NCBI GenBank assembly: GCA_030041545.1
Contig: JASHNQ010000047.1
Coordinates: forward strand, 1-40,389
DNA: 40,389 nt
From: a candidate division FCPU426 bacterium
Lineage (GTDB): Bacteria; Oederibacteriota; Muellerivitia; Muellerivitales; Muellerivitaceae
Reading direction: 5' to 3'
Positions 1-40,389 of the stretch are shown here, one piece after another (within the stretch, counting starts at the first letter, position 1; every line of letters begins with the position of its first letter). Both the position numbers and the translations under genes were made by a program. A model generated the notes under the pieces. The model was not told where the DNA came from. It did no database searches and saw only the letters and a list, made by a program, of their open reading frames with translations.

Positions 1-2422
1 TGTTGGTGGGGGTGTTGGAATCGGTATTGGTGGGGGTGTTGGTAGGCGTGAAGGTATCCGTGGGGGTGTTGGTTAGCGTATTGGTGTCCGTGTTGGTGGG
101 TGTGTTGACGAAGGTATTGGTGGCGGTTGGGGTCGCGGTGTTGGTGGCCGTCAGGGTGGCGGTCGAGGTCGCGGAGTTGGTGGGGGTATTCGTATCCGTG
201 TTCGTGGGAGTAGCGGTGGGTGTATTAGTGGCGGTCGGGGTCGCGGTGTTGGTAGGCGTGGAGGTGGCGGTAAAAGTGGCCGTGGGTGTGGAAGTGGGGG
301 TGTTGGTGGGAGTGTTGGAATCGGTGTTGGTGGGGGAGTTCGTAGGCGTATTGGTGTCCGTGTTGGTGGGTGTGTTGACGAAGGTATTGGTGGCGGTTGG
401 GGTCGCGGTGTTGGTGGCCGTCAGGGTGGCGGTCGAGGTCGGGGAGTTGGTGGGCGTATTGGAATCGGTGTTGGTGGGGGTGTTGGAATCGGTGTTGGTG
501 GGGGTGTTAGTAGGCGTGAAGGTGTCCGTGGGGGTATTGGTAGGCGTATTGGTGGCCGTGTTGGTGGGCGTCGGGCTGGGCGTATTGGTCAAGGTCACGG
601 TGGGGGTATTGGTCGGCGTATTCGTCAAGGTGTTCGTCGGCGTGGCGGTGGCCGTGGGGCTGGGCGTCTCCGTGTCGGTGGGCGTGGGGGTGTTGGTGGG
701 GGTGGAAGTGGACGTGTTGGTGGGCGTGCAGGTGGAACCCTCGAAATTGGTCACGGCGTTCGATAGGGAGGTGGCCGGCTGGGTCTCGTCGTTTTCTTCC
801 TCGGCGATGTTGGTGATGGCCCCCGAACAGGTGCCCGAGGCCAGCGGGCCCACCGTGACGCTGAAGGACAGGGTCCCCGAGACCCCCGCCGCCAAATAAT
901 TGATTTCCCACATCAAGTCCTGGCCCACGAGGGCAGTGACGGGCTGGTAGGGGCTGCTGGTGACCGAGGCGGAAAGGAGGCCGGTTCCAGTGGGGATCGT
1001 GTCGTTGATCACCACCCCGTCGATAGGGGAAGTGCCGGTGTTTTGGTAGGCCAGGGTGTAGGTGATGGTCTGGCCCGCGTTCACGGTCCCCGCCGGGCTG
1101 TTGGACTTCGCCAGGCTGATGCTGGGATTGGGGCAGGAGATCCATTGGGGACAGTCGAAGTAACCCCAGCCGTAATGGCCGCCCTCGGAGCAGTCGTACT
1201 CGGTGACCACGATGGTGCATTGCTGGCCCGCGTATTGGCAGAGGTTGAGGGTGTAGGGGGTCCAGGGAAAGACCCCCCAGTCCGTGCCGGTGGAGGGGTT
1301 CACCTGGCAACCGCCCGCGGCGGCGCCCACGGTCCCGGCGTTGTTGCCCGTCAGTCCATCGAGGGTCACCAAGCCGGACCCCACGAGGTATTCCCAGTTG
1401 ATCAGGAGGCTGTCAACCAGTTGGCCGCCCGCGCCGCAGGCGCCCCCGCCGATGTAAACCTGCACTTGCAGGTAGGCGTCGGCGTTGGGGTCGGCGGGGT
1501 CGTTGAGGTAATGGTAATCCTCGAAAACGCCGGCCAGTTCGAAGGAAAGGCAGCAGGAGCCGTTGGTGGGCACCGTGGAGGAGGCGCAGACGCGGGCGTA
1601 ATCCTCGTGGTTGGAGTCGCCCCGGCCGGAGAAAAGCTGGATGGAGCTGGTCTGGCCGGCGGGGGCCATGTTGAGGAGGCCGTTGGAATTGGGGGCGGCA
1701 CCGGCTCCCACGGCGGCCACCGAAGGGTCGCACACGACATTGGCGCCCACGTTGGTCACGTTGGTCCAGTCGCTGAACTCGTCCGAACAGGAGTTGGGCC
1801 AGGGGATGGGCGTCGAGGTGGAAGTGAAGGTGGAAGTCGGCGTATTGGTGGGCGTTAAAGTGAAGGTATTGGTGACGGTGAAGGTGGAAGTGGGCGTGTA
1901 GGTGGGAGTGGGTGTGGCGGTGTTGGTAGGTGTGAAAGTGGAAGTGGGGGTGGAAGTCGGCGTTGAGGTGTCGGTTTGAGTCGGGGTGGAAGTAACCGTG
2001 AAAGTGGCAGTCGGCGTGGAGGTTATCGTTGGGGTGGAGGTCGGGGTAAAAGTCGACGTCGAAGTGGCCGTCGATGAGGGGGTGTGAGTGGCCGTGACAG
2101 TGGCGGTCGAGGTGGGAGTCGGTGTAAAAGTTTTGGTGGGGGTGAGAGTCGGCGTCGAAGTGGCCGTGGGTGACGGGGTATCGGTTGCCGTGAAGGTGGC
2201 GGTGGGTGTGAAGCTGGGCGTCGGGCTGAAGGTGGAAGTAGGCGTATTGGTGGGCGTGGATGAATTGGTCAGGGTATCCGTGCTGGTGGCCGTCGCCGTA
2301 TCGGTGGGGGAATCGGTGGACGTCGGGGCCTGGGCCCACAGCGGGGATGTCCCCAGGCAAACCAGGACCGGAATCAACCACGGGACCGGCCTCATTTTGA
2401 AAAGATCCGTCACTGCCGACAT
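1..2422 (-). CDS. Giant secreted Thr/Pro-rich repeat protein with DUF11 domain (partial, runs off left edge)
   Basis: About 807 codons are visible and the frame is still open at base 1. The start at 2422 has AGAGGG about 8 nt upstream; a second in-frame ATG lies at 2395. A short basic stretch, a hydrophobic core and an AxA-like site (LWAQA) form a signal peptide of about 32 residues. Residues 33-205 are a Thr/Pro/Ser linker of the TPTSTFTPT type. Residues 206-425 look globular, with several Cys and Trp (for example CSDEFSDW). Residues 427-560 match the DUF11 beta-sandwich family ([17 protein letters not shown], then [11 protein letters not shown]). From 565 to the edge a second TPTNTPTD linker contains long in-frame duplications. 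The family is cell-surface or extracellular; the linkers probably act as stalks and are rich in possible O-glycosylation sites. The sorting signal and C-terminus are outside the window. Plus-strand frames here that read as Val/Gly repeats are antisense shadows. Confidence 0.85.
76..441. repeat. In-frame 96-bp direct repeat, period 270 bp, inside Thr-Pro linker
   Basis: Bases 76-171 and 346-441 are identical by eye and 270 bp apart, which is exactly 90 codons, so the repeat preserves the reading frame of the minus-strand protein. Similarity continues past 171/441 after one mismatch. A further related block at about 12-60 resembles 480-530 with a 468-bp offset (156 codons). This indicates recent segmental duplication or unequal crossing-over in the linker. 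Confidence 0.8.
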
Positions 2423-3035
2423 TTCAAGCCCTCTCTGGGCCTGAAAAGACCCATTTTAGGTGAAGCTTCGTTTCTTGGATGGAACTGGGTTCATCGGCGG
2501 CAACCTAACGTTGGGAAAAGGAAAAGATAGAACGCTTGGAAAATATTTATGGAAACGCCAAGGGGAAGGAGCCGTGATTGCAGCCAGCGGCCCTTTCGTT
2601 AGATCTTTTTTGAAGATGCCTAGGGAACCTGTCGCACGCCTCCATCGGATTTTTCCATCGAGCGTGCAGGCAGCCGTTCCCGCAGGCGTCTTTGTCAAAA
2701 GCATGTTTGATGCCAGTTCGGCGGAGGAAATGTTTCGGGAGAGGGAATTTTTCAGGGAGGGAATGAAAAAGTTAAACGAGAAGAATATAAAATATGTCCA
2801 CCATGTCTTCTTGGAGGGGTGGAATTTAAGCGAAAAAAGGTGCCAAAGGTGGAATATCGTTTTTAGGAACGACCAAAATTTTTACGTACGGCCGATTTTT
2901 TTTACGTTAAGCGACCGGCGTTTTTCCATAATCAAAGGTATAAAAATGAAAGGACGGGGCAAAAAAGACTAGGCCGCACCCGCCTGTTTATCCTCTGGGA
3001 GAACAAACCGCTTCAGCTTTTGACTAAAGACTTCG

Positions 3036-3064
3036 AAGCCACGGAGAGAGGTGTGGCTTTTCCT
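3036..3064 (+). terminator. Possible weak intrinsic terminator
   Basis: A 7-bp stem (AAGCCAC, 3036-3042, with GTGGCTT, 3053-3059) encloses a 10-nt loop and is followed by a short T-rich run. It lies 60 bp after the doubtful frame ending at 2972. The tract is short and the upstream gene uncertain. Confidence 0.3.
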
Positions 3065-3480
3065 TTCGGAAGGTGCGGTTGATTTCAATTTAAAAACAAT
3101 CGGTGGGATTTCAAGGTGGAGGAAAGTTCCGCCGGGAAAAGAGCCCGCAAAAAAACGCCCGCCTCCCGTTTTTCGTGGGGCCCCGCATTTTCAGTTTCCC
3201 GTCCTTTTTGGATTCATTTATTGTATATTTTTTCAATGCACAAATAAAAAAGGCCGCACGCTCCGGAAACCCGGAGATCAGGGGCTCACCCAGTTTTTAT
3301 GTGGTAGTGGCCCGTACTCTGATGGACAGTGCGACCGTTTTTTATTTTCCTCCTTACCGCTTTCGACTCAAGCGGAAACTTAAAATTTGGAATTTTTTTT
3401 AACGCATAAAACGGGCCAGGCGTGAAAGGCCGTGCGGGAGCTAAGAAATATTTTTTTAACTGCCATGAAAAAAATCAAAC

Positions 3481-3532
3481 CATCGGCGTTCCTTCAACTA
3501 TAACATTCCTAAAACCTAAAAGAATGCCGATG
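3481..3532 (+). promoter_or_regulatory. Leader hairpin before the PA14-tailed glycosyltransferase
   Basis: CATCGGCGTTC (3481-3491) pairs with GAATGCCGATG (3522-3532) over 11 positions including one G-T pair, with a 30-nt AT-rich loop. The right arm ends about 16 nt before the TTG start at 3549, and AAGGGA of the ribosome binding site follows it directly. It could regulate translation or be a relic palindrome; no known riboswitch consensus is recognised. Confidence 0.4.
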
Positions 3533-3548
3533 TGATTGAAGGGATTTC

Positions 3549-5675
3549 TTGGAACATTCCCCCCAAAATATCCATTTGGAAAAAACAGGTTTAGCGGCCG
3601 CCCTTCTACTGGCGGCCGTGGGCCAATGGTTTATGGCCCGAAATTCCACACCGGCAACCCTTTTCCCGGCTTTAGTTCTTTTCGCTTTTTCGCTTTTTCT
3701 TTGGTTTTCCTCCCTCAAAACAGGGGCAGGCGCTGTGGCTGGGGAAAAACCCCTGCCGCCTTGGCTGGAAGCGGTTTTCTTTGGCGGTATATTCCTTTTG
3801 GCCGCCTTTTTGAGGCTTTACCGTCTCGACCAAATTCCTTCGGGCATCTACCTCGATGCGGCGGGCCCGGCGCTTTACGCCCTTCGAATGCTCCATGAGG
3901 GCTTTCATCCCCCCTTTATGCTCCCATCCTTTGCCGCCAACCCGTCCTATTTGGTTTACCTTTTAAGCTTTTGGTTCCGGTGGTTTTCCCCCACCCAAGT
4001 TCACTTGTACCTTTTTTACGTTGTTTTCGCCTTAGCCGCCCTGCCCTTGATTTATTGGACTTTCCGCCAGCTGTCCGGCCCCCGAACAGCCCTCTTAACC
4101 CTTTATTTCATCGCGGTGATGCGGTGGCACCTGGTTTTTAGCCGCATCGGCTTCCGGGGAACCCAGGTCCCTTTTTACATGTTCGGAACATTGGCCTTTC
4201 TCCTTTACGGGATCCGGCAGAAGAAAAGCTGGCCCTTCCCGGTTTCCGCCTTGTTTTTGGCCGGAGGGCTCTATACCTACCAGGCCTTCAAGGCTTTCCC
4301 GCTGCTGGCCCTTCTCGTTTTGGCTTATGAGCTCCGGCAAGACCCTAAAACGTTGAAATCCCTTTGGAAACCGCTCTCGGCATCGGCGGTCTTGGCGGTC
4401 CTGCTGACCGCCCCCCTGCTGCGTTACTGGGCGGTGCAGGGAAGCCTGGGAACCCGCGAATCGGAGCTTTTCATCGGCAAACAAGTGGTCCAGGAGAAAA
4501 GCCTGCGGCCCGTGGCACGCAAAGCGATCCAGACCGCCTTGATGTTCAACCGGCAGGGGGAGGTACAGCCCCGGCATAATTGGAAGGACCACCCCATCCT
4601 GGACGATGTGACGGGAATCTTTTTTATCCTTGGATTTTTCTACGCCCTTTGGAAATCCAGGCAACGGCCTTATTTCTACGCGGTTTGCGGCTTTTTCGTG
4701 ATGAGCCTCCCGGGGCTGCTTTCCAGCGAGGGAACCCAATCCCACCGCATGCTGGGGGCGCTGCCCTTCGCGGCTTTTTTCGCGGCTGACGCGCTTTTCC
4801 ATTGGCAAAAGGGGATGGCGGGGCGTTTTCGCTCAGGGCGGCCTTGGATCAACGGCCTCACGGCGGGCCTTTTAATCTTCGCGGCGGCGCAAAACCTAAA
4901 GACTTATTTCGTCGACCAGGCCGGGGATTACGACTGCTGGAGGGACTTCAACATCGAGGCTACGACCGTGGGAAAAACCATTGTCCAGCGGCCCGACACG
5001 GTCTTTTACCTGGCCCCGTCCTTTTACCAGCATTTCACGGTCCAATACCTGGATTATTTCGAATCCGGCCGCATCCATCCCTTGGATTTGGGGGAATTGA
5101 ACCACCAGCCCCTGGATAACCATCTTTCCAAGGTTTGCTTCGTCTTGGACGAGGGGAAGGGCCCCACTTTGGATTTTTTAAAAGGCCTTTATCCTGATGG
5201 AAAGGAAGAACCCTTCAAGGACCGCTATGGGAAAACATTGGTGTTTTTGGACTATGTTCCAACCCCTGTTTCTCCCCTTTCCTTCCACCGGGGATTGAAA
5301 AGGTGGGGCGCCGGACCGGGGGGGGAGTGGGATCCCCTCATCAATTTCACCCATATCGCTGACTTGGGCATCAGCCATCCGCCGGTGCATGTGGTTTGGA
5401 AGGGCGAAATCCTAGCGCCGAAAGGGGGTTCTTATGGATTACTCATCCTCACCCAAGACCAGGGAGAACTGGATTTGGACGGCCGGAAGGTAGTGGATGC
5501 CGCCCGGGGCAACGAAGAGACCGTCCGGTTGGGCGCGGGGTGGCACCGTATCGAATTAACCTGCCGTAGGGACACCAACCCGGACGTGGCCCTGGATTTC
5601 CACTTTCTTTGGAAAAAGCCCGGGGATGCCCAATATGAGGTCGTGCCCAATGAGGCTTTCGGGAAAATCCCTTAG
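3549..5675 (+). CDS. GT39-like polytopic membrane glycosyltransferase with C-terminal PA14-like domain
   Basis: 708 residues. The N-terminal two thirds consist of many hydrophobic helices with the GT-C pattern: a first extracytoplasmic loop with an acidic residue (IYLDAAGPALYAL, about residue 100). Families of this fold transfer sugars from polyprenyl-phosphate donors to proteins or lipids on the outer face of the inner membrane. From about residue 600 the sequence becomes a beta-rich PA14-like domain (WKGEILAPKGGSYG, then DLDGRKVVD and LGAGWHRIEL), a carbohydrate-binding fold known from glycosidases and adhesins. The TTG start is chosen because AAGGGA lies about 6 nt upstream and a structured leader precedes it. 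Substrate unknown. The gene stands alone, with a minus-strand sensor gene converging on it. Confidence 0.8.
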   Translation: MEHSPQNIHLEKTGLAAALLLAAVGQWFMARNSTPATLFPALVLFAFSLFLWFSSLKTGAGAVAGEKPLPPWLEAVFFGGIFLLAAFLRLYRLDQIPSGIYLDAAGPALYALRMLHEGFHPPFMLPSFAANPSYLVYLLSFWFRWFSPTQVHLYLFYVVFALAALPLIYWTFRQLSGPRTALLTLYFIAVMRWHLVFSRIGFRGTQVPFYMFGTLAFLLYGIRQKKSWPFPVSALFLAGGLYTYQAFKAFPLLALLVLAYELRQDPKTLKSLWKPLSASAVLAVLLTAPLLRYWAVQGSLGTRESELFIGKQVVQEKSLRPVARKAIQTALMFNRQGEVQPRHNWKDHPILDDVTGIFFILGFFYALWKSRQRPYFYAVCGFFVMSLPGLLSSEGTQSHRMLGALPFAAFFAADALFHWQKGMAGRFRSGRPWINGLTAGLLIFAAAQNLKTYFVDQAGDYDCWRDFNIEATTVGKTIVQRPDTVFYLAPSFYQHFTVQYLDYFESGRIHPLDLGELNHQPLDNHLSKVCFVLDEGKGPTLDFLKGLYPDGKEEPFKDRYGKTLVFLDYVPTPVSPLSFHRGLKRWGAGPGGEWDPLINFTHIADLGISHPPVHVVWKGEILAPKGGSYGLLILTQDQGELDLDGRKVVDAARGNEETVRLGAGWHRIELTCRRDTNPDVALDFHFLWKKPGDAQYEVVPNEAFGKIP

Positions 5676-5697
5676 AACTTCCAACAAAACCTCTTTT

Positions 5698-5731
5698 TAC
5701 CACAGAGGTCTCGGAGGGCACAGAGGGAGGC
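5698..5731. repeat. Single arm of ACCACAGAGG-type intergenic repeat
   Basis: The short purine-rich phrase TACCACAGAGG followed by GGGCACAGAGG lies in the 75-bp gap between two convergent genes. It resembles one arm of the intergenic palindromes seen elsewhere in the window, but no second arm is visible here. Confidence 0.4.
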
Positions 5732-5750
5732 ATAAGAATTTTGTTTGAAA

Positions 5751-6701
5751 TCAGGGGGAGGCCTCGGCTGGCCTGACGCTTTCCACCAGCAGGAAAAGCG
5801 TGCCCCAAACTTTGCCTGAGGGGGTGGTGCCGGGGCCGCTGTCGAGCCGGAACCGCCTAGGCCGGTTGTTCCAGACCAAGTCCACATATTCCCTTTTCAA
5901 TTCCCTACGGTCCTTCAACGACTTGGCCATGGTTTCCCCGATTTCCCTCAGGGCATTTTCCTTGAAAAGATAGGTGTTGGTAAGGGTTTTAGGGTTCAAG
6001 TCTAATATTTTCCCCACCCGTGCGTTGACAAAGAACAGGGTGCCGTCGGTGGAAACCGCGATGGCGCCGATGGGAAGGGAATCCAGCACGTTCTTCAGGG
6101 TGGCCGCGTATTCCATGGCCATTTGATCGCCTTCCTTTACTTTTTCGGACAAAAGCCGCGCCTTGCGGGCCCATTCGGCGATTTCCTTTTCCTCCTGGAC
6201 GGTGCGGAAGGCCAGGTAGCCGGAGTGGACGGAAACCACGATGAGCAGTGCGCAGGATAAAAGAAGGAAGGGGTCCAGGTAATTGAAAACGTCGCTTTTA
6301 TCGTAAATGAGGTACACGTAAAGGGCCACCACCGCGATGGCCACGAAGAGGCTACGGCCGACGGATTGGCTCAAGGCGGAAATGAAGAAAGTCAGGAAGA
6401 TCAGGATGAGCAGGTTGGTGTCGAAATGGTTGAAGAGGTAGAGCCCGGACAATAGGAAGACAAAATCCATGGAAAAGACGATGTACTGGAACCGCACCTT
6501 CTCGAAAACGCCCTGGTCCAGGAAGTAAAAGGGGAGGAAAGTGGCGGCCAGGGCCAGGGCATAGGCCAGCACGACGGTTTTCTGGCCAGGGTTGGCCTGG
6601 AGGAAAAAGAAGTCGAAACAATAAAGCGTCAGCGCCAGCAGCAGATGGATCAGAAAGATGTTTTTCTTGACGTGGGGCGTGGCCTGTTGGATTTCGCTCA
6701 T
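5751..6701 (-). CDS. Membrane protein with cytoplasmic PAS domain, no output domain
   Basis: 316 residues; ATG start with AAGGA 5 nt upstream. Residues about 14-165 form several hydrophobic helices, followed by a charged probable coiled coil (about 168-200). A PAS-like domain follows (about 200-312: LDSLPIGAIAVSTDG, then LFFVNARVGKILDL). The layout is that of the sensor half of a histidine kinase or diguanylate cyclase, but the protein ends after the PAS domain: no H-box, ATPase, GGDEF or EAL motif is present. It may act by binding a partner, or be a truncated kinase; the end looks tidy, so truncation is not proven. No response regulator is adjacent. Confidence 0.7.
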   Translation of the reverse strand: MSEIQQATPHVKKNIFLIHLLLALTLYCFDFFFLQANPGQKTVVLAYALALAATFLPFYFLDQGVFEKVRFQYIVFSMDFVFLLSGLYLFNHFDTNLLILIFLTFFISALSQSVGRSLFVAIAVVALYVYLIYDKSDVFNYLDPFLLLSCALLIVVSVHSGYLAFRTVQEEKEIAEWARKARLLSEKVKEGDQMAMEYAATLKNVLDSLPIGAIAVSTDGTLFFVNARVGKILDLNPKTLTNTYLFKENALREIGETMAKSLKDRRELKREYVDLVWNNRPRRFRLDSGPGTTPSGKVWGTLFLLVESVRPAEASP

Positions 6702-6761
6702 GGTATCCTTGGTTCATTTTATTCGTCCCCAAAGGTCTTTTGAACCTTGAAAACGCGGTAA

Positions 6762-6950
6762 AGACCTCTTGGGCCTGCTCCCAAGGCCACGCCGGACCTG
6801 GCCTCCACTTATGCCTTCGTGAATCCCGTGATCGCGGTGTTCCTGGGCCGGCTTTAGGCCGGCGAGTCCCTTACCCCCTCCCTTTTCCTGACCACGGGCC
6901 CTATTATGACGACAGTGATCTTGATTACTTTGTCCCCGCCCTTTCCCCTT
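6762..6950 (+). pseudogene. Fossil of an EamA/DMT-family transporter C-terminus
   Basis: Read in the frame of 6762, the sequence gives ASTYAFVNPVIAVFLGRL, then an in-frame TAG (6855-6857), then AGESLTPSLFLTTG and a hydrophobic tail. This matches the conserved last part of EamA drug/metabolite transporters (family pattern STYAYVNPVVAVLLG..L..GE.LT). An upstream in-frame TAA lies at 6759 and the rest of the gene is missing. It is a dead fragment of about 60 codons. The following 6960-7214 holds no gene that I can recognise. Confidence 0.65.
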
Positions 6951-7214
6951 CCGTTTCGAAGAAACCCGATAAATAGGCGTTTTCTTCCGTCGGGTGCCGG
7001 CCCAAGGCTGTTTTCAGGTGCCAAGGCCCAAGCCGCAGGGTATAATTTAGACAGGAATGGACGCGGCCCCTTTTAAGGCGCGCTGTTCCCGGGGCGGTGG
7101 CACCGTCGAGGTAAGTCTCGTCGGCGGGATGAGAGGCCACTTGTCCTTCATGGCAGTGAAAGCCGCAACCCGGCGTTTCCTGCGCCCGGACCTTGCGCGA
7201 AGGCGTGAGAGAAG

Positions 7215-7361
7215 TTCCTGAAAGAACGCGAACGGGTCCAAAACCTCGGTTTGGATGAAAAGTTTCGGCGGACTTGGGAGTACCGTTTTAACGGGAAGAG
7301 GGGGTTTTCACCCCGCTTTCTTTTCCCCGCAACGGCGCAAACCGCCGGACGAAAAATTTGA
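7215..7361 (+). pseudogene. Fossil of a cyclopropane-fatty-acyl-phospholipid synthase C-terminus
   Basis: The frame from 7215 to the TGA at 7359-7361 reads RVQNLGLDEKFRRTWEY, close to the C-terminal signature of CFA synthase-like methyltransferases (LGFDERF.R.WEYYL.YCEAGF). The YCEAGF part is altered and the catalytic domain is missing. A shifted frame just upstream (ARRRER, 7193-7212) fits the expected preceding WRERF-like segment, implying a frameshift. It ends 20 bp before the intact desaturase start. CFA synthase and desaturase genes are often neighbours, so this looks like the relic of a lipid-modification operon. Confidence 0.5.
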
Positions 7362-7381
7362 TTAAAGAGGTGCTTTTCGTT

Positions 7382-8377
7382 ATGTCACAAGCTGATGGTA
7401 AACCGTTAAAAATACAACCTTTAACCCAACCCTTAACCACCCAACCCCTAACCCAACCACCGGCCCCGGCTTCCCGTCGGCGCCAATTCCTGAAGACCTT
7501 CACGAAGGACGAGCAGATCGACTGGGGAGGCAGCATCGCCTTTTTCGGGGTCCACCTGATCGGCCTCTGCGCCATCTTCACCGGCATCAGCTGGGCCGCG
7601 GTGGCCATGTGCCTGTTCATGTACTACGGACGCATGTTCGCCATCACGGGCATCTACCACCGTTACTTCTCCCACCGCTCGTACAAGACCAGCCGCTTCT
7701 TCCAGTTCGTGATGGCCTTTTGGGGCACTTCCTGCGGCCAGCAAGGGCCCCTTTGGTGGGCCGCCCACCACCGCCACCACCACAAGTTCTCGGACACCGA
7801 GGAGGACATCCACTCGCCCGGTTTGAGGGGCCTGTGGTGGGCCCACTGGGGATGGGTGCTTTGCAAGCGCTACGCCCCCACCCACGAGGAGGCGGTGAAG
7901 GACCTCACCAAGTACCCGGAACTGAAGTTCCTCAACAAGTACCACGGCCTGGCGCCCTTCCTTTTGGCCGCGGGCATCTTCTTCTTCGGGTCCTTCCTGG
8001 AACACGCGGCGCCCGCGCTGCACACCAACGGCCTACAGATGATCTCCTGGGGCTTCTTCACCTCCACGACGCTGCTTTACCACGGCACCTTCTGCATCAA
8101 CTCGCTGGCCCACGTCATCGGCAAGAAGCGGTTCGAAACGGGCGACCAGAGCAAGAACAGCCTGATCCTCTCGCTGGTCACCATGGGCGAGGGCTGGCAC
8201 AACAACCACCACCGCTACCCCTACTCGGAGCGGCAGGGCATCTACTGGTGGGAAGTCGACATGTCGCACTACATCCTCAAGTTTTTCTCCTGGTTCGGGC
8301 TGGTATGGGACATCCAGCTGCACCCGCAGGAGATCTTCGCCGAGGCCAAGGGATTGAAGACCGAAGCGGCCGTTTAA
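7382..8377 (+). CDS. Acyl-CoA/acyl-lipid delta-9-type fatty acid desaturase
   Basis: 331 residues from the ATG at 7382, which has AGAGGTG upstream; an in-frame TTG at 7358 is less likely. Membrane-bound di-iron desaturase: it introduces a cis double bond into long acyl chains using O2 and electrons from a redox partner. All three histidine boxes are present: HRYFSH (about residue 93), HHRHHH (about 129) and HNNHH (about 272, within EGWHNNHHRYPYS). Four hydrophobic helices surround them. The first 30 residues are an odd low-complexity tail (repeated QPLTQP) encoded by a TAACCCAACCC-like DNA repeat. It follows fossil CFA synthase sequence and ends in a strong terminator, so it is now monocistronic. 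It implies oxygen-dependent unsaturated fatty acid synthesis, hence an organism that meets oxygen. Confidence 0.92.
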   Translation: MSQADGKPLKIQPLTQPLTTQPLTQPPAPASRRRQFLKTFTKDEQIDWGGSIAFFGVHLIGLCAIFTGISWAAVAMCLFMYYGRMFAITGIYHRYFSHRSYKTSRFFQFVMAFWGTSCGQQGPLWWAAHHRHHHKFSDTEEDIHSPGLRGLWWAHWGWVLCKRYAPTHEEAVKDLTKYPELKFLNKYHGLAPFLLAAGIFFFGSFLEHAAPALHTNGLQMISWGFFTSTTLLYHGTFCINSLAHVIGKKRFETGDQSKNSLILSLVTMGEGWHNNHHRYPYSERQGIYWWEVDMSHYILKFFSWFGLVWDIQLHPQEIFAEAKGLKTEAAV

Positions 8378-8400
8378 AAGCCGCCGGGTTGGCATTGGAA

Positions 8401-8430
8401 GGGAGGCGGGAAAACCCGCCTCCCTTTTTT
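8401..8430 (+). terminator. Intrinsic terminator after desaturase
   Basis: A perfect 10-bp GC-rich stem (GGGAGGCGGG with CCCGCCTCCC), an AAAA loop and six T residues, 23 bp after the desaturase stop. Confidence 0.95.
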
Positions 8431-8528
8431 GTTTTGGATTACGCCGCTTGACACCAAAAGTGAGATAAAACGCCAGTTTTTGAGGAAATCGGTAGTGCAT
8501 CAGTTTCGTTTCAACAAAAATCCCAGAC

Positions 8529-8616
8529 ACCCCTCACCCCTCCCTCTTCCCCAAGGGGCGAGGGTTTTTGCGGGTATTTCCCCCTCTCCCTTGAGGGGAG
8601 AGGGAGGGGTGAGGGT
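8529..8616. repeat. CCCTCTCCC-type intergenic inverted repeat
   Basis: The left arm (ACCCCTCACCCCTCCCTC, from 8529) and the right arm (GGGGAGAGGGAGGGGTGAGG, 8595-8614) are near-perfect inverse complements about 45 nt apart, with smaller nested G-rich and C-rich tracts between. A related but diverged copy lies at about 38306-38362. It is likely a dispersed palindromic element; 8431-8717 holds no gene. Confidence 0.7.
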
Positions 8617-8717
8617 GAAGTTGGATTAGGCCATTCAAACTGAGACACTACCAGGAAATCCGATCCTTTGACCAAAATTGGAGGTCTTGATAAAATTGCA
8701 CCGAATGTTTCGTATTG

Positions 8718-8772
8718 AGCCGTCCAGCGTATAAGGTTTCTAAACCAGGTTAATATCGTTTGTTGGACGGCT
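8718..8772 (+). promoter_or_regulatory. Nested hairpin leader of the beta-propeller lipoprotein gene
   Basis: AGCCGTCCAGC (8718-8728) pairs with GTTGGACGGCT (8762-8772) over 11 positions with one G-T pair. An inner hairpin (GGTTT with AAACC) sits in the loop. It ends 24 nt before the ATG at 8797, whose ribosome binding site (GAGGGG) is just outside the stem. It might be a regulatory RNA element; no known class is recognised. Confidence 0.4.
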
Positions 8773-8796
8773 TCAGTTCCTCTTGAGGGGTCTTAA

Positions 8797-9942
8797 ATGA
8801 AACGGGTTTTATGGGGCGTTGTATATTTTTCGGCTCTTTTAATAGGGGCCTGTACTAAAAATTATTCTGTTGCCCCGATTCCAGTTCCCGGCCCTACGGC
8901 CACCTTTACCTCCACGTCAGGTTCTCCTTACACCCCAACGTTTACTTTTACCCCCACGCCAGGTGCGGCCCTTAATATTAATTGCTCCTCCGATAATACG
9001 TCGGGGATGGCCGTTACCGGTTCCTACGGCATCCCCAACAGCGCTTCGATCATTCCCCTTTGCAGCGGTTGGATCATCTACGCCAATCGCGTGTCAAATA
9101 CGGTTTCCGAAGTCAACGTCGTGACCGGCCAAACGGGAAACTCCTACCAACTCTCCGCCACCCCGGAGTTACTGATTTTCGACCAGGCCGACGGCTGGGT
9201 TTACGCCACCTTGTCCGGGGCGGACAGCTTGGCTCAGGTCAACCTGAACACGGGCAATGTCACGTACATTTCCCTGCCAGCCCCCGCCGTTGACGGGGCG
9301 GTGGCCAACAGTGGTTATTTATTCGTTTCGTTGGACTCGTCCACCGACTCGCTGATGTACGTTAACGGTTCCACGGCAACCACGGTCACGGCTTTATCCA
9401 TCTCCATTGGCGACGACAGCCTCCTGGGCTACGACAAAACGGGCAACTACCTTTACGTGTTGCCCGCGGGGTGTTCCGGCTGTTCCGCCGTTCAGTACAG
9501 CTTCAACGCCGCTACGACGGCCTTAGGGTCGCCGGTGACCGGCTACACCACGGGGAACGGCGAGGAAGTCGATGTTTCGCCCGACAACAACCATGTGGCT
9601 TTTGTGGACGGCGGCGGCAACGGGAGCGGATACAGCATTGATGATTACAACTCCTCGAACATCCAGAGCAGTTCCGGCAGCTGGAACACGGGGGCTTATC
9701 CTAATTCAGCCGGGTTCAGTCCCAATTCCCAAGAGCTGGTGGCCACCAATGACACCGACCTGGAGGTTTTCAGCGTAGCAACCCACGCGGTCACCGAGTC
9801 GTGGCAGGGCTTCACCCAGGCCAGTTACTACTGGATGACCGAAGCCCGATTTTCCAGGGGCGGGGGAATGTTCTTTGGGTTGGAAGTCGATTCGATTTCC
9901 AGTTCGGCGGCTTCGACGGTGGTATGGGGCCTTTTCCCTTAA
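8797..9942 (+). CDS. Lipoprotein with Thr-Pro linker and beta-propeller domain
   Basis: 381 residues; ATG with GAGGGG 7 nt upstream. A type II signal peptide ends in the lipobox LIGAC with Cys19 as the acylated residue. A short linker follows (GPTATFTSTSG, TPTFTFTPTPG), then a long repetitive beta-rich region (about 60-381). Its recurring blocks of the kind DGWVYATLSGADSLAQVNL and SPDNNHVAFVDGGG are typical of YVTN/lactonase-like beta-propellers. Most likely a surface or periplasmic protein anchored in the membrane. The propeller fold is inferred from repeat style; no catalytic residues are recognised, so binding is as likely as enzymatic activity. It is monocistronic, with a structured leader. 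Confidence 0.75.
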   Translation: MKRVLWGVVYFSALLIGACTKNYSVAPIPVPGPTATFTSTSGSPYTPTFTFTPTPGAALNINCSSDNTSGMAVTGSYGIPNSASIIPLCSGWIIYANRVSNTVSEVNVVTGQTGNSYQLSATPELLIFDQADGWVYATLSGADSLAQVNLNTGNVTYISLPAPAVDGAVANSGYLFVSLDSSTDSLMYVNGSTATTVTALSISIGDDSLLGYDKTGNYLYVLPAGCSGCSAVQYSFNAATTALGSPVTGYTTGNGEEVDVSPDNNHVAFVDGGGNGSGYSIDDYNSSNIQSSSGSWNTGAYPNSAGFSPNSQELVATNDTDLEVFSVATHAVTESWQGFTQASYYWMTEARFSRGGGMFFGLEVDSISSSAASTVVWGLFP

Positions 9943-9949
9943 AATAGGA

Positions 9950-10217
9950 AAACCCATTAGAGGGGTCGCATTCAACCGCCTTTTCGGCGTGACGAAAGGC
10001 CGCCCCCTGGTTTCCCTTGATATAGGCAAGGCGGGAGAGATCCCAATAGGATTTGGAAACCTCAAACCCTTTTTGGGGTTCCGGCCCCTTTTCTAATCTT
10101 TCCTCAAGGATAGTCAGCGATTCTTCGGTGGCTTTAAGCCCCATCGAGAACGGCGATCCAAAGAGGACGGTTAGCCCGAAGGTTCTTGTAATCTTGGTAG
10201 TAAGGGGGCCAGTTCAT
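9950..10217 (-). pseudogene. Frameshifted, 3'-truncated TPR protein downstream of cstA
   Basis: An ATG at 10217, 9 nt after the CstA stop, opens a frame reading MNWPPYYQDYKNLRANRPL. One extra base in a T run (about 10161) breaks it, and the adjacent frame continues GLKATEESLTILEERLEKG, then YIKGNQGAAFRHAEKAVECD, a tetratricopeptide-like helix pair. The similarity stops near 9950, where the antisense of the propeller gene begins, so the 3' part is lost. A shorter intact frame from the ATG at 10144 exists but would start inside the repeat and run into antisense sequence. Best read as a decayed gene once co-transcribed with cstA. Confidence 0.5.
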
Positions 10218-10226
10218 TGGAGGCCT

Positions 10227-12077
10227 TCAGCAGCACCCATATTCCGGCATCTCATGGCCCTTGTGGGCCGCGTCGTGCACGGCCTTGGGGTGCTTCTTCA
10301 TGACCAAAATCTGGTACCAGCGGTGGCAGGATTCCCACAATACAACCAGCGCGCAGGCCATGATGACGACGGTCAGGGCCACCATGAAATAGGCCGGTAC
10401 GGCTTTTTCCGGATGGGCTTTGGCCAGCGGCAGGAAGTTGTCCTGGATGTTGAGCCAGGCGGCTGAAAGGGTGGTGGCCGCCACGAACACCAGGGGAATG
10501 AAGGTGGTCCAGGCGTATTTCACCCGGCCCGAATTGATGATCGCGCTGGTCGCCACCGCCAGGGCCACGCTGGCCAAAAGCTGGTTGGCGGTGCCGAACA
10601 TGGGCCAGACCGCGCTGATGTTCAAAGCGGCCAAAATATAGGTCCAGGCCCCCACGACCAACCCGGTGCAAAGCACGGTGCCGGGCACCCAATGGGGATC
10701 CTCCATCTTCCTGGAAAACCGGCCCAGGAATTCCTGGAGCAGGAAACGGCCGATGCGCGTGCCCGCGTCGATGGTGGTCAGGATGAAAAGCGCCTCGAAC
10801 ACGATCATGAAATGGTAGAAATAGCTCATCAGGCTCTCTAGCCCCGGAAGGCCCGCGAAAATCTGCGCGAAACCCACGGCCAGGGAAACAGCCCCGCCCG
10901 GGCGGCCCGTCACGTTTTCCCCCACCGCCTGGCAGAGCTGCTGCAAATGGACCGGGTTTAAACCCAAAGCCGCGAATTTTTCCGGTGATACATTGATGGC
11001 AAAATAATCCGCCGGATAAAGGGAACAAGTGGCCAGGAGCGCCACCACCCCCACCAGCCCCTCCACCAGCATGGCGCCGTAGCCGATGGGCTGGGCGTCC
11101 GATTCCTTGTCCAACATCTTGGAGGTGGTGCCGGAGGAAATGAGGGCGTGGAAGCCCGAGATCGCGCCGCAGGCGATGGTGATGAAAACAAAGGGAAAGA
11201 GTTTCCCAGGGATGATGGGCCCGCCGCCCCCCACGTACTGGCTGAAGGCCGGCGCCTGTAGGTCGGGATGCACCAGGATGATCCCCACCACCAGGGCCAG
11301 GATAGTGCCCACCTTCATATAAGAACTCAAGTAGCCCATGGGCGTCATGAGCATCCAAACCGGCAACACCGAGGCGATGAAACCGTAAAGGGCCAGGGCC
11401 ACGATGACCCCGCCCGGCGTCAGGGTAAAGAAGGGGGCCGTGCCCGAATGGGCCACGGCGTTCCCGAAAATGACCGCCGCGGACACCACGGCCACCCCGA
11501 AAACGCTGACTTCGGCGATTTTTCCCACCCGGAACTTGAAAAGCCAGAAACCCGCCACGACGGCAGTGGCGATGGTGGTTCCGATGGAAAAGACCCCCCA
11601 GGGGCTCCCTTTCAGGGCGTTCACCACCGACAGCCCCAGGCCCGCCAGGGCCATGATGACGATGATGAAAATGGCGATAGCCCCCATGACCGCGGCCAGC
11701 GGGCTGATCTCGTAACGCAGGATTTCAACGAGCGACTTGCCCTTCCTGCGGATGGAGGCGGTCAGGATCATGAAATCGTGCACGGCCCCGGCCAGGCAAA
11801 CCCCCACCAGAAGCCAGATAAAGCCCGGGGCGTAGCCGAACTGGGCGGCCAGGACCGGGCCGATCAAGGGGCCGGAGCCCGCGATATTGGCGAAGTGCTG
11901 GCCAAAGAGCACGAAACGGGGGATGGGCTTGTAATTGTGGCCGTCGTTCAAGGCATGGGCGGGGGTGGCGCGCCGGTCGCTTAAAACCACCACCTTGGCG
12001 GACAGGAAGGCGCTGTAATAACGGTAAGCGATCACCATCACCAAAAGGGCGGGTAGGATCAGGTACAGGACGTTCAT
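10227..12077 (-). CDS. cstA: Carbon starvation protein CstA (pyruvate/peptide transporter family)
   Basis: 616 residues from the ATG at 12077, preceded by AAGGAG; an in-frame upstream extension to 12428 would add a Pro/Arg-rich non-membrane segment and is rejected. The protein is almost entirely hydrophobic helices, with the conserved CstA motifs RFVLFGQHFANIAGSGPLIG and GAVHDFMIL near the N-terminus. Later segments match the second (5TM) CstA domain. E. coli relatives (CstA, BtsT) take up pyruvate, and CstA has also been linked to peptide uptake under carbon limitation. Slightly shorter than the E. coli protein (about 700 residues). The small YbdD-type partner gene often found downstream is absent; a broken TPR gene takes its place. 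Confidence 0.95.
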   Translation of the reverse strand: MNVLYLILPALLVMVIAYRYYSAFLSAKVVVLSDRRATPAHALNDGHNYKPIPRFVLFGQHFANIAGSGPLIGPVLAAQFGYAPGFIWLLVGVCLAGAVHDFMILTASIRRKGKSLVEILRYEISPLAAVMGAIAIFIIVIMALAGLGLSVVNALKGSPWGVFSIGTTIATAVVAGFWLFKFRVGKIAEVSVFGVAVVSAAVIFGNAVAHSGTAPFFTLTPGGVIVALALYGFIASVLPVWMLMTPMGYLSSYMKVGTILALVVGIILVHPDLQAPAFSQYVGGGGPIIPGKLFPFVFITIACGAISGFHALISSGTTSKMLDKESDAQPIGYGAMLVEGLVGVVALLATCSLYPADYFAINVSPEKFAALGLNPVHLQQLCQAVGENVTGRPGGAVSLAVGFAQIFAGLPGLESLMSYFYHFMIVFEALFILTTIDAGTRIGRFLLQEFLGRFSRKMEDPHWVPGTVLCTGLVVGAWTYILAALNISAVWPMFGTANQLLASVALAVATSAIINSGRVKYAWTTFIPLVFVAATTLSAAWLNIQDNFLPLAKAHPEKAVPAYFMVALTVVIMACALVVLWESCHRWYQILVMKKHPKAVHDAAHKGHEMPEYGCC

Positions 12078-12179
12078 ACGGGGCTCCTTGGGGAATGGCC
12101 CATACCATAAACGAAGACAAAACCCTGCGTCAACCAAGCCCTCTTCCATTTTGAGAAAAGTTTCCGGTAGAGTAAACCC

Positions 12180-12965
12180 ATGGTTTCCCGAGCCCCCCAA
12201 ACCAAGGTTTCCCCGGCCGGCGCTTCGCGCTGGATGGGCTATGAGTCGTCTTCCGGGCTGGGGATATCCCTCGTTTCCATCCTCCTCGCCGCCTTCTCGG
12301 GACTTGGCACCCGCTGGGGTTGGTGGGATTTCCGCCACGGCTTGGGATACTTCCGGGATTCGGTTTTCGCGGCCGGAGCGGGAATCCTCCTTTGCCTGGG
12401 GGGCCTGGCCTGGTCCTGGGCGGTCCACATTCCGAAAGGAAGGGTCCGGGCCTTTATGGGGCTGGCGGCCGGCCTTCTCATCGCCGGCAATTTTTTAAGC
12501 TGGTTCCTCCAGGCTAAAAGCGCGCCCCGCATCCACGACATCACCACCGATTGGGTGAACCCGCCCCTTTTCGAGGCCATCCTGCCCCTGCGCCAGGGCG
12601 CTCCCAACCCGCCGCAATACGGCGGCTCGGCCGTGGCCGAACAACAGCAAAAGGCCTATCCCGACATCCGGCCCCTCCTTTTAAGCGTGCCGCCCGACAA
12701 AGCCTGGCAGGCCTGCCTGGACACGGCGCTCAAAATGGGCTGGATCCTCGCGGCTTCCGACGAGCCCCAAGGCCGCATCGAGGCCACGGACCAGACCTTT
12801 TGGTTCGGGTTTAAGGACGATATCGTGGTGCGGGTGCTGCCGCAGGCGGCCGGGAGCCGGGTGGACGTGCGCTCCGTGTCGCGCGTGGGACTGGGCGACG
12901 TGGGCACTAATGCCCGGCGCGTGCGCAAGTACTTGAACCAGGTGCGGCAGTCCTTGGGGGCGTAA
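12180..12965 (+). CDS. DUF1499 membrane protein
   Basis: 261 residues. The N-terminal half holds about three hydrophobic helices (from about residue 25 to 110). The C-terminal half (about 120-261) matches DUF1499: DKAWQACLDTALKMGW, then RIEATDQTFWFGFKDDIVVRV and SVSRVGLGDVGTNARRVR, the conserved block of this family. Function unknown; many homologues are membrane or thylakoid associated. Divergent from cstA with about 100 bp between them; the broken DUF488 gene follows almost immediately, perhaps once in the same operon. Confidence 0.85.
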   Translation: MVSRAPQTKVSPAGASRWMGYESSSGLGISLVSILLAAFSGLGTRWGWWDFRHGLGYFRDSVFAAGAGILLCLGGLAWSWAVHIPKGRVRAFMGLAAGLLIAGNFLSWFLQAKSAPRIHDITTDWVNPPLFEAILPLRQGAPNPPQYGGSAVAEQQQKAYPDIRPLLLSVPPDKAWQACLDTALKMGWILAASDEPQGRIEATDQTFWFGFKDDIVVRVLPQAAGSRVDVRSVSRVGLGDVGTNARRVRKYLNQVRQSLGA

Positions 12966-12967
12966 AC

Positions 12968-13216
12968 TTGGTCCGGATCAAACGCGTGTACCTGCCGCCG
13001 GACCCGAAGGACGGCCAGAGGTTCTTGGTGGACCGGCTTTGGCCGCGGGGCCTGAAAAAAGAAAAGGCTAAACTGGACGGATGGATCCGGGAGGCCGCTC
13101 CCAGCGGCGCCTTGCGGAAATGGTTCGGCCATGATCCTGAAAAATGATCGGAATTCAAAAAGCGTTATTTGAAGGAACAGACCCAAAGCCGGGACACCTT
13201 AAACCGCGACTTAAAG
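12968..13216 (+). pseudogene. DUF488 family gene, nonsense mutation and 3' truncation
   Basis: From the TTG at 12968 the frame reads IKRVYLPPDPKDGQRFLVDR, LWPRGLKKEKAKLDGWI and RKWFGHDPEK, a textbook DUF488 N-terminal half. An in-frame TGA (13145-13147) then falls where the family normally has Trp (HDP..W.EF). The same frame resumes EFKKRYLKEQ for about 20 codons and then runs into the 3' end of the converging histidine kinase gene, so the C-terminal third is absent. A TGG-to-TGA change is the simplest explanation. If the organism recoded TGA as Trp this site would be read through, but many other genes here end cleanly at TGA. Confidence 0.75.
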
Positions 13217-14929
13217 GGCCCGGGGGATGGTGAGGGTGAAACAGCTTCCCTTGCCGGGGCTGGTGGTGGCGGTGATGTCCCCGCCCTGGGCCTTCATGAA
13301 ATGCTTGGCCACGTAAAGCCCCAGGCCGGCGCCGGCCCGGCCCGCTTCCGTGCCCAGGATCCGTTTTTGGGTGAAAAGCTGCGCCATGGCGGTTTCGCTG
13401 ATGCCCTTTCCCGTATCCTGCACCTTCAATAAAATCACCCGGTCCCTCGCCTCGGCGGCCAGGGTCAAGCTGCCCTTGTCGGTGAATTTGACGGCGTTGT
13501 TGATGAGGTTGCGCAGGGTTTCCACCAGCTTGTCCCGGTCGGCCATCAGGTAAAGGCCGCCGTCCATCCCCTTCAGGGCGAAGGAAAGCCCCTTGCGCGC
13601 CAAAATGGCCTCGTAATCCCGCATGGCCAGCTCGACGACCTCCATGAGCGGAATCTTCTCCGGGTTGGCGGTGGTCAAGCCGCGCTCGATCTTGGAAAGG
13701 TTCAACAGGTCGCAGATGAGCCGGTAGTTGTTCATGCCGATTTCCCGCATGTCCATCAGGTAATCGGCCTGCTGGGGCGCCAATTCCCCGGCCAGGCCCT
13801 CCAGCAGGTTCTCGATGTAACCGTTGATCTCGCTCACCGGCGTCTTTAATTGATGGGAAACCACCGAGATCAGGCTTTGCTTCATTTCCTCCACGTGGCG
13901 GCGCTCGGTGATGTCGCTGAAAATGGCCAGGGCGTATTGGAGGTTGCCCTTCATGTCCACCACCGGCGTGCCCCAGATCTGAAGGGGGATGATGTGGCCG
14001 TCCGGGTGGTGGATTTCCAGGTCTTCGATCGAGGATTTTTCCCCCCTCAAGGCCCGGGCAATGGGGATTTCCCCGGCGGGATAGGGTTCGTCGGTGCCGG
14101 ACCGGTAGGCCTGGTAAAGCGCGCTCAACTGGCTGGGATCGGCCGACTGGACCACGCCGCGGCCCAAAAGTTCCCGGGCCTTTTGGTTGGCGTAAAAGGG
14201 CTTGCCGTCTTTGTCCAGCACGAAAATCCCCAGGGGCACGGCCTCCAGGAACTGGAAAAGGCGGTACTCGTTGAGCTGAAGCAACTCCTGCGCCTTTTCC
14301 CGCTTGCCCACCTCGGCGCGGATGGTCAAGAGCGCGCCGAAGGCGAAGAGGGTGGCGGCCACGGCCCCCGAAAGGAGGATGACGAGGGCCAGGTGGGCGT
14401 CGGCGGTTTCCTGGTCCCGGCGTTTCAAAAGCAGGTTCTGCTCCTCCACCATCATCTGGGAGGTCAGTTTATCGATGGTTTCATTGGCCCGCCGGTTGGC
14501 GGGATCCTCCAGGCCGGCCCGGGCCTTGGCGAAACGGTCCGCGGCCCCGGACAAGAGAAGGGATTGGCCCTGGGCCCGGCTTTCCAGCAGAGGTATCAAC
14601 TGCTTAAAATATTCCCTTTCGACCAGGTTGTCCTCGGTCATTTTCTCGGTTTCCAGGGCCTCGGGCACCACCAAGTTCATGCTGGCCTGGCCGGTCCTCA
14701 AAAAGGACGGGTCCCTCGAGAGGATGTAGGCGCGGTAGGAGGCCTGGGCCTTCTTGAGGTTGGCGTCGAACTCATGGATGTGGGAAATCACGTCGTTGGT
14801 GTGGTCCACCAGGGTGTCGCTGTCGAGCATCCGGTTGATGCTCCGGTAGGAAAGAGCGCCGATGCCGAGGATGACCGCGGCCAGCACCCCGAACCCCAGG
14901 AAAAGCTTTTTTTTGAGGGAAATGGCCAT
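13211..14929 (-). CDS. CHASE3-like/PAS hybrid sensor histidine kinase
   Basis: 572 residues; ATG with GGAG 6 nt upstream. Order: TM helix (about 9-29); extracytoplasmic helical sensor of CHASE3 character (about 30-180, with AQASYRAYILSRDPSF); second TM (about 186-206); short coiled linker; PAS domain (about 225-345). The HisKA domain carries the phosphoacceptor His in SVVSHQLKTPVS (about 360). The HATPase shows N-box LRNLINNAVKF (about 476), G1 DTGKGI (about 506) and G2 GAGLGLYV (about 535). All catalytic boxes are intact. It lies 19 bp after the ybjQ-like gene, so the two are probably co-transcribed. No response regulator lies in the window, making this an orphan kinase. Confidence 0.92.
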   Translation of the reverse strand: MAISLKKKLFLGFGVLAAVILGIGALSYRSINRMLDSDTLVDHTNDVISHIHEFDANLKKAQASYRAYILSRDPSFLRTGQASMNLVVPEALETEKMTEDNLVEREYFKQLIPLLESRAQGQSLLLSGAADRFAKARAGLEDPANRRANETIDKLTSQMMVEEQNLLLKRRDQETADAHLALVILLSGAVAATLFAFGALLTIRAEVGKREKAQELLQLNEYRLFQFLEAVPLGIFVLDKDGKPFYANQKARELLGRGVVQSADPSQLSALYQAYRSGTDEPYPAGEIPIARALRGEKSSIEDLEIHHPDGHIIPLQIWGTPVVDMKGNLQYALAIFSDITERRHVEEMKQSLISVVSHQLKTPVSEINGYIENLLEGLAGELAPQQADYLMDMREIGMNNYRLICDLLNLSKIERGLTTANPEKIPLMEVVELAMRDYEAILARKGLSFALKGMDGGLYLMADRDKLVETLRNLINNAVKFTDKGSLTLAAEARDRVILLKVQDTGKGISETAMAQLFTQKRILGTEAGRAGAGLGLYVAKHFMKAQGGDITATTSPGKGSCFTLTIPRAL

Positions 14930-14948
14930 GGCGGCTCCGCGGGGAGGC

Positions 14949-15278
14949 TTATTTTTCCTTGGCCAACACGGCGGTGCCGTAGCAAAGCACCTCGGTGATG
15001 CCCTGCATGATCTCGGTGGCGTCGTAGCGCACGCCCACGACCGCGTTGGCCCCCAGCTTTTCGGCGTGATCCATCATCATCTCAAAGGCCTCCTCGCGCG
15101 CCTTCTCGCAAAGGCTGGTAAAGATGGTGATGTTGCCCCCGAAGATCGCCTGGATGCCCGCCCCGAAGTTGCCGATCACCGAGCGGGACCTCACCGTGAT
15201 GCCCCGCACCAGCCCCAGGTTTTTGGCCACTTTGTAGCCTTCCAACTCAAAGGTGGTTGTGGTCATTTCGTGTTTCAT
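14949..15278 (-). CDS. YbjQ/UPF0145 family protein
   Basis: 109 residues from the ATG at 15278 (AAGGAG upstream; the in-frame extension to 15344 is rejected). The sequence carries the family core: an early beta-hairpin, [15 protein letters not shown], then [25 protein letters not shown], and a Gly-rich end with GTAV. The family (DUF74, sometimes called heavy-metal-binding) forms small ring oligomers; its function is unproven. First gene of a likely two-gene operon with the histidine kinase. Confidence 0.9.
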
Positions 15279-15381
15279 GGAACACTCCTTTAAAAAACCG
15301 GGATGGGACATGATTATACGGGCTTCCCTTGGTAAGCGAAACAAAACCGGAAGAGCCGGGCTGAATTAACTTTGGAGTTCC

Positions 15382-17493
15382 TCAAGGGCCTGTTTTCTTT
15401 TCCAGACCTTCCAGGTTTTGCGCGGCGGAAGTCAGGTTGAGGGGCGCTTGAAGCGCTTTTTGGAAACATTCCCGTGCCTCGGCCGTTCTTCCCACCTGGG
15501 CCAGGAGTATCCCCTTGTCGTTGTAAAACGGGGCCAGGGGATACCCCTTTTGGAGGCCCTGGTTGAGGGCTTCCAGCATGCCGGAGGGGTTATTGGACGC
15601 CGCCTGGCGCACATAGGCCTTTTCCCAGTAACAGGACTGCAAAAAGGGATCCGGACCGAGGCTTGGGTAAGCCCGGTCCATCAGGTCCAGAGCAGCCTTT
15701 TGGTCGAGAATCTTGCCCGGCGCGATGGAGGCGTTATCGAGGATCTCCGAAGTCACGGGTTTGAGGGCCTCATCCGCCTTGATCCAATCGAAAAGCCGGG
15801 ATCGGGTGGAATCGGTCACGGGCAGGACAGCCATCGACAGACCATCGGTGTTGAAAGGATAAAGGTTGTCAAGCCAGTACCAGCGGGCCCGGGGAAAATC
15901 CTTGGCGAGGAAAGGTTTGTAGTTGGGGTCGAGGAGCAGCGCCACCCAACGGACCTTCTCCAGGGAAATATGGGGGTTGTGGGCCGCGTCAAAGGCATAA
16001 CAGGCGAGGGATAGGGTGCCGTCCCCGGTTTGACACCAAAGGTCCGAGAGGACAGCCCCGGGGCCTTGGCCGCGCCCCAGGGGTTCCAAGATTTCATAGG
16101 CCCGGTAAAACTCCGGGGATTTATAGATGTACCAATTCCGGTTGGGGACGCCCCAAAACCGGTGGTAAGGGCCCCACAGGTGGTACAAGTCGAGGGCCGC
16201 GCAAAGGGCCAGGATCAGCGCGGCCGGGAAAAGCTTTTTCCGGCGGGTGAGGGGCTGGGATAAGGCCATCCAACCCAGGACCGCGAGGAAAAGGAGCAGG
16301 GGAAGCGCCTGCAACATCCGGAAGACGTCGAAGCGCAGGGAAACAAGGCCGGGCGCAAGGAACAAGGCTAAGGCCGCAACCACCCACCGGGCCCATGGAC
16401 TTTCCCAGTTGCGCCGACATTCCACCAGCCCGGCCAGGATTAAGGCCCCCTCAAAGGGGTTGAAATAGCCGCCCCAGACCAGGCTGTAATGGAAGGGCAT
16501 ACCGGGATCGGCGAAAAGAGTCGCCAGGTTCAGCCATCCATCCCGCAAAGAAGCCCCTCCGCTCCATCCCCCCCTGAAGGCCCAAATATCGGAGATGTAT
16601 TTTCCGTAATGCTCCCGGGCGGCGGCGGCCAGGAAAAGGATGGAAAAAAACAAGACACCCGCTGAAAACCAAAGGAAGTCCGGCCTAAATCCCTTTTGGC
16701 CCTTCCCGACGGTCGCCCCGTAAACCGCCAAGGCCAGTAGGGCCAGGACCACGGGCCAGCTGATGGCCACGAATAATCCCGCCCCGGCCACGAGGCCCAG
16801 GAAAACGGCCCAGACCCGGCCTTGGGGTGAAGAGGCCTTTTTTAAAAACACCGCTAGGGCCCAGAAGGCCAACATTTCCCAAAAGAATAAAAGCCCCAGA
16901 TAAATGCAGAACCGGCCCGTGTAGAGGTGCCAGAAGTCGAACGCCAGCAAGAACAAAAAAACCAGGGAGAAAACGGGTGAAAACCGGGCCCGCAACGCCA
17001 GATAACAAAACCCCACCGAACCCGTGGCCAGCAAGGCCGGGAAAAGCCAGAGGGAAAACAAGGAAGGCTGGAGGAACCTGAAGAATAGGGCCAGAAGCCA
17101 GTAAAAAGCGGGGGGAACCTGTGAAAAGGGATAAAAAAAACGCCAGCGGCCCTCATCCTTGAGCTCCATGGCGTAAAAGGCCCCTGCCCCATCGTCCATG
17201 CCGGGCCAGGCCAGAAAGGTGGTCAAGTCCTTGAACCTCACGAAGGCGGCCAGGGCCAGAAGAAGAAGGAAGGGCCAGGCGGGGAGGTCCGGGCGATCCT
17301 CCCGGGGGAAGGGCTCCTGGCGGGAAGCAACGGGCAGGGCGGCCCTCAAAGCCAGTACCGTGGGAAAGGCCAGTCCTATGAGCCCCACAGCCCATTTCCA
17401 GGCTGGGTTTAAATCGAAATAAGAAAGCAGGCCTAGAGAAAAGGCCGCCACCAGGAAATAAAGCCAGGGGTTGTATTTCGATGGGGGGGTCAA
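15382..17493 (-). CDS. GT39-like membrane glycosyltransferase with C-terminal TPR
   Basis: 703 residues from a TTG at 17493 (AGGGA 5 nt upstream), starting 9 nt after the stop of the VWA gene. Many hydrophobic helices; the first outer loop has paired acidic residues (WPGMDDGAGAFYAMEL, about 101) and the next carries a Pro-Pro-aromatic motif (QVPPAFYW), as in GT39/GT83 dolichol- or undecaprenyl-dependent enzymes. Residues about 450-620 are a soluble domain, and 630-703 form a helical TPR-like tail (GILLAQVGRTAEARECFQKA). It is a clear paralogue of 31313-33463 along its whole length (shared LYHLWGPYH, LGLVAGAG and soluble-domain blocks). Probably third gene of the ATPase-VWA run. Substrate unknown. 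Confidence 0.75.
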   Translation of the reverse strand: MTPPSKYNPWLYFLVAAFSLGLLSYFDLNPAWKWAVGLIGLAFPTVLALRAALPVASRQEPFPREDRPDLPAWPFLLLLALAAFVRFKDLTTFLAWPGMDDGAGAFYAMELKDEGRWRFFYPFSQVPPAFYWLLALFFRFLQPSLFSLWLFPALLATGSVGFCYLALRARFSPVFSLVFLFLLAFDFWHLYTGRFCIYLGLLFFWEMLAFWALAVFLKKASSPQGRVWAVFLGLVAGAGLFVAISWPVVLALLALAVYGATVGKGQKGFRPDFLWFSAGVLFFSILFLAAAAREHYGKYISDIWAFRGGWSGGASLRDGWLNLATLFADPGMPFHYSLVWGGYFNPFEGALILAGLVECRRNWESPWARWVVAALALFLAPGLVSLRFDVFRMLQALPLLLFLAVLGWMALSQPLTRRKKLFPAALILALCAALDLYHLWGPYHRFWGVPNRNWYIYKSPEFYRAYEILEPLGRGQGPGAVLSDLWCQTGDGTLSLACYAFDAAHNPHISLEKVRWVALLLDPNYKPFLAKDFPRARWYWLDNLYPFNTDGLSMAVLPVTDSTRSRLFDWIKADEALKPVTSEILDNASIAPGKILDQKAALDLMDRAYPSLGPDPFLQSCYWEKAYVRQAASNNPSGMLEALNQGLQKGYPLAPFYNDKGILLAQVGRTAEARECFQKALQAPLNLTSAAQNLEGLEKKTGP

Positions 17494-17502
17494 TATTCCC
17501 TA

Positions 17503-19251
17503 TTATATCTGGATGATCTTGTTCTTCCGGTCTAAATAGTCCTTCAAGACGTATTGCGTCAGCTTGTCGGGGGCGGGGTAGATGAGGCGGCCCTTGTTGA
17601 CGCGGTGCATTTTCTCCAAAAATTCCCCCTCGCCGAAGTAGCCCGTGTCGAAATCGTTGCCCATCATGAAAGTGTTGATGGTGATGTTCTCGTCGGTCAC
17701 GGCTTTTACCTCCCTCAAAGTGCGCTGGTAGGTGCGCTCGTTGGGAGGATAGGTGAGGTAGAGGTAGGAACCCTCATAAAAGGCCGTGGGCGCGCCGTCG
17801 GTGATCAAAAGGATGCTGCGGTTCTTGGTGTCCGAGTTGGCCAAAAGAACACGGGCCAGATCGAGCCCCTTCTGCAAATTGGTGAAGTGATCGGGGATCA
17901 TGGACCGGCTGCGGTCGTCCATTTCCTTGGAGAAATCCACGCGCATGTTGACCGCCCCGCCCATAATAGAAACGGGTTTGGGGGCCAACTCCGGGATGGC
18001 GCCCACCGGCACCTGCTTGGCGAAAGTGGAAAAGCACACGAAATACAGCTTATCCTCGGGGTATTCGGAGCGGATGAGGGCGTCCAAGGCCAAGGCCAGC
18101 TTTTTGGTGTTGTAGAAGCGGCCGTAGCGGGACATGGAACCTGACTGGTCGATGAGCATGACGATGGCCGAGGAAGCCGCCCCCTTGGTTTGGTGCACCA
18201 TGAAGTCCCGGCTGTCGATTTGGATGCGGCCCAGGGTTCCCCCTTCGGGGGAACCCGCCTGCCGGATGGCGGAATTCAAGAGGCTGGAGGGCAGGTCCAG
18301 GTTGGTGAGGGAATCGCCGAACTCATAGGGCTTGGTGACCGTCATTTCCACGTTGCCGTCGCCCGTGTGGGTGGCGTGGTGCCGGCCCAGGCCGTCGGTG
18401 AAGAGGCGGGAGAAGACCTCCTTCAGGGCTTTCTCGCCGATCTTGCGGGCCGCGCCGGGCGTGATCTTATAGATGCCGGATTCCTCGTCGTAATCCACCT
18501 CGCCGGTGGCCTGGAGCGCCTCAGTGAACTGTTGCCGCAGCTCGTCGCGCTTGGCTTGGAGCGCCTGGGCCGCTTCCTTACCTAGGATCTGCTCCAGCGT
18601 TTCCACTTCCATGTTGAAGAGGTCGCCGTACTCCAAAGCGTCCTTCAACTGCTGTTCTAATGCGTCGAGGCCCTCTAATCTTTCCTTTATTCGTTCCGCC
18701 TCCGATGGATCGGGGGTTTTAGGACCCGTGAAATCATGGCGGTTGTAAAGGTCGGTGAGTGAATTCATCCGTTGAATGAGGTAATTTAAATCTTGAAGGA
18801 GTTGGCGGGCCTTATCCGAGGTGTCGTTGCGAAGGCGGGATAACTGCCAGTCGAGGTTGTAAAGGGTTGAAGGATTGCGGTTTTGAAGGGAATCCTTGAG
18901 TTTTTGGGAAAGGTCCTTGTCTTTCAGTTTGGAAGCCAGTTGTTCCAGTTCCATACCCTTGCGGCGGATTTCCTGCTCCAGCTCGTTCAAGAGCTTGTCC
19001 AGGCGGTAATCCTCGAGGATTTCCTTCTTGCGCTTCTCCAACTCGTCCAGGTAGCCCTGGATCAAATCCTCCAGGCCGCTGGTCTTGAGGAACTGGTTGT
19101 AGGGGATACCCTTTTCCTGCAGGTGCCTGAGGGCCTCGTCGAAGGTGACGTGGTACTGCATCATCAGATCCTTCACCGCGTTGACCAGGTCCTCGATAGT
19201 GAAGGGGGGTTTCTCGGGCTCGCGCCATTGGGAATAATCGTGAGTTATCAT
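17503..19251 (-). CDS. VWA-domain protein, partner of the upstream AAA ATPase
   Basis: 582 residues from the ATG at 19251 (GAGG upstream; a TTG four codons earlier is possible). Residues about 60-260 are charged, probably coiled-coil helices. The C-terminal third is a von Willebrand A domain with an intact MIDAS start, DQSGSMS (about residue 367), followed by LALALDALI and ILLITDGAPT. VWA proteins encoded beside MoxR/chelatase-type ATPases act as substrate or metal-binding adaptors in two-component 'chelatase-like' machines (for example BchD, CoxE and YehP groups). No signal peptide: cytoplasmic. The gene order ATPase then VWA is conserved for such pairs. Confidence 0.85.
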   Translation of the reverse strand: MITHDYSQWREPEKPPFTIEDLVNAVKDLMMQYHVTFDEALRHLQEKGIPYNQFLKTSGLEDLIQGYLDELEKRKKEILEDYRLDKLLNELEQEIRRKGMELEQLASKLKDKDLSQKLKDSLQNRNPSTLYNLDWQLSRLRNDTSDKARQLLQDLNYLIQRMNSLTDLYNRHDFTGPKTPDPSEAERIKERLEGLDALEQQLKDALEYGDLFNMEVETLEQILGKEAAQALQAKRDELRQQFTEALQATGEVDYDEESGIYKITPGAARKIGEKALKEVFSRLFTDGLGRHHATHTGDGNVEMTVTKPYEFGDSLTNLDLPSSLLNSAIRQAGSPEGGTLGRIQIDSRDFMVHQTKGAASSAIVMLIDQSGSMSRYGRFYNTKKLALALDALIRSEYPEDKLYFVCFSTFAKQVPVGAIPELAPKPVSIMGGAVNMRVDFSKEMDDRSRSMIPDHFTNLQKGLDLARVLLANSDTKNRSILLITDGAPTAFYEGSYLYLTYPPNERTYQRTLREVKAVTDENITINTFMMGNDFDTGYFGEGEFLEKMHRVNKGRLIYPAPDKLTQYVLKDYLDRKNKIIQI

Positions 19252-19267
19252 TGAAAACCTCAAACAT

Positions 19268-19362
19268 TCACCGCGAAGACGCGAAGTCCGCGAAAAAGAG
19301 TTAAATCTTTTTTAAAAAACCAAAGATTTTATTTTTCTTCGCGTTCTTCGCGCCTTCGCGGT
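19268..19362. repeat. CGCGAAG-type intergenic inverted repeat
   Basis: The arm ACCGCGAAGACGCGAA (19270-19285) is inverted at 19347-19362 (TTCGCGCCTTCGCGGT) with one mismatch, around an AT-rich centre. It fills the whole gap between the ATPase stop and the VWA start and abuts the stop codon. It is the same family as 37624-37725. Confidence 0.8.
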
Positions 19363-20787
19363 TCAAGACTTTTTCTTGGGTGCGCCGGAGGTCTGGTAAT
19401 CCATCATCTCGCCCACCTTGGTGCGCGAAAGCCTCCCCGAAAGGTGCAGGCCTTCCAGCACGAATTCCACGCAGGAGGCCTGGTAGGCCTCCCCGTTCTT
19501 GCCGGTCAGGTGGTGCACGGGTTCCCAGATTTCCGGTAGCTTGGAGATAACGTTTTTGTAATCGGAAGAGGGCGTCAACTCCGACAACCGCACGTGCTTT
19601 TCGCCGCTCATATCGGGGGTGCCCAACTCGAGGTGTTCCTTTTCCATATACTCCTTAAAAACCTGGGCCACGGCTTTGTCCATGATCTTACCGAAGACCT
19701 GGAACTCGGTGACGGTCTCCTCGCGAAAGGGGTCCAACTCGATCTTGCCCGCCGAGGATGTGTAAAGGTAATTCAGGTCCGACATGCGGGGCACGGCCTC
19801 GGCCTCGCCCAGGATGACGGCGCGCCGCCTCGCGTTGGCGATCATGGTCTCGTAATTGGCGATGGAAAGCCGGGCCGACACACCGGATTTCTGGTTCACG
19901 TAGGGGCTTTTGCGGGCCTCCATGGTGATCTGCTCGATGATGTCGGTCATGAAGTCGGGCACGGTCAGCTTGACCTCGCCGCCCTTGGGCACGCTGGCTT
20001 CCTGATGGATGATCCGGATGCCCAGTTCCCGCGTGAGGGGATAATGGGTGCGGATCTCGGCGCCGATGCGGTCCTTCAACTGGGTGATAATCTTGCCCGC
20101 GCGGGTGTATTCCTCGGGGTTGGCGGTGAAAAGCAGGACGAGGTCCAGGTTGAAGCGTATGGGATAGCCCCGGATCTGGATATCGCGCTCCTCCAGGATG
20201 TTGAAAAGCGCCACCTGCACCAAGTACTCCAGGTCGGGCAGCTCGTTAACCGCGAAGATGCCCCGGTTCATGCGGGGAATGAGCCCGAAATGGATGGCCT
20301 CCTCGGAAGCCAGGGGGTTCCCGGCCGCCACCTTGGCCGGGTCCAGGTCGCCAATCAAATCCGCGATCTTGGTGCCGGGGGAAAGGCGTTCGCCGTAGCG
20401 GGCTTCCCGGCCGATCCACTCGATTTCAGTGTTGTTGCCGTGCTCCGCCAGCTTCTTACGGCAAGAGGCGCAAATAGGATGGTAGGGGTGGTCGTGGATC
20501 TCGCAACCCTTCACAATGGGAATTTCCTCGTCCAGGAACTTGACCAAGGACCGCATGAGCCGGCTCTTGGCCTGGCCCTTTTCGCCCAATAGAACGATGT
20601 CATGGTAGGACAGAACCGCGTTGGTCAGTTGGGGGATGACCGTCTCCTCGAACCCATGGATCTGGGGGAAGAGGGGTTGGCTGGAGCGCAGCATCCTCAG
20701 GACGTTCCGTTCCAGTTCTTCCTTTACGGTGAAATCGGGGTATTGGGCGGCCCTGAGCTCGCCCAAGGTGGATGGTTTTGAAGACAT
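19363..20787 (-). CDS. MoxR/magnesium-chelatase-type AAA ATPase with Cys insert
   Basis: 474 residues; ATG with AAAGGA upstream. Walker A is GEKGQAKS (about 66-73), with Ala where the usual P-loop has Gly. Walker B region is GIFAVNELPDL (about 180), and sensor-like LLFTANPEEYTRAG follows. An insert after Walker A carries Cys and His residues (KGCEIHDHPYHPICASCRKK, about 92-110), suggesting a small metal-binding knuckle. A helical lid follows (to about 350). ATPases of this group remodel or load metal into partner proteins together with a VWA subunit, here encoded next. Substrate unknown. Confidence 0.88.
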   Translation of the reverse strand: MSSKPSTLGELRAAQYPDFTVKEELERNVLRMLRSSQPLFPQIHGFEETVIPQLTNAVLSYHDIVLLGEKGQAKSRLMRSLVKFLDEEIPIVKGCEIHDHPYHPICASCRKKLAEHGNNTEIEWIGREARYGERLSPGTKIADLIGDLDPAKVAAGNPLASEEAIHFGLIPRMNRGIFAVNELPDLEYLVQVALFNILEERDIQIRGYPIRFNLDLVLLFTANPEEYTRAGKIITQLKDRIGAEIRTHYPLTRELGIRIIHQEASVPKGGEVKLTVPDFMTDIIEQITMEARKSPYVNQKSGVSARLSIANYETMIANARRRAVILGEAEAVPRMSDLNYLYTSSAGKIELDPFREETVTEFQVFGKIMDKAVAQVFKEYMEKEHLELGTPDMSGEKHVRLSELTPSSDYKNVISKLPEIWEPVHHLTGKNGEAYQASCVEFVLEGLHLSGRLSRTKVGEMMDYQTSGAPKKKS

Positions 20788-20857
20788 GGGATTCCTTTAC
20801 GGGGATGGGATTCTTTCAATCTTATGTTTGGCCCGCACCCTGTTGCAAGGGGCCTCG

Positions 20858-22714
20858 TCAGTCAAAAAGGCCCGCCGAGCGGTAGATATCCCAAATTCCG
20901 GACAGGGCGGGATGCCCGTTGGAGGGACAGTCGGTCCAATGCCTCAGCCTTAAACCGTCCAGGGCCAGGAGCGGGACCTTTTTCACGGGGGGAGTGTCGA
21001 ATAGCCACACCAAGCCGGACTTACGGAAGGCCAGGGCGGGATGGCCGGCGAGGTAGAACCGGTGGAAAGCCCCGTCAAAATATGAAAAGCCACAAGGTAT
21101 CCGTTGGACGTTTTTCTGAACGATCTCATCCATCGCGAAAGTGATGCGCTGGAAATGGTCGGAAAAAGAAAGGGAGGACGCGGTCAGGCCCAATTCGGGG
21201 CGCTGCCGCTCGACCTGTTCCACGCCCCAAGGCTCGAAGAGCGTGAAAGCGGGGATCATGCGCACGTCAGGCCGCTTGTGCTCCACCAGTTGTAAATAAT
21301 AAAGGGAAAAATAATCCTCGTCCGATTCGGCAAAGAAAACGGAACCGGCGGGAAGGGACTTCAAAAGGTTGGTCCCGTAGTCGTAACGGATCATCTGCCG
21401 TTCCAGGTCGCTTTGCCGGAAGTTATCCAGCACCAGGCAAAGGGGTGGCAGGCAAGCGACGACAAGGAATGCCGCCCGTATCCAGGGCTTTTGGGTGAAA
21501 AAACCAAGGGCAAAGCAAAGGCCGACGCCGGCCAAAAACCCTATCACCCAATTGACCGGCATCAGGAAATTATCCATGTACCACCGGGCAAAGGGGCCGG
21601 GCGGGATCCAGGAGGCCGAGCAAAGGGCCAGGAAAAGCAGAAGGCAGGGCGTTAAAAGGCAAAACAGGATTTTCCGCTCGCCGCTCCGCATCCAAGCGAA
21701 AAGCCCCAAACCCGCCAACAAGAGAGCGGGGAGCTTCATTTCCTCCCAGAGGTGGACGGAAATCTGCCGGCCCTGGAGGTCCAGGATGAATTGGAGCAGG
21801 TCTGTCCATTTCCGCCAGGGAACATGGCCCACCAGGGCCTGGAAGAAGGTCTGGACAACGCTCACTTCCCTGTCCGAGGTGTATTTCCTGAAGAAGTCCG
21901 CCATGAAATAGGAAAGGGAGTCGGGCGCCCCCAAGTCCAGGTCTGGGTGCAAGTGGGCCCGCAGGGGCAGGTAAAGCAGGGGAGATGCGCCTAGGATGGC
22001 GAAACCGAGGCTGCCTAGAAGTTCCTTCCAAGCCGGGAAGGATAAGGAAGCCCGGGCCGGGCTGATTTGGACGAAGAAAAAAACCACGATGGGGAAAAAA
22101 ACAAGGTGGGTTTCCCAATGGTCGGCGAAACCCGCTCCAAAGACTAGAAAAGCCAGGGAAAGCCAGCGCCGCGGGGAGGAAGGGCGGAGGACGTCCTGGC
22201 CCAGCAAAAAGGCCAGGAGCAGGAAGATCAGGACGGTGCCCAGCAGGTAAATGGAGCCTTTGGCGCACAGGGCTTTTTCCCAACAGGTTTTGGAAAAGGC
22301 GAATAAAAGCGCCCCGGTGGCCGCTGAGAAGAGAAGGGAAGGGTTGGAGGGCGCCCTGCGTCCCGGAAATAAAAGAAGAAGGGTTTTTCGGATCAAGGCG
22401 GCTAGCAGCACGACGCAAAGGGAAGCCAGGAGGGCCGATCCCACGTTCATGCGAAAGCAAGGCCCGCCCAGGGGGAGCAGGCTGAAACACCGGTTGAAAA
22501 GGGAGTCCAGGGCATATCCGGGAGGGTGCTGGAGGCCCAAGGTAAAACCGGCCGCGATGGTTTCTGGCGAGTCGTCGTCCATGAAGGCCGGGCAAAGGGT
22601 GCGCAGGTAGGCCGCGAAGACGGCCAAAAAAAGAAGGGCGTAAAAAAGGAAATGGGGATGGAGGGCGGCGGCCCCCCGGCGCCTCTTTGAAACTTTTTTC
22701 ACAGGTCGTCCCAA
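20858..22714 (-). CDS. DUF2723-type polytopic membrane protein (GT-C fold)
   Basis: About 618 residues if the start is the TTG at 22714 (GAGG about 10 nt upstream); GTG at 22702 is also possible. The open frame continues to 23029, but that extension overlaps the divergent gene and is rejected. The first outer loop and next helices match DUF2723: TLCPAFMDDDSPETIAAGF followed by TLGLQHPPGYALDSL and a Leu-rich helix. This family belongs to the GT-C membrane glycosyltransferase superfamily. Residues about 460-610 are a soluble tail (SVFFAESDEDYFSLYYL, KRPDVRMIPAF). Divergent from the YfhO-type gene, with a shared upstream region of about 150 bp. Confidence 0.75.
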   Translation of the reverse strand: MGRPVKKVSKRRRGAAALHPHFLFYALLFLAVFAAYLRTLCPAFMDDDSPETIAAGFTLGLQHPPGYALDSLFNRCFSLLPLGGPCFRMNVGSALLASLCVVLLAALIRKTLLLLFPGRRAPSNPSLLFSAATGALLFAFSKTCWEKALCAKGSIYLLGTVLIFLLLAFLLGQDVLRPSSPRRWLSLAFLVFGAGFADHWETHLVFFPIVVFFFVQISPARASLSFPAWKELLGSLGFAILGASPLLYLPLRAHLHPDLDLGAPDSLSYFMADFFRKYTSDREVSVVQTFFQALVGHVPWRKWTDLLQFILDLQGRQISVHLWEEMKLPALLLAGLGLFAWMRSGERKILFCLLTPCLLLFLALCSASWIPPGPFARWYMDNFLMPVNWVIGFLAGVGLCFALGFFTQKPWIRAAFLVVACLPPLCLVLDNFRQSDLERQMIRYDYGTNLLKSLPAGSVFFAESDEDYFSLYYLQLVEHKRPDVRMIPAFTLFEPWGVEQVERQRPELGLTASSLSFSDHFQRITFAMDEIVQKNVQRIPCGFSYFDGAFHRFYLAGHPALAFRKSGLVWLFDTPPVKKVPLLALDGLRLRHWTDCPSNGHPALSGIWDIYRSAGLFD

Positions 22715-22864
22715 GGATCCAGACCTCGCCGTTCGAACTTTCCCCCAGTTATTATAGGGGAAAGGCGGAATCGGCCCCAAAAGAGCTTCTTCGCGCCGGA
22801 TTTTGTCCCGCGAAGGGGCCGCCCCCAGGGATAATTTGAGCCATCCCACCGTGAAAGGCCCCGA

Positions 22865-24925
22865 ATGGCCGAGAACAAAAACTCCATCCCCTGGCTTTTC
22901 TACCTGGGAACCTCCCTGGCCGTCTTCTTCCCCTGCCTGGTCCTGGGCCAAAGCTATTTCCACGACGACCTGCTTCTTTACTACTACCCTTGCCGGGAAT
23001 TCCTGAAGGGCTGGCTGCTGCAAGGCCAATTCCCCCTTTGGAACCCCTACTTGGCCGGTGGCCAGCCGGTTTGGGGGGACCCCTCCTCCTTAAGCGCCTA
23101 CCCTCTCCTCTATCCCACCCTACTGCCGCCGGGCGTTTATGGGTTAAGCCTTTTCTTTTTCATCCACATGGCCCTCGGCGCGGCGGGGATGGATTTTTTC
23201 CTAGGCTCATTCCAGATTTCCGGGGCGGCCCGGAGGGTGGGGGCACTGACCTTCGCTTTATCGGGCTTTTTCTGGTGGGAGATCATCCACCCCAATATCC
23301 TGGCTGCCTTTTGCTGGCTGCCTTGGGTGATGGGATTCCTGGAAAAATTTATCCAAAAGCCCAAGCCCGGAACGGCTTTCGCCCTGGGGCTCGCTTCGGC
23401 CATGCTGTTGCTGTCCGGGCACCACCAGATCAGCCTTTGGGCGGCTTACGGCGGTGTTTTTTATTTTGGCGCCAGGTACCTGCAGTTGAGAAAAGAAATC
23501 CACCGTTCGCCCCCCCCTTGGCTGGCCGGGTTAGGATATTTCCTCTGGGGATTTACGCCCGCGCTTTTGTGGATGGCGCCGGCCCTGGAACTTTTGTTTC
23601 GCTCCGAAAGGTTGAACTCCCCGCTGGACTATTCCACTTTCAACGCGGATTTTTCCCTCGATCCCCGGCACCTGAGCCAGTTCCTCTTTCCAGCCAATCC
23701 CTTGCAGGCCCAAGCGCTTTCCTACCCGGACTACCTGGACGACTGCGGCTGGCTGGGCCTTTGGGCCCCCTTACTAGTTTTGGCGGGGTTGGCGCGCCGG
23801 TGGAGGGATGGGGCGCCACTGGCGGTCCTGGCCCTGTTCTCACTGGCCCTGGCGTTCGGGTCCTACACGCCCCTCCATCACTGGGCCTGCGAATGGCTTC
23901 CGGGGTTCGGCCTGACGCGGTCGCCCAGCCGGTACATCTTCTTTTACACCTTTGGCGGCGCGGCTTTCGCGGCCATGGGTTTTAATCAGGTGGAAACCGC
24001 CTGGCTCCGGAATCGAAAGGCCATCCTTTGCGTTCTCGAAGCGGCCATTGTCCTGCCCTTGGTTGCCGGCAGTTGGATGATCCTCTCCCCGGGCCCGGCT
24101 TCCAATTTCGAGTATTCCGCGCAGATGCCCCCTGTTCAGCGGCTCCAGCAGGCCATCTGCGAAGGCCGGCTTTCGATCGATACCCATATCCCCTATGAGA
24201 CCCGCACCAGCCGGTATCGCTACCTGGCGAAGTTCCCGGCGGATTGCGCCAGCTTGCTGGGCCTCCACACCGCCAGCGGGTATGTCAGCATTAACCTCGA
24301 GTCCTACCGGCAAATCGAAGGCTTGCCGATGGAAACTTTCCTGCGACTGATGGCGGTCAAGGGGCTCTTGACAGGACAGCCCCGGGATTTCGGGCCAGAT
24401 TTCACCCGGGAGGACCTGGAGAATTTCCAGCTTTACAAGGCCAGGGAAGACCGGCCCTTGGTTTGGGTTCTCCCGAAATGGATCGTGGAACCCAATGATT
24501 TGACGGCACTGGCCGCCATGCGCGATCCAGGGTTCAACCCTTACCAAATGGGCTATCTTTCGGAAGGGCTAACGGAAGGCATTGAAAGCCAAGCCGCCCG
24601 GGCTCCCCGGCTATTGCAATGGGAGAAAACGGAGGAAGACCCCAACGAAGAATTTTTCAAAATCCGGCTGGATCAATCCGGCCTGGTTGTTTTTTCCGAA
24701 GCGGCCTATCCAGGATGGAAGGCCTGGGTGGACGGTTCCCCCGCCAAGGTTTATACCGCCGATACCTATTTGAGATGCCTGGCTCTCGGCGCAGGTGAGC
24801 ACGAGGTCCGGTTTTATTACAGGCCTTGGTGGCTGGCGCCCTCCCTCCTGATCGGATTCCTATGGATCATTTCCGTGGGAGTCTGGATTTACTTTCGTTT
24901 TAAGGATGAAAAGGTTTTGAAATAG
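22865..24925 (+). CDS. YfhO-family membrane protein
   Basis: 686 residues; ATG with AAAGG about 8 nt upstream. Long polytopic N-terminal part with the family start (SYFHDDLLLYYYP, then GQFPLWNPYLAGGQPVWGDP). The C-terminal soluble domain ends in the YfhO signature (FSEAAYPGWKAWVDG, about 617, then GEHEVRFYYRPW). YfhO proteins are GT-C-like; Firmicute members add sugars to wall or lipoteichoic acids. Here the acceptor is unknown. It probably handles polyprenyl-phosphate sugars like the other large membrane proteins of the window. Confidence 0.82.
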   Translation: MAENKNSIPWLFYLGTSLAVFFPCLVLGQSYFHDDLLLYYYPCREFLKGWLLQGQFPLWNPYLAGGQPVWGDPSSLSAYPLLYPTLLPPGVYGLSLFFFIHMALGAAGMDFFLGSFQISGAARRVGALTFALSGFFWWEIIHPNILAAFCWLPWVMGFLEKFIQKPKPGTAFALGLASAMLLLSGHHQISLWAAYGGVFYFGARYLQLRKEIHRSPPPWLAGLGYFLWGFTPALLWMAPALELLFRSERLNSPLDYSTFNADFSLDPRHLSQFLFPANPLQAQALSYPDYLDDCGWLGLWAPLLVLAGLARRWRDGAPLAVLALFSLALAFGSYTPLHHWACEWLPGFGLTRSPSRYIFFYTFGGAAFAAMGFNQVETAWLRNRKAILCVLEAAIVLPLVAGSWMILSPGPASNFEYSAQMPPVQRLQQAICEGRLSIDTHIPYETRTSRYRYLAKFPADCASLLGLHTASGYVSINLESYRQIEGLPMETFLRLMAVKGLLTGQPRDFGPDFTREDLENFQLYKAREDRPLVWVLPKWIVEPNDLTALAAMRDPGFNPYQMGYLSEGLTEGIESQAARAPRLLQWEKTEEDPNEEFFKIRLDQSGLVVFSEAAYPGWKAWVDGSPAKVYTADTYLRCLALGAGEHEVRFYYRPWWLAPSLLIGFLWIISVGVWIYFRFKDEKVLK

Positions 24926-25002
24926 ATTCCCCCCGGTTTTTTCGGTTAAAATAAACCATTTCCAACTCCCCTCAACGATCTTAAACTTGTCCAAGAGAAC
25001 CT

Positions 25003-26610
25003 ATGCCCCAACTGATCGAAACCCCCAGCCAAAACTTCCTTTCCGCCGAACCCAAGGTGACCTTGGTCAACACCTTCGCCAAGCCTTTTGACAACGCGGT
25101 AGCCACTGCCCGAACCTGTTATTCCAGCAAAGGCATCATCACGGCCGAACAGGTGGCGGGGGAGGGCCTGGACGAGGAAAAGCGCGAGGAACGCCGCCAG
25201 AAACGCGACGAATTGGTCCGGTCCATTTACAAGGCGGGCCACCACACCACCCTGCAGCACGCCTCCTTCCAGTTCGCGCTGGAGAACGTGTCCCGGCAGT
25301 TCATTTGGAGCTTCCTGCATAGCCATCCCTTTTACAACTCAGAGCAGGTATCCCAACGCTATGTGACGGTCAACCCCACCCAGATGGCCATGCCGCCGCT
25401 TGAACGGGAAACCGCTAAGGCGTACCTGTCGGCCATCGCCTTGCAAACCCAGGCCTATGAGGAGTTCACCGAGGCCTTGAAGCCCCTGGTGGAGCGGGAA
25501 TACCTGGCCCGGTTCCGCCACGCGGACCCCCAGGGAAAAAAGGTGCTGACGGCGGTACAAAAAAAATCCCAGGAAGTGGCGCGCTACGTGCTGCCCGTGG
25601 CTACCTTCGCTTACCTCTACCACACGGTTTCCGGGCTCACCCTTTTGCGGTACTGGCGGCTTTGCCAGACCTTTGACGCACCGCTGGAGCAGCGCATCGT
25701 GGTGGGCAAGATGGTGGAGGCGGTCTTAAACGAGGCCCCCGAATACCGGGCCATCCTGGAGCAGCCCCTGGCCTTTGAGGCCACGGCCGAGGCCCAGATC
25801 TACGAGGGGTTCCACGCCACGGCAGCCACTCATAAAGCCTTCCGCCAGGAGTTCGACGCCTCCCTGGGCGGCTATATCTCCCGCCTGGTGGATTATTCCA
25901 AGGACGGGGAAGGAATGCTGGCCTCAGCGGTGCGGGAGGTTTTCGGTATGCCCTCCTCCGCCCTGTCCGACGACCAAGCCATCGAATTAGCCTTAAACCC
26001 GGCCAAAAACAAATACCTGGGCGAGACCCTGAACGTCACCACCCACAGCAAGCTTTCGCGGGCGCTCTTCCACCCCCACTACACTTTCCGCAAGAAGATT
26101 TCCCACACCGGGGATTCCCAGGACCAGCGGCACCGCATGACGCCCGCCTCCCGGCCCATCCTGCACGCCCTCACCCTGGATGAACCGGATTATATCGTCC
26201 CCGTGCTCCTGAAGCAGGACAAGGCATTGGAGCGGCGCTTCGCCGAGGTCATGAACAAGAGCTGGGAAGCCATCGGAAAATTGCGGGAAATGGGCGTTTC
26301 CGACGAGTTCGCGTCCTACCTGCTGCCCAACGCTGTGGCGGTTCGTTTCACCGAATCCGCCGACCTTTTGAACCTGCACCACAAGCACGCCATGCGGCTT
26401 TGCTACAACGCCCAGGAGGAAATCTGGCAGGCTTCGGTGGACGAGGCCCAACAGATAAGGGAGGTTCACCCCCGCATCGGCAAATGGCTGCTGCCGCCCT
26501 GTTCCCTCAGGGCCTTCGCGGGCACGCTGCCCAAGTGCCCCGAGGGTGACCGCTTCTGCGGCGTGGTGGTGTGGAAGAAGGATTTGAACGAATACCAGCG
26601 GGTGATTTAA
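25003..26610 (+). CDS. thyX: Double-length FAD-dependent thymidylate synthase-like protein (tandem ThyX)
   Basis: 535 residues, about twice a usual ThyX (about 220-250). ThyX methylates dUMP to dTMP with methylene-tetrahydrofolate, FAD and NADPH. The N-terminal half has GHHTTLQHASFQF (about 80) and NSEQVSQRYV (about 112-121), the second half of the ThyX signature RHRxxSxNExSxRY, but LHS-H replaces RHR. The C-terminal half has SQDQRHRMTPASRP (about 372-385), which keeps RHR but not the following part. Two diverged ThyX domains, each keeping half of the motif, is the simplest reading. No ThyA is seen in the window. Start ATG preceded by AAGAGA. Confidence 0.85.
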   Translation: MPQLIETPSQNFLSAEPKVTLVNTFAKPFDNAVATARTCYSSKGIITAEQVAGEGLDEEKREERRQKRDELVRSIYKAGHHTTLQHASFQFALENVSRQFIWSFLHSHPFYNSEQVSQRYVTVNPTQMAMPPLERETAKAYLSAIALQTQAYEEFTEALKPLVEREYLARFRHADPQGKKVLTAVQKKSQEVARYVLPVATFAYLYHTVSGLTLLRYWRLCQTFDAPLEQRIVVGKMVEAVLNEAPEYRAILEQPLAFEATAEAQIYEGFHATAATHKAFRQEFDASLGGYISRLVDYSKDGEGMLASAVREVFGMPSSALSDDQAIELALNPAKNKYLGETLNVTTHSKLSRALFHPHYTFRKKISHTGDSQDQRHRMTPASRPILHALTLDEPDYIVPVLLKQDKALERRFAEVMNKSWEAIGKLREMGVSDEFASYLLPNAVAVRFTESADLLNLHHKHAMRLCYNAQEEIWQASVDEAQQIREVHPRIGKWLLPPCSLRAFAGTLPKCPEGDRFCGVVVWKKDLNEYQRVI

Positions 26611-26653
26611 CGGCAGTTGACAGCTCACAGTCGATAGTCGGCAGGTAAATCAA

Positions 26654-27160
26654 ATGCGGAATAAAAGTCTTTTCTTCTTGTTCATCAGCTTGGCGGCGCT
26701 TACGGTGATGGCCCCTGTTTTCACCCAAAGAGCTAAAGCCGCCCAAACGACCCCAACGCCTGCCGTTTCCCCCAACTTGGCTCTCATGAAAAAGGCCCTG
26801 CGTTTTTGGGTTTATGAGAAAAGCACGGACGTCATTTCGGACGTGAGCGGCCTCTTCGACTCCAAAGCCCAGAAAATCACCCTCAAATGCGAATTGAAGA
26901 ACCAGACGGGCAGGGAAATCCACGGCGTCCGGGGGGTGGTGCGTTTCACGACCCTCTTCGGGGAGGAGATCGCCGACATTTATATCGAGTCCACCGACGC
27001 CATCCCTCCTGGCCAGGTGATCGGGGTCAACTGGGATATTCCCACCGACCGCCTAAGCCCGGACGCCTTCGACAAGCTCAAGAAGGCGCAGTTGGATAAG
27101 GTGAGGCAGATCTGGTATCCCCGCACGATTGTTTTCACCGACGGCACCGTTCTTAAATAA
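26654..27160 (+). CDS. Secreted protein of unknown function
   Basis: 168 residues. A signal peptide of about 30 residues (hydrophobic core, then QRAKA-A as a possible cleavage site) is followed by a short Thr-Pro linker and a beta-rich domain. That domain (about 60-168: ITLKCELKNQTGREIHGV, then VVRFTTLFGEEIADIYI, IPPGQVIGVNWD) is reminiscent of FxLYD-like beta-sandwich domains, but I cannot assign a family. Likely periplasmic. It follows thyX by about 40 bp containing a TTGACAGCTCACAG-type repeat phrase. Confidence 0.65.
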   Translation: MRNKSLFFLFISLAALTVMAPVFTQRAKAAQTTPTPAVSPNLALMKKALRFWVYEKSTDVISDVSGLFDSKAQKITLKCELKNQTGREIHGVRGVVRFTTLFGEEIADIYIESTDAIPPGQVIGVNWDIPTDRLSPDAFDKLKKAQLDKVRQIWYPRTIVFTDGTVLK

Positions 27161-27180
27161 CCCCCCCAAAAGGCATTTTT

Positions 27181-27259
27181 GCCACAGATGAATGGGATGT
27201 ATGGGATAAAATTTCTTTGGTTTATTTTTTCAATCCAATGTATCCCATGTATCTGTGGC
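27181..27259. repeat. GCCACAGAT-type intergenic inverted repeat
   Basis: GCCACAGAT (27181-27189) pairs with ATCTGTGGC (27251-27259); inner arms GGGATGTATGGGATA and TATCCCATGTAT continue the symmetry imperfectly around an AT-rich loop. Lies between the secreted protein and the HAD gene. Confidence 0.8.
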
Positions 27260-27315
27260 CAAATTGTTTTAGATGTTCCCTTGATTTGTCTTAATCCGCG
27301 GCTAGAATCCTGCCC

Positions 27316-28044
27316 ATGAAACCTTCCCGCCTGGTTCTTTTCGACATCGACGGCACGCTCCTCACCACGGTCCGCAAGGCCTGGGAAAACCCCTTCAAGG
27401 ACGCCATGGAGCAGGCCTTCGCCGAGGAGGGCGACCCTCGCCCCATCGACACCGGCCAATACCGTCCCGGCGGCAAGACCGACACCCAGATCATCCATGA
27501 AATTCTCGGTCAAAACGGCGTCGGGGAGGAGTGGATCGGGCAGATACTCCCTAAGATCAAGGCCAAATACCTGGCTCTCCTGAGGGAAGTGGTGGAGGGG
27601 AATCCCGGCTATGTGATCCTCAAGCCGGGCGTGAAGGAACTGTTGGAAGAACTGCACCGCCACCCCGATGTCCTCTTGGGACTTTTAACCGGCAACTTCG
27701 AAGAGGGCGCCCGGATCAAACTGGGCGTGCACGGCTTGAACGGCTACTTCGGCTTCGGGGCTTTTGGGGAGAACGCAAGGCAGCGGTCGGAACTTCCCCA
27801 AAGGGCCGTGGACGCTGCCAAACACCATAAGGGGCATCATTTCACCGCGAAAGAAATCGTCATCATCGGGGACACGCCCAACGACATCCATTGCGGGAGG
27901 CACCTGCATGTGCGCACCATCGCGGTGGCCACGGGGCCTTTCACGTTAGAGCAACTGCAAGCTGAGAAACCAGATTTCGTTTTCAAAGATTTTACTGACC
28001 GGGAAAGGGTCCTATCGGCCATCCTGGACACCTTGTCTCATTAA
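27316..28044 (+). CDS. HAD-superfamily hydrolase, phosphoglycolate-phosphatase-like
   Basis: 242 residues. Motif I FDIDGTLL (about 9-16) carries the nucleophile and acid Asp; motif II LLTGN (about 125); motif IV GDTPNDI (about 187-193); a helical cap lies between I and II. The family dephosphorylates small phospho-metabolites (phosphoglycolate, nucleotides, sugar phosphates); the substrate cannot be read. It is not an MtnC-type enolase-phosphatase by motif layout. Weak ribosome binding site. Confidence 0.85.
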   Translation: MKPSRLVLFDIDGTLLTTVRKAWENPFKDAMEQAFAEEGDPRPIDTGQYRPGGKTDTQIIHEILGQNGVGEEWIGQILPKIKAKYLALLREVVEGNPGYVILKPGVKELLEELHRHPDVLLGLLTGNFEEGARIKLGVHGLNGYFGFGAFGENARQRSELPQRAVDAAKHHKGHHFTAKEIVIIGDTPNDIHCGRHLHVRTIAVATGPFTLEQLQAEKPDFVFKDFTDRERVLSAILDTLSH

Positions 28045-28120
28045 TCCCCAGTAAACCGCTTTCCAACCGCTTTTGCCCTGACACTTTCCTTCGCCCAAGA
28101 TTCCCCTTCGTTGAAACTAC

Positions 28121-28190
28121 GGGGATGGCCGGATGGCAGGCCAGGGCTACCCGTCCGGCGTAGCTTTAGCCAAGCCAGGTGCCCCTGGCC
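28121..28190 (+). promoter_or_regulatory. Leader with alternative hairpins before the cytochrome lipoprotein
   Basis: Two perfect or near-perfect 8-bp pairings are possible: CCGGATGG (28129-28136) with CCGTCCGG (28151-28158, one G-T), and GGCCAGGG (28139-28146) with CCCTGGCC (28183-28190). They interlock, so they would be either a pseudoknot or mutually exclusive. The region is about 90 nt before the ATG at 28283. It lacks the conserved GACGCAAAGCC core of the c-di-GMP riboswitch. Confidence 0.3.
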
Positions 28191-28282
28191 CCCATTCATT
28201 CCTCCCGTCGCCTGTAACCTTTTGCGGGTACCCTTGTATTTATCAGAGCGCTCACTTCGTTAAGGGAACAGGGAGGATTTTC

Positions 28283-28897
28283 ATGAAAAAGGCCTATTCA
28301 TGCGCCGGTTTAATACTGCTCGCGGCCGCTGGTTCGGCGTTTTTGACAGGCTGCCCCAACAACAGTTACGCCCCCACTTCCCCCGGGGTCACCAATACCA
28401 ATACGTTCACGCCGACTCCCACCCCCACCGGTCCCACCGCAACCCCCACGAATACGGCTACTTCCACCGACACGCCCACCATTACCAATACCCCGACCAT
28501 CACCTACACCCCCACGGTCACTTCCACACCCACGATTACTTTCACCCCGACGGCCACGGCCACCCCTCCGTCCTTTGCCAATACGTTGTACCCGATCGTT
28601 TCAAACAATTGCCTTAGCTGCCACGCCAACGGCGGTGAGGGCACCTCCTACATGAACCTGGGCAGTAATCCCACGGCGGCCCAGGTTTACGCGGACTGGG
28701 TTGGCGTCGCGGATAATTCGACCAACAGTTGCGGCATCGCCGATTATGTGGTCGCCGGCAACGCCAACACCAGCCTGATCATCCAAAAACTCAACGGTTC
28801 CTGCTCGCCGTCAATGCCGTATGAGGAGTCTGAATTGAGCACGACCGACATCAATGAGTTCATCGCCTGGGTCAACGCTGGGGCGCCCAACAACTAA
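28283..28897 (+). CDS. Lipoprotein c-type cytochrome with Thr-Pro linker
   Basis: 204 residues from the ATG at 28283, with an excellent GGGAGGA 5 nt upstream (an in-frame extension to 28133 is rejected). Lipobox FLTGC with Cys24 acylated. Residues about 30-95 are a TPT linker (TFTPTPTPTG, TPTITNTPTITYTP). The C-terminal domain has one haem site, CLSCH (about 111-115), followed by NGGEGTSYMNLG and a helix ending ELSTTDINEFIAWVNAGAP, as in small monohaem cytochromes of the planctomycete-type group. A distal Met (SMPYEE) may be the sixth ligand. Probably tethered outside the cell or in the periplasm by the linker. It converges on the cytochrome-porin gene next door. Confidence 0.85.
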   Translation: MKKAYSCAGLILLAAAGSAFLTGCPNNSYAPTSPGVTNTNTFTPTPTPTGPTATPTNTATSTDTPTITNTPTITYTPTVTSTPTITFTPTATATPPSFANTLYPIVSNNCLSCHANGGEGTSYMNLGSNPTAAQVYADWVGVADNSTNSCGIADYVVAGNANTSLIIQKLNGSCSPSMPYEESELSTTDINEFIAWVNAGAPNN

Positions 28898-28921
28898 TCC
28901 CCCTCCTCCTCCGGTTTTGGG

Positions 28922-28953
28922 GCCCCCGGCTGATGCCGGGGGCTTTTTATTTT
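28922..28953 (+). terminator. Intrinsic terminator after cytochrome lipoprotein
   Basis: 9-bp stem GCCCCCGGC with GCCGGGGGC, TGAT loop, then TTTTTATTTT. Confidence 0.93.
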
Positions 28954-29062
28954 GTACGCTGTAGCTGGGGAATCCCCATGGGAAAAATGAATTGAATTAA
29001 GGAAGGCCGCCAAGGGGAAGCCCGCCTCCCGGGTGAAGGAGCGGGCCTCAGGCAAGGTCGAC

Positions 29063-30250
29063 TCAATAAAACATGTAAGCGTCCGCCAGGAGGCTGTAAC
29101 TGGGGTCGTTCAGGGCCAGGTCGGGCGCGGTGCGTTGGAAGTCGATTTGGGTTTTCAAATTACGGATGGGGTAGCAGCGGAGGCTGAGCACTTGGCGGGT
29201 TTCATCAAAGGCACTCTCATACAATGAATCAATGAATCTCTCGGTGACGAGGCGTAGGTAGATGTCGTCACCCAGGTCCACCTCCCCGCTGACGTGATAG
29301 GCCGTCAGGTTGTCGCGCTCAATCCCGTTGTTGATAAAACCCGGCAGGAATTGGGTCGGTTCGGTGGATCCCATGTCGTACTCGGCCAGGAGCACGACGG
29401 GCCCCATCCTTCCCCAGCCGTAGGCGTTGTAAATCAAGGTTTGGGCGCTGGCAGGGACGCTGGTTTGAGTGCCGCCAGGTTCATCCAGGTTGGCGGCGCA
29501 GAGGGAGCCGCCGACCGTGAAATCGGAGAAACACACCCCGCCCTTGGCGGTGAAGGTCTTCTCGTTCATCACCACTCCACCCGCCGCGTTGGTCACGGGG
29601 CCGGCGTCCCCATTGGTAAGGGCCGCGTTAAAGAAGAAGGGATAGGGATAAACGCCGGCCTCCACCGCGCTGATGGGGGGGCTGGCGAAGGTAAAACCAA
29701 GGGGCGCGCGGATCAGGCTGTTGTCGTCGGAAAGGGTGAGGCCGTAGGGAGGGAGGAAGTCCCCGAACTTGACGTAGGCGCCCTCCGGCAGGTTCGAGAC
29801 CAGGCCGTAGGCTTCCTTGGTGGAGTTGGAATCCAGGCGGTAAGTAAAAACCCCCGAAACCACCTCGTTGGCCTTCACTTGGAAGGAAAAATCCTGGCGG
29901 CTGAGGGCCCCGCCGGAGGTAAAGGCGCTGGTGTTCTGGTTTCCGGGACCGGAAGTGTTGAAATTCTGGGTGGTGAGGTAACCCTCGTGGACATCCAAAC
30001 CGATGGCGACAAAGGAAGGGGTGGAATGCTGGATTTTTTGGGCCTCCTCGGAAATACCTTGCCAGTCGAAGGCTTGGAGGCTGTTGCCATAATTTTTCCC
30101 GAAATCGTTACGCAGGAATCCGCCCGTCTGGTTGACGTGGCAGGCGTTGCAATTGACCCCCTTCCAAGCCGCCAGGTAGGGCTCAGCCCAAGCGCCGGAG
30201 GCCCCCCAGGCCAAAACCACCATCAACGCCCCCGACCAGCGCTTTTTCAT
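29063..30250 (-). CDS. Monohaem cytochrome-porin fusion (Cyc2-like architecture)
   Basis: 395 residues from the ATG at 30250 with GGGAGGA 5 nt upstream. A signal peptide (about 22 residues, GAWA-E) is followed at once by one c-type haem motif CNACH (34-38) and the segment GGFLRNDFGKNYGN. The rest (about 85-395) alternates aromatic and polar residues in strands and ends in aromatic residues (AYMFY), as in outer-membrane beta-barrels. Fusion of one CXXCH domain to a barrel is the layout of Cyc2 iron oxidases and of related delta-proteobacterial proteins; length is also similar (about 400). Overall identity to Cyc2 cannot be judged here. Likely role: electron transfer across the outer membrane. 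Neighbouring cytochrome lipoprotein supports a redox context. Confidence 0.7.
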   Translation of the reverse strand: MKKRWSGALMVVLAWGASGAWAEPYLAAWKGVNCNACHVNQTGGFLRNDFGKNYGNSLQAFDWQGISEEAQKIQHSTPSFVAIGLDVHEGYLTTQNFNTSGPGNQNTSAFTSGGALSRQDFSFQVKANEVVSGVFTYRLDSNSTKEAYGLVSNLPEGAYVKFGDFLPPYGLTLSDDNSLIRAPLGFTFASPPISAVEAGVYPYPFFFNAALTNGDAGPVTNAAGGVVMNEKTFTAKGGVCFSDFTVGGSLCAANLDEPGGTQTSVPASAQTLIYNAYGWGRMGPVVLLAEYDMGSTEPTQFLPGFINNGIERDNLTAYHVSGEVDLGDDIYLRLVTERFIDSLYESAFDETRQVLSLRCYPIRNLKTQIDFQRTAPDLALNDPSYSLLADAYMFY

Positions 30251-30495
30251 GTTTCCTCCCGGTGGATTGCGGCTTTCCCCCCTAAAGGAGGCCTTTGGTT
30301 GCCGCGTGATGAGGGATACCCCGTCTTCCACCCGCCTTCGCCCGTGGGGCTCCCTAATGAATACCGTTTCGCGGCCCTAAAGTTTCAAAAGGACGCCCCT
30401 AAAAACCGTATTCCGGGCCAGGGGGCCTGGAAACCCCTCCCAAAAGGCCTGGCGGGTGCTATAGTTTTGGACTCCATTTTCCCAGCGAGGTTGCC

Positions 30496-31320
30496 ATGAT
30501 CCCTATCCGCCTGGCCCACAGCCCCGACGCCGACGACGCCTTTATGTTTTACGGCCTGGCCAAGGGCAAGATCGACACCGAGGGCATCGAGTATGAGCAC
30601 ATCCTCAAGGACATCCAGACCCTCAATGTATGGGCCCGGGAAGGCCTCATGGAGGTGACCGCCCTTTCGGCCCACGCCTACGCCTACGTCAAGGACAAGT
30701 ACGCCCTCCTGACGCACGGGGGAAGCATCGGCAAAAACTACGGCCCCATGGTGGTGGCCAAGGAAGCGCGGCCCATCGAATCATTCAAACGGATCGCGGT
30801 GCCCGGCAAAATGACCAGTGCCTACCTGGCCCTGAGATTGCGCCACCCGGATTTCGAGGAAGTGGTCATGAACTTCGACGCCATCCAGCCCGCGGTGGCC
30901 AAGGGGGAAGTGGAAGCCGGGCTTCTCATCCACGAGGGACAATTGACCTACCAGGATGACGGGCTGAAATGCGTGGTGGAACTGGGCCAATGGTGGTTCG
31001 AGAAAACCCAATTGCCCCTGCCCATGGGCGTCAACGGCATCCGGAGAGACCTGCCGGAGGATGTGAAGAAAAAGGTCTCCAAACACTTGAAACAGTCCAT
31101 CCAATATTCCCTGGACCACCGGGAGGCGGCACTGGACTACGCCCTGGCTTTTGGGCGGGGCCTGGCCCGCGATGTGGCCGACAGGTTCGTGGGCATGTGG
31201 GTCAACGACCGCACGGTGGACATGGGCGAGGAAGGCCAAAACGCCATCAGGGAGTTCTTGAAGAGGGGTGAGGAGAAAAAGTTGATCCCCGTCGTGGGGG
31301 AAATCGAGTTCGTCAGTTAG
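30496..31320 (+). CDS. mqnD: 1,4-dihydroxy-6-naphthoate synthase MqnD (futalosine menaquinone pathway)
   Basis: 274 residues. Converts cyclic dehypoxanthinyl futalosine to 1,4-dihydroxy-6-naphthoate. Seen: AHSPDADDAFMFYGLAKGKI at the N-terminus (family SPCPNDTFIFHAL), GGSIGKNYGPMVV, the IPG-like loop AVPGKMTSAYLAL, and the MqnD-type block GLLIHEGQLTYQDDGL with LGQWWFEKTQLPLPMG. The SPDADDAF variant of the family motif is noted. Periplasmic-binding-protein fold, cytoplasmic. The last 8 bp overlap the 3' end of the converging glycosyltransferase gene. Other mqn genes are not in the window. Confidence 0.85.
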   Translation: MIPIRLAHSPDADDAFMFYGLAKGKIDTEGIEYEHILKDIQTLNVWAREGLMEVTALSAHAYAYVKDKYALLTHGGSIGKNYGPMVVAKEARPIESFKRIAVPGKMTSAYLALRLRHPDFEEVVMNFDAIQPAVAKGEVEAGLLIHEGQLTYQDDGLKCVVELGQWWFEKTQLPLPMGVNGIRRDLPEDVKKKVSKHLKQSIQYSLDHREAALDYALAFGRGLARDVADRFVGMWVNDRTVDMGEEGQNAIREFLKRGEEKKLIPVVGEIEFVS

Positions 31321-33463
31321 TTTTGCCCGCTAAGGCTTTCAGGTTGTCCGCCGCCGAGGTCTTGTCCAGGGAGCAGCGGATGGCCCTCTCGAAATCCTCC
31401 CGCGCCCTGTCTTTTGCCCCCACGACGGCCTCCATTCCGCCCCTCTCATTGTAGAAATAGGCGGTGGGATATCCCAAGGCCAAGGCCTTGTCCAAGGCCG
31501 CGAGGGCCCCTTGGAAATCCTTGAAGGGATGGCGCTCGCCGTAAGCCACGTCGCTGTTATAAGTATTGAAGACCTGGTCCCATAGGCAGGATTCCAGGAA
31601 AGGGTCGCCTTGAACCCAAGGCTCCGCCGCCCACAGGGCTTGGCGCACTTGGTCGTAGGATTGCCTTTCCTTGCGGCGCATCAACACGTCAACCACCCCT
31701 AAGAGCGCTTGGTTCGCGGCCGTCCAGCGGGCCAAAGTATCCCGGTTTTCTTTCGTGACTGGCACGATTTCCAGCATCAGCCCGCCGTACTCGTACGAAC
31801 ACCCCTCGGCTAGCCAAACCCAGCGACCCTCCGGGAAACGCTTCTGGAGGAATGGCTGGTAATTGATATTACAAACCCAGGCGGCCCACTGGGCGTTGGC
31901 CGGGTCCAGCTCCGGGCGCAAGGCGGCATTGAAGGGGTAGGAGGCCACCGTGAGGGATTGGTCCGTCAAATTGTCCTGGAAGGCGGTGAAGACCAGTCCC
32001 GGTCCCGCCTTGCGGCTTTGTTCCTCCAGGAGCGGATAGGCGCGGGCGTACTCGACGGATTTGCCGATAGGGGGCCATGCTTCCTGGTGGGTTGTCCAAA
32101 GGTGGTGATAGGGGCCCAAAAGGTGGTAGGCATCCAGCGCGGCGCAGGTCAAGAGGGCCAACAAAACCACTTTCCCCCGGGCCAGGGGCGGGAGGACGCC
32201 GGCCAGGGCCTGGAGTCCCATGGCGGAGCAAAAAAGAGCCAGGGGGAGGCATTGGATAACCCGCAGGGCATTGACGGAAAAAGCCAGAAGCCCCGGCATC
32301 AGAAAGAGGACCATAGCCAGGGTCACCCCCACGCCTATCTTCCGGGATTCGGGCCGGAAAAGGGCCGCCCATCCAATCCAGAAAAAGGACGCCGCCAAGG
32401 GGTCCAGCAGTCCCCCCCAGGTGGAACTATAAAAGTAATAATGGGGATCGCCCCACAATAGCACCCTCAAGTAACGGATGGGGGAAAGCAACAAAATGAG
32501 GCCTGCGTCCGGTTGGGAGAAGACCGAGTTGGCGGACAAGTAGCTTCCATAGCCATTCTGGATCATGACCCCCACCAAGGGCGCCAAGCTCACGAGAAGG
32601 GCGGCCATGAAGGCCCCAAAGGGCCTGCGGAATCCCCTGGTTTTCCATAGCACCACCGCGGCCGCGAACAGCGCCACCGGCGGCCAGGAAAGGTAGGTGT
32701 AAAAACCCCCTCCGGCGATAAGTCCCAGGAAAAAGGCGGGGAGGATCTCCCGCCCCCTTTCGGCGGCCAGGAAACGTCCCGCCGCGGCCAGGGCCAGGCA
32801 GGTCCACGGAAAAACCAAAACGGCGGGATGGGAGTAACGGCCCGCCAAAAGCGGCCAAAACCCAAAGCCCAGTCCGAAGGCCAGCAGGAAAGAGAAGGAT
32901 TTGGAAAAGTACCTCCTGCATTCCCGGTAGGCCAGGGTGAAGGGCAGGAAGGAAAGAAGGGCCGGAAGCAGCCACAGGCTCCGCAGGGAAGGGCCCATGA
33001 GCTTGAACAAGGCCACCTCCAGCCAAAAGAAAAAAGGGGGCATCTGGCTGCAATAAGACAGGATGTTCCAATGCCAATGGCGGGAAAGCTCCAATGCGAT
33101 AAAAGCGTGGACGCCCTCGTCCACGCCGGGCCAAACGCTCAGGCTCGTCAGGAAGGCCAGGCGCAGCCCCAGGGCCAGCCCAACCAGGAGGATCCAAAGA
33201 ATCCAACCCGGGGACTTAAAGGCTTCGAGGCGGTAGAGGAGATCGGTCTTCCCCGGCCTTTCCTCGAAAGCCGCCCCGATCATGAACAGGAACGGCAGGG
33301 CGACCAGGAAGAGTCCGACCCAAATCGAGGCTCGAGTGGAAAGACCGGCAAAGGATAAAAGAAGGTGGCCGGTTAAAAGGAGGATAAAACAGGGTACCAG
33401 CAGCCGGGCATCCCAACCGATGGGGGAAGCGGCGGTTTTGCGGTCTTCCGATCCCTTTCTCAA
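31313..33463 (-). CDS. GT39-like membrane glycosyltransferase with C-terminal TPR (paralogue)
   Basis: 716 residues; TTG start with AAAGG 6 nt upstream. Same plan as the 15382-17493 protein: polytopic N-terminal part with outer-loop acidic pair WPGVDEGVHAFIALEL (about 114) and MPPFFFWLEV, soluble domain (about 460-640), and TPR-like tail (YFYNERGGMEAVVGAKDRAR, then DFERAI). The DE pair is the usual catalytic Asp-Glu of GT39/GT83 enzymes, where the paralogue has DD. Monocistronic, converging on mqnD. Confidence 0.75.
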   Translation of the reverse strand: MRKGSEDRKTAASPIGWDARLLVPCFILLLTGHLLLSFAGLSTRASIWVGLFLVALPFLFMIGAAFEERPGKTDLLYRLEAFKSPGWILWILLVGLALGLRLAFLTSLSVWPGVDEGVHAFIALELSRHWHWNILSYCSQMPPFFFWLEVALFKLMGPSLRSLWLLPALLSFLPFTLAYRECRRYFSKSFSFLLAFGLGFGFWPLLAGRYSHPAVLVFPWTCLALAAAGRFLAAERGREILPAFFLGLIAGGGFYTYLSWPPVALFAAAVVLWKTRGFRRPFGAFMAALLVSLAPLVGVMIQNGYGSYLSANSVFSQPDAGLILLLSPIRYLRVLLWGDPHYYFYSSTWGGLLDPLAASFFWIGWAALFRPESRKIGVGVTLAMVLFLMPGLLAFSVNALRVIQCLPLALFCSAMGLQALAGVLPPLARGKVVLLALLTCAALDAYHLLGPYHHLWTTHQEAWPPIGKSVEYARAYPLLEEQSRKAGPGLVFTAFQDNLTDQSLTVASYPFNAALRPELDPANAQWAAWVCNINYQPFLQKRFPEGRWVWLAEGCSYEYGGLMLEIVPVTKENRDTLARWTAANQALLGVVDVLMRRKERQSYDQVRQALWAAEPWVQGDPFLESCLWDQVFNTYNSDVAYGERHPFKDFQGALAALDKALALGYPTAYFYNERGGMEAVVGAKDRAREDFERAIRCSLDKTSAADNLKALAGKTN

Positions 33464-33522
33464 AGAAACCTTTCTTAAAAGCGGGTTGGTTTAAAACAAG
33501 GTATAGTATAACCGTTTCCAAC

Positions 33523-33906
33523 ATGATCCCTGGGGGATGGATAAAATTGACCCACCGCCGATGGAACCTCTATATCGCCGAATGCGCGGACGGCTCCTAT
33601 TACACGGGCATCGCCAAGGACGTGGAAAAACGCATCGAGGCCCACAATTCGGGAAAGGGCGCCAAATACACCGCCACCCACGGACCGGTGAGGCTGGTGT
33701 TCCAGGAGCCCCAGGCCAACTACTCGGCGGCCTTGCGGCGGGAGTGCCAGGTCAAGACGCTCCCGAAAGAACGCAAGGTCCAATTCGTACAGGGCAGGAA
33801 ACTGAAGAAACCCACGAAAAAAGCGGGAATGAGTTTTCAAAAAAATAAAAAGAGAAAAGCAATCAAACCCAATATGCTCATTTCGAGCCAAGCGAGGGAA
33901 GCATGA
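33523..33906 (+). CDS. GIY-YIG domain protein (UPF0213/YhbQ-like)
   Basis: 127 residues. WNLYIAECADGSYYTGIA is the GIY-YIG-like signature; RIEAHNSGKGAKYTATHGP and the following conserved Arg/Glu region fit the short single-domain nuclease group. A Lys/Arg-rich tail extends from about 95. Start uncertain: ATG 33523, or a TTG eight codons later. Its stop overlaps the next start (ATGA), so translation is coupled. Confidence 0.82.
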   Translation: MIPGGWIKLTHRRWNLYIAECADGSYYTGIAKDVEKRIEAHNSGKGAKYTATHGPVRLVFQEPQANYSAALRRECQVKTLPKERKVQFVQGRKLKKPTKKAGMSFQKNKKRKAIKPNMLISSQAREA

Positions 33907-34463
33907 ACGAGGACAACCTAACCCAAGACGAAATCAGGCCCTCGAGGCCGTTAACCCCCGTCCAGAAGCAATGGCTGACGGTCCTCGGTGTGCTTTGCCT
34001 GATGGCAGGTTCCTTTTTCGCGGGACGCTACACAGCCCCCGCCCCAACCCCGCCTTCCAATCCTGTTGTCCAAATTCCCACGCCCATGCCCATGGGAACT
34101 CCGGTGCCGGTTCCCGAATCGGCCTTGGCCATGATCGACTTCACGGGTGTCTCCGCGGCGAAGAAGGCCGAAGTTTTGGATTATTTCAACACCCATTTAT
34201 GCCAGTGCGGGTGCAAGATGACGGTGGCTGAATGCATGGTCCGCGACCCCAACTGCCCCTTCTGGAAGGACCACGTCACCCAGTTCCAAAAGGCCTTGGG
34301 CAACGGCCGGAAGCCGAAACTTGCCATGGCCCGCCGGCCATCCGTGATGATGGCTCCCGGGGCATCCAATGGATTCACCATGCCCAACGGGGCTGCTAAT
34401 GGCCTTGTCCTTCCTCCCAGCGGGTCCAATGGATTCAGCCCTCCACCGTCCACATCCAAATAA
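33903..34463 (+). CDS. Membrane-anchored protein with CxCGC cysteine domain
   Basis: 186 residues. One TM helix at about 22-42 (LTVLGVLCLMAGSFFAG), a Pro-rich linker, then a small domain (about 75-135) holding LCQCGCKMTVAEC, followed by CPFWKDH. This resembles the short Cys-rich CPCGC domains found near or fused to thioredoxin-like and cytochrome-maturation proteins; I infer metal or redox binding, not proven. The tail (about 145-186) is low-complexity with three near-repeats of SNGF/ANGL. Coupled to the GIY-YIG gene by a 4-bp overlap. Confidence 0.7.
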   Translation: MNEDNLTQDEIRPSRPLTPVQKQWLTVLGVLCLMAGSFFAGRYTAPAPTPPSNPVVQIPTPMPMGTPVPVPESALAMIDFTGVSAAKKAEVLDYFNTHLCQCGCKMTVAECMVRDPNCPFWKDHVTQFQKALGNGRKPKLAMARRPSVMMAPGASNGFTMPNGAANGLVLPPSGSNGFSPPPSTSK

Positions 34464-34499
34464 AATTAAAAAGAACCCTTAGGCTTTGGAAAGGCAGCC

Positions 34500-35285
34500 A
34501 TGAGCCTGAACATCCTGGAAGTGGGCGCGGCGCTGGTCTTTAAAGACAGGAAATTCCTCATCACCCAGCGCAAACCGGAGGATTCCTTCGGGGGCTACTG
34601 GGAGCTGCCGGGAGGGAAGAAGGAACCCACCGAGTCCCTGGAGGAATGCGTGGTCCGGGAACTGAGGGAGGAACTGGACATCGAGGTGGAGATCCGCCAC
34701 TTCTTCCGCATCCTCACCTACCATTACCCCCAACGTTCGGTGCGGCTCAACATCTTTTTTTGCTCCCACAAGAGCGGCGAGCCCAAGGCCATCGAGTGCC
34801 AGGCTTTCGCCTGGGTGTCCCCCCCGGACCTTCTCCAATACAAGTTCCCGGACGCGGACCAAAGCCTGATCGCGGAGCTTTCCCAGAGGGACGATTGGGA
34901 CGCGTACCTGGAAAACCAGAAATATCCCCACGAGTACCTGGAAGGCATCCGCCTTTTCAACGCGGGGGATTATTTCGAGTGCCACGAGATGCTGGAGGAT
35001 ATGTGGCACCCGGCCGAGGGGCAGGAGCGCCTGCACTACCAGGGCCTGATCCAGGCCGCCATCGCCCTGGAACATTTCCGAAAGGGCAATTGGACCGGCG
35101 CCATGGGGCTTTACGAGAAGGCCTGCGAGAAATGGGCCCAATTGCCGCCCCAATACATGGGGGTTGATTTGAAGTGGCTCAAGGAAAAACTGGACGTGTT
35201 TTTCGGGCAGGTCCAAAAGGCCGGGCCCGTAGGAATGAGGGGAGTGGACATGGGTTTAGTGCCGAAAATTACACTCCCCGAATAG
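34500..35285 (+). CDS. Nudix hydrolase fused to DUF309
   Basis: 261 residues; ATG preceded by GGAAAGG. The Nudix box is complete (GGKKEPTESLEE, then RELREELDI, about 37-60), within a MutT-like domain (1-130). That domain normally removes oxidised nucleotides such as 8-oxo-dGTP. Residues about 140-235 match DUF309: RLFNAGDYFECHEMLEDMW, then LIQAAIALEHFRKGNW. DUF309 is a helical domain of unknown function with a conserved HE pair (here CHEMLE). The fusion is uncommon as far as I know. Short space to the preceding gene (36 bp) suggests an operon. Confidence 0.88.
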   Translation: MSLNILEVGAALVFKDRKFLITQRKPEDSFGGYWELPGGKKEPTESLEECVVRELREELDIEVEIRHFFRILTYHYPQRSVRLNIFFCSHKSGEPKAIECQAFAWVSPPDLLQYKFPDADQSLIAELSQRDDWDAYLENQKYPHEYLEGIRLFNAGDYFECHEMLEDMWHPAEGQERLHYQGLIQAAIALEHFRKGNWTGAMGLYEKACEKWAQLPPQYMGVDLKWLKEKLDVFFGQVQKAGPVGMRGVDMGLVPKITLPE

Positions 35286-35313
35286 GACACATGAGCTGGC
35301 CAAAACTATCATT

Positions 35314-36381
35314 TCAGTAGTGGTAGCTGATGAAAAGCCCGGCATCGGCGCCAGTGTAGTCGATATGGACGGGGTTGAACCCCGACGCGCCGGTGGGATA
35401 GGCCGAAACCAGGCCGTAGGAATCGGCCCCCAGCACCGAGGGCTGGGTGGCGCCCCCTTGATAGGAAACATTTCCCGCGATGCCGCCCGTGGTGGCGTAA
35501 CGGCCTCTTACATAAATACCCGCCGAAACTTGGTCCCCCACCGCGAATTCCCAACCCAGCCCCAGGAAGCCCCCGTACCCCAGGCCGCCCAATTCGCCGG
35601 ACTCAAAGGACGCGCTGTTTTTCGTGTAGTTGAGCTCCACGATGCTGAGATAGACCCCGGCGCCCGCGCTGGCCCAAAGCCGAGTGCGCCCCAGCTTGAA
35701 GAAATGGTAGTATTCGGGCTGGATGGAAATCATGTTGGGTTGGATGCTGCCTTTAAAGGTGTCACCATAAATGTCCTGGGCCGAGGCTTGGAAGCCGTTC
35801 AAGGCCGCCCCGTCAAAAACCACGCCCCAGGCATTATAAGTGTCCAGCATGAACCCCATTTCCAGCGTGGCCAGCGGCCCGAACCCGTCGCAGGAGGCGG
35901 AGGCTTGACCGTACATGGGGCCGTATTCGGCTTGGAAGGCGGAAACGGATTTGGGCAGGTTTCCCAGGCCGGAGGAAATGACCCCCGCCCGCAGGCTCAC
36001 CCAGATGTCGTTGTCGGGGTTGCGGAAGACCCTAGGATAGGGGTTATTGCGCTCCACCTCCCAGATGATGTTGGCCCGGATGCCCTCCGCCAGGTTCCAC
36101 AACTGCGGGTCGTCGGGATGTCCTTTCAGGCTTTGGTCAAAGGAAAAGAGGGCCTGCGCAGGCTGGTCCAGGAGGTAATAGTCGAAGCCCAGGATTTGCC
36201 AGGCCTTCCAGTTTTGGGGGTCTAATTTGACGGCGGCCTGGAGGTAACGGATGGAGTTGGCGTAATCCTTATGGGCGTAAAAGTTGAACCCCGCCAGGTA
36301 ATAATCCTCGGAGGTGTAGGCCCCAAGGGGGGAGCAGGCCAAGGCGGCCCAAAGGATCCAACAGGCTCGGCGGGCAAGCAT
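35314..36381 (-). CDS. Secreted TPR protein with C-terminal outer-membrane beta-barrel
   Basis: 355 residues; AGGAAA upstream of the ATG. Signal peptide to about residue 21. TPR repeats about 25-125 (YLAGFNFYAHKDYANSIRYL, DPQNWKAWQILGFDYYLLDQ). From about 128 a strand-rich region with Gly/aromatic alternation (WVSLRAGVISSG, LWASAGAGVYLSIVE, AGLFISYHY) looks like a small barrel, with an aromatic end as recognised by the BAM machinery. Role unknown; perhaps a scaffold in the outer membrane. Convergent with the Nudix gene. Confidence 0.7.
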   Translation of the reverse strand: MLARRACWILWAALACSPLGAYTSEDYYLAGFNFYAHKDYANSIRYLQAAVKLDPQNWKAWQILGFDYYLLDQPAQALFSFDQSLKGHPDDPQLWNLAEGIRANIIWEVERNNPYPRVFRNPDNDIWVSLRAGVISSGLGNLPKSVSAFQAEYGPMYGQASASCDGFGPLATLEMGFMLDTYNAWGVVFDGAALNGFQASAQDIYGDTFKGSIQPNMISIQPEYYHFFKLGRTRLWASAGAGVYLSIVELNYTKNSASFESGELGGLGYGGFLGLGWEFAVGDQVSAGIYVRGRYATTGGIAGNVSYQGGATQPSVLGADSYGLVSAYPTGASGFNPVHIDYTGADAGLFISYHY

Positions 36382-36421
36382 GATATTTTCCTAAGAACCC
36401 TTAACAAGATTCTTGAAACTA

Positions 36422-36489
36422 TGATGAATAGGATAAATGTGATTTTAAACCTTTTGTTTTTTGCCTTATCTCATTCATCCCATTCATCA
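36422..36489. repeat. TGATGAAT-type intergenic inverted repeat
   Basis: Arm TGATGAATAGGATAAATG (36422-36439) is inverted imperfectly at 36464-36489 (CATTCATCCCATTCATCA), AT-rich loop. Lies in the 310-bp gap between the TPR-barrel gene and queG; the rest of that gap (36490-36691) is AT-rich and shows nothing else. Confidence 0.7.
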
Positions 36490-36691
36490 AAGCCGTTCGA
36501 GAGCCTCAGGCCCTGAGTCAAATCGAGGGGTTCCAAAGTTTTTGATTTTTGTTAGAGACTTTTAGATTAGATATCCATTAAAACCGGTCCAGTATATCGG
36601 CCGAAGCCCGCAAAACCAGGCGGTTCAGGGGGAAGAACCGGGCATTGGCTTTTTGAATCCACCGGATAGGCCGGATTGTCTGTTCCGGAAA

Positions 36692-37612
36692 TCACTCCCT
36701 CCCAAGGCCGGCGTTCCGGAGCCACATGGGGTATTTGATCCGCTCCAAAGCGCTGTTCCGGCTGAATTCCTTGAAATCCGACTCGGACATTTGGGCGGCC
36801 GTTTCGCGGGTGAGGCCAAGGATTTCAGGGCTCGGCTCGAAGGCCTTTTCGCGGCCCGCAGGGGCGTTGGCGTTGTAGGGGCAGGCGGTCTGGCACAAAT
36901 CACAGCCCGCCAGATAGCCGTGAAGAGCCGCGCCTTCCGGCAGGGGCGAGCGGTGCTCCAAGGTGAGGTAGCTGATGCACTTGACCGCGTTCAACAGGCC
37001 GGGCTCCTCCAGGGCCCCGGTGGGGCAGGCGTCCAGGCAGGCGGTGCAGGTTTTGCAAAGGTCGTCCACGGGCGCGTCGGCGGACAGTTCGGCGTCAGTC
37101 AAGATCTCCCCCAGGAAGAAAAAGGACCCGAAACGCCGGTTCAACAGCAGGGTATTCTTGCCCCTCCACCCCAAACCCGCCTGGGCCGCGTAACCGCGCT
37201 CCAGGACCGGGCCCGTGTCCACGTACCACTTGGCCCTGGCGCCGGGGGAGAGTTTACGGCAAAGGTAATCCGAGAGGGCTTCCAGCTTTTCCCCCAGTAC
37301 CTGGTGGTAATCCCGGCCCCAGGCATAGCAGGAAATGGGATGCTTTTCCAAAAGGGGGGAATGTTCCGGAGAAGGGTTGTAACTGAGTCCCACGCAAAAA
37401 ACGGACTTAGCGCCCGGGAGAAGGGCTTGGGGATTCCCCCGCGCCTCCTTTCGGCGCTCCAGGTAGGCCATTTCGCCGGCATAACCCTTTTGGAGCCAGT
37501 CCAAAAAAGAAGGATAACTTGGGGGAGGGACGGCGGGGGTCGCCCCGGAAAGCTCGAAGCCCAGCTCCGACGCCTTTTGCTTCAGTTTTTGGGTCCGTTC
37601 AAGCGAATTCAT
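36692..37612 (-). CDS. queG: Epoxyqueuosine reductase QueG
   Basis: 306 residues. Cobalamin-dependent reductase that makes queuosine from epoxyqueuosine in tRNA. Seen: GRDYHQVLGEKLEAL (about 100), YVDTGPVLERGYAAQAGLGW (about 130), two [4Fe-4S] clusters CKTCTACLDACPTGA (about 185) and CDLCQTACPYN (about 239). It lacks the C-terminal HEAT extension that many homologues have, and ends soon after the second cluster. No other queuosine gene nearby. Confidence 0.93.
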   Translation of the reverse strand: MNSLERTQKLKQKASELGFELSGATPAVPPPSYPSFLDWLQKGYAGEMAYLERRKEARGNPQALLPGAKSVFCVGLSYNPSPEHSPLLEKHPISCYAWGRDYHQVLGEKLEALSDYLCRKLSPGARAKWYVDTGPVLERGYAAQAGLGWRGKNTLLLNRRFGSFFFLGEILTDAELSADAPVDDLCKTCTACLDACPTGALEEPGLLNAVKCISYLTLEHRSPLPEGAALHGYLAGCDLCQTACPYNANAPAGREKAFEPSPEILGLTRETAAQMSESDFKEFSRNSALERIKYPMWLRNAGLGRE

Positions 37613-37623
37613 AAGCCTCTTTT

Positions 37624-37725
37624 ACCGCGAAGGCGCGAAGAGCGCGGAAAAATTTTTGGAAATTAAATTCATTGGCTGGAAGCCCGTGTTCGACCGGTTT
37701 TTCGCGTCTTTCGCGCCTTCGCGGT
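37624..37725. repeat. CGCGAAG-type intergenic inverted repeat
   Basis: ACCGCGAAGGCGCGAA (37624-37639) is perfectly inverted at 37710-37725, 16 bp, with further partial symmetry inside (GCGCGGAAAAA; TTTTTCGCG) and an AT-rich centre. Same family as 19268-19362. Confidence 0.9.
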
Positions 37726-37739
37726 GGAAGTCTTTGATT

Positions 37740-38276
37740 TTAGGACTTGAAGTGAGAATAGGTCTGCAGGGCGGCGCTGAGGGAGGACAAGACCAGGATT
37801 AGGGCCACTAATTGCCGAAGAGGGGGGGCCACCCCGAAGTAGATCCCCAGGGCCAGGACCGCCACGGCCCAGGAAAAGACGACCCAAAACCATTCCTTCT
37901 TCCGGTTGGATGGGTTGTGGTGGCGCTTGAGCTTGGCGGCGAACTCCTCGGGCGTGAACCTCTCCCGCGTTTCGATGTTGTCCACCCGGCCACCAAGGTT
38001 TTGCAGGAGGGTGTCCACCAGGAAAATCTGGAGGTCGGCCGCCGAGGGAGGGGCGTCCTGGGAAACGGCGACCGCATAGGACCCGTTGCCCGGGTCGAAG
38101 GAAAGGAAACACTCGATTTCCGGAGGGCCCGGTTGGTAAAACCGGATGGCGTCCCATTCCGGGTCCCGGCCCTTCAGGTTTATTTCCACGGAAAATCCCC
38201 GGCGGTGGAGCTCATCCATCAGCTCAAGGCCCGAAGGCCGTTCCTTCTTTTCGGGGCTCAGGATGTATTCGGCCAT
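37740..38276 (-). CDS. Membrane protein of unknown function with two C-terminal helices
   Basis: 178 residues from the ATG at 38276 (CGGAG upstream; extension to 38336 is rejected because it enters repeat sequence). The N-terminal 115 residues are soluble (GLELMDELHRRGFSVEINL, FLSFDPGNGSYAVAVS) and the last part has two hydrophobic helices (WFWVVFSWAVAVLALGIYF and the next). No family recognised. Confidence 0.6.
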   Translation of the reverse strand: MAEYILSPEKKERPSGLELMDELHRRGFSVEINLKGRDPEWDAIRFYQPGPPEIECFLSFDPGNGSYAVAVSQDAPPSAADLQIFLVDTLLQNLGGRVDNIETRERFTPEEFAAKLKRHHNPSNRKKEWFWVVFSWAVAVLALGIYFGVAPPLRQLVALILVLSSLSAALQTYSHFKS

Positions 38277-38305
38277 AACCGGCTCCGAAGAGGCTGCTTT
38301 GAAAA

Positions 38306-38362
38306 TAACATCACCCTCACCCTGTCCCTCGCCCATGGGGGGAGAGGGTCAGGGGCGACTTT
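38306..38362. repeat. CCCTCTCCC-type intergenic inverted repeat, diverged copy
   Basis: TCACCCTCACCCTGTCCCTC (from 38306) faces GGGGAGAGGGTCAGGGGCGA in the following 25 nt as a rough inverted repeat. Related to the element at 8529-8616. Confidence 0.6.
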
Positions 38363-38381
38363 CATGCTGGGGATGGGTCAT

Positions 38382-38416
38382 AAAAAAGGCAGGGGCGAGA
38401 ATACCTCGCCCCTGCC
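38382..38416 (-). terminator. Intrinsic terminator of the mtnB-mtnD operon
   Basis: On the minus strand, a 12-bp stem (GGCAGGGGCGAG, 38416-38405 side, with CTCGCCCCTGCC) and 5-nt loop are followed by six T. It is 20 bp past the mtnD stop. Confidence 0.95.
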
Positions 38417-38436
38417 TGGATGTCAAAGCCCTCGGC

Positions 38437-38901
38437 TTACTTAGCTGCGGCAGCCTCCCGGTCCTTGCGATAGAAAGGCGTCCAGCCGGATTGGTCCTTG
38501 AACAGGCGCACGCATTGGATCTTCTTCTCGTCCGTCAGGTAAAAGCGGTGGTAGCGGTTGGCGGGCACCGAGATGAAATCCCGGGGCTCCACGATGACCT
38601 TCATCCACTTGTCGTCCAGGCTGCGGATCTCGAACACGCCCGAACCGGACAAAACGAAACGCACCTCGTCATCGGTGTGCAGGTGCTCACCCACGAATTT
38701 GTCGCATAGGGCCTGGAAATTGGGCATCTCAGGCCACATCTTCACCTGGTCCATGGTCACGTAGCCGTTCTCCTTCATAATCCCTTCCAAGGGCGGCTTG
38801 TAGGCGGCCTCCTCGGTGGGGAGCTGGCGGTAGGTGACGCCATTGGCGTTCAACTCCTCCGGCGAAATGTCCTTCCCCGTCTCCAACCAAATCGCTTTCA
38901 T
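38437..38901 (-). CDS. mtnD: Acireductone dioxygenase MtnD
   Basis: 154 residues. Cupin metalloenzyme of methionine salvage; with Fe it yields the methionine precursor keto acid plus formate. Metal ligands are visible: HLHTDDEVRF (HxHxxxxE, about 70-79) and NRYHRF (about 113). Starts 9 nt after the mtnB stop: same operon, followed by a strong terminator. The enolase-phosphatase and MTR-1-P isomerase genes are not in the window. Confidence 0.93.
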   Translation of the reverse strand: MKAIWLETGKDISPEELNANGVTYRQLPTEEAAYKPPLEGIMKENGYVTMDQVKMWPEMPNFQALCDKFVGEHLHTDDEVRFVLSGSGVFEIRSLDDKWMKVIVEPRDFISVPANRYHRFYLTDEKKIQCVRLFKDQSGWTPFYRKDREAAAAK

Positions 38902-38910
38902 TCTTCCTCC

Positions 38911-39582
38911 TTAATCTAAGGCAATTCCTAATTGCTTCATGCGGCCCGCGGCCTCGAAAAGGTAGTCGTAGCACTCGGCGTGGGTCTTGGCCTGCTTCCA
39001 ATCTTTCCCCCAAACATAGACCCCGTGGCGCCGGACCAGCACCGCGTGGGACTTGGGGTTGTTTTCGATCGCCTCGGCCAGGGAATCGGCCAGGTCGCAC
39101 TCATAGGCGGTGTTCTCAATGATGGGGACTTCCAGGGTGTCGAAGGCGCCGTAGCCCTCCACGCCCTTCTGCATTTCCATGTCTTTGATGCGGAAGTGCC
39201 TGTCGAAAAGTAGGGTGGCCGTATTGGCGTTCACCGAGTGGCTGTGCAGCACCGCGCCGGCGTTGCGGATCTTGTAGGCATGCAGGAATAGGGGCGCGCA
39301 TTGGGAAAGCTTCAGGCCCCGGCCGGGTTCCTCCACGGACATGCCCTCGGCATCCAGCACGAAAATGTCCTCAGGCTTGAGCCTTTCCTTTTGGACGCCG
39401 CTGGGAGCCATGTAGATGAAGCCGTCTTCTTTAATGGAGATACCGCCGCCGGTGCCCGAGGCCCAGCCCAAATTGTAGAAACTACGGCAAAGTTCGCAGA
39501 CCAGCTCGCGGGTTTTCTTGGAAGATGCCGGGGAAGGAGTCTTTTTTACTTTCGAATTTTTTTCCGTCAAAATCGCTTTCAT
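38911..39582 (-). CDS. mtnB: Methylthioribulose-1-phosphate dehydratase MtnB
   Basis: 223 residues. Class II aldolase-type dehydratase of methionine salvage; Zn ligands HSHS (about 112-115) and a later His (RRHGVYVWG, about 184). Substrate-binding GTGGGIS (about 44) is typical. About 20 residues of Lys/Ser-rich N-terminal extension precede the domain. No good ribosome binding site before the ATG at 39582, so initiation may be weak or start later. Upstream gene of the mtnB-mtnD pair. Confidence 0.93.
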   Translation of the reverse strand: MKAILTEKNSKVKKTPSPASSKKTRELVCELCRSFYNLGWASGTGGGISIKEDGFIYMAPSGVQKERLKPEDIFVLDAEGMSVEEPGRGLKLSQCAPLFLHAYKIRNAGAVLHSHSVNANTATLLFDRHFRIKDMEMQKGVEGYGAFDTLEVPIIENTAYECDLADSLAEAIENNPKSHAVLVRRHGVYVWGKDWKQAKTHAECYDYLFEAAGRMKQLGIALD

Positions 39583-39662
39583 TTAGGAGTTAATTATCAG
39601 TTATCTTATGGAAGCCGTCAAGGGCAAGGGTTTTTTTAACGCGTGGCGTGGGGAAACAAGCG

Positions 39663-40109
39663 ATGCCGTTCTATCAAACCGTCCATTCCATTTCGGTCAA
39701 CTCGCCGGCCGAAAAAATTTACGAAGCCCTCACCCACTGGGTCGACCGGGCGGCCTGGCGGCATGGGATCGGGATCCAATGGGAAGGGGAAAACCGGGCC
39801 TTCGTGGGCCAGAAGGTTTCGTTTAAGTTCAAAAGTTTTTTGTTTTCCTATTCCTTCTCCTTCCGCGTCAGCGGGATGGAACCGCCCCGGCGGCTTTACA
39901 TGGAATACACGGGAAAGCCCCTGCAAGGCCGGGCCGCCATCGAGATCGTCCCCGAGGAAAAAGGGTGCCGGGTGGACTTCCATTGGATGAAGGTGGAACC
40001 GGCGGGGCTGATTTCCAAGATTTACTTCGCCCTTGGGCTGGGCATGAGGGCCCACCGCAGAAGGACGATGGAAACCCTGCGGATGCTCAAGAACCACCTG
40101 GAAAACTAA
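39663..40109 (+). CDS. SRPBCC (START/polyketide cyclase-like) protein
   Basis: 148 residues from the ATG at 39663 (GGGGAAA upstream); a GTG at 39648 is the alternative. Pattern fits the small helix-grip fold: YQTVHSISVNSPAEKIYEAL at the N-terminus, repeated beta strands (FKFKSFLFSYSFSFRVSG), and a C-terminal long helix (RRRTMETLRMLKNHLE). Family binds hydrophobic ligands or acts as a cyclase; the ligand is not readable. Confidence 0.75.
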   Translation: MPFYQTVHSISVNSPAEKIYEALTHWVDRAAWRHGIGIQWEGENRAFVGQKVSFKFKSFLFSYSFSFRVSGMEPPRRLYMEYTGKPLQGRAAIEIVPEEKGCRVDFHWMKVEPAGLISKIYFALGLGMRAHRRRTMETLRMLKNHLEN

Positions 40110-40114
40110 GAGTC

Positions 40115-40245
40115 CCTAACAAAAAACGCTCACCATGAAGTACACCAAGGACACGAAGTTAAACCATGTGATTTTTTCAAGCGTTTTTATGTCTCACTTT
40201 GTGTACTTCGTGCCCTTTGTGGTAAGAGTTTGGGTTTTTGTTAGG
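40115..40245. repeat. Nested intergenic palindrome beside the IS110-like element
   Basis: Outer arms CCTAACAAAAAAC (40115-40127) and GTTTTTGTTAGG (40234-40245) pair with a one-base slip. Inside, ACCATGAAGTAC..ACGAAG (from 40132) is imperfectly inverted at 40196-40223 (CTTTGTGTACTTCGTGCC). It starts six bases after the SRPBCC stop. It is either a stand-alone repeat next to the insertion sequence or part of its left end. Confidence 0.7.
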
Positions 40246-40256
40246 TAGTATGCAGG

Positions 40257-40317
40257 CCGTTCCTCCGCCGGGGTAAAGTAAGCCCCGGCGTGAGTAGCCC
40301 ACTCACAGGAGGAACGG
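40257..40317 (+). ncRNA. Three-way-junction leader of the IS110-like transposase
   Basis: P1 is CCGTTCCTCC (40257-40266) with GGAGGAACGG (40308-40317), P2 GCCGGGG (40267-40273) with CCCCGGC (40283-40289), P3 TGAGT (40291-40295) with ACTCA (40301-40305). All pairs are perfect. The ribosome binding site AGGAGG (40307-40312) lies in the 3' strand of P1, so the fold would hide it. Could be a translational lock or part of the noncoding RNA that IS110 elements encode near their end. Structure is seen, function inferred. Confidence 0.55.
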
Positions 40318-40318
40318 T

Positions 40319-40389
40319 ATGGAAAAGCGTAGCACGAAAAACAGGAAGGTTGGAATTGGAAAGAAAGACCTTGTGTACGTTGGTTTGGA
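40319..40389 (+). CDS. IS110-like transposase, 5' fragment (runs off right edge)
   Basis: Only 23 codons are visible: a basic start, then DLVYVGLD, which matches the VFVGIDV motif that opens IS110 DEDD recombinases and carries the first catalytic Asp. Strong ribosome binding site inside a structured leader. The family call rests on this short motif and the leader, and the remaining sequence must be read beyond the window. Confidence 0.55.
   Translation, partial: MEKRSTKNRKVGIGKKDLVYVGL

Follow-up and report, generated by a model that had tools for sequence, protein, structure and literature searches.

A tandem ThyX protein whose two halves keep complementary sets of active-site residues

The tandem thyX gene and its two Thy1 domains

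The window is a stretch of 40,389 bp from a candidate division FCPU426 bacterium (contig JASHNQ010000047.1, positions 1 to 40,389), in which an intact frame of 1608 bases encodes the protein P0001 (Table 1). When the halves of P0001 were scanned alone, the N-half (residues 1-266) matched the Pfam family Thy1 (PF02511) with 110.1 bits and the C-half (from position 25843 on) with 82.2 bits, against a cut-off of 24.8, and the whole protein passed the NCBIfam equivalog TIGR02170 (101.7 bits; cut-off 87.9). With two Thy1 domains within one ORF, P0001 is a domain-duplicated (tandem) ThyX, as the sequence-only reading of this stretch had proposed. The contiguous RHR-x7-S motif was found in neither domain by itself and appears only when both halves are combined, so the protein is filed as a variant and not as a canonical ThyX.

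A chance or frameshift artefact is ruled out by the intact frame and by an identity of 54-87% to P0001 across 77 relatives from many phyla in alignment A3, which holds 78 of the 82 long-form proteins described below (L052, L080, L110 and L111 are excluded from it). We also ran phmmer with P0001 against PDB sequences, and the haemoglobin fragments that were returned with weak E-values were discounted as chance. Nearby genes encode a YfhO-like membrane protein (22865-24925) and a HAD hydrolase, and a third neighbouring ORF has no family assignment.

Table 1. Coordinates of the tandem thyX gene, its domains and the active-site positions (TM, T. maritima ThyX numbering; N and C, the two halves)
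Feature	Position	Strand	Support
Tandem thyX gene (P0001), 535 aa	25003..26610	+	ATG at 25003, stop ends at 26610
N-terminal Thy1/ThyX domain, S-x-RY (dUMP) loop side	25063..25743	+	PF02511 positions 2-191, 107.3 bits
His80 and Thr82 (TM H53, T55), N-half	25240..25248	+	Long-form alignment: H and T each 82/82 in N
Ser-His-Pro replacing RHR, N-half	25321..25329	+	Alignment
Ser117-Gln-Arg119-Tyr120 (TM S88-x-R90-Y91), N-half	25351..25362	+	N 124/124 tandems, C 0/124
Arg194 (TM R147), N-half	25582..25584	+	N 124/124, C 0/124
C-terminal Thy1/ThyX domain, RHR/R174 (flavin) side	25882..26472	+	PF02511 positions 1-190, 79.4 bits
Gln373 (TM Q75), C-half only	26119..26121	+	Long form: C 82/82, N 0/82
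Arg376-His377-Arg378 (TM R78-H79-R80), C-half	26128..26136	+	C 124/124, N 1/124
Arg465 (TM R174), C-half	26395..26397	+	C 124/124; long-form N-half has Cys or other
Gln471 (TM Q180), long-form C-half	26413..26415	+	C 82/82, N 0/82; nearly all long N-halves have Pro

The AlphaFold2 model of P0001, made with 78 sequences, has a mean pLDDT of 89.2 and a pTM of 0.88 over both halves. The N-half of the model (residues 13-267) matches ThyX crystal structures, also in Foldseek, with a best Z of 14.5 to 3hzg_A (rmsd 3.8 over 216 residues), a Z of about 14 to TM0449 and M. tuberculosis (Mtb) ThyX, and an rmsd of ~2.1-2.7 over ~190 residues to the TM0449 chains. The rows listed by the structure search with the whole model cover the N-half, and none of them covers the C-half. 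For the C-half, in which most blocks are above 85 pLDDT, the fold assignment is based on three things: the Pfam match, a similar order of predicted strands and helices, and a comparison of its profile with that of canonical ThyX (E 1e-19). By sequence (Pfam), both halves are recognisable ThyX, and a ThyX fold in one half only was one of the two outcomes that the sequence-only reading had named as speaking against it. A model of the short form introduced below (pLDDT 49.3 from 8 sequences) was set aside.

For the window genome (3.8 Mb; 98.54% complete), profile searches found no second PF02511 locus, no PF00303 ThyA and no PF00186 dihydrofolate reductase. Dihydrofolate reductase is often missing in ThyX-dependent organisms. 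P0001 is the sole recognisable thymidylate synthase of this genome, which rules out that it is an odd paralogue beside a normal enzyme. Within the window's phylum, 16 of 45 genomes contain the tandem, and a ThyA match was found in none of these 16. The search for ThyA and ThyX also covered 50 of the 75 further long-form genomes, in all of which tandems were the only ThyX above the cut-off; one of them has two tandems, another has an extra sub-threshold ThyX match, and five have a weak partial PF00303 match (33-40 bits). Among the Chloroflexota tandem genomes a partial PF00303 match (50 bits) was found in 1 of 32. Altogether 91 of 97 tandem genomes, many of unknown completeness and a shared genome being counted once, have no PF00303 match, and the matches in the other 6 are weak and partial.

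Division of the active-site residues among 124 tandem proteins

We numbered the residues after T. maritima (TM) ThyX and aligned the tandem halves with 10 single-domain ThyX, one of which is the T. maritima stretch. Where canonical ThyX carries RHR followed by E/Q-x-S-x-RY, the N-half of P0001 reads SHPFYNSEQVSQRY, and the corresponding stretch of the C-half, RHRMTPASRPILHA, has RHR and lacks S-x-RY. In total, the N-half keeps His80, Thr82, Ser117-x-Arg119-Tyr120 and Arg194, which are equivalent to H53, T55, S88/R90/Y91 and R147, while the C-half keeps Gln373, Arg376-His377-Arg378 and Arg465, equivalent to Q75, R78-H79-R80 and R174, and each half is without most of the active-site set of the opposite half. 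That the signature motif is split in this way, with S-x-RY in the N-half and RHR in the C-half, had been noticed from the sequence of P0001, and it is certain now that the split is strict in all 82 long-form tandems. The division is also wider than was noticed then: the equivalents of H53, R147, R174 and Q180, far from the motif, are partitioned likewise.

The 124 tandems that we compared are 82 of the long form, 31 from Chloroflexota and 11 of the short form (3 of them from viral contigs). Scanning with the long-form alignment retrieved 250 relatives; the best 80 of these 250 come, by their record titles, from 16 named phyla, together with 6 unplaced records. The short tandem (~500 aa) is found in other families of the window's phylum, with the identical split. 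As for Chloroflexota, rows read by eye gave two Thy1 matches in one ORF in 32 of 81 genomes; 31 of these tandems were added to the comparison, and the remaining one (L062) is counted in the long set. We excluded from the counts L032-L036 (contigs shared with other loci), L025 (interrupted frame), L027 (partial) and the second-domain loci L002 and L028-L031.

Among the tandems compared, RHR is present in the C-half of all 124 and in the N-half of one, and the S-x-RY loop is present in the N-half of all 124 and in the C-half of none. R147 follows the loop (N-half 124 of 124; C-half 0 of 124), and R174 is present in the C-half of all 124; among the long-form proteins, this last count partly reflects selection by the scan pattern CYNAQEE. 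The joint partition of RHR, loop, R147 and R174, which span ~100 positions, holds in 123 of the 124 tandems, all of them homologues and hence not independent events. The Chloroflexota set, which was picked by Pfam family and blind to the motif, could be sorted into five motif types (named A-E), and all 31 of its members have the loop in the N-half and RHR in the C-half.

The long form divides further positions in the same strict manner. H53, T55, S88, R90, Y91 and R147 are each present in 82 of 82 N-halves, where Q75, R78, R80, R174 and Q180 are each found in 0 of 82. Q75, R78, H79, R80, R174 and Q180 are each present in 82 of 82 C-halves, which have neither H53 nor R147 (0 of 82 each) and in nearly all of which the positions of S88, R90 and Y91 are substituted. 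H79 is common to both halves, position 55 is Ser or Thr in 61 of the 82 C-halves, and the equivalent of TM R165 (Mtb R190) is missing from both halves in the 82 aligned tandems. The positions predicted to be dead are strongly conserved as well, for example SHP and its surroundings in the N-half.

Some of the distant tandem forms have Asp at position 53 of the N-half and Asp or Glu at position 75 of the C-half, and forms C and E carry His at position 53 in both halves. R174 or Lys is also aligned, beside a gap, in several of the distant N-halves, so that R174 cleanly divides the halves in the long form only. The mapping of the distant forms is based on MAFFT and motif anchors, because our small home-made canonical profile (hmmsearch) was weak on some N-halves. 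As a control, we inspected single-domain ThyX. All nine complete copies from the window's phylum (L003-L011) keep both parts, and so do 29 of 30 from Chloroflexota, in which L141 has RHN.

The exception to the partition is L166: its N-half contains a complete RHRLAAYTQHSGRY, and the loop is gone from its C-half. Its sister L168 has QHR in the N-half. L166 resembles an intermediate in which the motif of the N-half is still intact, and the two proteins suggest that the C-half loop was lost first.

The split may have arisen repeatedly across the tandem forms, by convergent subfunctionalisation, which concerns its origin and not its mechanism; we give this a minor but real chance. An earlier and smaller tree did not reject separate duplications of the long and short forms (AU p 0.63 and 0.65), and the long-form N-half is weakly placed (support 46 for all N-halves together). 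On the other hand, the polarity is the same in all seven forms distinguished, and reversed polarity, which would have indicated convergence, was sought in the 31 Chloroflexota tandems and not found. In the main tree, for which 68 sequences of half-domains and single domains were used, the short form and types A-E together have their N-halves in one starred clade (97) and their C-halves in a second (95), and the inner order of the two clades is similar. The long C-half groups with the C clade (support 89). Profile comparison of the long with the short form also pairs like with like (N-N, E 1e-15; C-C, E 2e-7), with hardly any match between N and C. A single ancient duplication is the simpler reading, for which the tree places the long C-half well (89) and the long N-half only at 46.

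A predicted composite site

The site of single-domain ThyX is built from several subunits. For the M. tuberculosis enzyme, a review of ThyX structures (PMC6514825) assigns the FAD contacts of one subunit (A) to its own RHR and to S71/R190 from subunit B. For dUMP, it lists R95/R199 from A and R87/S105/R107 from C, and Tyr108, also from C, forms a lid. By our alignments, RHR corresponds to R78-R80 of T. maritima, S71/R190 to 55/165, R95/R199 to 78/174, and R87/S105/R107/Tyr108 to 70/88/90/91. For PBCV-1 ThyX, a passage of PMC3498832 assigns Gln75/Arg182 to monomer A and Ser88/Gln89 to monomer B, and H53 is described in part of PMC11940539 as supplied by a third monomer. In the tandems, the residues of type A are in the C-half and those of type C in the N-half, and the H53 of the third subunit is likewise in the N-half. 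As RHR/R174 and S-x-RY of one published site belong to different subunits, the two halves would correspond to two sides of one composite site.

We consider it very likely that P0001 is an active ThyX working as an obligate asymmetric pseudo-dimer with a composite site, and both fused copies seem to be needed to make one working site. A pseudo-dimer of complementary halves with asymmetric sites had been suggested in the sequence-only reading, and the residue prediction made subunit by subunit, which holds in 123 of 124 tandems, speaks for it. From the sequences and the published structures of single-domain relatives, we infer activity, dimerisation, the arrangement of chains and the number of sites as follows. 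An internally duplicated ThyX would have become an obligate asymmetric pseudo-dimer, in which the C-half would act as the subunit that holds FAD via RHR and contacts dUMP via R78/R174, and the N-half as the one whose S88-R90-Y91 loop covers dUMP. The N-half would double as the third subunit, supplying the H53/T55 helix.

In the published tetramer, a different subunit provides each of these three contributions, so a tetramer-like assembly would need two chains (N1, C1, N2, C2). If the tetramer is conserved, each site would consist of one C-half and the N-halves of both chains, and the assembly would be a dimer of pseudo-dimers in which two composite sites are formed and the two reciprocal positions of the four are dead. 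Such a dimer with two sites, each C+N+N, appears reasonably probable to us. Two features qualify the assignments: the loss of the R165 equivalent from both long-form halves means that not every canonical FAD contact is preserved, and Ser/Thr55 in long C-halves together with His53 in both halves of forms C and E makes the assignment of the third subunit less clean than the other two. A bolder version, which we regard as rather doubtful, is that all tandems stem from one ancient duplication and form an obligately asymmetric class in which the dead positions may have gained a role, such as regulatory nucleotide binding or an order of substrate binding.

Alternatively, one half could be catalytic alone and the other structural, which would require a new hold on FAD if the N-half is the active one, and a new dUMP loop if it is the C-half. 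The N-half scores higher against the Thy1 profile (110 bits; 82 for the C-half) and carries the catalytic Ser/Tyr, and in L166 it retains the full motif. However, RHR, R174 and (in the long form) Q75/Q180 are invariant in the C-half, just as S-x-RY and R147 are invariant in the N-half, and a half that serves for structure only is not expected to hold exactly the active-site residues that the other one is missing, which makes this reading improbable. It is very improbable that P0001 is no longer a thymidylate synthase and that its degenerate halves serve another nucleotide- or flavin-binding role, as the divergence of both halves and the R165 equivalent gone from both in the long form might suggest, since no other thymidylate synthase is recognisable in the 98.54% complete window genome or in most tandem genomes and the residues of one complete site are strictly retained.

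Known systems and further tandem loci

Single-domain ThyX (PF02511; TIGR02170), as in TM0449, M. tuberculosis and PBCV-1, shares the fold of the N-half and the Pfam family of both halves of P0001, and most of its active-site residues match P0001 only when the two halves are pooled. In canonical ThyX, a homotetramer, each polypeptide carries every active-site residue and the four sites are identical, whereas the fused domains of P0001 have complementary subsets, so that four domains are expected to form no more than two composite sites. A domain-duplicated ThyX in Chloroflexi and "a few other species", which "has not been characterized", is noted in PMC3224940 (2009); it has the same duplicated architecture as P0001, and the passage on it does not mention a complementary division. 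The complementary split is shown here in Chloroflexota and many other phyla, and the literature searched, which left most subscription papers outside, yielded the 2009 remark on duplication and no description of the split.

In trypanosomatid deoxyhypusine synthase, paralogous subunits share one active site. The likeness to P0001 lies in the reciprocal loss of catalytic residues in duplicated partners, leaving one composite site per pair; the difference is that deoxyhypusine synthase has separate paralogous chains and another fold, while the partners in P0001 are fused. The ThyX of C. trachomatis (~530 aa) was reportedly enzymatically active in the work of Griffin et al. in 2005. Should this protein prove to be such a tandem, the activity of the architecture would already have been demonstrated.

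ThyX is essential in many bacteria and has been proposed as an antibiotic target. Its three-subunit site is hard to dissect because any mutation affects all four sites. With natural complementary half-sites, each side of the site could be mutated separately, and the tandem ThyX offers a two-plasmid split-enzyme test of the subunit roles. It may also represent a route from an obligate homotetramer to a division of labour, of which the N-halves of L166 (full motif) and L168 (QHR) look like snapshots.

Several loci deserve a separate description. L025 (G030:C218), from the family of the window genome, has a long-form frame broken by an in-frame TAG between the motif halves, with open frames of 391 and 163 aa, and neither another ThyX nor a ThyA was found in its genome, which is 94% complete; the TAG is either a sequencing error or the mark of a disabled gene. 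L176 (G140:C13:36500-38500), a single Thy1-like ORF of 319 aa, carries MLNTNAQSSRA where the ThyX motif would be expected; its genome encodes a tandem ThyX as well. In the genome of L055 (G063), two contigs each carry a tandem ThyX gene, and the two genes differ (open frames of 646 and 526 aa); this could be due to a mixed bin or to a true second copy.

A search of viral contigs for the long-form tandem gave no encoded relative, and the search for the short form gave three. Two of the short-form proteins, L112:2944-4494 and L113:3001-4503, have the same complementary split, and several proteins in their surroundings match PHROGs of unknown function. They are encoded on IMG/VR contigs of 371,739 and 469,617 bases respectively, which are possibly very large phages.

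Follow-up and report, generated by a model that had tools for sequence, protein, structure and literature searches.

Analysis of the window, a stretch of 40,389 nucleotides that forms contig 87 of a bacterial genome of 3.8 Mb (98.5% complete), suggests that the cytochrome-porin fusion, until now known through Cyc2, has a second family. Judged from its sequence, the cytochrome-porin encoded in the window is a sister of Cyc2 in a separate family, and it is not Cyc2 by the published definition. With slightly less than even confidence, we propose a second, unrecognised family of outer-membrane cytochrome-porins beside Cyc2 in many bacterial lineages (the GGG family), with its own signature (P/T)GG(G)-x(1-2)-R, monohaem and dihaem forms and a frequent lipoprotein partner, for which the source of the electrons taken up would be soluble, and either different from Fe(II) or additional to it. 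The original prediction correctly assigned the DNA to an uncultivated lineage; its closest named relatives are metagenome-assembled genomes of candidate division FCPU426.

The features of the cytochrome-porin gene and of the neighbouring lipoprotein gene are listed in Table 1. Homologues of the cytochrome-porin gene without internal stops were found in eight sister genomes. The signal peptide (MKKRWSGALMVVLAWGASGAWA) was read by eye, the CNACH motif starts 11 residues past its AWA end, and the remainder of the protein is predicted barrel. A single CXXCH directly after the signal peptide, as had been claimed, is thus present at residues 34-38 of the 395-aa ORF. In the window, two ORFs of at least 80 aa contain CXXCH, namely those of the porin and the lipoprotein, with one motif each.

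Table 1. Positions in the window of features of the cytochrome-porin gene and the adjacent lipoprotein gene
Feature	Position	Strand	Basis and remarks
Cytochrome-porin gene	29063..30250	-	395 aa, stop included; ORF reading and sister-genome homologues
Ribosome-binding site GGGAGG	30255..30260	-	Read from sequence; upstream of the cytochrome-porin ATG
Signal peptide, residues 1-22	30185..30250	-	Recognised by eye from KKR, a hydrophobic core and the cleavage site A-W-A
Haem c attachment motif CNACH, residues 34-38	30137..30151	-	Invariant in both family alignments
NQTGGFLR segment, at the place of PXL in Cyc2	30110..30133	-	Family-specific; general form N-P/T-x-GG(G)-x(1-2)-R
Predicted 16-strand outer-membrane beta-barrel, residues 81-394	29069..30010	-	AlphaFold2, Foldseek, profile match to Porin P 2o4v
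Partner monohaem c-type cytochrome lipoprotein	28283..28897	+	Sequence; homologues in the order only on the contig of the cytochrome-porin
Lipobox cysteine, LTGC, Cys24	28352..28354	+	Sequence pattern
Spacer rich in Thr/Pro that joins the lipid anchor to the haem domain	28391..28570	+	Read from translation
Haem motif CLSCH of the lipoprotein	28610..28624	+	Sequence
Probable distal haem ligand in the lipoprotein, Met of SMP	28814..28816	+	Inferred from class I cytochrome c pattern
Terminator-like hairpin and T run after the lipoprotein gene	28922..28948	+	Read from sequence

The mature cytochrome-porin was modelled with AlphaFold2 from a 28-sequence alignment (pLDDT 80.3, pTM 0.82). The model has 16 long strands, short N-terminal helices round the CXXCH and a low-confidence linker at residues 38-54, and its last strand ends at the C-terminus. 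Foldseek searches with this model returned 16-strand porins, with OprP (2o4v) in the top four (E 2.8e-12, TM 0.62). The family profile matched the same Porin P (OprP, 2o4v) with E 0.003, which was the sole sequence-profile match among PDB sequences. Hence, the outer-membrane barrel of the original prediction, which was to be abandoned if the predicted structure had none, held in both the model and the Foldseek comparison. A Cyc2-motif protein of a sister genome, modelled likewise, gave a porin-like barrel too. We infer that the cytochrome-porin is inserted into the outer membrane and loaded with haem.

Searches with the single protein against Pfam, NCBIfam and PDB sequences gave no useful match, and neither Pfam nor NCBIfam holds any model for the GGG family. 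With a profile of 12 relatives, long and strong matches for the family were obtained from about 25 genomes beyond the phylum. One copy of the GGG-type cytochrome-porin was present in each of the nine genomes of the order. A description of this type was not found in the open-access literature (subscription papers and preprints lay outside that search). For one distant family member, L034, a relative was sought in plasmid records and not found.

The haem motif is conserved. In a barrel-wide profile search, CXXCH stood at the same place in every strong relative whose N-terminus was not cut by a contig end; these relatives, found by the whole-protein profile, provide the unbiased count. In the family alignment, with rows picked by a pattern that itself contains the haem motif, the C, C and H of CXXCH, the first G of the GG pair and the following R were invariant in 28 of 28 proteins. 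Several barrel glycines were likewise invariant, and K139, F143, R159 and E175 (mature numbering) were nearly so. The haem signature of the GGG family reads CxxCHxN-(P/T)-GG(G)-x(1-2)-R. The possibility that the haem motif would not be conserved in homologues was thus dismissed, and the unusual haem-domain phrase that had caught attention originally (CNACH..GGFLRNDFG) proves to define the family against Cyc2, according to this alignment and the barrel-only tree described below. Among the 28 aligned proteins, no Met, His or Lys in the vicinity of the haem was conserved as a candidate second axial ligand, and the set of Cyc2-motif proteins likewise had no conserved second ligand there.

One subfamily (L118, L119, L121, L122 and L124) carries a pair of haem motifs ahead of the barrel, in most members with the pattern CxxCH...RKCxLSCxxCHVxPxGGGMR. 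A monohaem cytochrome gene adjoins several members of this group.

We compared the window protein with the published definition of Cyc2, which requires AXPXFAR[Q/K][T/Y] upstream of CXXCH and PXL downstream (Keffer et al. 2021, PMC8406198). The window protein shares the signal peptide and, behind it, the single N-terminal CXXCH. A Cyc2 also has a 16-strand OprP-like barrel and at least 365 aa, and OprP is one template used for Cyc2 (PMC8406198); the window protein, at 395 aa, has 16 strands in the prediction. Upstream of CXXCH, however, it reads AEPYLAAWK, and the part in which Cyc2 has PXL, four residues past CXXCH, reads CNACHVNQTGGFLR. It also did not group with Cyc2-motif proteins in the phylogeny, a barrel-only tree. 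In this tree, a branch with SH-aLRT 99 divided 37 GGG-type from 25 Cyc2-motif proteins, a well-supported split from a very divergent alignment and a quick search without bootstraps, in which the root is not shown. The proteins of the order formed one clade with support 100.

The two families are nevertheless distantly related. Alignment of the GGG profile with the Cyc2-motif profile by hhalign gave a match of 98.9% (E 1.3e-17) over 325 columns, end to end, and the barrels still matched at 97.5% (E 8e-12) after removal of the haem domain, versus less than 0.5% for reversed control profiles. Against ARQ-type Cyc2 alone, the alignment was limited to the first 20 residues, so that the link between the GGG family and Cyc2 goes through the wider ARK-type proteins. 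The original designation as a Cyc2-like fusion is therefore right with respect to architecture (AlphaFold2) and distant homology (hhalign), but membership of Cyc2 is contradicted by the absence of both motifs.

True Cyc2 also occurs in the order. Of the 26 Cyc2-motif genes that a DNA pattern derived from the published motifs recovered from 384 genomes, five were in this order (G001, G003, G006, G007 and G008) and none in the window's genome. When the genomes of the family were searched directly with L079, a sister Cyc2, no Cyc2 turned up in G000, G002, G004 and G005; this search had no internal positive control, but the motif pattern did find Cyc2 in the five sister genomes. Both types of cytochrome-porin are thus present in five genomes. 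Hence, the order has two distinct cytochrome-porin systems, and the window genome appears to have the GGG type only.

At L127 (G001) and L128 (G006), the Cyc2-motif gene follows genes for a cytochrome oxidase subunit, of CuA type as read from the pattern CxxxCxxxHxxM, and a ferredoxin-like membrane protein. This arrangement is possibly a Cyc2 iron-oxidation cluster in FCPU426. At L041 and L042 (also L094 and L095), a GGG-type cytochrome-porin adjoins a Cyc2-like protein (AIPAFARREKMPCHRCHDSWPRLNKFG) and a dihaem cytochrome, so that both sister families occur in one cluster.

The neighbouring gene encodes the c-type lipoprotein tethered by a TPT-rich stretch that had been noticed originally. 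By sequence pattern, residues 21-24 (LTGC) form a lipobox, and a spacer of 86 residues, mostly Thr/Pro, separates the lipobox Cys from the single CLSCH haem motif. The lipoprotein matched Cytochrome_CBB3 (PF13442) with 18.8 bits, under the Pfam cut-off of 27, and PSCyt1 (PF07635) was not reported for it; its relatives L055, L057 and L088 were above the PSCyt1 threshold. A reading as adhesin or S-layer piece was rejected, because the C-terminal CXXCH...MP...W(I/V)xxGA is common to cytochromes. The fold of the 66-nt terminator region after the gene was no stabler than that of shuffles (z -0.8). Spacer length varies greatly within the genus, from 86 residues in the window to about 281 in L002 (1065-2375), and is about 30 residues in distant relatives.

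Genes for such cytochromes are linked to those of the cytochrome-porins. In 15 of the 39 loci, a monohaem c-type cytochrome gene, PSCyt1/CBB3-like and usually encoding a lipoprotein, lay within 1.2 kb of the cytochrome-porin gene. With a permissive search pattern of which MP is a part, 16 partner-type cytochromes were found in 86 kb nearby, compared with 6 in 401 kb at greater distance (odds ratio 12; Fisher p ~6e-8 assuming independent loci, which these are not entirely). Most partner cytochromes have a lipobox; those in L094 and L095 are of a different, dihaem type. A genome-wide search of the nine genomes of the order with the lipoprotein haem domain yielded six matches, counting the window lipoprotein, from four genomes. 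All six were on the contig of the cytochrome-porin, within about 4 kb of its gene: in three genomes the lipoprotein gene adjoins that of the porin, G002 having a further copy about 1.6 kb away, and in G006 it lies at a distance of 3.3-3.8 kb. The same search found no homologue in the other five genomes, four of which are 94-98% complete, and the lipoprotein therefore cannot be obligatory. When 12 window genes were compared with the other loci of the order, the lipoprotein and patchy, partial matches to a YfhO-like membrane protein were all that recurred; the ThyX, HAD and menaquinone genes were not syntenic there. The lipoprotein is presumably a direct partner of the cytochrome-porin.

Among distant family members, c-type cytochrome genes that look P460-like adjoin L017/L056, L088 and L090, a reading with Pfam support for L088 and made by eye for L017/L056 and L090.

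All nine genomes of the order, all of which carry the GGG protein, have a haem-copper oxidase, versus 4 of the 35 other genomes of the phylum, an association confounded by ancestry since the nine belong to one order. A cytochrome c assembly protein was likewise found in nine of nine. Within the phylum, seven genomes carry Cyc2-motif genes, and each of the seven has an oxidase as well. Upstream of the cytochrome-porin gene and divergent from it, the window contains a futalosine-route menaquinone-biosynthesis gene at 30496-31317 (VitK2_biosynth, MqnA/MqnD type), and menaquinone is, from this sequence, probably made in the window genome. A ThyX-family protein of 535 aa at 25003-26607, about twice the usual length, contains two Thy1 stretches and looks like a tandem duplication. 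Furthermore, L003 (JAJPJW010000165.1, Centralia_MAG_561) was deposited as 'Proteobacteria bacterium', its contig matches G001, of the same genus as the window genome, and the record is probably mislabelled.

We see an even chance that the cytochrome-porin is a one-haem electron conduit through the outer membrane that operates in the manner of Cyc2 and takes electrons of a dissolved donor through the lipoprotein to respiration. By analogy with the proposal for Cyc2, the N-terminal haem peptide would sit at or in the periplasmic mouth of the 16-strand barrel, with the haem probably facing the periplasm, so that only dissolved donors could reach it. A small dissolved reductant, putatively Fe(II) or another one-electron donor, would enter the pore and reduce the haem. 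The natural carrier to follow would be the adjacent lipid-anchored monohaem cytochrome, which its flexible spacer may allow to shuttle, and from there the electron would travel through periplasmic carriers to the haem-copper oxidase. The signal peptide, single CXXCH and 16-strand barrel, the profile homology to Cyc2, the linkage to cytochrome genes and the presence of oxidase and cytochrome c assembly genes argue for this conduit, but in the window the porin and lipoprotein genes are convergent, tail to tail, and form no operon. As a proposed function, the extracellular electron conduit suggested originally is the best-supported reading.

From its sequence, the window protein might instead be a functional equivalent of Cyc2 that oxidises Fe(II), i.e. 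a Cyc2 that has drifted, in a lineage with true Cyc2 in sister genomes. It has the same architecture and remote homology, and the window genome and three others of the family (G002, G004 and G005) carry the GGG protein and gave no Cyc2 match, as if the GGG protein could take the place of Cyc2. However, this is unlikely, in view of the absence of both haem-domain motifs and the separate clade in the barrel-only tree. Moreover, the five genomes with both proteins show that the two are not simple alternatives, and Cyc2 adjoins the CuA-type oxidase subunit gene in G001 and G006, whereas the GGG protein adjoins other genes or the lipoprotein cytochrome. The direction of flow is not set by anatomy, which is equally compatible with a lipoprotein or periplasmic cytochrome that reduces the porin haem, and with transfer from there to a dissolved extracellular acceptor entering the pore. 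The probable synthesis of menaquinone would also suit such outward flow, which we nevertheless consider rather improbable, given the haem-copper oxidase in all genomes of the order with the GGG protein and a single haem at the periplasmic mouth that could not reach solids. Because every carrier genome of the order has the oxidase, inward flow to it is the more likely direction.

Since no second axial ligand is conserved, the role of the haem could lie in binding a small molecule and not in electron relay. The protein would then be a haem-gated or haem-sensing porin, or an enzyme, in which the haem either gates uptake or binds or converts peroxide, NO or sulfur species, with long-range electron transfer in second place. 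The invariant Arg beside the haem and the P460-like cytochromes next to some distant relatives are consistent with such a role. In contrast, the Cyc2-motif set also has no conserved second ligand although Cyc2 is an electron-transfer protein, and the commonest neighbour is an ordinary monohaem cytochrome, probably of His/Met type; this leaves a small probability for a sensing or enzymatic function. That the CXXCH arose by chance in an ordinary porin without haem is hardly credible. Relatives at about 20% identity retain the motif, followed by (P/T)GG and R, right behind the signal peptide, one subfamily has two haem motifs at that place, and cytochrome c assembly genes are present.

To our knowledge, Cyc2 has been described as unique in its cytochrome-porin fusion, and it serves as a marker of iron oxidation. 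The sister family is about as frequent as Cyc2 in the genomes searched and is unmodelled in Pfam and NCBIfam, which implies that the fusion design is broader than Cyc2. In loose profile searches, its members could be miscounted as Cyc2, or overlooked. Furthermore, the conserved haem signature and the partner cytochrome make a concrete two-gene system for expression and testing.

Compared with known systems, the window protein has in common with Cyc2 the signal peptide, the N-terminal single CXXCH and the 16-strand OprP-like barrel, and Cyc2-motif proteins show significant full-length profile homology to its family. In contrast to Cyc2, it has (P/T)GG(G)-x(1-2)-R and neither AXPXFAR[Q/K][T/Y] nor PXL, and the GGG family forms a separate barrel clade and often adjoins a monohaem lipoprotein. 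The phosphate-selective porins OprP and OprO share the barrel fold but have no haem; OprP has an arginine ladder for phosphate. Several partner lipoproteins pass PSCyt1 (PF07635), whereas the window lipoprotein, with its long Thr/Pro spacer, matches Cytochrome_CBB3 (PF13442) weakly and stays below the curated cut-offs. MtrCAB, MtoAB and PioAB likewise combine an outer-membrane barrel with a c-type cytochrome, but theirs is a 26-strand barrel with a separate decahaem cytochrome. The window protein, with one haem fused to a 16-strand barrel, is not of this MtrAB type (26-strand barrel and separate multihaem cytochrome), and the results suggest a second one-haem design for electron transfer at the outer membrane.
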